Of a stretch of DNA of 64,000 nucleotides, positions 1-64,000 are shown in pieces. Source of the DNA: Candidatus Xianfuyuplasma coldseepsis (GTDB lineage: Bacteria; Bacillota_I; Bacilli_A; Izemoplasmatales; Izemoplasmataceae). The stretch's first letter is position 1; every line of letters starts with the position of its first letter. The DNA lies in NCBI RefSeq assembly GCF_014023125.1, contig NZ_CP048914.1, positions 1,702,698 to 1,766,697 on the forward strand. Direction: 5' to 3'. The position numbers and the translations under genes are program-made. The notes under the pieces were generated by a model. The model made no database searches, was not told the DNA's origin, and was given only the letters and a program-made list of their open reading frames with translations.

Positions 1-2
1 CA

Positions 3-506
3 ACAAGTCATTCGAATCGCTCGTATCCACCGTTTTATGAAGCTACCGGGTTGGGCATTAACATCGGTCACTTTGAACAAGAAGTAGTCTTCAGCCATGG
101 TGGAATGGGATTTGGATTTTCCGGATTTTATATGATGTTTCCAACTCGTGATATTTCTGCTGTCGTGCTTCTTAATGAAGAGTCCTTTGCCCATCATCAC
201 TTGGCGCATGCGATGGCGCATGTGATCACCAATACACCTTTGCAACAACCGCGTGTTTCCTGGATTATCAAGATTGCAGATATATTTCATCAATCGGGTT
301 TACAACAAGCAATTCAATATGCGCGTATGATGGTTGCTGATCCACAATCAACCTATGAAATTGATCCATATGATTTAATGAATCTCATCTATCAGATGAT
401 CGTAGCCGAAGAACAAACGACTGCAAAAGCATTTTTAGATTTATATCTTGATTTGTATCCTGATGATGAAGAAGCATTGGATATAAAAAGTGTGTTTAAC
501 TTTTAA
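3..506 (+). CDS. C-terminal part of a beta-lactamase-related serine hydrolase (cut by window start)
   Basis: The frame is open from base 3, so the start and the SxxK active-site region lie outside the window; 167 residues are visible. The stretch ATGLGINIGHF then FSHGGMGFGFSG matches the end of the penicillin-binding/class C beta-lactamase fold, where H-G-G supplies the third active-site element, followed by a strand ending VVLLNEE. A helical tail of about 90 residues follows, which is longer than in plain beta-lactamase-fold enzymes. Members hydrolyse peptides or esters, and the substrate here is unknown. A terminator follows directly. The family call is fairly safe; the function is not. Confidence 0.7.
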   Translation, partial: TSHSNRSYPPFYEATGLGINIGHFEQEVVFSHGGMGFGFSGFYMMFPTRDISAVVLLNEESFAHHHLAHAMAHVITNTPLQQPRVSWIIKIADIFHQSGLQQAIQYARMMVADPQSTYEIDPYDLMNLIYQMIVAEEQTTAKAFLDLYLDLYPDDEEALDIKSVFNF

Positions 507-536
507 GATGGATATCATATTTAACATTCCAGAAAT

Positions 537-563
537 AAAAAGACCAAAAGTGGTCTTTTTTTG
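537..563 (+). terminator. Intrinsic terminator
   Basis: AAAGACCA/TGGTCTTT stem with an AAAG loop and a T-run, ending the hydrolase transcript. Confidence 0.85.
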
Positions 564-570
564 TTATAAT
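562..570 (+). promoter_or_regulatory. Extended -10 promoter
   Basis: TGTTATAAT sits 39 bp before the next start codon. No convincing -35 box is visible. Confidence 0.5.
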
Positions 571-608
571 AGGGTACATGCTTACATGATAACAGGAGTG
601 GATTATCG

Positions 609-1166
609 ATGAATCGAAACATATTTGCGTATTTATTATTACTGGGTTTATTCAGTTATATCTTACATGAGGCTACAGAACTACCGTACATCATGGCATT
701 TATCGTGATTGCACCACTAGCTATCGGTATTAGCTTTATCACGATTCCCCCGATTTACTTCTTGTTAAAAGGGTACATCATTGATCAAAACTATGAAGCG
801 GGAAATGTATCGATTGTGGTTGCATTGGTTGAAATCGGGATTATATTGCCCCTGTTTCAATATATCAAAAATGGTGATTTAACCCTCATTCCAGCATATA
901 TTGATTGGATTGTCATTGGCGTTTCCTTATTAATTGATGTCATTGCCTTTTTTCTCGATTATTATAAACGATGGGTATATGTTATAGTTGGAGCGCATAT
1001 CATTGCCATCTTCTATATCTTTTTCTATTTTACCAAAGTCGATTTCTTCTTTATCCAAGTCGCACTATACTATTTATTAGTTCATACCATATTCAGTATT
1101 AGTTATTTAGTCTTACGTCATATTTTAAAAGAACGTTTTCCATATGTCAGCAAGTGGAAAATCTAG
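609..1166 (+). CDS. Multi-pass membrane protein, unknown function
   Basis: The product has 185 residues and is almost entirely hydrophobic. About five to six membrane segments can be counted, the first near residues 6-20 and the last near 140-165, with short loops and a basic C-terminus (KERFPYVSKWKI). The start is ATG with AGGAG ten bases upstream. It is a single-gene transcript with its own extended -10 promoter and terminator. No family motif is recognised. It could be a small transporter subunit or an integral membrane regulator, but nothing in the neighbourhood helps to decide. Confidence 0.75.
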   Translation: MNRNIFAYLLLLGLFSYILHEATELPYIMAFIVIAPLAIGISFITIPPIYFLLKGYIIDQNYEAGNVSIVVALVEIGIILPLFQYIKNGDLTLIPAYIDWIVIGVSLLIDVIAFFLDYYKRWVYVIVGAHIIAIFYIFFYFTKVDFFFIQVALYYLLVHTIFSISYLVLRHILKERFPYVSKWKI

Positions 1167-1193
1167 AAAAGGCCCATGTGGCCTTTTTATTTT
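1167..1193 (+). terminator. Intrinsic terminator
   Basis: AAAAGGCC ATGT GGCCTTTT stem-loop followed by TTATTTTT, directly after the stop codon. Confidence 0.85.
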
Positions 1194-1213
1194 TATCGTT
1201 GATTCCATGAGTA

Positions 1214-1222
1214 TGCTATAAT
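1214..1222 (+). promoter_or_regulatory. Extended -10 promoter
   Basis: TGCTATAAT lies 30 bp upstream of the kinase start codon; the -35 region is weak. Confidence 0.5.
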
Positions 1223-1251
1223 GAAGAAAACCTATCGAAAGAAGGTGGATT

Positions 1252-1818
1252 ATGGATTTTATCGAGAAACTACAACAGTTACCACCCAGTTCAATCATTT
1301 TTATCAGTGGATATGGCGGATCGGGGAAGACCACATTAGCTGAGACGATTGCACACCATATCGAATGCACGATTGTCTCAAGTGATGATTTCTACCGGAA
1401 TATTAAAGATTATGTTAACTGGGATTGTTATGATTTTAAACGGCTAATTAAAGATGTAATCATTCCATACAAACAGAAGATACCGTCACGATATACAGCG
1501 TATAACTGGGACAATCCTTCGCTGTCTTTGTATAAACAATTGGATATACGCAAATATCTGATTATCGAAGGTGTTGGTCTGTTGCGGGATGAATTAGATC
1601 CCTATGTTGATTACACCATATGGATTGACTGTGATTTAGATCGTGCCATTGCTGCTGGAAAACAACGTGATCGTAACCAATACAACGTCAATCATGACGC
1701 ACTGTGGGATGGTATTTGGAGATTGAATGAAGTAACTTATTATAGAACATACGAGCCATTAACTCGGGCAGACTATATCTATCCTTCCGTTCACAATAAT
1801 AAAAACCGCAACCGGTAG
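1252..1818 (+). CDS. P-loop kinase of the uridine kinase-like group
   Basis: 188 residues. Walker A is GYGGSGKTT at about residues 20-28, preceded by a beta strand (IIFIS). An acidic SSDDFYRN follows at about 44-51, the position where uridine kinases and phosphoribulokinases hold the nucleoside or sugar. A second strand IIEGVGLL is at about 105, and the lid-like segment KQRDRNQYN is rich in Arg. The substrate is probably a nucleoside or small metabolite, but this cannot be told from sequence. The start is ATG with GAAGGTGG at a good distance. The last codons (NNKNRNR) form the left arm of the terminator, so the C-terminus may be shaped by the RNA structure. Confidence 0.7.
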   Translation: MDFIEKLQQLPPSSIIFISGYGGSGKTTLAETIAHHIECTIVSSDDFYRNIKDYVNWDCYDFKRLIKDVIIPYKQKIPSRYTAYNWDNPSLSLYKQLDIRKYLIIEGVGLLRDELDPYVDYTIWIDCDLDRAIAAGKQRDRNQYNVNHDALWDGIWRLNEVTYYRTYEPLTRADYIYPSVHNNKNRNR

Positions 1819-1831
1819 AGGTTGCGGTTTT
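1802..1831. terminator. Bidirectional terminator overlapping a stop codon
   Basis: A 12-bp stem AAAACCGCAACC / GGTTGCGGTTTT has a loop GGTAGA that contains the TAG stop of the kinase gene. A-run and T-run arms make it work on both strands, so it also serves the convergent gene at 1843. Confidence 0.85.
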
Positions 1832-1842
1832 AACGTAATAAT

Positions 1843-2127
1843 TTACATGACGCTATTGACGACATCGGGGAAGAAGGTACTGACAACAACAAATGCCAAG
1901 ATTATGAAGAATATTGCCGCGATAAGTTTCTTACCAGCCACAAACTCCATTCCGGCTAATCCAGCAAGTGCATAGACAAGATATTGTTGTACAAGATTGA
2001 AATAACCTAAAATATCTTCCATACCATCAAATTCAAAACCAATTAATGCTTGAAGGTTTTTGAATGCATATAATAAAATAATTAAGAATCCTAAAATTGA
2101 ACCTAACACACTATAAAACTTCTTCAT
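1843..2127 (-). CDS. Small membrane protein, three segments
   Basis: 94 residues with hydrophobic stretches at about 5-25, 45-65 and 70-90, separated by an acidic loop (FEFDGMEDI). The start is ATG with AAGGAGGAAG seven bases upstream on the minus strand, which is a very strong ribosome binding site. It is convergent with the kinase gene, shares its terminator, and is transcribed alone. No family is recognised. The length and topology suit an accessory membrane peptide, but that is only an impression. Confidence 0.7.
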   Translation of the reverse strand: MKKFYSVLGSILGFLIILLYAFKNLQALIGFEFDGMEDILGYFNLVQQYLVYALAGLAGMEFVAGKKLIAAIFFIILAFVVVSTFFPDVVNSVM

Positions 2128-2261
2128 GACTTCCTCCTTGGGTTAATATACTTTTATTATAAGGAAGGATGAACTTCTTTTCAATCCTTTTTAATATTTG
2201 ATGTAATCGTTTGGAACAAAAGGGTTATTCAACATATCTTTTCATTTATTACTGGATGAGG

Positions 2262-2267
2262 TATAAT
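2262..2267 (+). promoter_or_regulatory. Probable -10 box
   Basis: TATAAT 77 bp before the ATG at 2344. It supports a transcript starting near 2275 with a leader of about 70 nt. Confidence 0.4.
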
Positions 2268-2343
2268 ATCGTTAGGGATGTTGCATGTCGTTTTTATATG
2301 CACTTTTAACAAGAATAACGATCGGTACAACAAGGAGAATGAA

Positions 2344-2937
2344 ATGAGCGATATTATATTTGATTTATTGGAAATTTTACTAGAGGTTGTTGTTGAGGTT
2401 GCTTCGAATAAGAAACAGGCAACCTCTCATCATGGAGCGATTAAAAATAGTGCACAACGGAATGCAGCATTTGGGACCCAAATAGTTCCAAAGACAGATG
2501 CAGTAATGATTGATAATAATCAATACCAAGAATCCAAAACGAACTATAATACCGATTTCTTACCGTCAAATAAGCCCGTACGAGATGTATATACAGATAT
2601 CCTTCACAAGGCGGAATTGCAGATTATGACGTTGATTTACATGTTGCAACAAGACGATGGAAAAATTACGTTTGATGAAGCTCGGATATTAAAAAAGCAC
2701 ATTCGTACACATAAAATAAAGTTGTTAAAAAGCGATATTAAACGATTTCAGAACTATGCGAACAAAGACATCACCATTGAGACAATCATTACCTTTATTC
2801 ATGACCAATCGATCCCAGTGGAATCGATTAAAGACCTGTTGGTGTTGTTAAAAGACGTGAATAATGTAACCAAACGACATAGTCGTATTATCGAGTTCGT
2901 TCAAGGGCAAATATACATGGAAGTGGATTTTCTGTAA
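2344..2937 (+). CDS. Hypothetical soluble protein, 197 residues
   Basis: The start was chosen at the ATG preceded by AAGGAG eight bases upstream. The reading frame is open 22 codons further up, but without a ribosome binding site. The N-terminal 25 residues (MSDIIFDLLEILLEVVVEVA) form one amphipathic or membrane-associated helix. A polar linker to about residue 85 follows, then a helical domain (about 90-195) rich in Lys and Ile with the motif DGKITFDEARILKKHI, which recalls an EF-hand-like acidic loop but lacks the full pattern. It is flanked by its own promoter and terminator. Function unknown. Confidence 0.65.
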   Translation: MSDIIFDLLEILLEVVVEVASNKKQATSHHGAIKNSAQRNAAFGTQIVPKTDAVMIDNNQYQESKTNYNTDFLPSNKPVRDVYTDILHKAELQIMTLIYMLQQDDGKITFDEARILKKHIRTHKIKLLKSDIKRFQNYANKDITIETIITFIHDQSIPVESIKDLLVLLKDVNNVTKRHSRIIEFVQGQIYMEVDFL

Positions 2938-2943
2938 TAAACC

Positions 2944-2967
2944 AAAAAGACGTTTATCGTCTTTTTT
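2944..2967 (+). terminator. Intrinsic terminator
   Basis: AAAAAGACG / CGTCTTTTT stem with a five-base loop. Confidence 0.8.
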
Positions 2968-2988
2968 ATTGTTTGACGTACAAATGCA

Positions 2989-3016
2989 TTGAAAACGATT
3001 CATTTTGTGATACAAT
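2989..3016 (+). promoter_or_regulatory. Promoter of the YcxB-like gene
   Basis: TTGAAA, 16-bp spacer, TACAAT. Confidence 0.6.
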
Positions 3017-3045
3017 ACACTTGATTATAGAAAGGAGTCATATGT

Positions 3046-3552
3046 ATGGAATATCATTTTAACCAACACGTGACACGTGAAGATTACATCGCTTTTTTAA
3101 TGAATCACTTACGAATGAACATCTTTAAACCAACCAACTTAATCTTCTTTACGATTGGGATTGGGTATCTAGCAGTCGCTCCATTCATCACTGGAACACA
3201 AGATTTCACCTTTACATTTATTGGACTTGGATTGGTACTTGTTATGATTTTATCGATTTTGTTTGCGCGCTATAATGCGGGAAAACGATATGATAAAAAC
3301 CCGGGAAATTTCGATATGTCGTACACCGTTGATGACAATGGATTTTCGTATAATGTATCGGGCCAAAAAATTGAAACACCATGGATGAATTTTTACAGTG
3401 CGTCTGAAACAGAGGACTATTTATATGTATTTGTCTCAAAAGATAGCGGTAGTGTGATTGTCAAACGCGACGTCCCAAATGATGCGATTGAGTTCATTAA
3501 AACAAAACTACAAGAACACGTGAATGCCAAGAAAATCAACTTTCTCAAATAA
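3046..3552 (+). CDS. YcxB-like membrane protein
   Basis: 168 residues. A short N-terminal cytoplasmic part (YHFNQHVTREDYIAFLMNH) is followed by two membrane helices (about 28-48 and 52-72). A C-terminal domain then reads FDMSYTVDDNGFSYNV, an aromatic PWMNFY turn, and DYLYVFVSKDSGSVIVKRDV. This order (two helices, then a strand-rich domain with W-x-x-F/I and a final VxKR) is that of the YcxB family, whose role is unknown. ATG is eight bases after AAGGAG. The gene is monocistronic with promoter and terminator. Confidence 0.6.
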   Translation: MEYHFNQHVTREDYIAFLMNHLRMNIFKPTNLIFFTIGIGYLAVAPFITGTQDFTFTFIGLGLVLVMILSILFARYNAGKRYDKNPGNFDMSYTVDDNGFSYNVSGQKIETPWMNFYSASETEDYLYVFVSKDSGSVIVKRDVPNDAIEFIKTKLQEHVNAKKINFLK

Positions 3553-3580
3553 AAACTACTCCGACGAGTAGTTTTTTTTG
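3552..3580 (+). terminator. Intrinsic terminator
   Basis: AAACTACTC CGAC GAGTAGTTT followed by a long T-run. Confidence 0.85.
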
Positions 3581-3586
3581 TAATCC

Positions 3587-3615
3587 TTTTCAATTATTTC
3601 TCCATATGATACAAT
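3587..3615 (+). promoter_or_regulatory. Promoter of the receiver-domain gene
   Basis: TTTTCA, 17-bp spacer, then TGATACAAT (extended -10). Confidence 0.55.
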
Positions 3616-3649
3616 ATGTATGAAGAAATAAACTTGTGGAGGACAGCCT

Positions 3650-4024
3650 ATGGCAACGATTTTATGTATGGATAACTCCGATACAATTCGCAAAGTAGTA
3701 CAGGACTGTGTCGAAGATTTACACCATCAATTTGTCGGTGTTGAGAATGGAAAACAAGGCATGGAGATTGCCCCAACTTTATCGGATTTAAAGTTGATTG
3801 TTTTGGACTGGAACATGCCGGTTCAAAGCGGCCGGGAAACCTTACTTCAAATCCGTGAGACTAAGGCAACCAAAGATGTTATGGTACTTACGCTGATTAA
3901 GATTGAAAACAAAGATCAAGTAATGGATGTCATTGAACTTGGATCCACAAATTACATGTTAAAACCGTTTCGGGTAAACGACCTCCAAGATAAAATTGAA
4001 GAAATGATGACAAATGCAGTGTAA
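3650..4024 (+). CDS. Stand-alone response-regulator receiver protein (CheY-like)
   Basis: 124 residues, a single receiver domain with no output domain. The phospho-acceptor is Asp53 in VLDWNMP, the acidic pocket is Asp8/Asp11, the switch Thr is Thr81, and Lys105-Pro106-Phe107 completes the set, so all key residues are present. No histidine kinase or chemotaxis gene is in the window, so the partner must be encoded elsewhere. The neighbour downstream (Nudix) is separated by a terminator hairpin, so this is a one-gene transcript. CheY-like signalling to a motor, or a phosphorelay like Spo0F, are both possible. The domain call is certain. Confidence 0.9.
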   Translation: MATILCMDNSDTIRKVVQDCVEDLHHQFVGVENGKQGMEIAPTLSDLKLIVLDWNMPVQSGRETLLQIRETKATKDVMVLTLIKIENKDQVMDVIELGSTNYMLKPFRVNDLQDKIEEMMTNAV

Positions 4025-4037
4025 TACTGCATTTTTG
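4012..4037 (+). terminator. Terminator enclosing the stop codon
   Basis: AAATGCAGT / ACTGCATTT stem with the TAA stop in the loop, then TTG. Confidence 0.7.
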
Positions 4038-4050
4038 ATAGGGTGATGAT

Positions 4051-4527
4051 ATGAAAATTGAAGTATTTGATGGAAATTTAGAATCACAGGATATTGTCAA
4101 TAACACCATGCGTATCGGCTGTCGAGCTGTGGTATTACACGACAGTAAAATACTAACTGTGTATGATGAGAAGTGGGATATCACTTCCTTACCAGGTGGT
4201 GGATTAGAACCTGGGGAAACGATCACAGAATGTGTCATCCGTGAAGTAAAGGAAGAAACTGGAGTAATCGTAACGAATCCAGTGGAAATGGTCCGAGTTA
4301 TTGAACACTTTGATGGCAATAGCTACACGTCGATATATTTTAAATGTGATTATGTTAACTCGACAAATATAACTTCCCTTACTGCACTAGAGAAAGAAGT
4401 AAACTTGCTAACAAGATGGGTGACAATAGAAAATTTGATGACTGAACTTAGTACCAATCGAACACTTCATGAACATGGAGGAAATATCCACGATCGTGAA
4501 TTTTTAGGATTGATTAACAGTATATAA
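4051..4527 (+). CDS. Nudix hydrolase
   Basis: 158 residues. The Nudix box is complete: a glycine-rich LPGGGLEPGE, then REVKEETGV with the metal-binding REVKEE, spanning about residues 50-75. These enzymes cleave nucleoside diphosphates linked to another group; the substrate is not shown by the sequence. The flanks look ordinary: a strand-rich N-terminus (MRIGCRAVVLHDSKILTVY) and a C-terminal helix. It ends four bases before the Shine-Dalgarno of the next gene, so it is probably cotranscribed with the DUF2779 nuclease. Confidence 0.9.
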   Translation: MKIEVFDGNLESQDIVNNTMRIGCRAVVLHDSKILTVYDEKWDITSLPGGGLEPGETITECVIREVKEETGVIVTNPVEMVRVIEHFDGNSYTSIYFKCDYVNSTNITSLTALEKEVNLLTRWVTIENLMTELSTNRTLHEHGGNIHDREFLGLINSI

Positions 4528-4537
4528 GGAGATGCCT

Positions 4538-6325
4538 ATGAACCGAATGAACATAACCAAAAGTGCTTTTATGGAATATATTCGATGCAATCGATATCCT
4601 GCGCTCAATCATATTTACAAGCGTAAAGATTTTGATGATGCGTTATTAGATCGTTATTATGATATTATCGACGGACTCGGTTCGAGTGCTATCGATATCG
4701 ATGATGATGTGCTATCTCCGGATTTGGAACATCTTGAGGTAATGATGCCATACTTTACTAAAATCGAGGTTCTAGCAGCCCGGAAGATCATGAGTGAATG
4801 GCAGGGTCAAACACGATACGGTACCGAATATGGTGAGCAAAAATTGTTTCTGCGCGACCATAATGGATTTAACTTGATGTGTTATGTCGATATCTACAAC
4901 AAACAAGACCATCATGTCAATATTGTCGAAGTTAAAGGAACCACATCGAATAAATATATGAGTATGGCCTATACCGAAGATCGGATTCAATACCCGATTT
5001 TCGAACTCTATGAAGATGGAATCTTACATTTACGTGAAGAACGTAATCCAGAGTTGTGTGCCAATGAGAAATACAATCGGAAACGACAACGATTATTAGA
5101 ACGATTTTCCGATGAGGGTGTTTATGTCTATGACTTGGCATTCCAACGTTTTGTGATTGAAGCGGATTTGTCCAATGCAAAATACTATTTAGGCGTGTTA
5201 AACCATGAATATGTCTTTGATGGAACGTATTTTGAAGGTGAACCCGTGTATACCAATGATAGTATACGCTTTATAGATGTCAGTATCCTTACCAAAGAAC
5301 TGCAACCAAAAATTGAACGAGACATTGATGTGATTATTGAACGGATTAAAAACGATAACGAAGATCGAGTTCGTCTCGGGAAACATTGTCAATTAAAAAA
5401 ACAACGAGAATGTGTATTCAAGGACCTATGTTACGATCAATTTCCCAAAACCAATAACATCCTCCAATACATCGATAAACATCACGGTTTCAAAGATGAA
5501 GCCGGGAATAAATACGATGTCTTTGAGTTGATTGAAGAGGGCTTCCGGACAATGGAAGACATACCTCATGAATGGTTATCCCGCCGTAACAATCAAATTC
5601 AACGCGATTGTGCGATTACCCATAAACCATTTGTTGATCGCGATAAAATTCGCGATGGTATCGCAGAAATTGAATACCCCATCTATCATTTGGACTTTGA
5701 AAGTTTCCCCTGTCCCTTACCACGATTCCGTGGGGAAAAACCCTATATGCAAAGCCTGTTTCAATTTAGTCTTCACATTGAAACAACACCAGGATCATGT
5801 GATAAAATTGCCGATCATTACGAGTATTTAAGCCGTAATCATGAGGATAATCGCGAGGAGTTGGTCCGTTTACTGTGTGAATCTATTGGCGATACTGGAA
5901 GTGTAATGGTATACAATCAAGCCTTCGAAAAAACACGGATCAAAGAGTTGGCGGAGTTGTTCCCTGCCTACAGTGAGAAACTTCTGGCGATCAATGAACG
6001 CTTATTTGACTTAATGCATATCATTAAAACCAACAGTAAACTATACGAAGGCTTAGGGTATGATGCCGATCGTGCAAAGACAGTAAATTACTATCACGAG
6101 GATCTTGTCGGAAGCTATTCCATCAAAAAAGTATTACCCATATTCAGCGATTTAACGTATCAAGGAATGACGGTTGGAAACGGGATGGAAGCGGTCTATG
6201 CATACGCCAGCTACCCCAAATTCGATGCGGATGATTTACGGAATATGCAAGCGGCATTAATCCAGTATTGTCAACAGGATACCTGGGCTATGGTTGAAAT
6301 CCTGAATCAACTGCGAAAGATATAA
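4538..6325 (+). CDS. DUF2779-type protein: PD-(D/E)XK nuclease with four cysteines joined to a DEDD-like exonuclease domain
   Basis: 595 residues from the second ATG. The first ATG at 4532 overlaps the AAGGAG site, so the second is preferred. The N-terminal part has Asp118 followed by Glu131-Val-Lys133 (CYVDIY then VEVKGTT), a classical PD-(D/E)XK core. Cys17 together with Cys284-x7-Cys292-x5-Cys298 resembles the split four-cysteine Fe-S site of Cas4/AddB-type nucleases. The C-terminal part (about 380-595) reads YHLDFES (Asp386, Glu388), VYNQAFEKT (Glu464) and YCQQDTWAM (Asp581), the order of catalytic acids in DnaQ-like exonucleases. It probably trims nucleic acid. It lies in an operon with Nudix; the biological role is unknown. 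Confidence 0.75.
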   Translation: MNRMNITKSAFMEYIRCNRYPALNHIYKRKDFDDALLDRYYDIIDGLGSSAIDIDDDVLSPDLEHLEVMMPYFTKIEVLAARKIMSEWQGQTRYGTEYGEQKLFLRDHNGFNLMCYVDIYNKQDHHVNIVEVKGTTSNKYMSMAYTEDRIQYPIFELYEDGILHLREERNPELCANEKYNRKRQRLLERFSDEGVYVYDLAFQRFVIEADLSNAKYYLGVLNHEYVFDGTYFEGEPVYTNDSIRFIDVSILTKELQPKIERDIDVIIERIKNDNEDRVRLGKHCQLKKQRECVFKDLCYDQFPKTNNILQYIDKHHGFKDEAGNKYDVFELIEEGFRTMEDIPHEWLSRRNNQIQRDCAITHKPFVDRDKIRDGIAEIEYPIYHLDFESFPCPLPRFRGEKPYMQSLFQFSLHIETTPGSCDKIADHYEYLSRNHEDNREELVRLLCESIGDTGSVMVYNQAFEKTRIKELAELFPAYSEKLLAINERLFDLMHIIKTNSKLYEGLGYDADRAKTVNYYHEDLVGSYSIKKVLPIFSDLTYQGMTVGNGMEAVYAYASYPKFDADDLRNMQAALIQYCQQDTWAMVEILNQLRKI

Positions 6326-6333
6326 CGAATTGG

Positions 6334-6361
6334 TTTACATTTATAGTGATTATGTTATAAT
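6334..6361 (+). promoter_or_regulatory. tig promoter
   Basis: TTTACA, 16-bp spacer, TATAAT with an upstream TG (TGTTATAAT). It is close to consensus, as expected for an abundant chaperone. Confidence 0.75.
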
Positions 6362-6394
6362 AAATTGATTATCAGAATATTAGGAGGAACAATC

Positions 6395-7681
6395 ATGGCA
6401 AAAGTTGATAAAATCTCAGGAAGTAAAGTCCGGATTGAGATTGAAGTATCAGCCCATCATTTCGAACATGGACTCGATCATGCCTTTGACGCAATGAAAG
6501 AGGATGTCGAAATCAAAGGATTCCGTAAAGGAAAAGTACCACGGAGTGTATTCGAACAAAAATTCGGTGTCGAATCACTCTATGAAGAAGCAATTAATCA
6601 TGTCTTACAAGAAACGTATATCAATGCTGTAACCGAACACGGTATTGAAGTCGTTGCCCAACCGAAAATTGATTTGGACATCACCAAAGTGAAACGTGGT
6701 GAACCATTCACATATGTCGCTGAAGTTGCCGTTAAACCAGAAGTAACATTAGGCGAATACAAAGGGTTAAAATTCGCGAAACAAAGCGAAGAAGTCAGTG
6801 AAGATGACATCGCTAAAGAAATTGCTAAATTATTGGAACAAAACGCAGAATTAGTACTGAAAGAAGAAGGAAACTTAGAAAATGGCGACACGGCAATCTT
6901 TGATTTTGAAGGATTTGTTGATGGTGAAGCATTTGACGGTGGAAAAGCCGAAAATTACGAACTAAAAATTGGCAGTGGCCAATTCATTCCTGGATTTGAA
7001 AATCAAATGGTCGGTATGGCTATCGGTGAAGAAAAAGATATCAACGTCACCTTCCCTGAAAACTATCAAGCCGAGAACTTAAAAGGGAAAGACGCTATTT
7101 TTAAAGTCAAACTTCATGAAATGAAAGTACGTGAACTACCGGAACTTGATGACGACTTTGTCAAAGAACTAGACAAAGAAGGTATTGAAACCGTAGATGA
7201 TCTCAAAGCGGACACCAAGAAAACTTTGGAAGAAGCATTGGTTACCAAAAACAAAAACGAACGTGTCGATTTTGCTGTTACCGAAGCGACCAATAATGCA
7301 ACCTTTGAACTACCCGAAGAAATGGTTGAAGATGAAAAAAATCGCCTGATGGATAATGTTGCCCAACAAGCAAAACAATACAACTTGGATTTGGAAACGT
7401 ATCTGCAGTTTAGCGGCGTATCCAAAGAAGATTTTGAAAAGAACTTACGGAAAGATGCGAAACGCTCTCTATCCTACAACTTAGTTGTTGAGGCAATTAG
7501 TAAGGAAGAGAACATTCAAGCAACCGACGAAGAACGCGAAGCAAAATACCAAGAAATCGCCGATCAATACAACATGGGTATCGAACAAGTGAAAGCCGCA
7601 CTAAACGACAGTGCAGTCGATAGTGAAGTTGTCTACCGGAAAACCATTGATTTCTTAGTTGACAGTTTAATCATTGAATAA
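6395..7681 (+). CDS. tig: Trigger factor (ribosome-associated chaperone and prolyl isomerase)
   Basis: 428 residues, the usual length. The N-terminal ribosome-binding loop GFRKGKVP is at about residues 44-51. An FKBP-type prolyl isomerase domain follows (about 150-240, with FDFEGFVDGEAFDGGKAENY split around Phe/Asp/Gly positions and IPGFENQMVGM). The C-terminal helical arms run to the end. It binds nascent chains at the ribosome exit. The ATG at 6395 has AGGAGG seven bases upstream; the frame extends 10 codons further up without a site. Transcribed alone, with a strong promoter and terminator. Clp protease genes, a common neighbour, are absent; lon lies 10 kb downstream. Confidence 0.97.
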   Translation: MAKVDKISGSKVRIEIEVSAHHFEHGLDHAFDAMKEDVEIKGFRKGKVPRSVFEQKFGVESLYEEAINHVLQETYINAVTEHGIEVVAQPKIDLDITKVKRGEPFTYVAEVAVKPEVTLGEYKGLKFAKQSEEVSEDDIAKEIAKLLEQNAELVLKEEGNLENGDTAIFDFEGFVDGEAFDGGKAENYELKIGSGQFIPGFENQMVGMAIGEEKDINVTFPENYQAENLKGKDAIFKVKLHEMKVRELPELDDDFVKELDKEGIETVDDLKADTKKTLEEALVTKNKNERVDFAVTEATNNATFELPEEMVEDEKNRLMDNVAQQAKQYNLDLETYLQFSGVSKEDFEKNLRKDAKRSLSYNLVVEAISKEENIQATDEEREAKYQEIADQYNMGIEQVKAALNDSAVDSEVVYRKTIDFLVDSLIIE

Positions 7682-7705
7682 CACCACATCAGTGGTGTTT
7701 TTTAT
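7679..7705 (+). terminator. tig terminator
   Basis: AACACCAC / GTGGTGTT stem and T-run right after the stop codon. Confidence 0.85.
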
Positions 7706-7758
7706 TTGAACTTCAAACTATTTAGAATTTTTTTATTTATAATTAATTTCAATTAAAG

Positions 7759-7772
7759 TGAACATTTGTTCA
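7759..7772 (+). promoter_or_regulatory. Operator palindrome upstream of ulaA
   Basis: TGAACATTTGTTCA has perfect TGAACA/TGTTCA arms. The exact reverse complement occurs at 10190 before ulaC. Both lie 29 bp (start to start) upstream of the -35 box. It is the probable binding site of the SorC-type regulator encoded at 14371; the TTGAACA/TTCAA composition resembles the known operator of B. subtilis DeoR, a SorC-family protein. Confidence 0.7.
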
Positions 7773-7787
7773 TTTAGCCAATTAATA

Positions 7788-7816
7788 TTTACAAAATTTT
7801 ACACCTATCGCATAAT
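7788..7816 (+). promoter_or_regulatory. ulaA promoter
   Basis: TTTACA, 17-bp spacer, CATAAT. A degenerate second copy of the operator (9 of 14 positions) starts at the -35 box. Confidence 0.6.
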
Positions 7817-7830
7817 AGGACATAAGTAAA

Positions 7831-7845
7831 GCGTTTCCAAAACGC
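7831..7845 (+). repeat. Short inverted repeat in the ulaA leader
   Basis: GCGTTT-CCA-AAACGC lies between the promoter and the ribosome binding site. It could be a small RNA hairpin or a protein site. It is not a good cre match. Confidence 0.4.
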
Positions 7846-7873
7846 AAATAAACTATATGGAGGAAATTTTTAA

Positions 7874-9298
7874 ATGGATTGGTTTCTAGATTTTTTCTTA
7901 GGATTTATTAACAAGTTCCTAGGACAAGCACCACTGTTATTAGGTACCGTTGTATTTATTGGGTACATGTTACTCGGAAAAAAATGGTACACATCACTTG
8001 GTGGATTTATTAAAACCTATGTTGGTTTTAAAATCTTACAAGTAGGGACCGGAGGTCTAGTTGGAACATTCCGTCCAATCATTGAAGCATTAACAGCAAA
8101 ATTTGGTATTACTGCGCTTGTTATTGATCCGTATTATGGACAAACATCTGCAACGGAAATGCTCGATACTGTTAGTTCGCTCCAATATGTTGGGTATGTT
8201 ATGATTATCGCGTTTATCTTGAACATCTTTTACGTAGGATTCCGTAAATACACGAAAATCAGAACATTATTCATCACTGGACACATTATGTACCAACAAT
8301 CAGCCGTATTACTATGGGCATTGTACTGGGTATTAGAAGGAGCTATGGGGGTAGCTGTAACATGGCCAGTAGTAATCGTATCTGGATTATTGATCGGTAC
8401 GTATTGGGCTGTCGCTTCGAACTTGATTATTGAAGCAACCAATGAAGTAACCGATGGGGCAGGATTTACCATCGGACACCAACAAATGTTTGGTTCTTGG
8501 ATTGCGTATAAAATCGCTGGTAAAATTGGGGACAAAGAAAAAGGTGTCGACCACATGGAATTCCCAGGTTGGTTATCCATCTTAAATGATAACATTGTTG
8601 CCAATGTACTAATCATGACAATCTTCGTCGGTACGATCATGTTCATTGTCGGTCCATCGAACTTTGCCTATGATGATACAAAATATTTCTTTGTAACGTA
8701 CGTATTTGAAAAAACCGCATACTTCGCTGTATACATTGCGATTATCCAAATGGGTGTTCGGATGTTCGTTAGCGAATTAACCGAATCATTCCAAGGAATC
8801 AGTAACAAATTGTTACCAGGTTCTGTACCTGCAGTAGACTGTGCTGTAACCTTTGGTTTCGCACCAAATGCTGTTATGTTTGGATTCATCTTTGGTTTCT
8901 TTGGACAAATGTTAGCGATCGGATTATTAATCTTATTGAACAGTCCAATCTTAATCATCGCTGGATTTATCGCACTATTCTTTGATAATGGTACATTAGC
9001 CATCTTTGCTGCTAAAGCTGGTGGGCGTCGTGCCGCTGCAATCATTCCATTCTTCTCGGGAATCATCCAAGTTCTTGGATCTGCAGCTGTATTAACGGTA
9101 CTTGTTGATTCACCACTAATCGTTGGTTGGATGGGTATGTTTGACTGGGCTACCTTATGGTCTGGTACGACATTATTAACAAGCGTTGCTGGAATTATCG
9201 TTCCAATCTTGTTAATCCCATTAATGTTAGTCATCCCACAACTACAATATCGTCGACACAAAGATACGTATTTCACAACAATGCGTGAAGAGTTATAA
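7874..9298 (+). CDS. ulaA: PTS L-ascorbate transporter subunit IIC
   Basis: 474 residues, about ten membrane segments. It follows E. coli UlaA closely along its length: NAPLLLG-like QAPLLLGTVVFIGYMLL near the start, TGHIMYQQ, EVTDGAGFTIGHQQMFGSWI, PGWLSILNDNIV, GVRMFVSEL and SFAPNAV-like GFAPNAVMFGFIFG. It moves ascorbate while the B subunit phosphorylates it to L-ascorbate 6-phosphate. GGAGG is ten bases upstream of the ATG. The gene is physically separated from its B and A subunits by a HAD gene and a second promoter, unlike the E. coli ulaABC order, so membrane and soluble parts may be made in different amounts. Confidence 0.93.
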   Translation: MDWFLDFFLGFINKFLGQAPLLLGTVVFIGYMLLGKKWYTSLGGFIKTYVGFKILQVGTGGLVGTFRPIIEALTAKFGITALVIDPYYGQTSATEMLDTVSSLQYVGYVMIIAFILNIFYVGFRKYTKIRTLFITGHIMYQQSAVLLWALYWVLEGAMGVAVTWPVVIVSGLLIGTYWAVASNLIIEATNEVTDGAGFTIGHQQMFGSWIAYKIAGKIGDKEKGVDHMEFPGWLSILNDNIVANVLIMTIFVGTIMFIVGPSNFAYDDTKYFFVTYVFEKTAYFAVYIAIIQMGVRMFVSELTESFQGISNKLLPGSVPAVDCAVTFGFAPNAVMFGFIFGFFGQMLAIGLLILLNSPILIIAGFIALFFDNGTLAIFAAKAGGRRAAAIIPFFSGIIQVLGSAAVLTVLVDSPLIVGWMGMFDWATLWSGTTLLTSVAGIIVPILLIPLMLVIPQLQYRRHKDTYFTTMREEL

Positions 9299-9322
9299 AC
9301 ACTTTCTTTCAGTGAATTTAGT

Positions 9323-9352
9323 AAATCCCAAGATGACAATGTCTTGGGATTT
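9323..9352 (+). terminator. Hairpin after ulaA (weak or partial terminator)
   Basis: AAATCCCAAGA / TCTTGGGATTT is an 11-bp stem, but only TTTGC follows. It may end part of the transcripts or protect the 3' end of ulaA mRNA. A TATAAT at 9357-9362 follows immediately. Confidence 0.55.
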
Positions 9353-9382
9353 GCTATATAATGGATATTGAGGTGATATATC

Positions 9383-10189
9383 ATGACGAAAATGGTCGTA
9401 GCGGATATGGATGGAACACTTCTTCGAAGTGACTTATCTGTATCGGATAAAAATAAACAAGCAATTGAATATTTACGGAATAAAGGTATCCATTTCACCG
9501 TTGCAACAGGTCGACCCGATCAACTTGTGAAAGAGTATATCGAACTACTGAGTTTAAATGAACCACTGATTATGTACAATGGGAGCGTTGTTGGACATCC
9601 GTTTCAAGAAAAACGACTGTATGAGCAGTCTCTTGCGAAAGAAGACGTTCGTCGAATTGTTGAGTACTGTGAACAAGAGAACATTATCTGGATGTGTTAT
9701 ACAAAAGATAAAATCATTAGCAAGCCTAATTTTCGTGTAGATTTCTTTTTAGAACGAAATCAGAAACTACCAGAAAATGGGCGAAGTATTTTTGAAGACA
9801 TTCGTGATATCGATACCATTGTTAACGATTATCATGTACAAAAAATATTGCTAATTGAGCACAATCAAGATGTTTACAAAAAAACAAAAACGCTATTGGA
9901 ACAATATGATCAATTTACCATTGCAACATCCCAAAGCGGATTCCTTGATATTAATCCAATTGGAGTTACCAAAGGAGAAGCGTTAAAAAAACTTGCGGAG
10001 CATTACCATATAGCTTTGGAAGATGTTGTTGTTTTCGGAGACCAAGAAAACGATATTAGCATGCTACAAATCGCTGGAACAAGCATTGCGATGGGGAATG
10101 CAACCGCACATGCGAAAGATGTAGCTGATTATGTCACATCAACCAATAATGAAGATGGGTTCGCTCAATGGGTGTTTGCCAATTTATAG
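9383..10189 (+). CDS. HAD-family (Cof-type) sugar-phosphate phosphatase
   Basis: 268 residues. Motif I DMDGTLL with nucleophile Asp8 is at the N-terminus, motif II is ATGR near residue 41, a C2 cap lies in the middle, and motif IV is FGDQENDISML near residue 220. These are all the catalytic parts of the Cof/YidA group. Such enzymes dephosphorylate sugar phosphates or flavin nucleotides. Its place between ulaA and the second ula promoter suggests relief of sugar-phosphate stress during ascorbate use, which is an inference. GAGGTGAT precedes the ATG. Confidence 0.85.
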   Translation: MTKMVVADMDGTLLRSDLSVSDKNKQAIEYLRNKGIHFTVATGRPDQLVKEYIELLSLNEPLIMYNGSVVGHPFQEKRLYEQSLAKEDVRRIVEYCEQENIIWMCYTKDKIISKPNFRVDFFLERNQKLPENGRSIFEDIRDIDTIVNDYHVQKILLIEHNQDVYKKTKTLLEQYDQFTIATSQSGFLDINPIGVTKGEALKKLAEHYHIALEDVVVFGDQENDISMLQIAGTSIAMGNATAHAKDVADYVTSTNNEDGFAQWVFANL

Positions 10190-10203
10190 TGAACAAATGT
10201 TCA
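10190..10203 (+). promoter_or_regulatory. Operator palindrome upstream of ulaC
   Basis: TGAACAAATGTTCA, the exact reverse complement of the site at 7759. It begins on the last base of the HAD stop codon. Confidence 0.75.
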
Positions 10204-10218
10204 ATAATAAATTAATAA

Positions 10219-10247
10219 TTAACAAATGTGCATGATTATAATACAAT
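10219..10247 (+). promoter_or_regulatory. ulaC-ulaG-...-ptsH promoter with a second operator
   Basis: TTAACA, 17-bp spacer, TACAAT. A near-copy of the operator, TTAACAAATGTGCA (12 of 14), covers 10219-10232 and starts at the -35 box, 29 bp after the first site. Confidence 0.7.
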
Positions 10248-10270
10248 ACAATTAAGAAGGAGTGACGACT

Positions 10271-10711
10271 ATGATTGATGGATTTGTCTTAACCAAAGAA
10301 TTGATTACCTTTGCGAATGGATTTGATTCCTGGGAAGAAGCGATTACTGTTTCTAGCAAAGGATTACTCGAACAAGGATACATTGAACCATCATATGTGG
10401 ATGCGATGATTGAATCGGTTCATACGTATGGACCATATATCGTCATTGCACCAAACATTGCAATGCCACATGCCCGTCCAGAAGCGGGGAGTAACAAGGT
10501 TGGATTCAGCGTGATGGTGACCCAAAAACCAGTTCAATTTTCTAATCAAAAAGAACATGAGGCACGCTTATTTGTGACCTTAAGTTGTGTCAGTTCGGAT
10601 ACGCATTTAAAAATGATTCAGGCACTCGTAACGATTTTAGGGGATGATGATAAGGTTGAAACAATATTGAATGCGACCACTGCAGAAGACTTGCTTGCAG
10701 TGTTTAAATAG
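10271..10711 (+). CDS. ulaC: PTS L-ascorbate subunit IIA
   Basis: 146 residues, a complete EIIA of the mannitol/fructose fold. The phospho-histidine is His67 in NIAMPHARPE. It accepts phosphate from HPr and passes it to the IIB protein. The ATG at 10271 is eight bases after AAGGAG; an upstream in-frame GTG at 10262 overlaps that site and is unlikely. First gene of the long operon, followed by ulaG with a nine-base gap. Confidence 0.9.
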   Translation: MIDGFVLTKELITFANGFDSWEEAITVSSKGLLEQGYIEPSYVDAMIESVHTYGPYIVIAPNIAMPHARPEAGSNKVGFSVMVTQKPVQFSNQKEHEARLFVTLSCVSSDTHLKMIQALVTILGDDDKVETILNATTAEDLLAVFK

Positions 10712-10720
10712 GAGGAAATG

Positions 10721-11782
10721 ATGGCTAAAATAGATACCATAACACGCGAGTCGTGGATATTAAGTACGTTCCCGGAATGGGGAACCTGGCTCAATGAAGA
10801 AATTGAGAACGAACAAGTCCCAAAAGGTAGTGTTGCCTTGTGGTGGCTTGGATGTACGGGAATGTGGTTGAAAACCGAAGGGAATACTAACATTCTCTTA
10901 GATCTATGGGTAAAAAGTGGGAAACGTACCCAAACGGTACCATTTATGAAAGATTGGCATCAACATACAAGAGCTGTTGGTGCAAAAATATTACAACCGA
11001 ACTTACGGGCCGTACCAGTTGTGATTGATCCATTTGCGATTAAAGAGTTGGATGCCGTGATGTCAACACATGATCACGGTGATCACATTGATGAAAATGT
11101 TGCCGCAGCTGTTGTTCAAAACTGCCCTGGAGTACCATTTATCGGTCCAAAAGCATGTACGGATTTATGGCGTGAATGGGGTGTGCCTGAAGACCGTCTC
11201 CAAACCGTGAAACCGGGTGATGTTGTCAAAGTAAAAGACGTTGAAATCGTCGTTTTAGAATCCTTTGATCGGACCGAATTGGTAACCGCACCAAAAGGTG
11301 TTACCTTAAAAGGAAAAATAGTTCAAGACATGGATGTACTGGCAGTAAACTATTTGTTTAAAACCCCTGGTGGAAATGTGTATCATAGTGGGGATTCCCA
11401 TTATTCAAACTATTATGCAAAACATGGAAATGAACATAAAATAGACGTTGCATTAGGTAGTTTTGGTGAAAACCCACGCGGGATGACCGACAAAATGACG
11501 GCTATGGGCATCTTGCGGATGGCCGAAAGTTTAAAAACTGATGTTGTGATTCCGATTCACCATGATATTTGGACCAACTTTATGGCGGATCCCAATGAAA
11601 TACTTGTATTATGGAATATGCGGAAACATCGTTTACAATATGAATTCACACCATTTATTTGGGAAGTAGGAGGTAAATTCGTCTACCCACAAGACCGATT
11701 ACGAATTCAATATCATCATCCACGCGGATTCAAAGATGCTTTTATGAACGACGATGATTTGCCTTTTAAATCACTATTATAA
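10721..11782 (+). CDS. ulaG: L-ascorbate-6-phosphate lactonase
   Basis: 353 residues against 354 in E. coli UlaG. The N-terminus [20 protein letters not shown] is nearly identical, as are [31 protein letters not shown] and the C-terminal DLPFKSLL. The metallo-beta-lactamase signature [10 protein letters not shown] (about residues 107-116) binds the metal ions. It opens L-ascorbate 6-phosphate to 3-keto-L-gulonate 6-phosphate in the cytoplasm. Two ATGs are adjacent; the second has the better five-base spacing from AGGAGG. Lying between the IIA and IIB genes is unusual, since E. coli keeps ulaABC together and ulaG on a separate unit. Confidence 0.97.
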
Positions 11783-11796
11783 AGGAGAGAAAGTGT

Positions 11797-12081
11797 ATGT
11801 TAAAAGTATTAGCAGCGTGTGGTAATGGTATGGGTAGTAGCCAAATCATTAAAATGCGTATCGAACAAGTACTACGGGAAATGAACTTGCAATTCAAAGT
11901 CGATCACGCCAGTGTTGGACAAGCAAAAGGTAGTGCAAAAATGTATGATTTGGTACTCGTACCTCAACAACTTACAAAAGAGTTTTCAAATGTACCGGAT
12001 AGTTGCAAAGTCGTTGGGTTAATTAATCTACTAAGTGCCAAAGAAATCAAAGAAAAAGTAACTGCAGCATTGGATTTATAA
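11797..12081 (+). CDS. ulaB: PTS L-ascorbate subunit IIB
   Basis: 94 residues. The phospho-cysteine loop is ACGNGMGSS with Cys8, typical of the ascorbate/lactose type IIB. It takes phosphate from UlaC His67 and gives it to the sugar carried by UlaA. AGGAGAGAAAGTGT leads to the ATG 14 bases after ulaG. A long hairpin lies immediately downstream, before ulaD. Confidence 0.93.
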   Translation: MLKVLAACGNGMGSSQIIKMRIEQVLREMNLQFKVDHASVGQAKGSAKMYDLVLVPQQLTKEFSNVPDSCKVVGLINLLSAKEIKEKVTAALDL

Positions 12082-12092
12082 TGCACACAAAC

Positions 12093-12128
12093 CAAAGCGA
12101 CGAAAACACCTTGTTTTACGTCGCTTTG
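12093..12128 (+). other. Intercistronic hairpin between ulaB and ulaD
   Basis: A 10-bp stem CAAAGCGACG / CGTCGCTTTG has an inner AAAAC/GTTTT extension and an ACCTT loop. There is no T-run, so it is not a classical terminator. It may stabilise the upstream PTS part of the mRNA or act as a processing site. The ulaD frame reads through it, but the true ulaD start lies beyond it. Confidence 0.65.
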
Positions 12129-12152
12129 TCATTAACCAAGGAGGAAGAGAAT

Positions 12153-12809
12153 ATGGCGTTACCATTATTACAAGTCGCATTGGATAATACGACATTAGAG
12201 GATGCAATCAATAGTGTAAAACTTTATGGCCACATTATTGATATCGTAGAAGTAGGAACGATTTTACATGTAGCAGAAGGGATTCAAGCAACAAAAACGA
12301 TGCGTGAACTATATCCCGATAAGATTGTCCTCGATGACATCAAAGGTGCCGACGCGGGTAAAACCCTTGCAGAACTATGTTTTGGAGCAGGTGCTGATAT
12401 TATGACAGCAATTTGTAGTGCCGATATCAACACCATGATCGCGATGAAAAACGTAGGTTCTCAATATGGGGAATACAAAGATGTACAAGTTGAACTGTAT
12501 GGGGACTGGACCTATCAAGAAGCACAACAGTGGTATGACAATGGCATTACCCAAGTTGTCTATCATCGAAGTCGTGATGCAGAATTAGCTGGCAAAACAT
12601 GGGGACCAACCGATTTTGAAAAAATCGGAAAATTATGTGATATGGGCTTTAAAGTTACCATTACCGGTGGACTGAAAGCATCGGATTTGCATCTCTTTAA
12701 AGAATTTCCAATTCACGGAGTCATCGGTGGCAGAAGCATCCGTAATGCGGACGATCCAGCACAAGCTGCCCAAGCTTTTAAAGATGAAATAAAACGTATT
12801 TGGGGTTGA
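12153..12809 (+). CDS. ulaD: 3-keto-L-gulonate-6-phosphate decarboxylase
   Basis: 218 residues against 216 in E. coli. PLLQVALDNTTLEDA at the start, DIVEVGTIL, KIVLDDIKGADAGK (catalytic Asp/Lys/Asp of the OMP-decarboxylase superfamily), QVVYHRSRDAELAG and ITGGL all match UlaD. It converts 3-keto-L-gulonate 6-phosphate to L-xylulose 5-phosphate with release of CO2. The start at 12153 has AAGGAGGAAGA upstream; the frame runs 24 codons further up through a hairpin with no site, so that extension is rejected. Confidence 0.96.
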   Translation: MALPLLQVALDNTTLEDAINSVKLYGHIIDIVEVGTILHVAEGIQATKTMRELYPDKIVLDDIKGADAGKTLAELCFGAGADIMTAICSADINTMIAMKNVGSQYGEYKDVQVELYGDWTYQEAQQWYDNGITQVVYHRSRDAELAGKTWGPTDFEKIGKLCDMGFKVTITGGLKASDLHLFKEFPIHGVIGGRSIRNADDPAQAAQAFKDEIKRIWG

Positions 12810-12813
12810 TATT

Positions 12814-13656
12814 ATGCGATTAACAGATAATTGGATTGGGATCTATGAAAAAGCAATCCCAACTCAATTTAACTGGGAAGAACGAATTCAAATTGCCAAA
12901 GCAGCGGGATACGATTTCATTGAACTCAGTATTGATGAAAGTGATGCTCGTCTAAAGAGATTACAATGGAGTAAAGAGCAACGACAAGAATTACGGAATG
13001 TACTCAAAAAGTACGACATGAAGATGATTTCAATGTGTCTTTCAGGTCATCGTCGCTTTCCATTTGGTTCAAAAGATCCACAAATTCGACAACTTGCCAA
13101 AGACATCATGGAGCAGGCGATTATTCTGGCCAAAGATCTAGGAATTACCAATATTCAGCTGGCTGGATATGATGTATATTATGAAGATAGTACAAAAGAA
13201 TCACTGAACCGATTTGTTCAAGGACTACAGTATTCTGCACATCTTGCAGAGCGATACAACATTATGTTAACAATTGAAATAATGGATACTTATTTGATTG
13301 GGACTATTTCTAGAGCACTATCATATGTGCGATTAATCAACTCACCTAATCTGAGGATTTATCCAGATTTAGGGAACTTAAGTCAATGGTCGGATGATCC
13401 TTCAAGTGAGTTGCGACTCGGTTCCCAATACATCGAGGCTATTCATTTGAAAGATACGAAACCCGGGGTATTTAAATGCGTACCTTTTGGGGAAGGCACG
13501 GTTGAGTTTTGGAAACTGTTCAATACCTTACGTGATTTGCAATATGATAAACCATTTTTAGTTGAGATGTGGGCTGATAATGATAAATCGTATACCAAAG
13601 AAGACAGTATCATGGAAATCAAAGAAGCCCGGTTGTGGCTTCAAAGTAGGATGTGA
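12814..13656 (+). CDS. ulaE: L-xylulose-5-phosphate 3-epimerase
   Basis: 280 residues, a xylose-isomerase-like TIM barrel. IGIYEKAIP at the N-terminus and SGHRRFPFGSKD match UlaE. Metal ligands are in TIEIMDTYL (Glu), YPDLGNL (Asp), AIHLKDT (His) and FLVEMW (Glu). It makes L-ribulose 5-phosphate from L-xylulose 5-phosphate. It starts four bases after the ulaD stop with no clear Shine-Dalgarno, so translation is probably coupled. Confidence 0.93.
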   Translation: MRLTDNWIGIYEKAIPTQFNWEERIQIAKAAGYDFIELSIDESDARLKRLQWSKEQRQELRNVLKKYDMKMISMCLSGHRRFPFGSKDPQIRQLAKDIMEQAIILAKDLGITNIQLAGYDVYYEDSTKESLNRFVQGLQYSAHLAERYNIMLTIEIMDTYLIGTISRALSYVRLINSPNLRIYPDLGNLSQWSDDPSSELRLGSQYIEAIHLKDTKPGVFKCVPFGEGTVEFWKLFNTLRDLQYDKPFLVEMWADNDKSYTKEDSIMEIKEARLWLQSRM

Positions 13657-13660
13657 TTCG

Positions 13661-14368
13661 ATGCTAGAAACGTTAAAGGAAATTGTATTTAAAGCCAATT
13701 TGGAACTAGTTCAACAAGGATTGGTTATTTACACATGGGGAAATGTCTCTGGGTATGATCCCGATTCCAAATATGTGATAATTAAACCAAGTGGTGTTGA
13801 TTATGATACAATGAAAGTTGAAGATATGGTTGTTGTCGATCTAGATGGACAAATCATCGAAGGGTCGATGCGCCCATCCAGTGACACGCCGACACACCTT
13901 GAACTATACAAAGAATATCCGTCTTTGCGTGGCATCGCCCATACGCATAGTATGTGGGCAACCAGTTTTGCACAAGCACAAACTGGGATTACTCCCTACG
14001 GTACAACCCATGCAGACTATTTCTATGGGCCAATTCCATGTACACGCGAGTTAACGCAAGATGAAGTAACTTCTAATTATGAGATCAATACCGGACGAGT
14101 TATTATTGAAACACTGAGACAACAAGCGATCCAACCACTAGAAGTTCCCGGGATTCTTGTTGGTCATCATGGACCATTCACCTGGGGACACAGTCCAGAG
14201 AATGCTGTCCATAATGCGAAAGTATTAGAAGAGGTTGCCAAAATGGCCTATCGTACGGTGGCAATTAATCCAAAAGCAGAACCCGTTCCACAATACTTAC
14301 TGGATAAACACTATTTTAGAAAACATGGAAAAAACGCTTATTATGGCCAACAAAAAGGTGATGAATAA
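13661..14368 (+). CDS. ulaF: L-ribulose-5-phosphate 4-epimerase (ascorbate branch)
   Basis: 235 residues, class II aldolase fold. GNVSG and KPSGV bind phosphate; HTHSMWAT and the following HADY give the zinc histidines. It makes D-xylulose 5-phosphate, the end of the ascorbate branch. The start is ATG four bases after the ulaE stop; an upstream frame extension lies inside ulaE and is a shadow. It is clearly paralogous to araD at 36433 (for example [24 protein letters not shown]). Assignment to UlaF rests on its operon. Confidence 0.93.
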   Translation: MLETLKEIVFKANLELVQQGLVIYTWGNVSGYDPDSKYVIIKPSGVDYDTMKVEDMVVVDLDGQIIEGSMRPSSDTPTHLELYKEYPSLRGIAHTHSMWATSFAQAQTGITPYGTTHADYFYGPIPCTRELTQDEVTSNYEINTGRVIIETLRQQAIQPLEVPGILVGHHGPFTWGHSPENAVHNAKVLEEVAKMAYRTVAINPKAEPVPQYLLDKHYFRKHGKNAYYGQQKGDE

Positions 14369-14370
14369 CA

Positions 14371-15336
14371 ATGGATACAAAGGATCGTGATTTACTGGTA
14401 GAAATATCAGTCATGTATTACCTCGAAGGTAAAACCCAAACCGAAATCTCTAAAGAGATGTTTATGTCGCGACCAAAAGTATCGCGTTTGCTAAAGAAAG
14501 CACGGGATTTAAACATCGTTGATATTAAGATTAATTACGATAGTGATGATATTAATCGTGTTGCAAAGCAAATCCAACATCGTTTTGGAGTAAGTAACGT
14601 CATCGTTGTAAAAACTCTTTCCAGCGAAGAGGAAACAATCCGACAAATTGGGAAAGCTGCTGCAAATGAGCTGAAATATTACATCAAAGATGGGGTCAAA
14701 ATTGGGATGAGTTGGGGACGTACGGTAAAAGCTATGGTCGATGCCTTTAAGCCGAAAAACATGAAAGACATTAAAATTGTGGAGTTATTTGGTGCCGTTG
14801 AATATGGGGATGAATCCCAAGAATACCTAAGTATTGGGTATGAATTTAGCCAAAAGGTCAATGGTACGTATTACTCATTACCATCACCACTCTATATCAA
14901 TGATGTACAAACTCGAAAAATATTAATGGAAAACCCCATTATTAAAAATACGATTACGATGATCGATGATTGTGACTTCATTGTAACGAGTATTGGGGTT
15001 GTAAATAGTAGTTTACCACAACGGATATGGGACGCCCATGTCGATCCAAAAAGTCGGAAAGAACTACTAGACTTAGGTGCTCAAGGATATCTATGTGCCC
15101 ATTTCTTTGATCAAAATGGACAATTTATCAATCATCCAATTAATGATAATATTATCGGGATTAAGACCGACAGTATCCGTAACAATCAGATTATGCTAAT
15201 TGCTGGTGGTCCAACAAAATGGGCGGGAATTCACGCGATCTTAAAGGGTGGATACGTCAATACCTTGGTATCCGATGATGAAACATTGAAAAAAGTTTTA
15301 GCAGAAGATAAAAAAATACGGGGGGAATTTCTATGA
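14371..15336 (+). CDS. SorC-family sugar-binding transcriptional regulator
   Basis: 321 residues. The N-terminal HTH is at about 15-55 (YYLEGKTQTEISKEMFMSRPKVSRLL). The C-terminal sugar-phosphate-binding domain starts near residue 60 and has GMSWGRTV, SPLYI, SIGVV and AGG-x-x-K motifs of the SorC/DeoR/CggR group. The ligand is probably an ascorbate-pathway phosphate. E. coli uses UlaR (DeoR/GlpR type) for the same pathway, so this is a different regulator family doing the job. It is encoded inside the operon, two bases after ulaF and overlapping ptsI by four bases, and so would control its own synthesis through the operators at 7759 and 10190. Confidence 0.88.
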   Translation: MDTKDRDLLVEISVMYYLEGKTQTEISKEMFMSRPKVSRLLKKARDLNIVDIKINYDSDDINRVAKQIQHRFGVSNVIVVKTLSSEEETIRQIGKAAANELKYYIKDGVKIGMSWGRTVKAMVDAFKPKNMKDIKIVELFGAVEYGDESQEYLSIGYEFSQKVNGTYYSLPSPLYINDVQTRKILMENPIIKNTITMIDDCDFIVTSIGVVNSSLPQRIWDAHVDPKSRKELLDLGAQGYLCAHFFDQNGQFINHPINDNIIGIKTDSIRNNQIMLIAGGPTKWAGIHAILKGGYVNTLVSDDETLKKVLAEDKKIRGEFL

Positions 15337-17054
15337 AATACAGTGGTATCGGCGCTAGTGCAGGAATTGCTATTTATCCGGTATACAAGCTGATTGAAGT
15401 TGATTTAACCATTGAACAACAATCAATAACTGATGTCAAGAATGAAGTTGCACGCCTTGAAAACGCCATAAAGACGACATCAAAAGAACTGCAGACAATC
15501 CGTGAACAAACCGCAATAAGTATGGATGAAGAACATGCGATGATCTTTGATGCACATATTCAAATTGCTCAAGATCCAGAAATTATGCGTCAAGTTCAAG
15601 AAAAAATAGAAGAAGAGCACGTTAACGCTGAATATGCATACGACCATGTTTGTCAGATGTTCATTGCGATGTTTGAAGGTATGGATAACGAATATTTCCA
15701 AGAACGAGCTTTGGATGTCAAAGACGTCCGTCGTCGTGTGATTGCTCACTTATTGGATGTTCCGCTCAATGATCCATCGTTAATTAATGAGAAAGTAATT
15801 GTTGTCGCTCATGATTTAACACCAAGTGATACCGCACAATTAAACAAAACGTACGTCAAAGGGTTCATCACCAACATCGGTGGCCGAACGAGCCATAGTG
15901 CAATTATGGCTCGCAGCTTAGAGATTCCTGCAATCGTAGGAACCAAACATATCACCGATGAAGTGAACGATGGAGACCTTGTTATATTGGATGGATTGAC
16001 GGGTACGGTTATTATTCGTCCGACGGATGTTGAAATCGAAGAATATCGTGCCAAGCAAGAGCACTATGAGAAACAAGTTGCAATTTGGTCAAAATTTGTG
16101 AATAAACCAAGTGTTTCAAAAGATGGGAAACACGTTGAAATTGCCGCGAACATCGGTAGTCCTGATGATCTCGATGCCGTTAAGAAATATGGAGCAGAAG
16201 GGGTTGGCCTGTACCGTACTGAATTCTTGTATATGAACAACGATAATTTCCCCACTGAGATGGAACAATACAAGGCATACAAAGCCGTCTTAGAGGCGTT
16301 ACCCAATAAGAAAGTAATCATACGTACACTGGATATCGGTGGTGATAAGCACCTGGATTACTTGCCGATGGATGCAGAATTAAATCCATTCCTCGGTCAT
16401 CGTGCTTTACGGCTTTGTCTTGAGCGTACCGATATATTCAAAACACAATTACGCGCTTTGTTACGAGCTAGTATCCATGGCGATTTGCACATTATGTTTC
16501 CGATGGTTGCAACGTTGAATGAAGTGCGACAAGCCAAAGCTGTCTTGGAAACATGCAAAGCAGAACTTCATGCTGAAGGCATTGCTTGTAAAGATGATGT
16601 CAAAGTCGGTATTATGGTGGAAATCCCTGCGGTTGCCATTCTTGCGGATCAATTCGCAAAGGAAGTCGATTTCTTTAGTATCGGAACTAATGATTTGATT
16701 CAATACTCCTTTGCAGCCGATCGGATGAATCAAAAAGTATCGTATCTATATCAACCATATAACCCCTCGTTATTGCGTCTCATCAAAATGGTAATCGATG
16801 CCTCTCATGAAGCGGGAATTTGGACCGGTATGTGTGGTGAAATGGCTGGGGATAAACTAGCCGCACCGATTTTACTAGGACTTGGATTAGACGAATTTAG
16901 CATGAGTGCTACAAGCATTCTGCAAACCCGATATATCTTTAGTGAGTTAACCTATTCCGAAATGAAAGCAATGGCAGAAACTTGTTTAACACTGGATTCT
17001 CATGAAAGTGTTCAAGAATTTGTCGAAAAAACAATTAAAGGAGAATCCAAATGA
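15333..17054 (+). CDS. ptsI: PTS enzyme I (phosphoenolpyruvate-protein phosphotransferase)
   Basis: 573 residues, normal length. The active-site His188 lies in GGRTSHSAIMARS. The PEP-binding barrel has LYRTEFLYM, RTLDIGGDKHL and GTNDLIQYSFAADR, and the catalytic Cys region is WTGMCGEMAGD. It passes phosphate from PEP to HPr. ATGA overlap with the regulator gene and GGGGGAATTT before the ATG. Being downstream of the ula genes, its supply seems tied to ascorbate induction unless another promoter or gene copy exists. Confidence 0.97.
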   Translation: MKYSGIGASAGIAIYPVYKLIEVDLTIEQQSITDVKNEVARLENAIKTTSKELQTIREQTAISMDEEHAMIFDAHIQIAQDPEIMRQVQEKIEEEHVNAEYAYDHVCQMFIAMFEGMDNEYFQERALDVKDVRRRVIAHLLDVPLNDPSLINEKVIVVAHDLTPSDTAQLNKTYVKGFITNIGGRTSHSAIMARSLEIPAIVGTKHITDEVNDGDLVILDGLTGTVIIRPTDVEIEEYRAKQEHYEKQVAIWSKFVNKPSVSKDGKHVEIAANIGSPDDLDAVKKYGAEGVGLYRTEFLYMNNDNFPTEMEQYKAYKAVLEALPNKKVIIRTLDIGGDKHLDYLPMDAELNPFLGHRALRLCLERTDIFKTQLRALLRASIHGDLHIMFPMVATLNEVRQAKAVLETCKAELHAEGIACKDDVKVGIMVEIPAVAILADQFAKEVDFFSIGTNDLIQYSFAADRMNQKVSYLYQPYNPSLLRLIKMVIDASHEAGIWTGMCGEMAGDKLAAPILLGLGLDEFSMSATSILQTRYIFSELTYSEMKAMAETCLTLDSHESVQEFVEKTIKGESK

Positions 17055-17311
17055 TCAAACGATTTACAATTGTTGATGAAGCTGGACTGCATGCACGACC
17101 AGCTAGTCTACTCGTCCAGAAAGCAGCAACCTATCCCAATGATATCTTTATTGAGTTTAACGGAAAACGCCTAACCCTGAAAAGTATCATGGCCGTTATG
17201 AGCTTAGGTGTACCACAAAACTCTGTAATTGCAATTGATGTTGAGGGAGAAAATGATGCTGACATTATGGCAGCATTGGAAAAAGTATTAGTAGATAATA
17301 ACCTTATCTAA
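17051..17311 (+). CDS. ptsH: PTS phosphocarrier HPr
   Basis: 86 residues. Phospho-His14 lies in AGLHARPAS. Ser45 lies in LKSIMAVMSLGV, the site phosphorylated by HPr kinase in Gram-positive catabolite repression, and is intact. The start overlaps ptsI by four bases (ATGA). The gene order ptsI-ptsH is reversed compared with the usual ptsH-ptsI. A strong terminator follows, closing the operon. Confidence 0.97.
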   Translation: MIKRFTIVDEAGLHARPASLLVQKAATYPNDIFIEFNGKRLTLKSIMAVMSLGVPQNSVIAIDVEGENDADIMAALEKVLVDNNLI

Positions 17312-17313
17312 TC

Positions 17314-17342
17314 AAGTGAAGGCAAACGCCTTCACTTTTTCT
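17314..17342 (+). terminator. Terminator of the ula-pts operon
   Basis: AAGTGAAGGC AAAC GCCTTCACTT followed by TTTCTTTT. Confidence 0.92.
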
Positions 17343-17353
17343 TTTCATATTAT

Positions 17354-17382
17354 TTGGCTTTACCGTAACAATCCGCTATAAT
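17354..17382 (+). promoter_or_regulatory. Possible upstream lon promoter
   Basis: TTGGCT, 17-bp spacer, TATAAT. Confidence 0.45.
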
Positions 17383-17409
17383 GAATGCGTTATCTACCGA
17401 TGCTTATAT

Positions 17410-17439
17410 ATTGTAAAACATTACAATTATAGGTATAAT
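17410..17439 (+). promoter_or_regulatory. lon promoter with a palindrome over the -35 box
   Basis: TTGTAA, 17-bp spacer, TATAAT. The -35 box is the left arm of ATTGTAA-AACA-TTACAAT (17410-17427), a perfect 7-bp inverted repeat that may be an operator. No CIRCE or CtsR-type site is seen. Confidence 0.6.
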
Positions 17440-17474
17440 ATACATGTAGAAGATCATACAAAGAAGGTGAAATT

Positions 17475-19799
17475 ATGTATCAAGCAAATGTACTTACTGA
17501 AGGAATCTTACCGAGCATCGCGATTCGTGGAATTGCGCCTTTTCCACATACCGATCTTCGTATCGAAGTAGGACGTAATGTCAGTAAAAAGGCATTACTA
17601 GAAGCCGAAAAGAACTATGATTCACATTTATTGTTATTAATTCAAGAAAATCCCATGCATGACACACCAACCAAAAGCAACGTCCTTAATCATGGTGTTA
17701 TCGCACGGATTGGTATAAAAATCAAACTGCCAAATGGCAATTACAAAGTAAAATTTGATCCGATTGTTCGGGCTGAATTATTACAATTCCAACAAACAGA
17801 GCCATTTTTTGTGACTCGTTTTAAAACGATGCCGACCGTCCAAGATGATATTGATCAAGAACTCGCTTTGGTGCGGATGCTTGCCAAACAAGTGTTAGAC
17901 AATGGAAAATCCTTATTAAAAAATCCAAAAGCCAGTTTGGAAGCGATCCAAAATGGTGTTTCAAGCGATAAATTATGTGATGTTGTTGCCAACAGTTTAA
18001 AAATTGCCGAAACGCAAAAATTTAAATATGTGGAAACCGCTTCACTCAACCAACGGTTAACCTACTTACTAGAAGATATCGAAAAAGAGAAATACATGAC
18101 GCAAATTGAGAATCAAATCAACATGACCGTAAAGAAAAACATTGATGAGAATCAAAAAGAGTACTATTTACGCGAAAAAATGAAAGCGATTCAAGAAGAA
18201 CTTGGTGACAAAGCCAAGCGCGAAAGCGACATTGAAGAGCTTAAAGACAAAATTATTGCAAAAAAAATGCCTCCACATATCGAAGAGAAGGCTCTATATG
18301 AACTATCACGATATCAAACCCTACCGGCATCGAGTGGAGAAAGTGGAGTTATCCGCACATATCTTGATTTCATCATCGAATTACCGTGGCATGAAGTCAG
18401 TATTGATGAGACCGATATCTCCAAGGCAGAAGATGCACTCGATTCCACTCATTTTGGACTGGAAAAAGTCAAAGAACGGATTATCGAGTACCTCGCCGTT
18501 AAGATATTAACCGGAAAAAACCCACAAACAATATTATGTTTAGTTGGTCCTCCTGGTGTAGGTAAAACCTCATTGGCACAATCCATCGCAAAAGCACTAG
18601 GTCGTAACTTCGTCAAGCAATCCCTGGGTGGAGTTAAAGATGAAAGTGAAATACGTGGACACCGCCGTACTTATTTAGGCGCATTACCTGGCCGCATTAT
18701 GCAAGGAATGAAAAAAGCGAAAGTTGTCAACCCCGTATTCTTACTTGACGAGATTGATAAACTTGGATTTGACTATAAAGGCGATCCAAGTGCAGCACTA
18801 CTTGAAGTACTTGATCCGGAACAAAATGCCAAATTTAGTGATCATTACTTAGAAGAACAGTATGACCTTTCTCAAGTATTGTTCATTGCTACTGCAAACT
18901 ACTTGGGTAATATCCCCGCACCACTACGTGATCGGATGGAAATCATCGAACTCAGTAGTTATACGGAAATTGAGAAATTGAACATTGCCAAAGAACACCT
19001 AATTGATAAACAACTCGAAACACATGGGTTAACCACCGATAAATTCCAAATTAATGATGATGCAGTTATGGAAATGATTCGTTCCTATACCCGTGAAGCT
19101 GGAGTTCGTCAACTCGACCGTTTATTTGGTTCATTAATCCGTAAATCAATCAAAATTATTCTTGGAGACAAGAAAGACAAGGTTATGATAACTGCTGAAA
19201 ACCTTAATGATTTTCTTGGTAAACCACGGTTCTCTAACACGAAAGCGGAAAAGGATGATCAAGTCGGTGTTGTTACCGGTCTTGCCTATACCCAATTTGG
19301 TGGAGACACCCTTCCTGTAGAAGTTACCTATTACAAAGGTAAAGGAAACCTTGTTCTTACAGGAAAATTAGGCGATGTCATGAAAGAAAGTGCTCAAGCT
19401 GCATTATCCTACGTTAAATCGAATGCGGATAAACTTGGTATTGATATTTCCATCTTCCATGAGAACGATATTCATATCCATGTACCAGAAGGAGCGGTTC
19501 CGAAAGATGGCCCAAGTGCCGGTGTTACCATCACTACCGCAATCGTTAGTGCTTTAACAAACAAAAAAGTCGATCATTTCTTAGGAATGACAGGTGAAAT
19601 CACCTTACGTGGTCGTGTCCTTCCAATTGGTGGATTAAAAGAAAAATCAATTGCGGCACATCGCAGTGGATTGAAAACCATCATGATTCCATTTGATAAC
19701 AAAAAAGATTTGGAAGACATTCCGCAAGATGTCAAGGATCACTTGGAAATCATCCCTGTGGAAACCATTGATGAAATCATTACAAGAGCATTAAAATAA
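17475..19799 (+). CDS. lon: ATP-dependent protease Lon
   Basis: 774 residues, the standard length of LonA. The N-terminal substrate domain starts LPSIAIRGIAPFPHTDLR. A coiled-coil region lies near 190-270 (YYLREKMKAIQEELG). The AAA+ domain has Walker A GPPGVGKTS and Walker B VFLLDEIDKLG. The protease domain has Ser681 in KDGPSAGV and the Lys of the dyad in GGLKEKSIAAHRSG. It degrades damaged and regulatory proteins. Single gene with its own promoter and terminator. Confidence 0.98.
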   Translation: MYQANVLTEGILPSIAIRGIAPFPHTDLRIEVGRNVSKKALLEAEKNYDSHLLLLIQENPMHDTPTKSNVLNHGVIARIGIKIKLPNGNYKVKFDPIVRAELLQFQQTEPFFVTRFKTMPTVQDDIDQELALVRMLAKQVLDNGKSLLKNPKASLEAIQNGVSSDKLCDVVANSLKIAETQKFKYVETASLNQRLTYLLEDIEKEKYMTQIENQINMTVKKNIDENQKEYYLREKMKAIQEELGDKAKRESDIEELKDKIIAKKMPPHIEEKALYELSRYQTLPASSGESGVIRTYLDFIIELPWHEVSIDETDISKAEDALDSTHFGLEKVKERIIEYLAVKILTGKNPQTILCLVGPPGVGKTSLAQSIAKALGRNFVKQSLGGVKDESEIRGHRRTYLGALPGRIMQGMKKAKVVNPVFLLDEIDKLGFDYKGDPSAALLEVLDPEQNAKFSDHYLEEQYDLSQVLFIATANYLGNIPAPLRDRMEIIELSSYTEIEKLNIAKEHLIDKQLETHGLTTDKFQINDDAVMEMIRSYTREAGVRQLDRLFGSLIRKSIKIILGDKKDKVMITAENLNDFLGKPRFSNTKAEKDDQVGVVTGLAYTQFGGDTLPVEVTYYKGKGNLVLTGKLGDVMKESAQAALSYVKSNADKLGIDISIFHENDIHIHVPEGAVPKDGPSAGVTITTAIVSALTNKKVDHFLGMTGEITLRGRVLPIGGLKEKSIAAHRSGLKTIMIPFDNKKDLEDIPQDVKDHLEIIPVETIDEIITRALK

Positions 19800-19828
19800 A
19801 CCAGTACAGCTGTACTGGTTTTTTTTTA
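19800..19828 (+). terminator. lon terminator
   Basis: ACCAGTAC AG CTGTACTGGT stem and a nine-base T-run. Confidence 0.9.
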
Positions 19829-19837
19829 TGATATAAT
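19829..19837 (+). promoter_or_regulatory. Extended -10 promoter
   Basis: TGATATAAT directly after the lon terminator. Confidence 0.5.
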
Positions 19838-19859
19838 GGGGACGGAAGTTGGTGATTCA

Positions 19860-20066
19860 ATGAAAAACAAACTACTGTTGTTGGTTTTGATATTATTGTT
19901 AGCAACCAGTGTTTTTACGGAACCTTTACCTGATGTTATTGACACATTTGCAGGTGCAACGAATCCTAGTTTTGACCCAAAGATTGATGACATTGCTGGT
20001 GTATCAGAAGATGACCACGACGATGATGAACATGAAGATGACGATGATGAAGAGGATGATGACTAA
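19860..20066 (+). CDS. Tiny exported acidic protein with a flavinylation-like motif
   Basis: 68 residues. Residues 1-20 form a hydrophobic signal sequence or anchor (KNKLLLLVLILLLATSVF). Residues 28-37 read DTFAGATNPS, which fits the D-x-x-(S/A)-G-A-T-x-x-S pattern where ApbE attaches FMN to Thr in RnfG/NqrC-type domains (Thr34 here). Residues 49-68 are almost only Asp and Glu. No folded FMN-binding domain is present. The stop overlaps the start of the haem-type membrane protein next door (TAATG), so the two are made together. A metal- or cation-binding role of the acidic tail is possible. The gene is real by promoter, signal and coupling; the function is inferred. Confidence 0.6.
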   Translation: MKNKLLLLVLILLLATSVFTEPLPDVIDTFAGATNPSFDPKIDDIAGVSEDDHDDDEHEDDDDEEDDD

Positions 20067-20668
20067 TGACAGTGACAATTCTCCTTGTTATCATAATTGT
20101 ATTATGCTCTTATCTTTGGTACAAACAAATTCATAAATATCATTTCATTCTATATCCTACTAACCTTTTGATTGCTATCATATTATCCAATGAATCACCC
20201 AACTATATCACCTTTGGCTTCGTATCTTTAGTGTTCTTTACCGTTGTGATGTTTGCCGGAGTATTAGACAAGGGAGTATTGCGCAAACGACTGCTTATGA
20301 TACGGGCTGAACTCGCAGTATTAGGAACGATTTATATCATACCTCATTTTCTTGCTTATACGGAGCTTGTTCTCGAGGATATCGGATTGTTTCGTGCAAC
20401 AGTTGAATATTATATAGGTCTTATCATCGCAATTATTCTCATTCCACTTACAATAACATCATTTCCCTATATTAGGAAACAGATGAATTTCAAGCAGTGG
20501 AAGAAACTCCATCTATTAGCTTATGGTGTCTATGGATTAATTGCAATTCACTTAATCATTCAAAACACCATACGGATATGGTTGTATGTGGGACTATTTT
20601 TAATCTATCTCGTATTTCGATTGTATACGATGCACACGTCACCATCCGTTAAACGATTACCACAATAA
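20066..20668 (+). CDS. Ferric-reductase-like transmembrane protein
   Basis: 200 residues, about six membrane helices. Histidines occur in IPHFLAY (about residue 93) and in KKLHLLAYGVYGLIAIHLI (about 147 and 160), spaced as in the ferric-reductase-like/MsrQ haem domain where they bind b-type haem. The K-x-W-K-K-L-H start of that helix is typical. No FAD or NAD domain is fused, so electrons must come from elsewhere. It is coupled to the acidic protein upstream. The likely role is transmembrane electron transfer. Confidence 0.65.
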   Translation: MTVTILLVIIIVLCSYLWYKQIHKYHFILYPTNLLIAIILSNESPNYITFGFVSLVFFTVVMFAGVLDKGVLRKRLLMIRAELAVLGTIYIIPHFLAYTELVLEDIGLFRATVEYYIGLIIAIILIPLTITSFPYIRKQMNFKQWKKLHLLAYGVYGLIAIHLIIQNTIRIWLYVGLFLIYLVFRLYTMHTSPSVKRLPQ

Positions 20669-20672
20669 AAAT

Positions 20673-20714
20673 AAACACAAGAATCTTATTCGATCATAGG
20701 GTTCTTGTGTTTTT
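20673..20714 (+). terminator. Intrinsic terminator with a long loop
   Basis: AAACACAAGAA / TTCTTGTGTTT with an 18-base loop and TTTT. Confidence 0.75.
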
Positions 20715-20754
20715 ACTATTAAACATAGTCACATCATTCAAATAGATATAAATA

Positions 20755-20783
20755 TTGACATATGACCAGTGGTCATATATAAT
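20755..20783 (+). promoter_or_regulatory. Consensus promoter with the TetR operator in the spacer
   Basis: TTGACA, 17-bp spacer, TATAAT. A 19-bp perfect palindrome ATATGACCA-G-TGGTCATAT (20760-20778) fills the spacer, so a bound repressor would block RNA polymerase. Confidence 0.85.
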
Positions 20784-20815
20784 AGAATTAGCCTTAACAA
20801 AGGGAAGTGGTTCAA

Positions 20816-21436
20816 ATGCCAAAAAATACGTACTATAATCTACCAGACGATAAAAAAGAACGAATTTTCAATGCTGGTATCCTTGAATTTAGTTACCATG
20901 ATCGATATGAAGCATCGGTAAATCGGATTGTTCGGATTGCTAGTATCTCCAAAGGAAGTTTCTATCAATACTTTGAGAATAAAGATGAGTTCTTTTGGTT
21001 TATTGTCACAGAAATCATATATGGATCTGTTGAAAAGTATGAAACGTTACTCGAACAACATGACGGAGATTTCTTACAAACCGAAGAAGATGTCTTTTTT
21101 GCCCTTCTTGATTTATTCGATGATTCAAAATACCGAAACCTGCTATCCAATGTTTATCGAACGTCGTATATGGAGTTGCAATCGCGAATTCGTAACAAAT
21201 CAACGACGATTTATTTTGATATGTACGATGTATTGATGAAATTTGGATTTAAAGGGTATGATATCAAATCCAAAGATGATTTCCTTGTCGCCTATGAGAT
21301 GATTCGTAATGTTGCCAATCAATTAATTATGACGATGATTGCTGAAAATCTCTCAAAAACACGAACAAAACTTCTCTATGAGCGTCATATGTACTATATA
21401 ACAAACGGATTAAAAAAACGCGGTTGGTTTCAATAA
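20816..21436 (+). CDS. TetR-family transcriptional regulator
   Basis: 206 residues. The HTH is near residues 25-50, ending SKGSFYQYFENKDEFFWFI, which is the TetR signature (SKGSFYxYFxNKxEL). The C-terminal ligand domain is not close to a known subgroup. The ATG follows AGGGA by ten bases. The very good palindrome in its promoter spacer argues for autorepression. No target gene is divergent or cotranscribed: pepF follows after a gap with its own -10 box, so other targets lie elsewhere. Confidence 0.9.
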   Translation: MPKNTYYNLPDDKKERIFNAGILEFSYHDRYEASVNRIVRIASISKGSFYQYFENKDEFFWFIVTEIIYGSVEKYETLLEQHDGDFLQTEEDVFFALLDLFDDSKYRNLLSNVYRTSYMELQSRIRNKSTTIYFDMYDVLMKFGFKGYDIKSKDDFLVAYEMIRNVANQLIMTMIAENLSKTRTKLLYERHMYYITNGLKKRGWFQ

Positions 21437-21579
21437 CCGTGTTTTATTTTTGTCTTTATAAAAACTAAAAGAATATGTTTACATAATGTAGAAATTATAT
21501 GAATGACATTATTTATGGCATTGTATATAGGAAGCAAATCGAAATTATGATACACTTGTATTAGAAAGTGAGGAGTTGT

Positions 21580-23337
21580 ATGAAAACTTGGAATTTAGAT
21601 GCATTATACCCATCGTTTGAGTCGGAATCTTTTCAAAAAGACATTCAACGAATTAAAGAGTTAGTAGAACAATCAGTTGTACACGCGAAAGAGCACTTAT
21701 CCACAACGGATAATGCTTTGGAAACCTTGCAGGCATATCTTGAAAACGGAGCTGAACTGCGCCAGTTGTTACGTCGTGCGTATGGTTTTTGCTCGTTGAC
21801 AATGAGCACGGATGCACTAAATGAGGATGCGATTAAGTATTTGAATATGTTGCAAGTCATCAGTGCAAAAACCGCAGAACCAAGCGCGATGTTTGCCAAG
21901 TGGTTGCCCGAAGTACCAAATCTTAACAAACTGATTGCGGACAATGAAGAGTTGCACGAAATAGAATTCTTCTTACATCGCATTGTCGAAGGCAGTAAAT
22001 ACGTTTTAAGTGATAAAGAAGAATCGATAATATCGAAACTGCAACAAACGGGTTCAACGGCTTGGGGACGTCTTCAAGGTGAGTTAACATCAACATTAAA
22101 AGTGCCTTATGATGGAAAAGAAATTACGTTAAGTGAAGTCCGTAACTTATCAAGTGATCCATCACAAGAAGTCCGCAAAGCAGCGTATGAAGCGGAACAA
22201 GCTGCATATCCTCAGATTGCTCAAGCGGTTGCTTATGCCATGAACGGCGTCAAAGGAGAAGTCAATACACTGAGTGAGTTGCGTGGTTTTAGTAGTCCTT
22301 TGGCACAAGCTGTATACAATAGTCGGATGCAAGAAGAGACGTTAGAAGCACTCATTGCATCGATGCGTAAGTACGCAACCCATTTTCACAAGTATCTTAA
22401 GCGAAAAGCAAGTATTTTAGGGCATAAGAACGGGTTACCATATTATGATATCTTTGCTCCTGTGGGATCATCAGATCGTGTTTTTACTGAAGAAGAAGCA
22501 ATGGAATTTATCTTTGAAAACTTTCGTACGTTTAGTCCGAACTTAGAAGCCTTAGCACGCCGTGCATGGGACGAAGAGTGGATTGATTTCACACCGCGAA
22601 ATGGGAAACGTGGCGGAGCCTTTTGCTCCAATCTACATCCAATCAAGCAATCTCGTATTTTAACCAACTTCACCGGGAGTTTCGGGAATGTAATTACGTT
22701 GGCCCATGAACTCGGCCACGCATATCATGGTGATCAAATCTTTAAAGAACACATTTTTAACTCCAGCTATACAATGCCAGTCGCTGAAACTGCTAGTACA
22801 TTTTGCGAAACCATTGTGAAGAATGCAGCGCTGAAAGAAGCGAATGATGAGGAGAAAATATTCATTTTGGAACAATCTTTAAAAGGTTCAACCCAAGTTA
22901 TCATTGATATTCTCAGCCGCTACATATTTGAACAAAACGTCTTTGATACGCGAAAACAAACTCCTCTCAATGTTCGGATGTTAAATGACTTAATGATTGC
23001 CGCGCAAAAAGAAGCGTATGGCGATAGTTTAGATCCCGACTACCTCCAACCATATGCATGGCTTAATAAACCGCATTATTATCGCGGAGGATTGAGTTTC
23101 TATAACTTCCCGTATGCATTTGGGTTATTGTTTGCAAAAGGGATATACGCTGAATTTATTAAGCAAGGAGAGCCATTTGTTGAGAGAGTGAACACATTAT
23201 TACAAAAAACTGGACAAATGACCGTAGAAGATGTCGCTAGCTTGGTTGGAATTGATTTAACCAGTGCATCGTTCTGGGACGCATCTCTTGATGTAATTGT
23301 TGAAGAAATTGAATTATTCTTAGAACTAACAAAATAA
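21580..23337 (+). CDS. pepF: Oligoendopeptidase F family (M3) metallopeptidase
   Basis: 585 residues. The zinc site LAHELGHAYHGDQ (HExxH) lies in the last third, with the third ligand Glu in MPVAETASTFCE. The N-terminal helical half and the closing YYRGGLSFYNFPYAFGLLF are typical of the PepF/M3 branch. It degrades short peptides in the cytoplasm. ATG after GAGGAG; an extended -10 TGATACACT is at 21548. Monocistronic with a clear terminator. Confidence 0.93.
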   Translation: MKTWNLDALYPSFESESFQKDIQRIKELVEQSVVHAKEHLSTTDNALETLQAYLENGAELRQLLRRAYGFCSLTMSTDALNEDAIKYLNMLQVISAKTAEPSAMFAKWLPEVPNLNKLIADNEELHEIEFFLHRIVEGSKYVLSDKEESIISKLQQTGSTAWGRLQGELTSTLKVPYDGKEITLSEVRNLSSDPSQEVRKAAYEAEQAAYPQIAQAVAYAMNGVKGEVNTLSELRGFSSPLAQAVYNSRMQEETLEALIASMRKYATHFHKYLKRKASILGHKNGLPYYDIFAPVGSSDRVFTEEEAMEFIFENFRTFSPNLEALARRAWDEEWIDFTPRNGKRGGAFCSNLHPIKQSRILTNFTGSFGNVITLAHELGHAYHGDQIFKEHIFNSSYTMPVAETASTFCETIVKNAALKEANDEEKIFILEQSLKGSTQVIIDILSRYIFEQNVFDTRKQTPLNVRMLNDLMIAAQKEAYGDSLDPDYLQPYAWLNKPHYYRGGLSFYNFPYAFGLLFAKGIYAEFIKQGEPFVERVNTLLQKTGQMTVEDVASLVGIDLTSASFWDASLDVIVEEIELFLELTK

Positions 23338-23342
23338 CAACG

Positions 23343-23382
23343 AATACGGTTTGTATTTCAATATACAAACTGTATTTTTTTT
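23343..23382 (+). terminator. pepF terminator
   Basis: A 14-bp stem AATACGGTTTGTAT / ATACAAACTGTATT (one G-T pair) and a T-run. Confidence 0.9.
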
Positions 23383-23411
23383 GATAGGATTACGGTATTG
23401 AGGTGAACATC

Positions 23412-24269
23412 ATGACAAACCGAACAAAAGGCATCATCGCTATCATCATCGCATCTTTTGGATTTGCCTGGATGAGTATCTTCGTCAAACTTGCCGGAGA
23501 TCTTCCAGTTTTTCAGAAGGTATTTTTCCGAAATATTGTATCCATGTTCTTCGCTTTGATTATGATAACAATTGAAAAAGACCGTTTAATTGGTAAAAAA
23601 CAACATCAAAAATTATTATTACTCCGAAGTGTGTTAGGTACCACTGGAATGTTATTGTTTTTCTATTCAATCGACCAATTGGTTGCTGCAGATGCGAATA
23701 TGCTCAATAAATTAAGTTCATTTTTTCTGATATTATTCAGTTTCTTGTTCTTAAAGGAAAAAATTACGAAATACCAACTCCTAGCTATCATCATTGCCTT
23801 TTTGGGATCACTATTTATTATCAAACCACAGTTTAATATACAAATAATACCATATTTAACTAGTATTGCTGCTGCCATGTTTGCTGGAGGAGCCTATACC
23901 GTATTGCGTGCATTGGGTACAAAAGAGAAGTACTACACGATTGTTTTCTACTTTTCTACATTCAGTGTGCTTGTTCTCACTCCATTTGTAATACTTCAGT
24001 ATCAATCCATGACAACAATGCAGTGGATATACCTTATGTTAACAGGATTAGGAGCCACCATTGGACAGTTTGGAACGACAATTGCATATAAATTTGCTCC
24101 TGCAAGTGAAATTTCCATTTTCAACTATACCAACGTTGTGTTTGTGACCGTATTTGCCATCCCTTTCTTAGGAGAGTTACCAGATTACTTTAGTATCGCA
24201 GGTTATCTCATCATCTTTATCGCCAGTTATTTCATGTTTCGGCATCAAAATATGCCAAAATCCACGTAA
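23412..24269 (+). CDS. EamA/DMT-family transporter
   Basis: 285 residues with ten predicted membrane helices in two repeats of five. KGIIAIIIASFGFAWMSIFVKL starts repeat one, and the end of repeat one reads LFIIKPQF, as in many EamA proteins. It probably exports a metabolite; the substrate is unknown. The start was chosen at the ATG six bases after GAGGTGA. The terminator stem begins inside the last codons. Confidence 0.88.
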   Translation: MTNRTKGIIAIIIASFGFAWMSIFVKLAGDLPVFQKVFFRNIVSMFFALIMITIEKDRLIGKKQHQKLLLLRSVLGTTGMLLFFYSIDQLVAADANMLNKLSSFFLILFSFLFLKEKITKYQLLAIIIAFLGSLFIIKPQFNIQIIPYLTSIAAAMFAGGAYTVLRALGTKEKYYTIVFYFSTFSVLVLTPFVILQYQSMTTMQWIYLMLTGLGATIGQFGTTIAYKFAPASEISIFNYTNVVFVTVFAIPFLGELPDYFSIAGYLIIFIASYFMFRHQNMPKST

Positions 24270-24286
24270 AACAGGTGGATTTTTGT
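24257..24286 (+). terminator. Terminator enclosing the EamA stop codon
   Basis: AAAATCCAC / GTGGATTTT with the TAA stop in the loop; a TATAAT follows at 24287. Confidence 0.8.
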
Positions 24287-24371
24287 TATAATGTAATTGT
24301 ATATTGATAGTAGTCTATAGAGTGGTTTTACATATGCATAATTTGAGACTACAATAAAAACTATATTTATT

Positions 24372-24392
24372 GTTCTAAAGAGAACGTATAAT
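24372..24392 (+). promoter_or_regulatory. Inverted repeat next to a -10 box before ltaE
   Basis: GTTCT-AAAG-AGAAC (24372-24385) is followed by TATAAT (24387-24392). Possible operator. The rest of the 175-bp gap is AT-rich with no riboswitch that I recognise. Confidence 0.4.
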
Positions 24393-24444
24393 CTTTGTTA
24401 TCATAATCAAAATTGATAATATGACTACAATAAAGAGGTGCGAC

Positions 24445-25470
24445 ATGATTGATTTTAGAAGTGATACAGTAACAAAACCAACCAAACAAATGTGTGAAGC
24501 AATGGCAAATGCCGTTGTTGGTGATGATGTGTATGGTGATGATCCCACAATAAATGAACTAGAGGCCTTAGCTGCAACCATGACAGGATTTGAAGCTAGC
24601 GTCTTTGTTCCATCTGGTACCATGGGTAACCAACTATCGATCTTTACCCATACCAACCGTGGTGATGAAATAATTGTCGGTCGTAAATCCCATATTAAGA
24701 ATTATGAAGTTGGCGCAGCTGCGGTCATATCCGGCGTTAGCTATCATCTCATTAATGAAGTGAAGGGGATGATGCCACTAGAAGAAATCGAAGCTGGTAT
24801 CCGTGGTATGGATATTCATTATCCCAACACCTCATTAATTTGTGTTGAGAATGCACATGGAACCGGTGTTGTACTACCTCTTGACTATTTACAAAAACTG
24901 CGCAAATTAGCGGATAAACATCAATTGAAGATTCATATGGATGGCGCTCGACTGTTTAATGCAGCGACGTATTTAGGTGTGGACGTGACTGAAATTACCC
25001 AGTATGTGGATTCGGTAACGTTTTGCCTTTCCAAAGGGTTAGCAAGCCCTATTGGTAGCCTGATTTGTGGGTCTAAGGAGTTCATTTATCGAGCCCGTAA
25101 AGGTCGAAAATTGCTCGGTGGAGGTATGCGTCAAGTTGGCATTTTGGGAGCTGCGGGTTTAATCAGCCTACGAGAAATGACAAAACGCCTTCATATAGAC
25201 CATAAACATGCGAGATACCTCGGAGAAGAACTCGATAAACTACCGGAATTTCATGTTGATTTTGATCGATTACAGATTAATATGGTATTTGTGCGTAGTT
25301 CACTAGACTTAACGAAACTAGCTGAATACTTAAAACAATATGATATCCTTATTGGAGGTTATAAAGGTGATGTTGTCCGCATTGCTATCCACAATGACAT
25401 AGAAAAAGCAGATATTGATGCACTACTTAGTCGTATAAAGGATTATGTTAAGGAGGTTAATAATGCCTAA
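24445..25470 (+). CDS. ltaE: Low-specificity L-threonine aldolase
   Basis: 341 residues, PLP fold type I. It begins IDFRSDTVTKPT and carries GDDVYGDDPT, FVPSGTMGNQ, ENAHGTG, HMDGARLFNAA (Asp binding the PLP nitrogen) and the Schiff-base Lys in FCLSKGLASPIGS. It cleaves L-threonine or allo-threonine to glycine and acetaldehyde. The ATG at 24445 has GAGGTG five bases upstream; the in-frame ATG at 24421 has no site. It overlaps the next gene by eight bases. Confidence 0.95.
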   Translation: MIDFRSDTVTKPTKQMCEAMANAVVGDDVYGDDPTINELEALAATMTGFEASVFVPSGTMGNQLSIFTHTNRGDEIIVGRKSHIKNYEVGAAAVISGVSYHLINEVKGMMPLEEIEAGIRGMDIHYPNTSLICVENAHGTGVVLPLDYLQKLRKLADKHQLKIHMDGARLFNAATYLGVDVTEITQYVDSVTFCLSKGLASPIGSLICGSKEFIYRARKGRKLLGGGMRQVGILGAAGLISLREMTKRLHIDHKHARYLGEELDKLPEFHVDFDRLQINMVFVRSSLDLTKLAEYLKQYDILIGGYKGDVVRIAIHNDIEKADIDALLSRIKDYVKEVNNA

Positions 25471-26173
25471 GAAAGAGAATATATTAATGGAGGGGACAAA
25501 TAACCTCGGAATAATCATTTGTCACACATTAGGAGCAGATCCACAACAGATGAAGCCTCTTGGAAAGAAACTAAATAAACTGGGATATACGGTCTCGATA
25601 CCGCTATATGATGGTCACGGTGGTTCATTTACAGAAGTTATCCAGTCAGAGGTTCCATTATGGTATGACAATGTTGTAGAAGCGTATAGCGAGTTATCCA
25701 CAAAAGTCGAGAAGATTTTTGTAATAGGAATGAGCATCGGTGGTACCTTTAGCGTAAAATTAGCAGAAGAATATGATCTTGCAGGTATAATAACCGTCAA
25801 TGCACCGATTATCGGATTTGATTTATATACGGATTTATGGCAGTTTATGCAAAATAATGAAGACAAAGAGATGATCAAACGATATCGTGATCATCGACGC
25901 ACTTATTTCCGATTTGTCACAGAATTGGGTCAAATCGAGGCATTAAAACAGATTACCGCTCCACTTTTTGTCCTTCAAGGTAGTTTGGATGCGACGCGAT
26001 ATAAAACATCGTCGATGATGTTAATGGAATATGTCTCTTCTGAGGTAAAACAACGAAAAGACTACCCTCGTTCCCGTCATTTATTACTACTTGAAGCGGA
26101 TAAAAAAGAAGCAACTGCAGATATTATTGAATTTATTCAAGAACAATCAAAGCAATACTTATTAGAGGAGTGA
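25463..26173 (+). CDS. Alpha/beta hydrolase, Est30-type carboxylesterase
   Basis: 236 residues. IIICHTLGADPQQM is the oxyanion region, GMSIGGTFS holds the nucleophilic Ser, LQGSLD carries Asp, and SRHLLLLE the catalytic His. The GHGG then WYDNVVEAY pattern matches thermostable esterases such as Geobacillus Est30. It hydrolyses short carboxylic esters. AAGGAGG and the ATG lie inside the end of ltaE, so both are translated from one mRNA. Confidence 0.85.
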   Translation: MPKKENILMEGTNNLGIIICHTLGADPQQMKPLGKKLNKLGYTVSIPLYDGHGGSFTEVIQSEVPLWYDNVVEAYSELSTKVEKIFVIGMSIGGTFSVKLAEEYDLAGIITVNAPIIGFDLYTDLWQFMQNNEDKEMIKRYRDHRRTYFRFVTELGQIEALKQITAPLFVLQGSLDATRYKTSSMMLMEYVSSEVKQRKDYPRSRHLLLLEADKKEATADIIEFIQEQSKQYLLEE

Positions 26174-26177
26174 AACT

Positions 26178-28082
26178 ATGGCAGTATTAGGTATTTTAGG
26201 AATTATCATAATCTTTTTCTTGTTCAGTTTTGCCTATAACTCATTCAATTGGACAAAAAAGGACTATGAAAATGAGGAACCACAAGAAGATTACTATGTA
26301 ATTGATGATTTTCCTGATCAAGTAGAAGTTACCGTTCTTCAAAAAGAGATTTACAACTATTTGTTACTAGCAAAACGAGCGACATTCCGTCAATTGGAAC
26401 TGGCCACGGATTGTGAGCAAAAAGATGTTGATAACTTGGTCTTTTTAGGAGTTCTAAAACTTGTCGAAGTTCAATCTACGATAAAACAGAAGAAATTGAT
26501 CAACATCGGTATTGGAATTGCCGTGATTATTGGAATCGCTTTGGCGTTTTATGCCGCAAACTATTACCTGATGGTTCGGATTAATCTCCGGTATGTTGGT
26601 ATTTTGTTCTATGGTGGATTGTTTATAGTCTTAGCTACCGCATATTTTGGAAAATTTGTCCAAATGCGACAAAAAGACCTGCTATTTGTTACATTTGGAG
26701 TGACAGGTCTAGTTATGTTAACTGTTATTTTTTACATAATATTTGGCGGTAGAACATACTTTCATGCTCAAGCATATAGTGAATTGATTACTGTAAGCAG
26801 CGAAACGTTCTCATCCGATGTAAAAACAGTAAATGTGAACACATTACCGATTGTTGATAAAGCATATGGGGAAAAATTGGGTAGTTTGAAACTCGGTGAG
26901 TATCCTGGTATTGGTAGTGAATTTGAAGCTGGAGAATATAGTGATATTATTTACAATGGTGAACAGTATTTAGTTGCTCCACTTGAATATCGCGGGATCT
27001 TCAAATGGTTTAATAATAATGATATTGGTACACCTGGATATATAATGATTAATAAAGTAACCGCTGATACCACACTTGTGAACTTAAGAGAAACCGATGG
27101 ACAAGGGATGATTTATACACCAAGTGCATTCTTTGGCCAAGACCTAGTTCGTTATGCCTATTTTAATGGAATGTATCAATATCGACTAGAGCAACAGTTC
27201 TTTGAAATTGATGATGACGGTAATCCATATTATGTGCTTCAGTACAGTGTTCCAACCATCTTTATCAACGGTGGACGGGATATTGTTAAAGTTGCCGTTG
27301 TCAATGCCATAACTGGTGAAATTGGTATCTATGATCCTGACGATGTACCTTCCTGGGTGGAAAGTGTGTATGCACCCGATTTATTATTAACCCAACTTAA
27401 TTATTGGGGATCGCTCCAAGACGGTTGGATTAATTCGATATTTACCCAACGTGGCGTTTTGCAACCATCCAATGGAAAACGAACGATCATGAATGATGGG
27501 GAGTTGTACTACTTTACCGGTTTAACCAGTGCTGGTAGTGACGAATCCACCATTGGATTTGTCTATATGAATACCCGAACAAAAGAAACCAAATTATACG
27601 AGTTTCCTGGCGCGACGGAGCAAGCCGCAATGAATAAAGCTTTAACGCTATTGCCGCAAAACAACATCTCAACATCATTCCCAATTCCAATCAATGTCAA
27701 TGATACCCCAACCTACTTTATTGCGATAAAAGGAGAAGATGGACGGATTTTGCGTCATGTCTTCATGAGTGTTCAAGAACTTGAAGTAAATGGAATGGGT
27801 GAAACCAAAGCCAAAGCGTATACCGCATATCTACAACGTCTAGGCAGTACGTCTACATCGGACTTGGTTGAAATAAGTGGACCGCTAACCGATCGTACCA
27901 GCTACGTATTGGAAGGAAATACGATTTATTGGATTGAAATCGATGACGATGAGTGGTATATCGTTGATGTATCGTCCTTTGATAATACCGATATGATGTA
28001 CTTCATTAGTCTCGAAATCGGGGATACGTTCACTGGTAATGTTCAAGGAAATACCGTTATTGAAATGAATTTAGAGGAATAA
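26178..28082 (+). CDS. Large membrane-anchored protein, unknown function
   Basis: 634 residues. One N-terminal helix (2-20) is followed by a cytoplasmic segment that looks like a small winged-helix or PCI-like piece (VLQKEIYNYLLLAKRATFRQLELATD). Three to four helices follow between about 110 and 195, then a 440-residue, strand-rich extracytoplasmic domain with INGGRDIVKVAVVNAITGEI and YDPDDVPSWVESVY. I do not recognise a named family. It follows the esterase with a four-base gap, so it ends this operon. It is one of the larger orphan proteins of the window. Confidence 0.7.
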   Translation: MAVLGILGIIIIFFLFSFAYNSFNWTKKDYENEEPQEDYYVIDDFPDQVEVTVLQKEIYNYLLLAKRATFRQLELATDCEQKDVDNLVFLGVLKLVEVQSTIKQKKLINIGIGIAVIIGIALAFYAANYYLMVRINLRYVGILFYGGLFIVLATAYFGKFVQMRQKDLLFVTFGVTGLVMLTVIFYIIFGGRTYFHAQAYSELITVSSETFSSDVKTVNVNTLPIVDKAYGEKLGSLKLGEYPGIGSEFEAGEYSDIIYNGEQYLVAPLEYRGIFKWFNNNDIGTPGYIMINKVTADTTLVNLRETDGQGMIYTPSAFFGQDLVRYAYFNGMYQYRLEQQFFEIDDDGNPYYVLQYSVPTIFINGGRDIVKVAVVNAITGEIGIYDPDDVPSWVESVYAPDLLLTQLNYWGSLQDGWINSIFTQRGVLQPSNGKRTIMNDGELYYFTGLTSAGSDESTIGFVYMNTRTKETKLYEFPGATEQAAMNKALTLLPQNNISTSFPIPINVNDTPTYFIAIKGEDGRILRHVFMSVQELEVNGMGETKAKAYTAYLQRLGSTSTSDLVEISGPLTDRTSYVLEGNTIYWIEIDDDEWYIVDVSSFDNTDMMYFISLEIGDTFTGNVQGNTVIEMNLEE

Positions 28083-28109
28083 AAAAAAGAGCATTATGCT
28101 CTTTTTTTT
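28081..28109. terminator. Bidirectional terminator containing both stop codons
   Basis: Perfect 14-bp arms AAAAAAAAGAGCAT / ATGCTCTTTTTTTT around one base. The TAA of the plus-strand gene and the stop of the minus-strand MFS gene both fall in it. Confidence 0.92.
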
Positions 28110-29254
28110 GATTCAATTGATGTTGTTTGGATAATGAGTAGCCCCACAAAGGCCAATATCGCCATTACTAGAAATACAGTCGTTAATGTAAAATAATCAA
28201 TAATATAGCCACTAATTAACGTTCCGATAAATGCACCAAGTCCATACGCTAAGAACATAACCCCATAATTTTGGGAATAATCATCTTTTCCAAATAATTG
28301 GATTGTGGCACTTGGAGCAAGGGATAACCACCCACCAAAATTGACATAAATGATGATAAAGGCAAGAATAAATACAACCAATGAGTCGACAAAGAAAAAT
28401 AAAAGTAACAATCCAACAATTAGTGTACTGAATGATATCATACCGCTCAATTTAAAGCCAAACCGATCATTAACATAACCAAAAAGGGGTCGCCCGATAC
28501 CATTAAATATGGCGAATACTCCCAAATAAATTGATATGACAGTAGGATCAATCGACAATACTTCCTCACCAATATTAGCCGTTAAGCCAATGATGGATAA
28601 TCCAATAAAAGTGGCAATTAAGAAGACACTAAATATAATATAGAACGATTTGCTACGCAATATATAGTAGGATACTTTTTGAACATGTTTTTCCGCTTGA
28701 TCATTTTTTGATAATACAAATGACAGGATGAATAATAAGACACCATATACGATACCAAGGATGATAAATGTTCCTGATAATCCTTGCGAGGAGAGTAATT
28801 GACGAACAATCGGTGCGAAAATTAAAGGGGATAAACCAAATCCCATTAGTGTAATTCCTGTTAACAATCCTGGTTTCGGATGCTGTAACTGACTCACTAT
28901 TCGGAGTGGCAAACCATATAATAATCCAATCCCGCTCCCAATCAGTACGCCATATGAGATTATGATAACCAATATACTATTTGCTACACCACTCAGTAAA
29001 AACCCAGTACTAATCAACAATGACCCAATAATGGCAATATGTAGTGTATTGTATTTTTGAAATAGTTTTCCACCGATTGCCATGAATAGTGCATAAAATA
29101 ACAATACCATCATAAATGGAAAACCACTCGTGACTTTGTTGACAGCGTAGACTGTCTCAATTTCGACTCGAAACAAGGAATAACTGTAGACAATCCCTAG
29201 CAACAACATCATTGTTGTCCCCAACATAACGTACCCATAGATCATTTTCTTCAT
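28094..29254 (-). CDS. MFS transporter, OFA (oxalate/formate antiporter) type
   Basis: 386 residues, twelve membrane helices. The first helix region GIVYSYSLFRVEIE, then SGFPFMM in helix two, GVLIGSGIGLLYGLP in helix four, and NGIGRPLFGYVNDRFG in the central loop are characteristic of the OFA family. It probably exchanges small organic acids. The start is the ATG eight bases after AGGAGG; six further codons upstream overlap that site. Monocistronic on the minus strand. Confidence 0.85.
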   Translation of the reverse strand: MKKMIYGYVMLGTTMMLLLGIVYSYSLFRVEIETVYAVNKVTSGFPFMMVLLFYALFMAIGGKLFQKYNTLHIAIIGSLLISTGFLLSGVANSILVIIISYGVLIGSGIGLLYGLPLRIVSQLQHPKPGLLTGITLMGFGLSPLIFAPIVRQLLSSQGLSGTFIILGIVYGVLLFILSFVLSKNDQAEKHVQKVSYYILRSKSFYIIFSVFLIATFIGLSIIGLTANIGEEVLSIDPTVISIYLGVFAIFNGIGRPLFGYVNDRFGFKLSGMISFSTLIVGLLLLFFFVDSLVVFILAFIIIYVNFGGWLSLAPSATIQLFGKDDYSQNYGVMFLAYGLGAFIGTLISGYIIDYFTLTTVFLVMAILAFVGLLIIQTTSIESKKRA

Positions 29255-29335
29255 AATCAAACCTCCTATCATATCAAGAATACTGTATCACATTGTAAAC
29301 TTAAGTGATGAAGCATAAAAAGAGATGGCGAACCA

Positions 29336-30112
29336 TCATTTTTTTCGTTTTAAACGACGTTTTTTCGGTTTTTCATCTAGATTGATAAAGATTTTCTCAA
29401 TTCCAATGTTCAGATTTTCTTCATCTCGCAGTAGAATAATACTTTTCTTCACGATGATCTCTTCAAACAGTGTTAAGGATAAGTACAGTAAGAAAATCAA
29501 GAAAAAGCCGAAGAACCAAATTTCAAACATACCGGTATTCCCTAGTAAAAAGTACCATGTAATACCGCCACCCCAAATCACACTCATCCAGATATAGACA
29601 TTACGTCGCAATCGGGGGTTTTCACGGGCAACCCACAGTATAAAAGGCGTAAAACCCAAGGTTAGAAATAAAGCAAACAATCCTGCAGTAATTAAATGTA
29701 CCTGGGTCCAAAACGGCAAATGATCAAGTGATGGGGCTAAAGCAGTAAGAATTAAGAAACCCGTAGCTATATAAATAAAAATATAATCTCGTTGTCTACG
29801 GTAGTTTTCAATGTGAAACAACCCAAAGACACTGGATTGGATAACAAAACCAGTATAACCAGCCCAGACAATAAATAATACGCGATTTCCTACGGTAAAA
29901 CGATTCCCAATCTTACTGAACGTATATTGGAAAGGATTCTCAATAGTTCCAAAGACGATGGTGAATAACAATGCCGTTAAGAGGAGTCCCATGATCGTCC
30001 AACGTTTGATCCGTTCTTTGTAGAGTGATCGTTGGATATCAAGAAACTGTCGTTGCTCTAACTCAGCACGAATTTCATCGGGAACGATTTGGATTAGTGG
30101 CTTTTGAACCAT
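29336..30112 (-). CDS. Membrane protein, about seven helices, unknown function
   Basis: 258 residues from the ATG preceded by GGGGTGA. The frame runs 39 codons further up into the engB start region but without a site. The cytoplasmic N-terminus IQIVPDEIRAELEQRQFL leads to seven hydrophobic segments between about 35 and 215. A C-terminal cytoplasmic tail follows that ends in a very basic cluster (KPKKRRLKRKK). It is divergent from engB with an extended -10 TGGTATACT on the minus strand (plus-strand 30133-30141). No family recognised. Confidence 0.7.
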   Translation of the reverse strand: MVQKPLIQIVPDEIRAELEQRQFLDIQRSLYKERIKRWTIMGLLLTALLFTIVFGTIENPFQYTFSKIGNRFTVGNRVLFIVWAGYTGFVIQSSVFGLFHIENYRRQRDYIFIYIATGFLILTALAPSLDHLPFWTQVHLITAGLFALFLTLGFTPFILWVARENPRLRRNVYIWMSVIWGGGITWYFLLGNTGMFEIWFFGFFLIFLLYLSLTLFEEIIVKKSIILLRDEENLNIGIEKIFINLDEKPKKRRLKRKK

Positions 30113-30207
30113 CGCAATCACCCCTTTAAAATAGTATACCACAAAAGATTTATTTATCACCTTCATTGTCAGAGAATATGGTACAATAATGATAAGGATG
30201 TGATACG

Positions 30208-30792
30208 ATGAACATTCAATCGGCAACATTTATTACCAGTGGGACATCTCCCGAGCACTACCCCAACGACAATCGACCTGAAATCTTGTTTGTTGGTCGA
30301 AGCAATGTAGGTAAAAGCAGTTTTATCAATAGTATTTTGCAGCGAAAAAACATTGCCTACACCTCGAGTAAACCGGGAAAAACCCAGACCTTGAACTTCT
30401 ATTTGATCAACCAAGCCTTCTATTTCGTGGATGTTCCTGGCTATGGGTATGCCAAAGTCAGTAAACAAGTTCGCGATGAATTTGCGAAAATGATATCCAT
30501 CTATCTAACAACAAGAGAACAATTACACTTGGTTATTCAGTTGGTGGATTTTCGTCATACGCCAACGAAAGAAGACATCCAAATGCATGATTTCTTACAA
30601 AGTTATGATATTCCGACCATTGTCGTTGGAACCAAACTCGATAAAGTACCCAAAACAAAGAGAAAGCGATATGAAAAGGACATTTTGAAGACCTTACAGA
30701 TTACGCAAGATGAATTCTTACCCTATTCATCAGAAACCAAAGAAAATCTTGACATCGTATACGATATAATAAACCAAGTATTGGAGGAATAA
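30208..30792 (+). CDS. engB: Ribosome biogenesis GTPase EngB/YsxC
   Basis: 194 residues. G1 GRSNVGKSS, G3 DVPGYGYAK and G4 TKLDK are all present, with the EngB hallmark GKTQTLNFY as switch I. It assists late assembly of the 50S subunit. The C-terminal PYSSETKENLD is the G5 region. AAGGATGTG lies before the ATG. The gene is usually next to lon or clpX; here lon is 10 kb away. Followed after one base by an epimerase gene. Confidence 0.96.
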   Translation: MNIQSATFITSGTSPEHYPNDNRPEILFVGRSNVGKSSFINSILQRKNIAYTSSKPGKTQTLNFYLINQAFYFVDVPGYGYAKVSKQVRDEFAKMISIYLTTREQLHLVIQLVDFRHTPTKEDIQMHDFLQSYDIPTIVVGTKLDKVPKTKRKRYEKDILKTLQITQDEFLPYSSETKENLDIVYDIINQVLEE

Positions 30793-30793
30793 C

Positions 30794-31789
30794 ATGAATA
30801 TTTTATTTATTGGTGGAACAGGAATCATTAGTACAGCTGTCTCAAAACTTGCCGTAGAACGTGGTATGAACTTATTTGTATTAAACCGAGGAAAACACAA
30901 TGATGTATTACCAAAAGAAGTGCATATTCTACAAGGTGATATCTACGATGAAGAAGGAATTGCTACACTACTAGAAGGGAAGTACTTCGATGCGATTGTA
31001 CAATGGATTGCCTTTACAGTAGAACATGTAGAGCGTGATGTTCGACTATTTAAAGATCATACTGATCAGTACATCTTCATCAGTAGTGCTTCAGCGTATC
31101 AAAAACCATTGCCATTTTTACCCATTACTGAAGAAGTACCACTCGATAACCCCTATTGGCAATACAGTAAGAACAAACAATTGTGTGAAGAATATTTATT
31201 ATCGCATCAAAGCAATAAATTTCATGTTACCATAATCCGTCCATCACACACATACAATGAAAAAATGCTCATTTCACAATTGAATAGTCCTTCTCATCCC
31301 TATACTTTATTAGATCGCATGTATCAAAATAAACCAATTATTATTCCTGATGAGGGGATGCAACTGTGGACCCTTACATATAACATGGATTTCGCACATG
31401 CGTTTTTGGATGTTATTGGAAATCCCGAAACCTATGGGGAGTACTATCACATTACCAGTGATAAGGTGTACACCTGGGAACGAATCAATGAAATGATTGC
31501 TGAGGCATGTGGTGTAACACCAAACATCATCTACATTCCCTGGGATGTCATCTTTGAACATTTTCCCGAATGGAAACCAGAGATTTTAGGCGACAAACAG
31601 AAGAGCGCGGTATTTGACAATTCGAAAATCAAGTCCGTCGCTCCAAGTTATAAGAGTGAAACCGATTATGGTGACATCGTCAAACAAGCCGTTGAATATT
31701 ACCGCAACAATCCCGAATTACAAACCATCGATACGACATTTAATGGACGTTATGATGCGCTCATTAAAGCGTATGATCAAGAGGATTGA
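30794..31789 (+). CDS. NAD-dependent epimerase/dehydratase (extended SDR)
   Basis: 331 residues. A Rossmann start NILFIGGTGIISTAVSKLA binds NAD(P). ISSASAYQK holds the catalytic Ser/Tyr area. The middle IIRPSHTYNE and the C-terminal half resemble the chloroplast RNA-binding protein/isoflavone-reductase-like SDRs seen in Bacillota. The substrate is unknown, perhaps a nucleotide sugar. GGAGG is seven bases before the ATG, which lies one base after engB. Confidence 0.82.
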   Translation: MNILFIGGTGIISTAVSKLAVERGMNLFVLNRGKHNDVLPKEVHILQGDIYDEEGIATLLEGKYFDAIVQWIAFTVEHVERDVRLFKDHTDQYIFISSASAYQKPLPFLPITEEVPLDNPYWQYSKNKQLCEEYLLSHQSNKFHVTIIRPSHTYNEKMLISQLNSPSHPYTLLDRMYQNKPIIIPDEGMQLWTLTYNMDFAHAFLDVIGNPETYGEYYHITSDKVYTWERINEMIAEACGVTPNIIYIPWDVIFEHFPEWKPEILGDKQKSAVFDNSKIKSVAPSYKSETDYGDIVKQAVEYYRNNPELQTIDTTFNGRYDALIKAYDQED

Positions 31790-31797
31790 ATCGATTA

Positions 31798-31826
31798 TTG
31801 AAATTGGATATCTTTTTTGATATAAT
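31798..31826 (+). promoter_or_regulatory. Strong promoter of a very small gene
   Basis: TTGAAA, 17-bp spacer, TGATATAAT with extended -10. Confidence 0.75.
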
Positions 31827-31849
31827 ATTTGTATTAGTGAGGTGATTGT

Positions 31850-31960
31850 ATGGAAATGCGTAGTTATAAGTATTATTGTGCGGACTACAAAGGAAGCGGT
31901 ACAAAACAATCGGAAAGATATAGCTTACAAAAAGACGTTGCATTATTCTTCATCCTTTAA
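31850..31960 (+). CDS. Probable 36-residue microprotein
   Basis: It was found by reading the interval between a strong promoter and a terminator; it is too short for ordinary ORF calling. The ATG lies five bases after GAGGTG. The product starts MEMRSYKYYCADYKGSG, is rich in Tyr, Lys and Ser, has one Cys, and ends in the hydrophobic VALFFIL just before the terminator stem. A longer open frame in another phase (from GTG at 31842) runs through the terminator and into the lacI 3' region and is less likely. Unknown function; a regulatory RNA carrying a chance ORF is the alternative. Confidence 0.55.
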   Translation: MEMRSYKYYCADYKGSGTKQSERYSLQKDVALFFIL

Positions 31961-31985
31961 GCAGGCCATGCCTGCTTTTTTTTTA
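31961..31985 (+). terminator. Terminator of the microprotein gene
   Basis: GCAGGC CAT GCCTGC stem and a nine-base T-run. Confidence 0.92.
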
Positions 31986-31993
31986 CTCAAATT

Positions 31994-32019
31994 AAAAAGA
32001 GGATTGCTCCTCTTTTTTT
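31994..32019. terminator. Terminator of the lacI-type gene (bidirectional)
   Basis: AAAAAGAGGA TTGC TCCTCTTTTT. Confidence 0.85.
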
Positions 32020-33039
<1,020 letters not shown>

Positions 33040-33041
33040 TT

Positions 33042-33050
33042 AGTATAGCA
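33042..33050 (-). promoter_or_regulatory. lacI-type gene promoter
   Basis: On the minus strand TGCTATACT (extended -10), with a possible TTATCA -35 18 bp upstream and a GTTTAC half-site in the spacer. Confidence 0.5.
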
Positions 33051-33080
33051 CAGGGTAAACAAAAATGATAATATAATTTT

Positions 33081-33091
33081 GTTTACTAAAC
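33081..33091 (+). promoter_or_regulatory. Operator copy 1
   Basis: GTTTACTAAAC, an 11-bp palindrome with one centre base. Nearer the lacI gene. Confidence 0.65.
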
Positions 33092-33111
33092 ATTATTTAG
33101 AAAAAAATCAA

Positions 33112-33125
33112 GTTAAGCGCTAACA
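33112..33125 (+). promoter_or_regulatory. cre-like site 1
   Basis: GTTAAGCGCTAACA agrees with the cre pattern at 12 of 14 positions, including the central CG. Confidence 0.4.
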
Positions 33126-33203
33126 TTGAAAAATGTTCTAAATAGTAAACAATAAGTAAAATAGCCGTTATTCTTATTATATAAGGAAAAAAACTATGAT
33201 TGA

Positions 33204-33214
33204 GTTTAGTAAAC
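33204..33214 (+). promoter_or_regulatory. Operator copy 2
   Basis: GTTTAGTAAAC, same palindrome with the other centre base. A degenerate half-site TAGTAAACAA is at 33143. Confidence 0.65.
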
Positions 33215-33235
33215 AAATAAAAATAATGCTTGTGT

Positions 33236-33246
33236 GTTTACTAAAC
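33236..33246 (+). promoter_or_regulatory. Operator copy 3
   Basis: GTTTACTAAAC, 32 bp (three helical turns) after copy 2. The araB promoter itself is not obvious; TTGTGT (33230) with TAACAT (33253) is one option, which would put this operator in the spacer. Confidence 0.65.
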
Positions 33247-33267
33247 ATATGGTAACATTGTTTTATA

Positions 33268-33281
33268 AGTAAGCACTTACA
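33268..33281 (+). promoter_or_regulatory. cre-like site 2
   Basis: The minus-strand reading TGTAAGTGCTTACT differs from the cre pattern only at the central C. It could mediate catabolite repression of the ara operon through HPr-Ser-P. Confidence 0.45.
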
Positions 33282-33348
33282 CACGATTTTCTATGTTAAT
33301 TGCGTAAAAAAAGCGGACATTTTGAATTCGTCTTCGTAGGAGGATTCC

Positions 33349-34944
33349 ATGAAAACGACAACGATAAAGAACATTCAGTCCGGAAATACTGCGTTAGGAC
33401 TTGAGTTTGGATCGACCCGAATTAAAGCAGTGTTATTGGATCCTGATAATCATATAATTGCTACTGGATCCCATCAGTGGGAGAATCAGTTTCATGAGGG
33501 TGTTTGGACCTATTCTGAAGCAGCAATATGGCAAGGACTTCAATCTTGTTACAGCAATCTTGTAGATGATGTTTCGCGTCAATACAATGTTGTTTTACAA
33601 ACAGTTGGGGCAATTGGTATCAGTGGAATGATGCACGGATACATTGCACTAGATGCTTCGGATAACCTCGTCGTACCGTTTCGAACATGGCGTAATACAA
33701 TGACCAAAGAAGCGAGTGAGAAACTATCAAAAAAATTCATATTTCACGTTCCACAACGGTGGACAATTGCTCATTTGTATCAAGCTCTATTAAATAAGGA
33801 AGAGCACCTTAACGATATCACTCACGTTACGACACTTGCTGGATATGTCCATTACAAGCTAACTGGACAAAAAGTTGTTGGTATCGGTGAAGCCAGTGGT
33901 ATCTTTCCCATTGATAGCACCACTAAAGATTATGATCAAAACATGGTAGATGCTTTTGAATCAATCATTCAAGAGCAGTTACCATATACTGTAAAAGAAT
34001 TATTACCACACGTTCTAGTCGCAGGTGAAGAAGCTGGACAACTAACTAAGCAAGGAGCTCTATTACTGGATCCGAGTGGACAGTTATCCACAGGTATACC
34101 GTTTGCTCCTCCTGAAGGAGATGCCCAAACAGGAATGATTGCCACCAATGCTATCAAAGTTCGTACGGGTAATGTCTCAGCAGGAACAAGTATATTTGCC
34201 ATGGTTGTCCTCGACAAACCACTCTCAAAACCTTACGAAATGATTGATATAGTGACAACGCCTGTAGGAGATTCAGTTGCAATGGTACATGTGAACAACT
34301 GTACGTCCGATATCAATGCATGGGTAGAATTTGTACGCAATATATTACAAAGTTTTGGACAAAAAGTATCAGACGATGAACTATTTCAAACCATTTTCCA
34401 AAGCGCATTACAACCAGATGTATCAACAGGGAAGATGTTAGCCTATAACTATTTCTCGGGAGAGCACATTACTGGTGTATCGGCAGGTAGACCATTGTTG
34501 GTTCGTACTAGTGATAGTGAATTTACCCTCGGAAATGTGATGAAAGTCCATTTGTTTAGTGCATTGGCAACACTTCGAATTGGAATGGATACCTTGATGG
34601 ATACTGAGCAAACAACCATTGATTCGCTAACCGGACATGGTGGACTGTTCAAAACTCCGATTGTTGGGGCAACATTTCTAGCATCGGCATTAAATACACC
34701 GATTACGACATTGACAACCGCTGGAGAAGGTGGGCCGTATGGAATGGCGTTACTCGCTAACTACATGGTACAAAAAGAAGATTATGATAACTTAGAGAAT
34801 TATCTAAATATTAAAGTATTTAGTGAAAATGATAAAGAAGTTATTCAACCGGTTCAAACATTGCATCAAGAATTTAATGAATATCTGGCTTCCTATAAAA
34901 AAGGATTGGATATTGAGCGAATTGCTATCAAACAGTTTGAATAA
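33349..34944 (+). CDS. araB: FGGY-family carbohydrate kinase, probable L-ribulokinase
   Basis: 531 residues. The N-terminal ATPase motif ALGLEFGSTRIKAVLLD and the second-domain GHGGLFKTP and TAGEGGPYGMALL match FGGY kinases. GISGMMHGY is the sugar-binding loop region. It is shorter than E. coli AraB (566) and belongs to a branch often found beside araA in Bacillota. By context it phosphorylates L-ribulose; xylulokinase or rhamnulokinase activity cannot be excluded from sequence. AGGAGG lies before the ATG. First gene of the operon. Confidence 0.78.
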   Translation: MKTTTIKNIQSGNTALGLEFGSTRIKAVLLDPDNHIIATGSHQWENQFHEGVWTYSEAAIWQGLQSCYSNLVDDVSRQYNVVLQTVGAIGISGMMHGYIALDASDNLVVPFRTWRNTMTKEASEKLSKKFIFHVPQRWTIAHLYQALLNKEEHLNDITHVTTLAGYVHYKLTGQKVVGIGEASGIFPIDSTTKDYDQNMVDAFESIIQEQLPYTVKELLPHVLVAGEEAGQLTKQGALLLDPSGQLSTGIPFAPPEGDAQTGMIATNAIKVRTGNVSAGTSIFAMVVLDKPLSKPYEMIDIVTTPVGDSVAMVHVNNCTSDINAWVEFVRNILQSFGQKVSDDELFQTIFQSALQPDVSTGKMLAYNYFSGEHITGVSAGRPLLVRTSDSEFTLGNVMKVHLFSALATLRIGMDTLMDTEQTTIDSLTGHGGLFKTPIVGATFLASALNTPITTLTTAGEGGPYGMALLANYMVQKEDYDNLENYLNIKVFSENDKEVIQPVQTLHQEFNEYLASYKKGLDIERIAIKQFE

Positions 34945-34963
34945 CTAGAAACGAGGAACAGTT

Positions 34964-36433
34964 ATGAAGAAATATACCTTTTGGTTTGTTGTAGGAACAC
35001 AACATTTATATGGCCATAAGATTTTCAAGATTATTGAAAAACGGGCCGATGAAATGGCAGAGTTCTTAAGTCTTAAGTTTAAGGGATTTGCAACAATTGA
35101 ATTTAAATCATTGGTAAAAACAAGTGATGAAATTTATCAAGTTGCCAAAGAAGCAAATCACAATGATGATGTTGTAGGTATGATTACATGGATGCATACA
35201 TTCAGTCCATCAAAGATGTGGATTCACGGATTAAATGTGTTACAAAAACCAATGTTGCAATTGCATACACAATTTAATAAAGAAATACCGTGGGATGACA
35301 TCGATATGGATTTCATGAACTTAAATCAAAGTGCTCATGGTGATCGCGAACATGGATTTATCTATACTAGAATGCGAAAATATCGCAGTGTTGTATCGGG
35401 ATATTACCAAAATGAGGATGTTATTGCCGATATTGAACGTTGGCTTCGAGCATCCATTGGCGTTTTTGAATCGCAACAACTAAACGTTGTACGATTTGGC
35501 GATAATATGCGCAATGTTGCCGTTACAGAAGGAAACAAAGTCTCTGCAGAAATTGACTTTGGATGGAGTGTTAACGGTTGGGGTATGGGTGATCTTGTCA
35601 AGTTTGTCAATGATGTATCACAAAATGAAATCCGTGAACAACTCGATAAATACAAGAAAAAGTATCAAATGGATACCACCAATAACGACTCCATTAAGTA
35701 TCAGGCGAAGGTTCAAGTCGCCCTACGTAAGTTCTTAAAACAACAGCAATCATGTGCGTTTACAACAACCTTTGAAAACTTAACAGGTTTAGAGCAACTT
35801 CCCGGATTGGCCGTCCAAGATTTAATGGATGAAGGATTTGGATTTGGTGCTGAAGGAGATTGGAAAACAGCAGCAATGCAACGGATTATTTACTTGATGA
35901 GTATCGGGACTTCACAAAGCTGTTCCTTTATGGAAGATTATACCTACCATTTACCAGATAACAATGAAACCGTACTCGGTGCACATATGCTCGAAGTAAG
36001 CCCCCGAATTGCATCTACGAAACCACAGATTCAAGTACATCCACTTGGTATTGGTGGAAAAGATGCACCGGCACGTGTCGTATTTGATGCGAAGGCGGGA
36101 TCTGCGGTCCAAGTATCCTTAATTGATTTAGGAGATCGTTTCCGCTTAATCGCTGCCGACTGTAATGCCGTAGAACCACTCGAAAAAATGCCGAAACTAC
36201 CTGTCGCACAAGCGATGTGGACCTTAGAACCAAACTTTAAAGTGGGGACCGAAGCTTGGTTGATAGCTGGTGGTGCACACCATACCGTAATGACCTATGA
36301 CATCGATGCGAAAGTATTGGAACTGTTTGCCAATATGCTTGATATTGAATTTGTACACATTACTAACGATACTACAATCCAACGCTTACGAAATGAACTA
36401 CGTTGGAATGAAACAGGATACAAATTAAAATAA
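34964..36433 (+). CDS. araA: L-arabinose isomerase
   Basis: 489 residues. [61 protein letters not shown] and [13 protein letters not shown] are AraA signatures. The metal-binding residues are visible in AEGDWKTAA (Glu), FMEDYTYHL (Glu), GAHMLEVSP (His) and GGAHHTVM (His). It converts L-arabinose to L-ribulose. GAGGAAC lies before the ATG, 19 bases after araB. The stop shares one base with the araD start. Confidence 0.97.
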
Positions 36434-37128
36434 TGTTAGAACAATTAAAACAAGACGTATATCAAGCGAATTTAGATCTTGTCAAACATGGGTTAGTGAT
36501 CTTTACTTGGGGAAATGTATCCGGTATTGATGAAACCAGACAATATGTTGTGATCAAACCGTCGGGTGTCAAGTATGAGGACATGAAAGCAGAGGATATG
36601 GTTGTCGTTGATCTCGCTGGGCAAGTTATTGAAGGGTCATTGAATCCTTCAAGTGATACGATGACTCATGTGGAGTTGTACAAGCAATTCCCATCGATCA
36701 AAGGCGTTGTTCACACCCATTCCAAATGGGCGACCACGTATAGTCAATTAAAACGACCCATACCACCTTTAGGAACAACTCACGCGGATTACTTTAATCA
36801 GGCGATTCCCGTTACAAGACCTTTAGAACTACAAGAAATTCGAACGGATTATGAATGGAATACGGGAAAAGTGATTGTTGAAACATTTACAACCAAGAAC
36901 ATTAATCCGCTTCACTGCCCTGCCGTATTGGTTCACGAACATGGCCCGTTTGCATGGGGGGACAGTGTTCACAACGCGGTTCACAACGCGGTAGTACTCG
37001 AATATCTAGCCGATATGGCGTATCATATCGAAGTATTACAAGATGCAACCCCAATCAATCAAGATTTATTAAACAAGCATTTTAACCGCAAACATGGAAA
37101 AGATGCGTATTATGGACAAAAGCTATAA
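36433..37128 (+). CDS. araD: L-ribulose-5-phosphate 4-epimerase (arabinose branch)
   Basis: 231 residues. [18 protein letters not shown] and TTHADYF give phosphate and zinc binding as in AraD/UlaF. It produces D-xylulose 5-phosphate. It overlaps araA by one base (TAATG). It is paralogous to ulaF at 13661, with the same length and near-identical active-site blocks, and the C-termini both end KHGK-x-AYYGQ. The two copies probably arose by duplication and serve separately controlled pathways. Confidence 0.95.
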
Positions 37129-37179
37129 CAATTCATTACGAATTGAGCACAATAAAAAAAATAAAAGGAGAATTACAAA

Positions 37180-38265
37180 ATGAGAAAATTAGCTTTACTT
37201 ATTACTGCATTTGTAGTAGTATTCGCGTTATCTGCATGTGGTGGAACCACAGATGACGGTGTAACAAGCATTGGTATCTCAATGCCAACAACTTCTTCAA
37301 CTCGTTGGATTTCTGATGGATACACCATGAAAGACTTATTTGAAGAAGAAGGATATAATGTATACTTAGAGTATGGACAAGATGATATTACAACTCAAGT
37401 AGCTCAAGTAGAAAACATGATCACCAAAGGTGTTGATGTACTTGTTATCGCAGCGATTGACAACTCCGTATGGGGAACCGTATTAGAGAATGCTCATGAA
37501 GCTGGAATCATTGTTATCGCATATGACCGTTTAATCTTAAACACAGAATATGTTGATTACTATGCAACATTCGATAACTTCGGTGTTGGTACATTGATGG
37601 GACAAGGAATTGTTGACGCATTAGAATTAGACAACAATACCGATACGTTCAACTTGGAATTATTTGCTGGATCTCCTGATGACAGTAACTCTGCATATTT
37701 CTTCAATGGTGCAATGAGCATTCTTGACTCATACGTCAATGCAGGACGCTTAGTTATCCAATCTGGACAAGATAATTTCACTCAAGTAACAACCTTGCGT
37801 TGGGATGGAACCGTTGCCCAATCTCGTATGGAAGACATCATTACAGCTGCATATTCTGATGGTGAAGTTGTTGACGCTGTATTAGCTCCATATGATGGAT
37901 TATCAATCGGAATTATCTCTGCATTGCGTTCCAATGGTTATGGTCTAGGTGCAGAAGATACACCAATGGCATATGTAACTGGACAAGATGCTGAACAAGC
38001 TTCTGTACAAGCAATTATTGATGGATATCAAGGATCAACCGTATTCAAAGATACCCGTGAATTAGCTGCCGTAGCAGTTAATATGGCTACTGCTGCATTA
38101 GCTGGTGAAGAAGTAGAAATCAACGACACTGAAACTTATGACAATGGTGTTAAAGTTGTTCCTTCTTACCTGTTAATTCCAATCTTTGTTGACGCATCAA
38201 ACTGGGAAGAAGCATTAATTGATTCAGGATACTGGTCATTAGATGACTTTGACTTAGGTGAATAA
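37180..38265 (+). CDS. chvE: Sugar-binding lipoprotein of an ABC transporter (ChvE/multiple monosaccharide type)
   Basis: 361 residues. The signal peptide ends in the lipobox LSAC with Cys20, so the protein is lipid-anchored outside. The mature part has IGISMPTTSSTRWISDGYTM and NMITKGVDVLVIAAIDNSVW, typical of the ChvE branch that works with GguA/GguB (MmsAB) and binds arabinose, xylose, glucose or galactose. By operon, arabinose is likely. AAAGGAG lies before the ATG. A stem-loop follows the gene. Confidence 0.88.
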   Translation: MRKLALLITAFVVVFALSACGGTTDDGVTSIGISMPTTSSTRWISDGYTMKDLFEEEGYNVYLEYGQDDITTQVAQVENMITKGVDVLVIAAIDNSVWGTVLENAHEAGIIVIAYDRLILNTEYVDYYATFDNFGVGTLMGQGIVDALELDNNTDTFNLELFAGSPDDSNSAYFFNGAMSILDSYVNAGRLVIQSGQDNFTQVTTLRWDGTVAQSRMEDIITAAYSDGEVVDAVLAPYDGLSIGIISALRSNGYGLGAEDTPMAYVTGQDAEQASVQAIIDGYQGSTVFKDTRELAAVAVNMATAALAGEEVEINDTETYDNGVKVVPSYLLIPIFVDASNWEEALIDSGYWSLDDFDLGE

Positions 38266-38296
38266 TCAGACTAAAATTTTCAAAATATATACAGTT

Positions 38297-38322
38297 GATA
38301 GTGGCGTGAATGCGCCACTATC
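38297..38322 (+). other. Intercistronic stem-loop after the binding-protein gene
   Basis: GATAGTGGCG / CGCCACTATC with a six-base loop and outer ACAGT/ACTGT pairing, no T-run. It probably protects the binding-protein mRNA so that more of it is made than of the membrane parts. Confidence 0.65.
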
Positions 38323-38353
38323 ATCACTGTATTTATGAAAAGGAGTTACCACT

Positions 38354-39901
38354 ATGGGTGAATATTTATTAGAAATGAAAAACATAACCAAAGTTTTTCC
38401 AGGTGTAAAAGCGCTTGACAACGTTGATATTAAAGTCAAAAAAGGCGAAATTCATGCGTTGGTAGGTGAAAACGGTGCTGGAAAATCCACTTTAATGAAA
38501 GTATTGAGTGGGGTTTATCCACATGGTTCTTTTGATGGGGAAATTTATTTTGATGGTGAACTTTGTGAATTTAGTGATATCAAGCAAAGTGAAGAAAAAG
38601 GGATTGGCATCATCCATCAAGAGTTGGCTCTGATTATGTATTTGTCCATTGCCGAAAATATCTTTTTGGGTAATGAAGTATCCAAAAAAGGTGTCATCGA
38701 TTGGGATAAAACCAAACTGCGAACTAAAGATTTATTAAAGAAAGTACGTCTTACTGAAAAACCAGAGACATTGATTAAGGACATTGGTGTTGGGAAACAA
38801 CAACTTGTTGAAATCGCCAAAGCCTTATCGAAGAACATCAAATTACTAATTCTGGATGAGCCTACATCCGCATTAAATGAAGATGACTCACAAAACTTGC
38901 TGAACTTAATTCTAGAATTAAAGAAACATGATGTTACCTCGATTATCATTTCCCATAAACTAAATGAAATAGAGCAAATTAGCGACTCCCTAACGGTTCT
39001 TCGTGATGGTAAAATGATTTCCTATCTAGATATGAAAAAAGACCATGTCACCGAAGATGTGATTATCAAACACATGGTAGGACGCGAAATTACCGATCTA
39101 TTCCCAAAACGTAATCATGTTGTGGGTGATGTCATCTTTGAAGTGAAGAATTGGAACGCCGATCATCCATTATTTGATCGTCAAATCCTTAAAGACATTA
39201 GCCTTAATGTGAAAAAGGGTGAAGTTGTCGGTATTGCCGGACTAATGGGAGCGGGACGAACCGAGTTAGCACGAAGCATATTCGGAAAATCCTATGGCCG
39301 CAACATATCTGGAGATATGACAATGTTTGGTCAAGAAGTGAATTTGAAAGATATTCCACAAGCGATTAAAGCAGGATTAGCCTATGTAACGGAAGATCGA
39401 AAGAATCTAGGTCTTATTCTCATTAATGATATTAAGAGAAACGTTACATTAGCGAACTTAGACAAAGTTAAATCTGGCTTGGTTGTGGATGAAAATAAAG
39501 AAGTTGTCGAAGTTGAAGAACAAGTCCAAGCATTACGCGTGAAATGTTCTTCCATCCTTCAAAAAACGAAAAACCTAAGTGGTGGTAACCAGCAAAAAGT
39601 GGTACTCAGTAAATGGATGTTCACCAATCCTGAAATTCTTATCTTGGATGAACCGACACGGGGAATCGACGTTGGTGCAAAATATGAAATTTATACCATC
39701 ATTAATCAATTAGCAGAAAGTGGTAAAGCGGTAATCATGATCTCCAGTGAACTACCTGAAGTTATTGGTATGAGTGATCGCATCTATGTTATGAGTGAAG
39801 GTAAAATTACCGGTGAACTCGATGGAGGAACCGCAACACCAGAAGAAATCATGAAACACATTGTTGTTGATAAAAAGGATAGAAAAGAGGTTTCACTATG
39901 A
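38354..39901 (+). CDS. mmsA: Sugar ABC transporter ATP-binding protein (MmsA/GguA type)
   Basis: 515 residues, two ABC domains. The first has Walker [10 protein letters not shown] and [14 protein letters not shown]; the second has GLMGAGRTE as a degenerate Walker [15 protein letters not shown] and LDEPTRGID. This asymmetry is normal for the RbsA/XylG group. [15 protein letters not shown] marks the multiple-monosaccharide branch. Overlaps the permease gene by four bases (ATGA). Confidence 0.94.
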
Positions 39902-41130
39902 AAAAAGTACTATCGAAACTTATCGCGTTCTTTGTACGCTTATGGAATTCCCCTATCGTTGTGACATTACGAAAATTGATGTCCGAAAACATTCGTCAAT
40001 ACGGGATGATTCTGGCATTGATTGGGATTATGATTTTCTTTGCCATTACCACAGGTGGTATTTCCTTAAAGCCACTAAATATTTCGAATTTATTACTACA
40101 AAATGGTCATATATTAATATTGGCTGTTGGGATGTTAATCGTAATCTTAACTGGTAACATCGATTTATCCGTAGGATCGGTTGCTGCCTTTGTTGGGGCA
40201 ATTGCTGGGATTATGATGATTAAAAATGATTACCCCATCATCCCGTCAGTGTTCGTTGCACTCTCCATTGGGATAGCGGCTGGAGCGTGGAATGGATTCT
40301 GGATTGCCTATATTCGGATTCCCGCATTTATTGTCACCCTGGGAGGGATGTTAATCTTCCGTGGATTAACCCTTGCTGTTCTTGGTGGAGTTACCTTGGG
40401 ACCATTCCCGGATGCCTTCAATGCGATTAGTTCTGGATTTCTTCCCGATACACTTGATTTCTTAAATCTTGAAGATTTCCATTTAACAACCGTAATCATC
40501 GGGATCTTATTCTCGTTATTGTACATCGTAAATGTCTATTTTTCGAGAACGAAAAAACAAAAATATGATTTTGAAGTCGCCCCTCTATGGGTCACCATCT
40601 TATCGACATCATTTATTCTCTTTGCATTAAACTTATTTACGTTTACCTTAGCACTCTATCGAGGATTTCCAAATATCTCGATTATCCTCTTCATAGTTCT
40701 TGCAATCTATGTCTTCCTGACAACAAAAACAGTCTTTGGACGTCACGTGTATGCAATGGGAGGAAATTATGAAGCCGCAAAATTATCCGGTGTAAAAACC
40801 AAATTTACAATGTTTATGGTCTACACCAATATGGGATTGCTTGCTGCCGTATCAGGACTTGTGTACGCTGCTCGATTAAATGCTGCTACACCAAAAGCCG
40901 GAAACTTATTTGAACTCGATGCGATCGCTGCATCATTCATTGGTGGTGCCTCGGCATCTGGTGGAGTTGGTAGTGTCATTGGAGCTGTAATTGGTGGACT
41001 TGTTATGGGGGTCATAAACAATGGTATGAGTATTATGTCCCTTGGTATAGATTGGCAACAAGTCGTAAAAGGTTTGGTATTACTACTCGCAGTATGGTTT
41101 GATATTGCGACGAAGAATAAATCTAAATAA
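39898..41130 (+). CDS. mmsB: Sugar ABC transporter permease (MmsB/GguB type)
   Basis: 410 residues, about eleven membrane segments, longer than RbsC as is usual in the GguB branch. [37 protein letters not shown] and [26 protein letters not shown] are the conserved membrane motifs. Last gene of the ara operon. Confidence 0.94.
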
Positions 41131-41153
41131 TATTTTTTTCAACCCTCTTATTT

Positions 41154-41190
41154 GATAAAAGACAAGTCTCCTTACTTGTCTTTTATCTTT
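41154..41190 (+). terminator. Terminator of the ara operon
   Basis: A 13-bp stem GATAAAAGACAAG / CTTGTCTTTTATC followed by TTTT. Confidence 0.92.
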
Positions 41191-41213
41191 TATATAAAAA
41201 CCGCGTAAAAGCA

Positions 41214-41242
41214 TTTACAAAGCAGTTATTATATGGTAGTAT
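41214..41242 (+). promoter_or_regulatory. valS promoter
   Basis: TTTACA, 17-bp spacer, TGGTAGTAT (extended -10). Confidence 0.6.
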
Positions 41243-41249
41243 ATCGGTA

Positions 41250-41472
41250 AATACTAGGAACCGGAAGAGTACTGTATACTGTGGTCTAGAGAATTCGTGG
41301 ATGGTGTAAACGAATCGATCAGTTGCATGAATGTCGCCGGGGAGTAGCCAATGTGAACAGAAGTAAGATTGGCCGTTGATCGCGTTAGGATTCCGAGCGC
41401 CTGGTAATCCAGGAAGTAAGGTGGTACCACGGATACAATATTCGTCCTTTGTTTAGGACGGATTTTTTTTAT
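41250..41472 (+). promoter_or_regulatory. T-box riboswitch (tRNA-Val sensing) upstream of valS
   Basis: The T-box core AAGGTGGTACCACGG is at 41418-41432. Its UGGU bulge would pair with the ACCA end of uncharged tRNA whose discriminator base is A, as in tRNA-Val. Stem I includes AGAGAATT and, on its 3' side, GAATGTCGCC with GTC (41333-41335) at the specifier position, a valine codon. The terminator ATTCGTCCT / AGGACGGAT with a T-run is at 41440-41470. Uncharged tRNA would stabilise the antiterminator and let valS-folC be transcribed. It fills the 361-bp gap before valS. Confidence 0.9.
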
Positions 41473-41491
41473 TAATAAGGAGGAATACAAT

Positions 41492-44095
41492 ATGAAAGAA
41501 TTACCAAAGAAATACGATCATCATTTGGTCGAAGAAGGGAAATACGACTTTTGGTTAAAAGGCCGTTATTTTAAGTCTGGCGACAAAACCAAAACACCTT
41601 ATACGATTGTGATTCCCCCACCCAATGTCACCGGTAAACTGCATCTAGGACACGCATGGGATAACACATTACAAGACATCATCATTCGTCGGAAACGGAT
41701 GCAAGGGTTTGATGCTCTGTACTTACCAGGTATGGACCATGCGGGAATCGCGACTCAGGCGAAAGTCGATGCGAAACTTCGTGATCAAGGAACGTCTCGG
41801 TATGAACTTGGACGGGAAAAATTTCTTGAAGTTGCTTGGGATTGGAAACATGAATATGCCGGTCATATCCGTGAACAATGGGAAGCACTTGGCGTCAGTG
41901 TGGATTATGATAAGGAACGGTTTACGTTGGATCATGGCCTTTATGAGGCAGTAACAGAAGTCTTTATTCGCTTGTATGAAAAAGGCCTTATTTACCGTGG
42001 TGAACGGATTATTAACTGGGATGTTGAAGCCAAAACCGCTCTTAGTAATATCGAAGTTGAACACAAAGAAATCGAAGGAGCCTTCTATTTCTTTAAATAT
42101 ATGTTAGAGGATGGAAGCGGGTTTATGGAAATTGCCACAACCCGACCGGAAACGATGTATGGCGATACCGCGTTAATGGTTCATCCAGATGATGAACGAT
42201 TTAGAGGATATGTGGGGAAAAAAGCGTATATCCCGGGAACAGATCGTTTGATTCCAATTATCGAAGATGACTATGTTGACATGGAATTCGGAACCGGATG
42301 TGTAAAAGTAACACCAGCTCATGACCCCAATGACTTTGAAGTTGGACGTCGTCATGATTTGGATTCACCCCTTTGTATGAACGAAGATGGTACGATGAAC
42401 GAGCTAGCACATAAATATGAAGGCATGGATCGTTTTGAATGCCGCAAGGCATGTGTAAAAGACTTGCAAGAATCAGGACTTTGCACGAAGATTGAAAAAC
42501 TGGTTCATAATGTAGGGCATAGTGAACGTACGGGTGTCATCGTTGAACCTCGTTTAAGCAAGCAATGGTTCGTCCATATGGAACCACTCAGCAAACAAGC
42601 AACGGAGTTATCCACTGTTGAATTTGTTCCAAAACGCTTTGAAAAAACATTCCTGCGGTGGATGGATGGAACCTTTGACTGGTGTATTAGTCGTCAGTTG
42701 TGGTGGGGACATCGCATTCCTGCGTGGTATCGCGGTGAAGAAGTCTATGTTGGTAAAGAGGCTCCACAAGGTGACGGATGGGTTCAAGATGAAGATGTTC
42801 TTGATACCTGGTTTAGTAGTGCCTTATGGCCATTTTCAACACTAGGATGGCCACATCAAACCGACGACTTAAAACGGTATTATCCTACCGATACGATGGT
42901 TACTGGATACGATATTATTTTCTTCTGGGTTGCTCGGATGATTTTCCAAGCCCTCGAATTCACAGGAGAAAGCCCCTTCAAACAATGTTTGATTCATGGA
43001 TTGATCCGTGATAGTGAAGGTCGAAAAATGAGTAAATCCCTTGGGAATGGTGTCGATCCAATGGACATCAAATCCCAATACGGAATGGATACCCTGCGCT
43101 ATTTCTTAACGACGAATAGTGCTCCAGGAATGGATTTGCGATTTGAAATTGAAAAAGTGGAATCATCCTGGAACTTTATAAACAAATTGTGGAATATATC
43201 ACGATTCATCTTAATGAATCTCGGTGAGTTTACAATTGATGATGTTGAAATTGATACCGATGAACTACCCTTAAGCGATCAATGGATCTTAGCGAAACTA
43301 CATCAAACAATTACGGAAATGGACTATAATTATGAGAAATTTGAATTTGGTGAAGCCGCAAAATCCGTTCATCAGTTCAGTTGGGAAGAGTTTGCAGCAT
43401 GGTATGTTGAAATTAGTAAAATTGCACTCAATAGTGAGAATGAAAGTACTGTAAAACGCACCAAATCAATCTTGAGTTATGTCTTACTCGACATTATGAA
43501 ATTACTACATCCATTCATGCCATTTGTCACTGAGGCCATCTACCAACAAATTCCCCATGTGGAAGAATCGATTATGATTTCTAATTGGCCCGAGGCCATT
43601 GATGAATTTAAAAATCCACAGGCAATTAAAGATTTTGAACTCATTCAAGATATCATAAAAGCGATTCGCAATGTCCGTGCTGAATACAATGTTGCACCAA
43701 GTAAACCAATTCACGTGGTCCTAAAATGCAACGCAGAAACACAAGCATTATTCCGCGAAAACGAGGAGATTATCCATAAATTTATTAATCCAGAAGGATT
43801 GGAACTGGTTGCAGAATACCGCATAGATACTGAACTTGTATCGATTATTTTACCAGATGTGGAAATCTTGTTACCACTGGGTGATTTGGTCGACATCGAC
43901 CAAGAGATTACTCGATTGGAACAAGAGTTAAAACGTCTTACTGGCGAAATCAAACGATGCCAAGGAATGCTCAGTAATCCAAATTTCCTCAACAAAGCAC
44001 CAGAGCAAAAGGTTGCTCAAGAGCGTGAAAAACTCGTGAACTATCAAGAGCAATTTGAAGCCACAAAATCACGCTTGGCTGAGTTAAAACAATAA
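41492..44095 (+). CDS. valS: Valyl-tRNA synthetase
   Basis: 867 residues, class I. PPPNVTGKLHLGHAWDN holds the HIGH motif (HLGH), KMSKSLGNGVDP the KMSKS loop, and TTRPETMYGDTA the editing domain that removes Thr-tRNA-Val. The C-terminal coiled-coil arm (DIDQEITRLEQELKRL) is present. AAGGAGG lies before the ATG. Expression is controlled by the T-box. It overlaps folC by one base. Confidence 0.98.
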   Translation: MKELPKKYDHHLVEEGKYDFWLKGRYFKSGDKTKTPYTIVIPPPNVTGKLHLGHAWDNTLQDIIIRRKRMQGFDALYLPGMDHAGIATQAKVDAKLRDQGTSRYELGREKFLEVAWDWKHEYAGHIREQWEALGVSVDYDKERFTLDHGLYEAVTEVFIRLYEKGLIYRGERIINWDVEAKTALSNIEVEHKEIEGAFYFFKYMLEDGSGFMEIATTRPETMYGDTALMVHPDDERFRGYVGKKAYIPGTDRLIPIIEDDYVDMEFGTGCVKVTPAHDPNDFEVGRRHDLDSPLCMNEDGTMNELAHKYEGMDRFECRKACVKDLQESGLCTKIEKLVHNVGHSERTGVIVEPRLSKQWFVHMEPLSKQATELSTVEFVPKRFEKTFLRWMDGTFDWCISRQLWWGHRIPAWYRGEEVYVGKEAPQGDGWVQDEDVLDTWFSSALWPFSTLGWPHQTDDLKRYYPTDTMVTGYDIIFFWVARMIFQALEFTGESPFKQCLIHGLIRDSEGRKMSKSLGNGVDPMDIKSQYGMDTLRYFLTTNSAPGMDLRFEIEKVESSWNFINKLWNISRFILMNLGEFTIDDVEIDTDELPLSDQWILAKLHQTITEMDYNYEKFEFGEAAKSVHQFSWEEFAAWYVEISKIALNSENESTVKRTKSILSYVLLDIMKLLHPFMPFVTEAIYQQIPHVEESIMISNWPEAIDEFKNPQAIKDFELIQDIIKAIRNVRAEYNVAPSKPIHVVLKCNAETQALFRENEEIIHKFINPEGLELVAEYRIDTELVSIILPDVEILLPLGDLVDIDQEITRLEQELKRLTGEIKRCQGMLSNPNFLNKAPEQKVAQEREKLVNYQEQFEATKSRLAELKQ

Positions 44096-45348
44096 TGTTC
44101 AAAACCCTCCAACCAGCAATTGAATGGATTGAATCCGTTAAACGTTTTGGCGATAAACTCGATTTATCACGGATGAATATTGCATGTGAAAAGTTAGGGC
44201 ATCCCGAACGGACGTTACGTGTGATTCATGTTGCAGGGACCAACGGCAAAGGTTCAACCGTAACCTTCTTGAAACACGCTTTGTTGGAACAAGGCTATCA
44301 TGTTGGAACATTTATTAGTCCGTATATTATTCGATTCAACGAACGAATTACAGTGGATTATAACGACATTGATGATGAGGAATTACTGGTTTACATCAAT
44401 CAGGTATATAGTTTGTATCACGAAGTATTGCATGAATACAATCAAGTGATAACCTTTTTTGAACTGATTACGCTGATCTCATTTCTGTATTTCCGTGATC
44501 AACAATTGGACTTTTGCATCTATGAAGTTGGTCTTGGAGGACGACTGGATGCAACCAATGTCGTGCAACCAATCATGACGGTTATCACGTCGATCAGTTA
44601 TGATCATATGGGTGTTCTAGGAAACACACTGGAATCCATCGCATTCAATAAACTAGGAATTGTCAAAGATAAGATTCCCTTGGTTACCGCTGTGACGAAT
44701 GAGGAGTTAATCCCTGTGTTTGAATCAGTAACAACGTCACACGATAGTGATTTGATCATCCTATCACCAGACGATATTACGAATATAACATATGGACCAA
44801 CCACATCTTTTACATATAAGGATGAAGAGTATCATATTGACTTATTAGGAACACATCAAGTTACCAATGCTTGTCTGGCCATTGAGGTTTTAACACAAAT
44901 GCAACAACGAGATTTAGTTCGTATAACAAACAATAGTATAAAACAAGGATTGAAAGCAGCCTATTGGCCAGGTCGAATGGAACGATTCGGGAATATCATC
45001 TTAGACGGTGCCCATAATATTGGTGGTATCGAAGCACTAAAAGATACGATGGAAACCTACTTCAAGAATTTCTATGTTAAAGTTCTGTATACCTCCATGA
45101 CGGACAAAGAATACTTTGATAATATTCAAGTGTTGGAACAGTTCGCAGACGAGATTTATTTTACAGAATTTGATTATCCCCGATGTGAAGATGCACAGAC
45201 ACTCTACGATGTGTCGAATCATCCGAAAAAATTCTTGGTCCCCAATGCGATTGCGGCATTACAAGTATTACGTCAACTAGAGGCCAATGAGTTATTATTA
45301 ATAACCGGATCCTTATACTTTATTAGTTATATACGAAAAGAGTTGTGA
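44095..45348 (+). CDS. folC: Folylpolyglutamate synthase / dihydrofolate synthase
   Basis: 417 residues. The P-loop HVAGTNGKGSTV is near residues 44-55. FISPYIIRFNERI is next, followed by EVGLGGRLDATN, SYDHMGVLG and the Mur-ligase C-terminal domain (LDGAHNIGG). It adds glutamate to folates. It begins inside the last base of valS (TAATG) and is therefore under the same T-box, a common pairing in Bacillota. Confidence 0.95.
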   Translation: MFKTLQPAIEWIESVKRFGDKLDLSRMNIACEKLGHPERTLRVIHVAGTNGKGSTVTFLKHALLEQGYHVGTFISPYIIRFNERITVDYNDIDDEELLVYINQVYSLYHEVLHEYNQVITFFELITLISFLYFRDQQLDFCIYEVGLGGRLDATNVVQPIMTVITSISYDHMGVLGNTLESIAFNKLGIVKDKIPLVTAVTNEELIPVFESVTTSHDSDLIILSPDDITNITYGPTTSFTYKDEEYHIDLLGTHQVTNACLAIEVLTQMQQRDLVRITNNSIKQGLKAAYWPGRMERFGNIILDGAHNIGGIEALKDTMETYFKNFYVKVLYTSMTDKEYFDNIQVLEQFADEIYFTEFDYPRCEDAQTLYDVSNHPKKFLVPNAIAALQVLRQLEANELLLITGSLYFISYIRKEL

Positions 45349-45366
45349 TTGCACAACTCTTTTTTA
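45336..45366 (+). terminator. Terminator overlapping the folC stop codon
   Basis: AAAAGAGTTGTG ATTG CACAACTCTTTT plus T-run; the TGA stop lies at the end of the left arm. Confidence 0.92.
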
Positions 45367-45415
45367 CGGAAGAACATTGATCTAGATATCCGTATTATCT
45401 TATGGAGGTGATTGA

Positions 45416-46093
45416 ATGTTCACAATCAAAGAAATGCCACTTGAGGAACGACCGCGTGAGCGATTAGCTAAATACGATGCCGAAACGATCCAAACGCATG
45501 AACTGATTGCTATTATTTTACGTACCGGTACAACAGCGCATAGTGTTCTTGAACTCGCTAAGCAACTACTGTATCAATATGGATCATTAAAAGAGTTGGC
45601 TAGCAGTACCTATCAAGAATACCAGACCATTCCAGGGATTGGATTTAGTAAAGCCATCCAACTGAAAGCTGCGTTTGAACTTGGACGACGCAGTGTTCGT
45701 GAAACGTTTGGCCAATCGATTCATTTGCGATCCCCTGAGGCCATCTATTTGTTTTGTAAGGATCAATTGGAAATGAAAACCCAGGAACATCTACTGGGAT
45801 TATACTTAAATACAAAAGGTGAACTCTTAAAAAAAGAAGTGTTGTTCATCGGGAGTTTGAATACCAGCGTTATTCATCCGCGCGCTATTTTTAAGCATGC
45901 CGTGTTGAATAGTGCCGCAAATATTATTATCGTCCATAATCATCCTAGTGGCGACCCGACACCTTCGAAAGCCGATTTGGATGTAACATCAATTATTGTA
46001 GACAATGGGAAGATGATGGATATTCCCGTACTGGATCATGTGATTATTGGTCGTGATCGTTATTTCTCATTCAAAGAAAAAGGTGCCTTATAG
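45416..46093 (+). CDS. radC: RadC family JAB1/MPN domain protein
   Basis: 225 residues. The N-terminal helix-hairpin-helix region reads YQTIPGIGFSKAIQLKAAFELG. The MPN+ metal site is HNHPSGDPTPSKAD, with the upstream Glu in the RKEVLF-like KKEVLFIGSLN. It is widely conserved, often near mreB or Maf; the enzymatic role is unproven. GGAGGTGA lies before the ATG. Confidence 0.93.
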   Translation: MFTIKEMPLEERPRERLAKYDAETIQTHELIAIILRTGTTAHSVLELAKQLLYQYGSLKELASSTYQEYQTIPGIGFSKAIQLKAAFELGRRSVRETFGQSIHLRSPEAIYLFCKDQLEMKTQEHLLGLYLNTKGELLKKEVLFIGSLNTSVIHPRAIFKHAVLNSAANIIIVHNHPSGDPTPSKADLDVTSIIVDNGKMMDIPVLDHVIIGRDRYFSFKEKGAL

Positions 46094-46097
46094 ACAC

Positions 46098-46739
46098 CTA
46101 ATCACGTTTGTTAAAAAAATCATCTTCAATATCATATAAATCATTATCATTTTGAGATTGATACGTATACCCATCAAAATCCACGTCCATATCGAGTAGT
46201 TTTCGTCGTTTACTGTAAAAGACGATGAACAAGATAAAGGATGCAAGACTTACCAACGAGGAGAATACGATCAATAATATACCACCAACAATACCGGTTG
46301 TCGCAATATAGAATGCTGCATACTCTCCGGTTGTATTAATGGGGACAATCGAAATGTCATAGTCTCCTGCATCGAAATCAATCCGACCGCCGACTTGACG
46401 ATTGTTTATCGTAATCGATGAATTCTCAGCAAGTGGTTCGATAAAATACGGTTCATCGGTTTCTTTATTGTAAATTCCAATCCGGTAATCGCCACTTTCT
46501 GTCTCGAATTCCATGTATGTTAATAATTGATCAAGAATAAAATAACGGACATTCCAATCGTGTTCATACATAAAGTAATACTCCCCATCTTCGGGGATTG
46601 AAACAACGGTTGTTTCATCCACTTCTAACGGAATGGTTTCCATCGATGTGACCATACTGATTCCTTGATATAGAAGTGTAACCGCTACACCAAAGACAAT
46701 GATGAATACCCAGGTTAGAACACCATATTTTGATTGCAT
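46098..46739 (-). CDS. Membrane protein with an extracytoplasmic strand-rich domain
   Basis: 213 residues from the ATG preceded by GGAGGGATCT. The frame extends 64 codons further up, over the rplU promoter area, and is not credible there. Helix one is at about 7-30, an external domain of about 110 residues with many acidic and aromatic residues (VSIPEDGEYYFMYEHDW) follows, then helix two at about 150-178 and an acidic tail ending YDIEDDFFNKRD. It is convergent with radC (five bases apart) and has an extended -10 (minus strand TGGTATAAT, plus-strand 46767-46775). Function unknown. Confidence 0.7.
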   Translation of the reverse strand: MQSKYGVLTWVFIIVFGVAVTLLYQGISMVTSMETIPLEVDETTVVSIPEDGEYYFMYEHDWNVRYFILDQLLTYMEFETESGDYRIGIYNKETDEPYFIEPLAENSSITINNRQVGGRIDFDAGDYDISIVPINTTGEYAAFYIATTGIVGGILLIVFSSLVSLASFILFIVFYSKRRKLLDMDVDFDGYTYQSQNDNDLYDIEDDFFNKRD

Positions 46740-46813
46740 AAGATCCCTCCAATAATTCCTACTGTGATTATACCATGAAATTGGAGTTTGGTCGCTAAAA
46801 ATAAGGAAATTCC

Positions 46814-46841
46814 TTGCAATAATAATGAATTTTAGTATAAT
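46814..46841 (+). promoter_or_regulatory. Possible distal rplU promoter
   Basis: TTGCAA, 16-bp spacer, TATAAT. Confidence 0.45.
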
Positions 46842-46875
46842 AACTATGGCGAGAAAAAAGGATACACTATTTTTA

Positions 46876-46904
46876 TTGACAAATAAAACCATATTTGGTA
46901 TTAT
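46876..46904 (+). promoter_or_regulatory. rplU promoter
   Basis: TTGACA, 17-bp spacer, TGGTATTAT (extended -10). Very close to consensus. Confidence 0.85.
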
Positions 46905-46910
46905 TTTTAC

Positions 46911-46985
46911 GCTAACAAAGGCATACCGCACAGAAAAGGTTTGAAGCAGATGACTGCACCTTAATGGCGAGTCTTAACAAATAAT
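46911..46985 (+). ncRNA. L21 leader RNA
   Basis: About 75 nt between the promoter and the ribosome binding site, containing GGCATACCGCACAGAAAAGG, GCAGATGACTGC and ATGGCGAGTCTTAAC. This arrangement is typical of the L21 leader, through which L21 represses its own mRNA in Bacillota. The exact fold should be confirmed with the covariance model. Confidence 0.7.
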
Positions 46986-46998
46986 GAGGAGGTGCTAT

Positions 46999-47307
46999 AT
47001 GTACGCAGTTGTTGAAACAGGTGGAAAACAAGTTAAAGTATCTGAAGGCAGTGTCATCTACGTTGAAAAATTAGACGTGGAAGCAGGAACTTCATATACC
47101 TTTGACAAAGTACTTATGGTCGGTGGTGAAACCGTCAAAATTGGAAACCCATATGTTGATGGCGCAACCGTTCAAGCGACAGTTGAAAAACAAGGTAAGC
47201 ATAAGAAAATTATCGTGTTTAAAATGAAACCAAAGAAAAAATACCGTCGTAAAAAAGGACATCGTCAACCATATACAAAATTAGTTGTAACAAAAATAAA
47301 TGGATAG
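46999..47307 (+). CDS. rplU: 50S ribosomal protein L21
   Basis: 102 residues. [16 protein letters not shown] at the start and the basic [19 protein letters not shown] near the end are the L21 signatures. The ATG lies after AGGAGGTG; an in-frame ATG five codons earlier overlaps that site. Followed 24 bases later by rpmA. The Prp protease gene that usually sits between them is missing. Confidence 0.98.
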
Positions 47308-47331
47308 AAAGAAACTATGGAGGTGACTACA

Positions 47332-47616
47332 ATGTTATTCGAAATTAATATTCAGAAATGTATGGCTTCGAAAAAAGGTGTTGGATCAACCAAAAATGGT
47401 CGTGACAGCGAATCAAAACGCCTTGGAGCGAAATTATCAGACGGTCAATTCTGTACAGCTGGTTCTATCATTTATCGTCAACGGGGAACCAAAGTTCATC
47501 CCGGAAACAACGTTGGAATCGGTGGCGATGACACGTTATTCGCGAAAGTAGACGGATACGTCAAGTTCGAACGCGTTGGTAAAGATCGTAAACAAGCTTC
47601 AGTATACCCTGAATAA
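47332..47616 (+). CDS. rpmA: 50S ribosomal protein L27 with an N-terminal extension
   Basis: 94 residues. [20 protein letters not shown] and [20 protein letters not shown] identify L27. The start with GGAGGTGA gives an 11-residue extension [11 protein letters not shown] before the usual ASKKG. In Bacillota such an extension is removed by Prp at a motif close to LxLQFFA; here it reads INIQKCM and no prp gene lies between rplU and rpmA. An alternative start at the Met directly before ASKKG (47362) has no ribosome binding site. Confidence 0.97.
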
Positions 47617-47625
47617 TTAAAAACA

Positions 47626-47657
47626 TTTGGCAAATCACAAAGTGGTTTGCCATTTTG
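47626..47657 (+). terminator. Terminator of rplU-rpmA
   Basis: TGGCAAATCAC / GTGGTTTGCCA stem (one G-T pair) followed by TTTTG. Confidence 0.75.
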
Positions 47658-47701
47658 ATTGAAAAAACGTATAATTATCTACGGAGAAAGTGGGTGATGA
47701 C

Positions 47702-48229
47702 ATGATTCGAAACGCAACGTTGGATGATCTTGATCGCATTGATGAAATGGCGGTATATACCATTCATGACATGGCTTTATCCAATATCCCGCAATGGACC
47801 ATTACCTATCCTCGCAAAGAGCATTATCAAAAAGACGTGGAAAACAAGCAATTGTTTGTGTGCGAAATAGATGGTGTGATCCGCGGTGCGATTGTGATTT
47901 GTCCTGAAGAAGATCCGCCCTATGAAACGATTGATGGCTGGTTTACTGCCCACGGTGATAGTTTGGTGATTCATCGTGCCATCGTCGATCCGTTTTACCG
48001 CAATCATGGTGTCGCCCAAGAAATGTTGGATTACGCAATCATGTTGGGCCACCAACAAGGATATCAATCGATTAAGATTGATACGCATCATGACAACTAT
48101 AAAATGCGACAATTTTTAGAGAAAAATCAATTTAACTATATTGGTTATTTAGCAATTATCAATCGTGAAGCTTATGAACGCTTACTGGAGGATACGGATG
48201 AAGACATTATTAATCGTATGGAAAAGTAA
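47702..48229 (+). CDS. GNAT-family N-acetyltransferase
   Basis: 175 residues. The start MIRNATLDDLDRIDEM is typical. The acetyl-CoA loop is DPFYRNHGVAQEMLDYA (R-x-x-G-x-A with His in place of one Gly neighbour), followed by KIDTHHDNYKMRQFLEKNQF. The substrate is unknown. First of a run of small genes (GNAT, DsrE-like, kinase-like) leading to obgE. Confidence 0.88.
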   Translation: MIRNATLDDLDRIDEMAVYTIHDMALSNIPQWTITYPRKEHYQKDVENKQLFVCEIDGVIRGAIVICPEEDPPYETIDGWFTAHGDSLVIHRAIVDPFYRNHGVAQEMLDYAIMLGHQQGYQSIKIDTHHDNYKMRQFLEKNQFNYIGYLAIINREAYERLLEDTDEDIINRMEK

Positions 48230-48536
48230 CAATGATATTGACATTCATAATTTTGTCATTCCTTATGCATACAATGCGAAACGGCATCAATGGTTTGATC
48301 ATGTCCAAGTATTAATCTGGGGTGCGAGCCAAGAAGTTGTTGCTGCGACACCACTGATTCAGCAACGCGTGATGAACTTAATCAAGAATGGTGTCGAGGT
48401 ATTGGCGTGTAAAATGTGCGCGACCAATATTGGTGCAGCAGAAACATTGGAATCACTTGGTGTCGATGTTCGATATACCGGGGACTTCCTCAGTGAGCAA
48501 CTTCAAAATCCAGACTGTGAGGTACTTACAATCTAA
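48198..48536 (+). CDS. DsrE-family-like protein
   Basis: 112 residues from the ATG that follows GGAGG by six bases; it overlaps the end of the GNAT gene by 32 bases. KTLLIVWKSNNDIDIHNFVIPYA starts the Rossmann-like fold. VEVLACKMCATNIG has the Cys pair found at the active position in DsrE/YchN-like proteins, which relay sulfur. A role in sulfur transfer is suggested, not proven. Confidence 0.7.
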   Translation: MKTLLIVWKSNNDIDIHNFVIPYAYNAKRHQWFDHVQVLIWGASQEVVAATPLIQQRVMNLIKNGVEVLACKMCATNIGAAETLESLGVDVRYTGDFLSEQLQNPDCEVLTI

Positions 48537-49048
48537 TGAAACGAATTGTGATCCTCGGTCCAAGTGGAACTGGGAAGACGACGCTTGGTCGTCGTTTAGG
48601 AGAAAAGTTACACTATCCAATCTTGCATCTTGATACCGTATATTGGTTACAAGATTGGGAACACATAGATAAACCAGCTTTCCATCAATACATGGTGGAT
48701 TACATGCGCAAGCATGACACGTGGGTCATCGATGGAAATTACAGCAACAACAAACATTTTGCACTACGATTACGGATGGCCGATACCATCATTCTTCTCG
48801 ATTATGGAACAGCAGCTTCCTTAAAAGGAATTCATGAACGTGCCGCGAAATATAAACACCAAGTGCGGAGCGATATGGCTGAAGGTTGTGTCGAAGGTGT
48901 TGATCAAGTATTCTTGCAATACACGGCATTCTACTCAAAATTCCGATTAAAGTGGTTAAAAGCAATCATCCGTAAATATAAAAACAGCAGTACAATTTTA
49001 ATTTTCAAATCGCGACAAGAATTACATCAATGGTTTGATCAATTATAG
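48536..49048 (+). CDS. Adenylate-kinase-like P-loop protein (topology modulation/FlaR group)
   Basis: 170 residues. Walker A GPSGTGKTTLGRRLGE starts near residue 8, HLDTVYW follows at the NMP-binding position, and WVIDGNYSNN at the P-loop partner strand. These are marks of the group annotated as DNA topology modulation protein FlaR. The true reaction is unknown; a small-molecule kinase is likely. It shares one base with the preceding gene. Confidence 0.8.
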   Translation: MKRIVILGPSGTGKTTLGRRLGEKLHYPILHLDTVYWLQDWEHIDKPAFHQYMVDYMRKHDTWVIDGNYSNNKHFALRLRMADTIILLDYGTAASLKGIHERAAKYKHQVRSDMAEGCVEGVDQVFLQYTAFYSKFRLKWLKAIIRKYKNSSTILIFKSRQELHQWFDQL

Positions 49049-49058
49049 GAGGCTTCAT

Positions 49059-50342
49059 ATGTTTGTAGATTTGGTACACATTAAAGTTTCATCAGGAAAA
49101 GGCGGTGACGGCACCGTTGCTTTTCGTCGTGAGAAATTTGTACCAATGGGCGGTCCCTCCGGTGGGGACGGTGGAAAAGGTGGCGATGTTATCTTTGTTG
49201 GGAACGAAGGACTCGCAACCCTGATCGATTTAAAATACAATCGCGTATTGAACGCCGAAGCAGGTGTCAATGGACGAGCCAAGAAAATGCATGGTGCCAA
49301 TGGAAATGATTTGGTGGTTCAAGTGCCTGTTGGAACAACCATCTATGATGAAGAAACCGATAAAGTAATTGGGGATATCACCGAACACAATCAAACAGTA
49401 ACCGTGGCCAAAGGTGGCCGTGGCGGTCGCGGGAATGTCAAATTTACGACATCTCGTAATACCGCACCTGAAATCGCAGAAAAAGGGGAACCGGGTGTGA
49501 CCCGAAAAATACGATGTGAATTGAAAGTTTTGGCAGATGTAGGTTTGGTTGGTTTACCAAGTGTCGGGAAAAGTACCATTATTAGTGCCTTATCCAACTC
49601 CAAACCAAAGATTGCGGATTATCATTTTACAACGCTGCAACCTAACTTAGGTGTTGTTCGTGTTGAGCAAGATCGAAGTTTTGTCATGGCGGATTTACCA
49701 GGTCTTATCGAAGGCGCAAGCTTAGGCCAAGGTCTTGGTCTTCAGTTCTTGCGTCATATCGAACGAACGCGTGTGATCTTACATGTGATTGATATGAGCG
49801 GATCCGAAGGACGCGATCCATATGAGGATTATCAAGTAATTAATAAAGAACTTAGTTCCTACAAATACGACTTATTACAACGACCCCAAATCATCATTGC
49901 CAATAAAATGGATTTACCCGATGCCAAAGAACATCTAGAGATGTTTAAAGAGCAAATCGATGAAGATGTTGACATCATACCAATTAGTGCGTATACGCGA
50001 GATAATCTGCAAGAACTCATGTATAAAACAATGGATCTGCTCGAACAGACAAAACACATTGATCTATACAATGATGCCGATTATGATGAAGTGGTTGAGT
50101 ATACATTTACCCCTGATGAGGAAGTTTTCCACATTGAACTGGAAGCCGATGGCGTGTATCAAGTCACAGGAAAACCGTTACGCAAAATCTTCGAAATGAC
50201 GGACTTTACCAAAGATCAATCAGTAAAACGATTTAGCCGAATCTTACGGAGTCTTGGTGTCGATGCAGCCCTGCGTGATTTCGGAGTCCAAAATGGAGAT
50301 ACGGTTCGGATCTTTGAGTTTGAATTTGAGTTTATTGATTAA
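49059..50342 (+). CDS. obgE: Obg GTPase (ribosome assembly and stress)
   Basis: 427 residues in three domains. The glycine-rich Obg fold is at 1-158 (GGPSGGDGGKGGDV). The GTPase domain follows with GLPSVGKST, DLPGLIEGA and NKMDLP. The C-terminal OCT domain is at about 345-427 and ends acidic (FEFEFEFID). The ATG at 49059 follows AGGAGG; eight upstream codons lie inside the previous gene. Next to rpmA and ruvA, a common neighbourhood. Confidence 0.97.
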   Translation: MFVDLVHIKVSSGKGGDGTVAFRREKFVPMGGPSGGDGGKGGDVIFVGNEGLATLIDLKYNRVLNAEAGVNGRAKKMHGANGNDLVVQVPVGTTIYDEETDKVIGDITEHNQTVTVAKGGRGGRGNVKFTTSRNTAPEIAEKGEPGVTRKIRCELKVLADVGLVGLPSVGKSTIISALSNSKPKIADYHFTTLQPNLGVVRVEQDRSFVMADLPGLIEGASLGQGLGLQFLRHIERTRVILHVIDMSGSEGRDPYEDYQVINKELSSYKYDLLQRPQIIIANKMDLPDAKEHLEMFKEQIDEDVDIIPISAYTRDNLQELMYKTMDLLEQTKHIDLYNDADYDEVVEYTFTPDEEVFHIELEADGVYQVTGKPLRKIFEMTDFTKDQSVKRFSRILRSLGVDAALRDFGVQNGDTVRIFEFEFEFID

Positions 50343-50367
50343 AGACAACGTTTGTTGTCTTTTTTTT
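50341..50367 (+). terminator. obgE terminator
   Basis: AAAGACAAC / GTTGTCTTT with a T-run, starting at the last base of the stop codon. Confidence 0.9.
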
Positions 50368-50426
50368 ATTAATCCAATAGTTTGCTAAACGAACTATTAT
50401 CGATGGATACAAATCCAATATCAATG

Positions 50427-50435
50427 TGATATAAT
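50427..50435 (+). promoter_or_regulatory. ruvA promoter (extended -10)
   Basis: TGATATAAT 21 bp upstream of the start codon. Confidence 0.5.
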
Positions 50436-50455
50436 GATGTATGGAGTGTGATACG

Positions 50456-51013
50456 ATGTATAATTACTTACAGGGAATGGTCGTTGAAATCAAACCCGAT
50501 CATATTACCTTAGATGTCCATGATGTGGGTTATCAAGTGTTTACCCCAAACGCCTATGAATTTCATTTGAATGAACCAGCAAAAGTGTTTATTCATTTTT
50601 ATGTACGTGAAGATGCGATTTTACTGTATGGTTTTAAAACCGATGAAGCAAAACAGTTATTCATTAAGTTATTAAGTGTCAAAGGAATTGGTCCCAAAAG
50701 TGCAATTGCGATTTTAGCTACTGGAAATGTCCAAGATGTGATTGGCGCAATTGAAATTGGAAACGTGAAATTCTTAAGTAAGTTTCCTGGTATCGGTCCA
50801 AAAGCGAGCCAGCAGATTATCTTGGACTTAAAAGGAAAATTGAGTTTTGAAGAGGATCGTATTCCTCGTCACGATAATATTCGTGAAGTAGAGGAAGCAT
50901 TACAATCCTTAGGATATAAAGCCAAAGAAATTAAAAAAGCGGTGAAACATTTAGATGGATCAAAACCAACGGAACAGTTGGTAAAAGATGCATTATCTCA
51001 AATGCTGAAGTAA
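50456..51013 (+). CDS. ruvA: Holliday junction branch migration protein RuvA
   Basis: 185 residues. The OB fold (YLQGMVVEIKPDHITLDV, REDAILLYGF) is followed by two helix-hairpin-helix motifs (LLSVKGIGPKSAIAIL and FLSKFPGIGPKASQQIIL) and a C-terminal domain III (EEALQSLGYKAKEIKKAV) that contacts RuvB. Unusually, ruvB does not follow; two membrane proteins do. Confidence 0.96.
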   Translation: MYNYLQGMVVEIKPDHITLDVHDVGYQVFTPNAYEFHLNEPAKVFIHFYVREDAILLYGFKTDEAKQLFIKLLSVKGIGPKSAIAILATGNVQDVIGAIEIGNVKFLSKFPGIGPKASQQIILDLKGKLSFEEDRIPRHDNIREVEEALQSLGYKAKEIKKAVKHLDGSKPTEQLVKDALSQMLK

Positions 51014-51025
51014 GAGAGGCTATCT

Positions 51026-51751
51026 ATGAGTGACTTTTTCACTTTCACGGAGAATCCAGACAATACCTTTACCGTATTTGGATGGAATCATATCATCCCG
51101 TTATTGGCTATAATTGTTGGTGTGTATTTGATTTATCATTATCGCTATGAGTTGCGAAATTACAAATATGAACGTCGAGTACGCTATGGAATTGCGATAT
51201 TCGCGATACTGTTGGAAGTGTCTTTTCAATTGTGGCAGATGTTTCATGGACAGTGGGACTTTGCCGATAGTCTCCCGCTTCATTTATGTCGCTTAACATC
51301 GTATTTGGGAATCTACATCATGTTTTCCAAGAATACCAAAGTATTTGAAATTGCGTATTTCTGGAGTTTAGCTGGAGTCGTTAGTATTTTGTTTCCTGAT
51401 ATCCTTCATGGCGCCGATCGTTATCGCTACTATCATTTCATGATGTCACACATCCTCTTTTTCTATATGTATATGTACCTCTTGTTTGTTCTTGATTTTC
51501 GCTTGACGTTTAAATCGTTTAAGAAAAGTTTCATTACATTATTTGTTTTAGCAGTGGGAATTATCATTCCTATAAATAATATATTTAACATGAATTATAT
51601 GTATTTGTTAGAACCTGGTGATACGCCGTTTACAATCTTTGAAGGGCATGGTTATTTGCTTTACGTGATTGGTTGTATCGGACTCACGATGGTTGTTATT
51701 ACACTGTGGTATCTCCCGATTCACTTCTACAATCGCTATCGTAAAGAGTAG
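51026..51751 (+). CDS. YwaF-like (TIGR02206 type) integral membrane protein, copy 1
   Basis: 241 residues, about seven helices. W-x-H at GWNHIIPLLA, then QLWQMFHGQWDFADSLPLHLCRL and YFWSLAGVVSILFPDI are the family marks. The ending FEGHGYLLYVIG precedes the last helix. Function unknown. It starts 12 bases after ruvA and is followed by a paralogue, so the three genes form one unit. Confidence 0.8.
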   Translation: MSDFFTFTENPDNTFTVFGWNHIIPLLAIIVGVYLIYHYRYELRNYKYERRVRYGIAIFAILLEVSFQLWQMFHGQWDFADSLPLHLCRLTSYLGIYIMFSKNTKVFEIAYFWSLAGVVSILFPDILHGADRYRYYHFMMSHILFFYMYMYLLFVLDFRLTFKSFKKSFITLFVLAVGIIIPINNIFNMNYMYLLEPGDTPFTIFEGHGYLLYVIGCIGLTMVVITLWYLPIHFYNRYRKE

Positions 51752-51759
51752 GTGATTTG

Positions 51760-52470
51760 ATGTTTTTTTCCGATGATGTCGGACTGGTCTTTGAACCATT
51801 TAGTTTGCTTCATATCGTGCTATTTGTGACCGTTATCGCTGGCGTATTGCTGATTGTGTTCTTCCGCGAAGCGTTACGCAACCATCCCAAAGAACGGATG
51901 ATTGCCATTGGCATGGCTACCTTCGCCTTTGTTTGGGAAATTGGCCTGTATTCCTGGAAGATTGGAAATGGCCTATGGACGTGGGATGACGGATTACCAC
52001 TTGGTCTTTGTGGAATGACATTATACATCGCGATATTCGCTATGTATTTCAAGAAGTTTTCGTTATTTGAAATTGGATACTATTGGACATGGGGAGCCAT
52101 TGCCAGTGTCTTATTCCCCGACATTCCATACAGCATTGATCGTTTCCGTTTTTATCAATTCATGTTTGGCCATATGTTCTTTTTCTTTATGTTTGTCTAT
52201 ATGATTGCGGTATATCAGTGGTATCCCACCTGGAAAAGTTGGCGCAAAAGTGTCCTCACATTATCGATTGTGACTGTAATACTAACCATCACTAGTTTCA
52301 TTACCGACACGAACTTAATGTTCATGAGAGAGAGTGATGGAACCCCGCTTGAACTATTTGAAGGAGGACCCTATATCCTGTATTTCATCGGTGTTGTTGG
52401 ACTCGCATTTATCATTATGACGGTATGGCAATTACCATGGCATTTTTATCACAAACGAATCAAATCCTAA
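51760..52470 (+). CDS. YwaF-like (TIGR02206 type) integral membrane protein, copy 2
   Basis: 236 residues. It aligns throughout with the upstream copy: YSWKIGNGLWTWDDGLPLGL against QLWQMFHGQWDFADSLPLHL, then YYWTWGAIASVLFPDIPYS and LELFEGGPYILYFIG. The histidine of the LPLHLC motif is Gly here and the Cys is two places on, so the copies have diverged at a conserved site. The ATG at 51760 follows AGGTGAT. The terminator overlaps its stop. Confidence 0.8.
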   Translation: MFFSDDVGLVFEPFSLLHIVLFVTVIAGVLLIVFFREALRNHPKERMIAIGMATFAFVWEIGLYSWKIGNGLWTWDDGLPLGLCGMTLYIAIFAMYFKKFSLFEIGYYWTWGAIASVLFPDIPYSIDRFRFYQFMFGHMFFFFMFVYMIAVYQWYPTWKSWRKSVLTLSIVTVILTITSFITDTNLMFMRESDGTPLELFEGGPYILYFIGVVGLAFIIMTVWQLPWHFYHKRIKS

Positions 52471-52487
52471 AAAGATTTGATTTTTTT
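52458..52487 (+). terminator. Terminator enclosing the stop codon of copy 2
   Basis: AATCAAATC / GATTTGATT with the TAA in the loop, and a T-run. Confidence 0.88.
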
Positions 52488-52488
52488 A

Positions 52489-52517
52489 TTGACATTTTAT
52501 TAAAAATGTAATATATT
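52489..52517 (+). promoter_or_regulatory. Promoter of the MarR redox operon
   Basis: TTGACA, 17-bp spacer, TATATT. It begins inside the T-run end of the previous terminator. Confidence 0.8.
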
Positions 52518-52544
52518 ACCTATTGTAAAGGTAACATGTTACCT
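52507..52544 (+). promoter_or_regulatory. Tandem MarR operators
   Basis: TGTAATATATTACC (52507-52520) covers the -10 box. AGGTAACATGTTACCT (52529-52544), a perfect 16-bp palindrome, covers the early transcribed region. Centres are 23 bp apart. Confidence 0.75.
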
Positions 52545-52558
52545 AAAGGAGGTATTCC

Positions 52559-53005
52559 ATGGAACGAATTGAATATGAAAGAGAATTAATTGTACGAATA
52601 TTTCAGACCTCGAATGTATTACAAACATATTTGGATCGAATATTACGTGAGGATCAACTTACCGCAAAGCAATTCTTTACGATGATCTTTATAGGTAATA
52701 TCGGCCATGATCCAAAAATCAGTGAGTTATCAGAGTTTACCCATACATCACATCAAAACACGAAACAAGTTTTATTAAAATTACAGAAACGAGATTATGT
52801 AGATATATATAAGGATGAACAAGATTCACGCGTAACGCGTGTACGCTTAACAACAAAAGCAATGCAGTATTGGCAGCAACGTAGTAACGATGATCTGCGA
52901 ACCATCCAATCCTTGTTTCATACAATACAAGATGATGACTTAAAAGCAACTCTTCAGGGTCTTAAAGACATCACAACACAACTACTACAACTACAAAACG
53001 AATAA
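52559..53005 (+). CDS. MarR-family transcriptional regulator
   Basis: 148 residues. The winged helix is at about 45-105: QFFTMIFIGNIG, ISELSEFTHTSHQNTKQVLLKL (recognition helix), then DEQDSRVTRVRLT in the wing with the typical D-x-R. AAGGAGG lies before the ATG. Two palindromes at its promoter indicate autoregulation. It probably senses redox or a toxic compound and controls the FMN-binding and flavodoxin genes behind it. Confidence 0.92.
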   Translation: MERIEYERELIVRIFQTSNVLQTYLDRILREDQLTAKQFFTMIFIGNIGHDPKISELSEFTHTSHQNTKQVLLKLQKRDYVDIYKDEQDSRVTRVRLTTKAMQYWQQRSNDDLRTIQSLFHTIQDDDLKATLQGLKDITTQLLQLQNE

Positions 53006-53022
53006 TAAAGAAGGAAATGACA

Positions 53023-53412
53023 ATGAAAAAAATAGTGATTATTATCGGATCCATCATCGGATTCTTTGCCATCGGATTTGGGATTATGTTCATCACCCTT
53101 AGCCAAAACATGAAAACAATAAATGCCATTACGATACCAGAGGTAGATATAACCTCGTGGGAAGATACCGTTGTCCAAGGAGAATATTATTACAAGGATC
53201 AAATCGGGGCAACCGTTGAAGTAACTATTACAGATGGAACCATTACCGATATCCGATTTATTGAACACCTGTATGGCCTTGGTGGAAAAGCTGAAGTTAT
53301 TATCGACGATATCATTGCACAGCAGACGTTACAAGTAGATGATGTTGCTGGCGCAACAACATCAAGTCATGTCATCAAACTAGCAATATTAAATGCACTG
53401 GAGGAAGAATAA
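53023..53412 (+). CDS. FMN-binding domain protein, membrane anchored
   Basis: 129 residues from the second ATG, chosen for its seven-base spacing from AAGGA. A single N-terminal helix (3-26) anchors it outside. GEYYYKDQIGATVEVTI and DGTITDIRFIEH start the FMN-bind fold, and DDVAGATTSS (106-115) is the flavinylation motif with Thr112 as the likely FMN attachment site. It is a minimal version of the RnfG/NqrC domain. The ApbE enzyme that would add FMN is not in the window. Confidence 0.85.
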   Translation: MKKIVIIIGSIIGFFAIGFGIMFITLSQNMKTINAITIPEVDITSWEDTVVQGEYYYKDQIGATVEVTITDGTITDIRFIEHLYGLGGKAEVIIDDIIAQQTLQVDDVAGATTSSHVIKLAILNALEEE

Positions 53413-53865
53413 ATGAAAACATTAATGTTATATCACTCAAAGCAAGGGCATACCAAAACATGTATCGACTATCTCAACAATCGGACTGATGACACATGCG
53501 TAGTACCTGTACAAGATTTTACAGCGTCATTGGACGAATATGATTCCGTAATTATTGGAACCCCCGTGTACATGGGGAACATCCATAAAATGATTAAAAC
53601 CTTTATCCAACAACATGAGCAAACATTGTTGCAGAAGTCATTAACAATTGTTGTATGTGCCATGAACGATAGCGAATATGAGGCAATGATTCAACGAAAT
53701 TTCACAGAATCAATACGTAATCACGCGAGAATAGTTCATGCAGGTGGAGGCTACAATTTTAAACGACTTAATTTCCTCGAACGATTCATCGTTAAAAAGA
53801 TTGCGAAAGTCGATTCGTCCATTTCATCCATTAAATATGATCAACTAGACTCGATTTCAATGTAA
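53413..53865 (+). CDS. Flavodoxin-domain protein
   Basis: 150 residues. The FMN phosphate loop YHSKQGHTKT is at about 7-16. IIGTPVYMGNIHKMIKTF is the second flavin loop, and the ending GYNFKRLNFLERFIVKKIAK matches the HemG-like flavodoxin group. It is cytoplasmic, binds FMN without covalent attachment and carries electrons. It starts on the base after the stop of the FMN-binding gene. No haem-synthesis genes are near, so a protoporphyrinogen oxidase role is not supported. Confidence 0.85.
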   Translation: MKTLMLYHSKQGHTKTCIDYLNNRTDDTCVVPVQDFTASLDEYDSVIIGTPVYMGNIHKMIKTFIQQHEQTLLQKSLTIVVCAMNDSEYEAMIQRNFTESIRNHARIVHAGGGYNFKRLNFLERFIVKKIAKVDSSISSIKYDQLDSISM

Positions 53866-53872
53866 ACCATCA

Positions 53873-53903
53873 AAAAAGTGAATGCATTTGCACTCACTTT
53901 TTT
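53873..53903. terminator. Bidirectional terminator
   Basis: AAAAAAGTGA / TCACTTTTTT around an inner TGCATTTGCA, between convergent genes. Confidence 0.8.
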
Positions 53904-54880
53904 TATAATTCAAACAAGTTTACAATATCGTCGTATGTGTAGTTATTACTGATTGCAAGCATCAGTAGAATTCGTGCTTTCTGTCCGTTGAAGCTACCAC
54001 CTAAGATACAGCCCCGATTGGTTAAATCACGACCACCACCTTCATAGGCATAGGTGTCAAGAACTCGTCCAGAGTAACAACGCGAGACAATAACAACAAA
54101 GACTTCAGCATGTAGTGCTTCATCCAAAGCATCCATTGTTTGAGGCGGTAAATTTCCCCGACCAAGTGATTCAATTACAATACCTCGTGCCTGTTTATTA
54201 ACTAAGTGTTGGATATAATCACCCGTCATTCCTGCATAGGCTTTCAAAAGATAGGTATCATCGTTGATGTTGTTATCTAAATTATAGGTTTTGAAGTGAG
54301 TAACATCACGATAGTAGATTACCTCACCCTGGTCAATGATTCCAAGTGGACCAAACTCAATCGATTTAAACGTATCCAAACTCATCGTATGGGTCTTCGT
54401 TACTTCAATTGCACTGTTGATTGTATCGTTCATTACAACAAGTGTACCTTTCCCCATCGAATCGTCTGCATAGCATACTTTTATACTCGATACTAAATTG
54501 GTAACACCATCATACCCGAACTCACTTGCATTCTTCATAGAACCAGTTAAAACAACAGGTTTTCTCGATTGTACAACACAATGAAGATAGAATGCAGTCT
54601 CTTCCAAAACATCGGTTCCGTGAATCACGATTGCTCCAGCAACATCATCACGATTCAAGTAATCCTGAACCAAAGTTGCAAGACTTTGCATATCCTTTGG
54701 TGTGATCGATGGCGAAGGCTTTCGAGAAAATTCGTGCACGATCAAATTCGGATACTCTTCAATTCCTGTTAATGCATGAATGATTTCATTTGGAGTAAGA
54801 GATGGGATAACACCATGTGCATTTTGATCGATTTTCATACCGATTGTTCCACCCGTAAATATTAAGACCACGTGTTTCAT
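53903..54880 (-). CDS. ansA: L-asparaginase
   Basis: 325 residues. Thr in FTGGTIGM (about 9-16) and IVIHGTDVLEETAFYLH (second Thr-Asp pair) form the active site of bacterial asparaginases. The C-terminal half SRCYSGRV and GGGRDLTNRGCILGG is also typical. It releases ammonia from asparagine. No signal peptide, so it is the cytoplasmic type. GAGGTGA lies before the ATG. Confidence 0.94.
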   Translation of the reverse strand: MKHVVLIFTGGTIGMKIDQNAHGVIPSLTPNEIIHALTGIEEYPNLIVHEFSRKPSPSITPKDMQSLATLVQDYLNRDDVAGAIVIHGTDVLEETAFYLHCVVQSRKPVVLTGSMKNASEFGYDGVTNLVSSIKVCYADDSMGKGTLVVMNDTINSAIEVTKTHTMSLDTFKSIEFGPLGIIDQGEVIYYRDVTHFKTYNLDNNINDDTYLLKAYAGMTGDYIQHLVNKQARGIVIESLGRGNLPPQTMDALDEALHAEVFVVIVSRCYSGRVLDTYAYEGGGRDLTNRGCILGGSFNGQKARILLMLAISNNYTYDDIVNLFEL

Positions 54881-55164
54881 ATCATCACCTCAAACCTATG
54901 ATACCATGAACGATAAGTGAGTAGTATAGATTTTTGAAAAAACTGTCTAATTAATCGAAACGAAATTGATAATAGGTATACTATACATAATGCCAAATTG
55001 AATAAGAGAATATTCTATATAATTTGATGACCACAAATGATATCAATTATGATAATAAAAATCACACATAACAAAACCATAAAATTTAAACCATTTTACA
55101 AGAACATTTACAACGTGCTTTTAATTTGATTTTTTAATTTGGGTAAGAGAGGTGAAGAGAGGCA

Positions 55165-55203
55165 ATGAAAAAAGTTTTCCACGTTATCCCCACAGATGTA
55201 TAA
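55165..55203 (+). other. Possible 12-residue leader peptide
   Basis: ATG after GAGAGG encodes MKKVFHVIPTDV, then TAA. A hairpin with AAAAGTCT / AGACCTTT arms follows at once (about 55203-55227). It could be a leader or chance. Confidence 0.25.
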
Positions 55204-55423
55204 AAAGTCTTTGTTTAGACCTTTAAAAGAGTTAACATAATATATATTATAGGAAGTAAAATCAAACCATAAACCCCCTCTCTCATTTATTGATTAAACA
55301 GGTAATTTCATTGTTTTGTTATAAAAATCTAATAATTTCAAACCTCTATTGGTTAGTTAACATATTCAAATATATTCAATGACTATATTTAAAATTAGTG
55401 AGAACCTCTTCTTTTGCTATCGA

Positions 55424-55452
55424 AAAAAATAGAGATGAAATTTCTCTATTTT
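55424..55452. terminator. Orphan terminator-like hairpin
   Basis: AAAATAGAGA / TCTCTATTTT with a seven-base loop and a run of seven A on its left, so it acts best on the minus strand, 70 bp beyond the PHP terminator. Confidence 0.6.
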
Positions 55453-55521
55453 GCTCTTAAAAAGGATGAACCGGGTTTTTTATGGCTACAATGGAAAATG
55501 GATTACAGCGCAAATTATGCA

Positions 55522-55547
55522 TAAAAAAACGGGTATATAAATACCCG
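55522..55547 (-). terminator. Terminator of the PHP-domain gene
   Basis: CGGGTAT / ATACCCG; on the minus strand it is followed by seven T. Confidence 0.85.
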
Positions 55548-55557
55548 ATTTTACGAT

Positions 55558-56340
55558 TCAAAATTGTTCGAAATAAGTAACTTTTCTAGTCGATAATTTG
55601 CTGTATATTTCTTCTACTTCTTTCATTGTATCATCGTATAATTGTTTTGGAGAATGACAGTCACTTGATAGAATCGAACGAACATTATATTCTTCAGCAA
55701 TGTTCCAAAATGATTGTCGAGGATACGGATGAATCATTCCTTCATTGGTTTGAATTTTATCACGACGATATCCATTCCCATTATATTCTAATATCGTATT
55801 GGTTCGATTGGCGCATTCGCAGATTTGTCTTGCGACCTGTTCTGCTGTAGCATCAAAATCGAGATAGCCATATAAATATAATTCAGGATGGGCGACTATT
55901 TTATATCGTTTTGTTTTCATAGCATCGCAGAGGATATTTCCATATTCAATAATTTCTTCTTTTGATGTTAATCCAAAGCTACTAATTCGCTTTTTGGGAT
56001 CTTTATCGACGAATATGAAGTGTTGTCCGAGGATAAAGTAGTCCAAATGATCTTTAAATTGGTTGTGATATTCGCCATTGTCGTAGAGATGTTCTATTTC
56101 AAGGCCAATGTAAGTGGTCAATATATCAGAATAACGTCTTTTTGTAGTATTAATGTCATTTACATATTGTAAAAAGTCCTCATCTCGCATTCGATATCCA
56201 AAATCATACGTATCATTTGGTGCATGATCGCTAAATCCAATTTCTGTGAATCCGTGTTTGACTGCTTCTTTGATATAGTCTTCTGCGTTTCCACCAGCAT
56301 GACGACATAATTCGTGGTGAGTGTGAAAATTTGTCTTCAT
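55558..56340 (-). CDS. PHP-domain phosphoesterase (HisJ/HolPase-like)
   Basis: 260 residues. HTHHELCRHAGG at the N-terminus, GFSDHAP, GLEIEHL, HPELYLYG, and SSDCHSP near the end give the full metal-binding set of the PHP fold. It is close to histidinol phosphatase of the HisJ type, but no other his gene is present, so another phosphate ester may be the substrate. It is 11 bases downstream of the membrane protein at 56352 on the same strand and probably cotranscribed. Confidence 0.85.
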   Translation of the reverse strand: MKTNFHTHHELCRHAGGNAEDYIKEAVKHGFTEIGFSDHAPNDTYDFGYRMRDEDFLQYVNDINTTKRRYSDILTTYIGLEIEHLYDNGEYHNQFKDHLDYFILGQHFIFVDKDPKKRISSFGLTSKEEIIEYGNILCDAMKTKRYKIVAHPELYLYGYLDFDATAEQVARQICECANRTNTILEYNGNGYRRDKIQTNEGMIHPYPRQSFWNIAEEYNVRSILSSDCHSPKQLYDDTMKEVEEIYSKLSTRKVTYFEQF

Positions 56341-56351
56341 AAATAGGGCCC

Positions 56352-56903
56352 TTATAAGATAATAGCGATGGTAATCATCACTGCTGCAAATGTGAAACTT
56401 TTGGCAAGACGTTTCGTTGCTTCTGGAGATCGAAATGGAAGTACAATATCTTCATTTATTGCAATTGCATCAAATATTTGAGTAACGACTTCTTGTGGTA
56501 CATCTGTGAACTCGATGACATCATAACGTTTACTGTTTGTTGTACGCAGTGTAATCTTCGCCACATCAAGTGATGCCGCATAGGTGCTGAACGCCTCCAT
56601 ATTTCCATCTTTTGCAAAGGGTATTGTATAAGCCCCAGTATCATTTTTTACCATTACAAATGCATACACTGTTAATAGGAGACTAAATAACAATAGTATT
56701 CCATTTAGTACGATTGAAAGTGTTTGTGTCGCTTGAATTATCTGATAGATTAGTAATCCTGTAAGAACTATCCAGAATAAACCCTGTAACAAGAACTGAG
56801 TGCGTAAACGGACAAAATGTCTCTTTGTATTATACGAATAAAAGGGAATTCCTGCAAAAGAAACCCCAAAAAAGATACCCAAAATAAGATAAAATGGATT
56901 CAT
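56352..56903 (-). CDS. Membrane protein, three to four helices, unknown function
   Basis: 183 residues from the ATG that follows AAGGAGACAGTT. The frame continues 22 codons further up without a site. Hydrophobic segments lie at about 3-22, 42-60, 65-85 and 165-183. Between them is a cytoplasmic-looking strand-rich part (AKITLRTTNSKRYDVIEF), which could be a small PH-like domain as in other membrane-tethered Bacillota proteins. Not recognised. Confidence 0.65.
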   Translation of the reverse strand: MNPFYLILGIFFGVSFAGIPFYSYNTKRHFVRLRTQFLLQGLFWIVLTGLLIYQIIQATQTLSIVLNGILLLFSLLLTVYAFVMVKNDTGAYTIPFAKDGNMEAFSTYAASLDVAKITLRTTNSKRYDVIEFTDVPQEVVTQIFDAIAINEDIVLPFRSPEATKRLAKSFTFAAVMITIAIIL

Positions 56904-57032
56904 AACTGTCTCCTTCATTGATTTTCTAGTTGTTAGTACTATCATACCAACATCTCGCATAAAACGCAATAAAAGTAATTGCTGATTACGCTCAAAAAAA
57001 CGAATAAATCAACGGAAATAATGCCATAAAAA

Positions 57033-57041
57033 TGGTACAAT
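57033..57041 (+). promoter_or_regulatory. rarA promoter (extended -10)
   Basis: TGGTACAAT, 17 bp upstream of the start codon. Confidence 0.5.
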
Positions 57042-57057
57042 ATGTATAGGTGATAGT

Positions 57058-58305
57058 ATGAATATTGTAAAACCTCTTGCATTTCGTGCAAGACCCAAAA
57101 ACATCGATGAAATTGTTGGGCAGGATCATATAATTGGTCCCTCCGGTGTTATTCGGAAGATGATCGAACACGAACAGGCCTTTAGTATGATCTTATATGG
57201 CCCCCCGGGAGTTGGAAAAACAACCATTGCCGAAGCTGTTGGTGAAGCGTTTGGTCTGCATTCCTATAAATTTAATGCCTCAACCGATCGAAAAAGTGAG
57301 TTGGTCGCAATCATGAAAGAAAGCAATCTCTATGGTGCTTTATTAATTGTTGATGAAATTCACCGTATGAACAAGGACATCCAGGATTATTTATTACCCC
57401 ACGTGGAAGAGGGGCGGGTTGTCTTGATTGGATTAACCACCAATAATCCGTATCATTCAGTGAACCCTGCAGTGCGTTCACGAACACATGTGTTAAAATT
57501 AAAGCCGATACAACCACAAGACATCATCAAACGCCTTCATCAAGTACAAGATCGTTTTCGTGAGGAATTAACGGCAACCATTGATGAGACTGTCTTTCAG
57601 TACATTGCGCAATCATCAAATAATGAGATTCGTAGTGCAATTAACCAGTTAGAAATATTATCGATTACCTATCCCAATCAAGATGTTACACTCGATATGG
57701 CAAAAGCTGTTTTATTACAGCCATCGTTGTCGTTGGACAAGAATGAAGACAACTATTTCAATATTTTATCCGCATTTCAGAAGTCGATTCGTGGGAGTGA
57801 TGTCGATGCTGCTCTACATTACCTCGCTCGATTAATTGCGATGGAAGATTTATCCTCTTTATTACGACGAATGAGTGTCATCGCCTTTGAAGATATCGGT
57901 CTTGCCAACCCGATGATTGTCACCAAGATGCAGGCTTGTGCTGCTGCCTGTGAACGTGTCGGATTTCCCGAAGCACGAATACCACTTAGCATGTTAACCA
58001 TTGATATGGCCCTTAGTCCGAAATCTAATAGTGCTGTTAACGCCATTGATGCCGCACTCAAAGATGTGATGGAAGGAAAAACACCTAAGATCCCAAATCA
58101 TTTAATCAATGTGGCAAATTTCGAGGACAAGAATCCCTACAAATATCCCCATGATTATGAAGAAGCATTAGTCTATCAAGAATATCTTCCAAAAGAGTTG
58201 CGAAATACAACGTACTATCAGGCTAAAAACACCGGTAAGTATGAACGAGCGTTAGATGAACGAAATACAATCATAAAACAAGTACTGAAAAAGTCAAAAC
58301 CATGA
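57058..58305 (+). CDS. rarA: Replication-associated recombination protein A (AAA+ ATPase)
   Basis: 415 residues. LAFRARPKNIDEIVGQDHI at the N-terminus, Walker A GPPGVGKTTIA, Walker B LLIVDEIHRMNK, sensor 1 LIGLTTNNPY and arginine finger AVRSR are clamp-loader-like features. The C-terminal tetramerisation domain contains EARIPLSMLTIDMALSPKSNSA. It acts at stalled replication forks. AGGTGAT lies before the ATG. Confidence 0.96.
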   Translation: MNIVKPLAFRARPKNIDEIVGQDHIIGPSGVIRKMIEHEQAFSMILYGPPGVGKTTIAEAVGEAFGLHSYKFNASTDRKSELVAIMKESNLYGALLIVDEIHRMNKDIQDYLLPHVEEGRVVLIGLTTNNPYHSVNPAVRSRTHVLKLKPIQPQDIIKRLHQVQDRFREELTATIDETVFQYIAQSSNNEIRSAINQLEILSITYPNQDVTLDMAKAVLLQPSLSLDKNEDNYFNILSAFQKSIRGSDVDAALHYLARLIAMEDLSSLLRRMSVIAFEDIGLANPMIVTKMQACAAACERVGFPEARIPLSMLTIDMALSPKSNSAVNAIDAALKDVMEGKTPKIPNHLINVANFEDKNPYKYPHDYEEALVYQEYLPKELRNTTYYQAKNTGKYERALDERNTIIKQVLKKSKP

Positions 58306-58320
58306 GTTTTGACTTTTTCT
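58288..58320 (+). terminator. rarA terminator enclosing the stop codon
   Basis: A perfect 13-bp stem AAAAAGTCAAAAC / GTTTTGACTTTTT; the loop CATGA contains the TGA. Confidence 0.93.
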
Positions 58321-58337
58321 TTATCTGTTTTAAGGCT

Positions 58338-58433
58338 ATCAAAACGGATTGACCATTTTCATTATTAATTCACATCAAATTATCGTAAACATTATTATAT
58401 AAGCATTTAAAAACCATCAAAACGAATTAACCA
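58338..58433. repeat. Two copies of an 18-bp direct repeat
   Basis: ATCAAAACGGATTGACCA (58338-58355) and ATCAAAACGAATTAACCA (58416-58433) match at 16 of 18 positions, 78 bp apart, in the convergent gap between rarA and the NifX-like gene. Confidence 0.55.
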
Positions 58434-58434
58434 C

Positions 58435-58812
58435 TTAATGTTCGTGATGCGTATGATTGTGTTTGCTTTCTTTCGTTCCTTGTTCTAAGACTGTTAAATC
58501 TTTCTCTAGGAAACTATACACTTGATCAATTAGTGGTTTGTCACTTTTACTAGAATAGGTTCTAATTTTGTAACTGTGAAGTGTTTTTTGTGCTTTATTT
58601 CCTATGTCACTTGCTATCACAAAATCAACACACTGCTCCAAGAGAAGTTTTGCGGCTTTGTTCCCAGCAGCATTTTCTTTCACATAGGGATTTTCAATAA
58701 ATCGAAAGGACAGTTCTTCCGAATCATAAATACAATAATAGTCACACCGCCCAAAATGTGGACTTACTGGGGCTTCTTTGGTGTTACCTTCTGTAGGAAT
58801 GGCAATTCTCAC
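58435..58812 (-). CDS. NifX/NafY-like (dinitrogenase iron-molybdenum cofactor fold) protein with a His-rich tail
   Basis: 125 residues starting with GTG, seven bases after AAGGAGG on the minus strand; the ATG two codons earlier is only one base from that site. RIAIPTEGNTKEAPVSPHFGRC is the family start, and the Rossmann-like domain runs to about residue 100. The tail ESKHNHTHHEH would bind metal. Outside nitrogen fixation this family handles Fe-S clusters or metal, often near Mrp/ApbC. Probably translated from the same mRNA as the DUF134-NifX gene 12 bases upstream. Confidence 0.85.
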   Translation of the reverse strand: MRIAIPTEGNTKEAPVSPHFGRCDYYCIYDSEELSFRFIENPYVKENAAGNKAAKLLLEQCVDFVIASDIGNKAQKTLHSYKIRTYSSKSDKPLIDQVYSFLEKDLTVLEQGTKESKHNHTHHEH

Positions 58813-58824
58813 GAACATTCCTCC

Positions 58825-59532
58825 TTAGTGATCGTGATGATGCTCACGATGATGTTGATGATTATGCGATGTATCACAACTACTACCCTGTGAGGATAGG
58901 AATCCTCCTAAATATTCATTTAGATTGACATCGATACGTCCTTTGGCACCGAGGATGACGTCAATGTTGTTATTATTAAATAAGGTCACAGCTCGTTGGC
59001 CCATTCCGCCGGTAATAATCACATCAATCCCTTGATCATGCAGGAATTTTGGTAATACACCTGGTTCATGTGGCGGTGGTGTGACATATCGAACATGATT
59101 TATATCCGTATCAAGGACATCGTAGATCGCAAACTCTTTTGTGTGGCCAAAGTGACCATCAATCGTGACTTTATCGCTGGTTGGAAACGCGATGACTTTC
59201 TGTGGTTTTGCTTCAATATTCATTTTGTTCTCCCCTTTTAGTTTTATGTGTTCAATATCGTTACGGACTTCAAAAGCACAGTTATCAAGAATGGCCTCAA
59301 CAAGCTTTTTCCGCCCCGATGTAAGCAATCGTTGAATCGTTGCCCGTGATACTTGCATATCACTTGCCGCATCGATTTGGCTTAATCCTTCCAAATCCAC
59401 GAGACGAATCGCTTCAAACTCGTCCAAGGAGATACTACATGTTTGCAGTTCACTTCGCGGAACGCCACTGGGTTTAAAATAGCGCTTTGCATCAAGTCTT
59501 CTTGCATATCGTTTTTTTCGTTTTGTATTCAT
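58825..59532 (-). CDS. DUF134 (HTH)-NifX fusion protein with a His-rich tail
   Basis: 235 residues. Residues 1-98 are a DUF134-type sigma-like HTH domain (CSISLDEFEAIRLVDLEGLSQIDAA, then MQVSRATIQRLLTSGRKKL). From about 104 a NifX-like domain follows (MNIEAKPQKVIAFPTSD, GHFGHTKEF, PPPHEPGVLPKFL, GGMGQRA). The end HNHQHHREHHHDH is a metal-binding tail. It probably senses metal or Fe-S status and regulates its own operon through the palindrome at 59546. An internal ATG at 59223 with GGGGAG six bases upstream lies exactly at the domain border and could give the NifX part alone. Confidence 0.88.
   Translation of the reverse strand: MNTKRKKRYARRLDAKRYFKPSGVPRSELQTCSISLDEFEAIRLVDLEGLSQIDAASDMQVSRATIQRLLTSGRKKLVEAILDNCAFEVRNDIEHIKLKGENKMNIEAKPQKVIAFPTSDKVTIDGHFGHTKEFAIYDVLDTDINHVRYVTPPPHEPGVLPKFLHDQGIDVIITGGMGQRAVTLFNNNNIDVILGAKGRIDVNLNEYLGGFLSSQGSSCDTSHNHQHHREHHHDH
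59223..59236 (-). promoter_or_regulatory. Internal ribosome binding site and ATG inside the fusion gene
   Basis: On the minus strand GGGGAG, then six bases, then ATG (59223-59221) at codon 104. The internal product would have 132 residues. Confidence 0.5.
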
Positions 59533-59545
59533 AAACTACCTCCAA

Positions 59546-59559
59546 TGTGCATATGCACA
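59546..59559. promoter_or_regulatory. Operator palindrome of the NifX operon
   Basis: TGTGCATATGCACA, a perfect 14-bp palindrome just downstream of the -10 box on the minus strand. Confidence 0.65.
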
Positions 59560-59564
59560 GTTAT

Positions 59565-59593
59565 ATAGTACTCATCTTTAGTCGTTTTGTCAA
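59565..59593 (-). promoter_or_regulatory. Promoter of the DUF134-NifX operon
   Basis: On the minus strand TTGACA (59593-59588), 17-bp spacer, TACTAT (59570-59565). Confidence 0.8.
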
Positions 59594-59621
59594 CAAAAAA
59601 AGACAGCAATTTGCTGTCTTT
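59594..59621 (-). terminator. Terminator of the nucleoside transporter operon
   Basis: AAAGACAGCAA / TTGCTGTCTTT, with TTTTTT following on the minus strand. Confidence 0.88.
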
Positions 59622-59626
59622 CTAAC

Positions 59627-60586
59627 TTAACGTTTTCCTTTATCGTACGGTTCTCCGGCCGCTTTTGGTCCAACGGTTCGAGAACTAAAAATAATTAACG
59701 CAATAATGGTAATTGCATAGGGGAAGATTTTAAAGAACTCCCCAGGTAGTCCAGAAATCAATGGAATACTTGTACTATAGATTCCAATAATCTGACTAAA
59801 TCCGAAGAATAGACCGGCATATAGAACTCCAAATGGCTTCCATTTACCAAAGATTAATGCGGCTAAGGCAATAAATCCAGTACCATGAATTCCAAATACT
59901 GTATATTGAATATCTTGAGTTAAAATCATGATTGCTCCTGCTAAACCAGCAAGTGCACCGGATAATATGACACCAACATATCGAATGCGATAGACATTGA
60001 TCCCCATACTATCGGAAGCATGTGGGTTTTCTCCTGCAGACCGTAAGCGTAAGCCAAACGGTGTTTTGTAGACGACAAACCATGTCACAATAACCAAGAT
60101 GAAGGCAATGTATACAGTCGGATAGATTCTAGAGAAGAATACATCACCGATAAATGGAATCTCACTTAGGACAGGTACGTTTAATTTGGAGAAACCTTGT
60201 TTGAACGCATCGGTACGTTGTTGATTAAAGATAATTTGCGCTAAGTACACGGTAGCACCAACTGCAAATAGGTTAATCCCTGTACCCGAAATAACTTGGT
60301 CGGCATTTAAGTTAACACTTAAGAAGGCGTGAATTAGCGAAATTAATGCCCCTACTGCCATCCCAACAACGACACCAATCCAAGGTCCGAGATGAGCTCC
60401 ACCTTCAAATGTTGGTTCAAGCAATACAGTAACGGTTGCTCCTGCAAAACCACCAAACATCATTAATCCCTCTAAGGCGATGTTGACGACACCACTACGC
60501 TCGGAGAATAATCCGCCAAGACCAGCGATGATAATTGGAGTAGAATAAACAAGTGCTAAAGCAAGCATTGAATATAGCGTATCCAT
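59627..60586 (-). CDS. nupQ: Nucleoside ABC transporter permease 2
   Basis: 319 residues, eight to ten helices. STPIIIAGLGGLFSERSGVVNIALEG at the N-terminus is the permease signature of the BMP/NupPQ class, which imports nucleosides. NLNADQVISGTGINLFA and PHASDSMGINVYRIRY (coupling-loop region contacting the ATPase) follow. It shares one base with the first permease gene. Last gene of the operon. Confidence 0.93.
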   Translation of the reverse strand: MDTLYSMLALALVYSTPIIIAGLGGLFSERSGVVNIALEGLMMFGGFAGATVTVLLEPTFEGGAHLGPWIGVVVGMAVGALISLIHAFLSVNLNADQVISGTGINLFAVGATVYLAQIIFNQQRTDAFKQGFSKLNVPVLSEIPFIGDVFFSRIYPTVYIAFILVIVTWFVVYKTPFGLRLRSAGENPHASDSMGINVYRIRYVGVILSGALAGLAGAIMILTQDIQYTVFGIHGTGFIALAALIFGKWKPFGVLYAGLFFGFSQIIGIYSTSIPLISGLPGEFFKIFPYAITIIALIIFSSRTVGPKAAGEPYDKGKR

Positions 60587-61716
60587 TATTCTACCTCCTT
60601 CGTTCTAAATCGATCAAAGATTTGCTTGATACCCGCTCTCATTGCAACAAAGATTACGATTGCAGCAATGATGATATTGGTTATATCACGTGGAATACCT
60701 CGTGCTTGCATCAGTGGCTGTGCCGCTTTTAATCCACCGAACAACAATCCAGCAAGTAACGATCCTATCGCAGACGTGTTCCCTACCAATGCGACGGCAA
60801 TACCATCGAATCCATACCCTTCATTGACGGATAATACGCGTCCATAATCAAATGTACCAATGGAGATCAAGACACCAGCCAAACCAGCGAATGCCCCGGC
60901 AATCATCATCGAATAGATGATGTTACGATCAACTTTCATACCGGCATATTTGGATGCATGTTTGTTAAATCCAGCACTGCGAAGTTCAAATCCGAAAATC
61001 GTCTTTTCAATAATTAGCCAGAAAATAATTAATGCAATAATTACAAGGATAAATCCCCAATGGAAACGAGAGTTATTGGTTAAGTTACTGAGAAAATCAC
61101 TTGCGAGTGATGCACTTTCAGCAACGGGGACAGTTTTAACATTATCACTACCAGGTAGTGCTTTAACCAAGTAGTTCGCGAAATACAGAGCGATATAGTT
61201 CATCATGATGGTTACAACAACCTCATGGACATTAAACTTGGCTTTTAAGAATCCTGGAATGAAGCCCCACAAGGCACCAAAGAGCACCCCGGTTAATACC
61301 GCAAGCGGTAAGTGGATAATTGTTGGTAAATCCAATAAGACACCAATCATAACGGCACCGAATGAACCCATCAATAATTGTCCTTCTGCACCGATATTAA
61401 ATAGACCAGTACGGAATGCAAAGGCAACGGATAAACCGGTTAATATAATCGGCATCGAGAAGACTAAAAATTCTCCGATGTAACGCGCATTGAACCACAA
61501 ACTACCGGTACCAATTAAGGTTGTATCAATACCAATCGTTCCCCGCATCAGGGCACGGAAAATATCGAGTGGATCTCGCCCGGTAAATAACATGATTAAG
61601 ATACCGACGAGGAATCCTAAGAAAATCGCAACCAATGGTACAATTGTGTTCATTCGTTTTTCCCATAAAGCATCTCGACTCATCGTTGCTTTGGGTTGCT
61701 GGACTTTAGCTGGCAT
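60586..61716 (-). CDS. nupP: Nucleoside ABC transporter permease 1
   Basis: 376 residues from the ATG seven bases after GGGGTGA; eight more codons upstream lie within the ATPase gene. AFRTGLFNIGAEGQLLMG is the class motif, and NVHEVVVTIMMNYIALY and FNKHASKYAGM follow. It pairs with NupQ to form the membrane channel. It overlaps the ATPase gene by 11 bases. Confidence 0.93.
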   Translation of the reverse strand: MPAKVQQPKATMSRDALWEKRMNTIVPLVAIFLGFLVGILIMLFTGRDPLDIFRALMRGTIGIDTTLIGTGSLWFNARYIGEFLVFSMPIILTGLSVAFAFRTGLFNIGAEGQLLMGSFGAVMIGVLLDLPTIIHLPLAVLTGVLFGALWGFIPGFLKAKFNVHEVVVTIMMNYIALYFANYLVKALPGSDNVKTVPVAESASLASDFLSNLTNNSRFHWGFILVIIALIIFWLIIEKTIFGFELRSAGFNKHASKYAGMKVDRNIIYSMMIAGAFAGLAGVLISIGTFDYGRVLSVNEGYGFDGIAVALVGNTSAIGSLLAGLLFGGLKAAQPLMQARGIPRDITNIIIAAIVIFVAMRAGIKQIFDRFRTKEVE

Positions 61717-63235
61717 GCGTTTCACCCCGTTTCGAACCACTCATCATTAATCCAAGTTCGTTTGCAGTTGCATCTTTGGCATCAACGATACCAACAATTT
61801 CACCTTCGTAAATAACGGCAATTCGATCGGATACATTAAGAACTTCTTCGAGCTCTAAACTAATCAGCAGTACGGCTTTACCTTTATCGCGTTCTTCGAC
61901 TAGCCGTTTGTGGATATATTCAATCGCCCCAACATCTAAACCACGTGTTGGTTGCGCAGCGATTAATAATTCAGGTGATCGATCGATTTCACGAGCAATG
62001 ATGGCTTTTTGTTGATTTCCACCAGACATCGAACGTGCTTTTGTTGCAGATCCTTCCCCGCTTCGTACGTCAAACTCTTCGATTAATCGTTCTGAGTTTT
62101 CTAAAATCGCATCAAATAAAATTAAACCATGTTTCTGATAAGCTTCTTTATAATAATCCAGTAAGACAAAGTTACTATCTAATCTAAAATCGAGGATAAG
62201 ACCATATTTGTGTCGGTCTTCAGGAATGTGACCGACACCAGCTTCTACCCGTGTCCGAATCGGTTCATGACTTAAATCTTCACCATGCATGATGAATTCG
62301 CCACTTTCAATTTTACGAAGACCATAAATCGCTTCAATTAGCTCGCTTTGTCCATTTCCATCAATTCCAGCAATACACATAATTTCACCAGCACGGACAT
62401 CCAAACTAAAGTCTTTAACGGCTGGTAAATGGCGATTATCCAATACGTTTAAATTCCGAAATTGCGCGACGACTTTACCGGGTTTTGCTGGTTGTTTTTC
62501 CACCTCAAAGCTGACTGGACGACCAACCATCATTTCTGCGAGTTGTTTTTCCGTTGTATCTTTGGTTTCTACGGTTCCAATGTATTTTCCACGTCGGAGA
62601 ACGGTACAACGGTCTGAAACCAACTTGATTTCTTTTAGTTTATGCGTAATCAAGACGATTGTTTTTCCCTCTTTGATGAGTTTTCTCATGATGTTCATCA
62701 ACTCTTCAATTTCTTGAGGCGTCAACACTGCAGTTGGTTCATCAAAGATGAGAATATCTGCATTACGATACAACATCTTCAAAATTTCAACCCGTTGCTG
62801 CATCCCGACAGTAATATCCTCAATTTTGGCATAGGGATCGACTTTTAATCCGTATTTTTCCGATAACTCTAGTACCCGTTTTGCGGCTTTGTCAATATCA
62901 ATAACAATACCTTTTTTGGGTTCCATTCCTAATATGATATTTTCCGTTACGGTAAAGTTTTCCACCAATTTAAAGTGTTGGTGGACCATTCCGATTCCAA
63001 GATCATTCGCAATGTTTGGATTGGAAATTTCGACTTCCTTACCACGGATTTTGATGTTGCCTTCTTCTGGTTGATACAACCCAAATAAAACACTCATCAG
63101 TGTACTTTTCCCTGCACCATTTTCCCCTAAAAGTGCGTGAATTTCACCGTCTTTGACGTGTAAATCTACGCGGTCATTTGCTTTGATTCCTGGGAATATT
63201 TTTGTGATCCCATTCATTTCAATAGCATATTCCAT
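61706..63235 (-). CDS. nupO: Nucleoside ABC transporter ATP-binding protein
   Basis: 509 residues, two ABC domains. Walker [39 protein letters not shown] (the Q-loop region typical of the NupO/BMP class), TVGMQQRVEILKMLYR as signature 1, and MSGGNQQKAIIAREI as signature 2. The binding lipoprotein gene (BmpA/NupN type), normally first in this operon, is not next to it; a YjjW-type activase gene is. AAAGGAGA lies before the ATG. Confidence 0.93.
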   Translation of the reverse strand: MEYAIEMNGITKIFPGIKANDRVDLHVKDGEIHALLGENGAGKSTLMSVLFGLYQPEEGNIKIRGKEVEISNPNIANDLGIGMVHQHFKLVENFTVTENIILGMEPKKGIVIDIDKAAKRVLELSEKYGLKVDPYAKIEDITVGMQQRVEILKMLYRNADILIFDEPTAVLTPQEIEELMNIMRKLIKEGKTIVLITHKLKEIKLVSDRCTVLRRGKYIGTVETKDTTEKQLAEMMVGRPVSFEVEKQPAKPGKVVAQFRNLNVLDNRHLPAVKDFSLDVRAGEIMCIAGIDGNGQSELIEAIYGLRKIESGEFIMHGEDLSHEPIRTRVEAGVGHIPEDRHKYGLILDFRLDSNFVLLDYYKEAYQKHGLILFDAILENSERLIEEFDVRSGEGSATKARSMSGGNQQKAIIAREIDRSPELLIAAQPTRGLDVGAIEYIHKRLVEERDKGKAVLLISLELEEVLNVSDRIAVIYEGEIVGIVDAKDATANELGLMMSGSKRGETHAS

Positions 63236-63270
63236 AGTCGGTCTCCTTTGTTCAGTATTTCAAGAATGCA

Positions 63271-64000
63271 TTATATCTTGTATATAATATACTCTCGATC
63301 AAGCTTCTTGAGGGATTGATCGAGTTGTTGTAAAAAGGTGTCACTTGGTACGTGAAATAAATGTTTATATTCCACACGGACGCCATGGGTGTGATAAGGA
63401 ATTATCTTGAACAAGACATCTCGTGGTAGAAATGATGCAATTTGTAATACATCTTTGCAACTTTCTTCTGATTCATAAACTACACTACGTACTTCGTACA
63501 GTTTATGTTGTTGATAGATCAAATTGATATTGTCAATGATAATTTTATTATCGACACCAGTATAGAATCGATGCAAATCCGGATCGAGAAACTTCAAATC
63601 CAACATAAATTGATCAACAAGAGAAATAAACTCCTCAAACTCTGTATCGATGTCCCAATATCCATTGGAATCAACAAAAACAGTTAGTCCTAGTTTTTTA
63701 ATGTCCTTGATTAAGGGTATTAACGCTTGATAATGTAGTGTCGCTTCACCACCCGAGAAGGTAACACCGCGGATATAATCTCGGTGCTTTGTAATATCTG
63801 CAATAATCTCTTCATTGCTTAACGGTAAAAGTTTTGGTGAAGCTAGTGATTCACAGGTATAGATACAGCGATCACATTTGGTACATTGTTCAGGATAATA
63901 AGTTACTTGCCCGTCAATAATCTCTAGGGCATCAAAATCACATGCAGCAACGCATAATCCACACGAATCACATTGGTTAATCGATTCCGGATTATGACAA
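63271..64000 (-). CDS. yjjW: YjjW-type glycyl-radical enzyme activase (N-terminus outside the window)
   Basis: The frame stays open from 63271 to the window end, giving 243 residues. The upstream edge shows CHNPESINQ, the end of the radical-SAM CxxxCxxC loop. Two ferredoxin-type clusters follow, CDSCGLCVAAC and CTKCDRCIYTC. Then come GVTFSGGEATLH, VFVDSNGYWD, MLDLKFLDPDLH, and PYHTHGVRVEY near the end. These match E. coli YjjW in order. It uses S-adenosylmethionine to put a glycyl radical on a partner such as YjjI. It lies 35 bases upstream of nupO on the same strand. Confidence 0.87.
   Translation of the reverse strand, partial: CHNPESINQCDSCGLCVAACDFDALEIIDGQVTYYPEQCTKCDRCIYTCESLASPKLLPLSNEEIIADITKHRDYIRGVTFSGGEATLHYQALIPLIKDIKKLGLTVFVDSNGYWDIDTEFEEFISLVDQFMLDLKFLDPDLHRFYTGVDNKIIIDNINLIYQQHKLYEVRSVVYESEESCKDVLQIASFLPRDVLFKIIPYHTHGVRVEYKHLFHVPSDTFLQQLDQSLKKLDREYIIYKI

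Follow-up and report, generated by a model that had tools for sequence, protein, structure and literature searches.

Xianfuyuplasma coldseepsis zrk13 is an Izemoplasma without a cell wall that comes from a cold seep (PMC8397711). Its genome consists of a single contig of 1,958,905 bases, of which one stretch of 64,000 nucleotides (henceforth the window) was analyzed here. On the forward strand of the window two genes lie between two terminators: one encodes a peptide of 68 residues (19860-20066) and the next a protein of 200 residues with a PF01794 domain (20066-20668). The intrinsic terminator of the upstream lon gene, with a 10-pair stem and a T run (19798-19821), sets the pair apart from lon, while a second intrinsic terminator with a 17-pair stem (20673-20712) closes the unit. 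Direct reading of the sequence suggests a putative extended -10 element (TGATATAAT) for the unit at 19829-19837, which is missing from the list produced by the promoter scan because it has no good -35 element upstream. The small open reading frame is present as originally predicted, with its start codon at 19860 backed by the alignment of homologues, and so is the overlap of its stop with the start of the reductase gene, the two codons having one base in common (TAATG). The two genes form a translationally coupled pair: this overlap is seen in 12 of the 14 homologous pairs, and the reductase gene has its Shine-Dalgarno sequence (GAGGATGATGACTAATG) within the last codons of the acidic tail of the peptide. 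On the 3' side of the pair lies a TetR-type regulator gene (20807-21436), with a perfect TTGACA-17-TATAAT promoter (20755-20783) inside which a palindrome (TATGACCAGTGGTCATA) is the likely operator. Many reductases of the family that have no peptide (e.g. L004, L079, L078, L080, L082 and L125) also have a TetR-like gene directly upstream.

The AlphaFold model of the peptide shows one hydrophobic helix, with low confidence beyond it. This helix (residues 2-19; 19863-19916; pLDDT about 80) is predicted to be an export signal or a membrane anchor. The helix follows a Lys-containing start. In all homologues the N-terminus is hydrophobic; only Ala, Gly or Ser occurs at position 17, and small or aliphatic residues predominate at position 15, as at a signal peptidase site. 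Hence, of the signal sequence claimed by the original prediction the hydrophobic N-terminal helix stands, but it may be an uncleaved anchor, the data being indecisive between the two. Given that the cell has no wall, a cleaved peptide of 51 residues would be lost unless it were bound to the cytochrome. A search with the FMN_bind profile (PF04205) recovered no match in the peptide at a cut-off of E 10, with the HMMER filters dropping most weak matches, in agreement with the absence of an FMN-binding fold noted earlier; NCBIfam searches returned only sub-threshold matches.

Beyond the helix is a DTFAGAT motif (residues 28-34; 19941-19961) with Thr34 as the proposed acceptor of the flavin. The motif recognized by ApbE is D-x-x-[S/T]-G-A-[S/T], whose seven residues suffice for modification, best at the termini of a protein (reviewed in PMC12052999), so that the missing fold of the peptide is no obstacle to modification. 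DTFAGAT fits this motif except for an Ala in place of Ser/Thr at position 4. This variant is shared with FMN_bind and Rnf/Nqr-type proteins encoded in the same genome, which contain motifs such as DDVAGAT, DGVAGAT, DQLAGAT, DGEAGAT, DSITGAT and DERTGAS, and Ala at position 4 is therefore normal in this organism. One of these, an FMN_bind protein at 53017-53412 (profile E 9e-10), carries the DDVAGATTSS segment and thereby bears out the claim that the pattern of the peptide recurs in a true FMN_bind protein; as judged by eye, this FMN_bind protein is preceded by a MarR-like regulator and directly followed by a flavodoxin-like protein (53017-53865). When the strict motif is defined as D-x-x-[AGST]-G-A-[ST], it occurs once in the 19,009 residues of the window open reading frames of at least 120 amino acids, namely in this same FMN_bind protein, and it arises in 0.05% of 200,000 shuffles of the peptide. 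The original prediction recognized one motif in the peptide; alignment of homologues reveals a second, weakened version, DDIAGVS (residues 43-49; 19986-20006), with Ser49 as the proposed acceptor. In mutagenesis studies, replacing the Ala of the motif by Val gave about 50% flavinylation, and Ser was modified less than Thr (reviewed in PMC12052999), which makes partial use of Ser49 possible. The peptide ends in an acidic tail (20007-20063), in which 17 of 19 residues are Asp or Glu and two are His; no comparable tail was found in the other window open reading frames of at least 120 amino acids.

Use of the reductase to search the family, order and class recovered 14 non-redundant reductases whose genes are directly preceded by one for a homologous peptide. 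Relatives were obtained with the reductase alignment as the query, a single reductase having given none, and none were found in viral contigs. In a tree of 67 reductases the peptide is directly upstream of all 14 members of one clade (SH-aLRT 91) and of 0 of the 53 others, a distribution with one change. The peptides range from 55 to 91 residues in length, and 13 of the 14 display at least one copy of the strict motif, such that both the motif and the pairing hold across the clade; the exception (L050) has DAIAGST and DAMASAT. Twelve of the peptides align gap-free over 50 residues: here E21, P22, D25, D28, G32 and D43 never vary, T or S occupies positions 34 and 49 throughout, and G47 is retained in 11. 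Agreement in motif 1 is 0.70, 0.82 and 0.32 at the first, second and third codon positions, respectively, indicating that selection acts on the protein. The usual state of the family is the presence of two D-x-x-x-G-A-[S/T] motifs, whose acceptors are 15 residues apart in the twelve gap-free peptides. The second motif is intact (D..[AGST]GA[ST]) in 9 of the 14 homologues, including a canonical DAISGAT/DAISGAS pair in L055/L099, and weakened in the window copy and its nearest relative (DEVGGVS). The acidic run claimed earlier is likewise real and is found in 12 of the 14 homologues, in some of which it includes one or two His, but it is missing from L056 and L124, both of which retain two perfect motifs. 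Consequently the tail is not the core of the family, and metal binding by it is no defining property. The genome also encodes a paralogue of the peptide (L047:8077-8349, minus strand), 91 residues long and with motif-like segments and a Tyr/Trp-rich acidic tail (DDDYDDDDYEEQEDEWEWEWEDDD), which likewise lies directly upstream of a paralogous reductase.

The peptide is limited to a lineage: most of its occurrences are in Izemoplasmatales, the others being a single branch from a different family of the class (G376) together with a related MAG (that of L056). A profile of the peptide yielded seven strong matches in 395 genomes of the class, and three in 392 genomes of the phylum, all within its own family. 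Weaker matches in the class search (E 1e-4 to 1e-2) were short stretches, mostly inside longer open reading frames, and were set aside as noise.

The 200-residue protein matches PF01794 over the cut-off (E 5e-10), confirming a ferric-reductase-like membrane cytochrome of the MsrQ/YedZ-like type; profile searches detect no FMN_bind domain in it. Alignments place its haem residues at R80, H94, H149 and H162, with R80 and H94 being 14 residues apart and H149 and H162 13 apart, their counterparts in NOX2 being His101/115 and His209/222. Replacement of the first haem His by Arg with retention of the surface-proximal haem is the signature of YedZ and STEAP1 (PMC3591440), and the reductase shares with this type both the Arg and the three His at canonical spacing. 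The expected haem histidines of the original prediction thus need to be revised, in that the protein is of the YedZ/STEAP type and does not have the four-histidine set for two haems. The AlphaFold model (pLDDT 93) is nearest to STEAP2, STEAP4 and SpNOX, with STEAP, SpNOX and NOX5 structures heading the list at Z 10-12, though the Foldseek E-value is weak (0.01), and a sequence search of solved structures returned only STEAP4 (E 0.33). A role in an MsrPQ system was ruled out, as no match to MsrP (PF00174) was found in the genome with a search that was positive in control genomes.

The relatives of this reductase have partners of other kinds. A C-terminal FMN_bind-type fusion with a GAT-like motif is present in L007 from the same genus and in L057/L084, L083 and L086 from Izemoplasmatales, as well as in the clostridial reductases L059-L062, L064 and L067; a profile match to the FMN_bind domain is obtained in members such as L007 and L057, and an apbE-like gene is next door to some of the fused forms. 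Of all the evidence on what the peptide does, this fused form carries the most weight, because it is the same cytochrome that is elsewhere joined to an ApbE-type domain. Peptides and fused reductases occur in separate genomes of the order (11 versus 4 of 90), a replacement-like pattern with too few instances for significance. The partner of three related reductases (L030, L132 and L134) is a cytochrome-b5-like lipoprotein, and for other relatives none was recognized. In L030 a small exported cytochrome-b5-like protein (1112-1471; PF00173) lies ahead of the reductase, and the corresponding genes in L132 and L134 are at reverse-complement 1058-1450 and plus 1106-1453, respectively. A divergent branch of reductases (L008, L009, L010 and L135) lies beside a cydA-like gene, with a conserved protein of about 60 residues in between.

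The original prediction called for an apbE gene in the genome, and one was recovered (E 1e-49). This sole copy (G000:C1:339076-339903) is outside the gene cluster of the pair, in which the peptide starts at G000:C1:1722557. ApbE is encoded in 9 of the 11 peptide-bearing genomes of the order, the two in which it was not found being incomplete assemblies, and also in G376 and in the genome of L056. However, 78 of the 90 genomes of the order possess it; its co-occurrence was hence dropped as proof of flavinylation, and its presence constitutes a necessary condition without being strong evidence. Two further loci in L044 are of note in regard to flavinylation: a 629-residue RnfG-like subunit with four ApbE motifs (2403-4289), located in one of the genome's several Rnf/Nqr-type clusters, and, just upstream of apbE, a lipoprotein with a DEFAGSSVST segment and no Pfam match (9953-10603), possibly a divergent flavinylated protein.

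Taken together, these observations make it probable that the peptide is an unfolded carrier flavinylated by ApbE, which replaces an FMN_bind domain and is reduced by the outer haem of a cytochrome of the YedZ/STEAP type. In such a scheme, for which we infer flavinylation, haem loading, the direction of electron flow and the acceptor, the two genes would constitute a minimal module for outward electron transfer. The reductase, which probably has six helices, would take electrons from the inside, either from quinol or from a cytosolic flavin reductase, and these might cross via the surface-proximal haem, which homology predicts to be held by H94 and H162. The exported peptide would be positioned beside the cytochrome, its N-terminal helix lying either within or at the membrane, and ApbE, encoded elsewhere and needed anyway for the Rnf/Nqr-type complexes, would attach FMN to Thr34; in most relatives FMN would also be placed at the second site 15 residues on, with weak or partial modification at Ser49 in the present version. 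At the outer face, the tethered FMN could then accept electrons from the haem and pass them to an acceptor outside, with the fold-less peptide doing the job that falls to a C-terminal FMN_bind domain in relatives of this cytochrome. The acidic tail would be an accessory, which may attract cations such as ferric iron. The broader proposal, that there is a natural family of carriers whose members have only a membrane helix, a pair of ApbE sites spaced by 15 residues and, optionally, an acidic tail, acting as an unfolded two-flavin 'wire' in place of an FMN_bind domain at the surface of wall-less bacteria, appears to us evenly balanced. Several observations speak against a flavin carrier: apbE is outside the gene cluster and too common in the order for co-occurrence to say much; L050 lacks the strict motif, and two peptide-bearing genomes, albeit incomplete, showed no ApbE; most copies of the motif have Ala at position 4 and not the preferred Ser/Thr; and FMN on an unfolded peptide would be exposed to solvent and could engage in unspecific reactions.

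An alternative that we consider unlikely is that the peptide serves as a small accessory subunit to stabilize or assemble the cytochrome, like the CydX-type small membrane proteins, with the GAT-like motifs being structural and flavin-free. The conserved single hydrophobic helix, the tight coupling and the strict pairing with one reductase clade would all fit such a subunit, and the small residues at position 17, and often at 14, could pack against the cytochrome. However, it leaves unexplained the two ApbE motifs, which keep their distance and their D, G and T/S residues amid drift elsewhere in the peptide, the two canonical DAISGA[T/S] motifs of L099, and the true FMN_bind domain in other reductases of the family. 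Still more doubtful is the possibility that the peptide is flavinylated but that its FMN is a tethered cofactor, either docking back into the cytochrome or serving a single dedicated partner, and not general acceptors outside. No cytochrome of this type is known to us to have a flavin site on its outer face; nevertheless, covalent FMN docks into a flavin site in Flavodoxin_4 and FMN_red proteins (PMC11334425), and MsrQ-type proteins leave free access to their distal haem (PMC11031084).

It is also conceivable, if very improbable, that the acidic tail is the working part, trapping ferric iron or other cations at the surface for direct reduction by the haem, with the motifs being incidental. The prevalence of the tail among the homologues, its occasional His residues and its singularity among the longer open reading frames of the window are in line with this, but L056 and L124 lack the tail and yet carry two perfect motifs each. 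That the open reading frame is merely a regulatory leader whose acidic codons slow or destabilize the ribosome and so control translation of the reductase is scarcely credible: acidic runs can indeed destabilize ribosomes, the Shine-Dalgarno sequence is within these codons and the stop overlaps the start, but the motifs and the EP..D segment are conserved as amino acids, in contrast to the variable third codon positions, and L056 and L124 have no acidic run.

Under the favored reading of an ApbE-flavinylated carrier, the peptide may be among the smallest natural electron carriers. To our knowledge, no ApbE substrate made up of only a helix and motifs has been described, and searches of open-access papers found no flavinylated peptide of this kind. 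In the natural ApbE substrates from the literature that were compared, the flavin is in, or next to, a folded domain; were the proposal true, covalent attachment alone would be enough for a physiological redox protein. This would suggest that surveys relying on FMN_bind domains or apbE neighbors miss substrates, and the pair would offer a very small and easily made model of haem-to-flavin transfer across a single membrane. It would also point to a route of outward electron transfer in the wall-less Izemoplasma bacteria.

The peptide-reductase pair is a variant of the MsrQ-like flavinylated systems, which combine PF01794, FMN_bind and apbE (Meheust et al. 2021, PMC8238504; Huang et al. 2024, PMC11334425), and no description of this variant was found in the open-access literature. 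Both comprise a PF01794 cytochrome with an extracytosolic partner bearing ApbE motifs, and the FMN_bind-fused form exists among relatives of the present reductase; the pair, however, has no FMN_bind domain, clustered apbE or NAD-binding domain, and its partner is an unfolded peptide of 55-91 residues. With the MsrPQ (YedYZ) methionine sulfoxide reductase the present enzyme has in common the YedZ-type pattern of R80, H94, H149 and H162, but the genome has no homologue of MsrP (PF00174). The multi-flavinylated FMN_bind proteins SaFMN3 and CbFMN4 resemble the peptide family in possessing several ApbE motifs per protein, though theirs are each inside a folded FMN_bind domain (PMC10339131). In FMN_red proteins the natural flavinylation sites are on an unstructured C-terminal extension, which, like the peptide, presents one or two ApbE motifs in a fold-less segment, but there the flavin adjoins the folded flavin site of the same protein (PMC11334425). 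Finally, in the case of the Flavin-tag, a tag of seven residues, ApbE modifies a short motif outside the FMN_bind fold, as proposed for the peptide, but this tag is man-made and has no redox partner (reviewed in PMC12052999).
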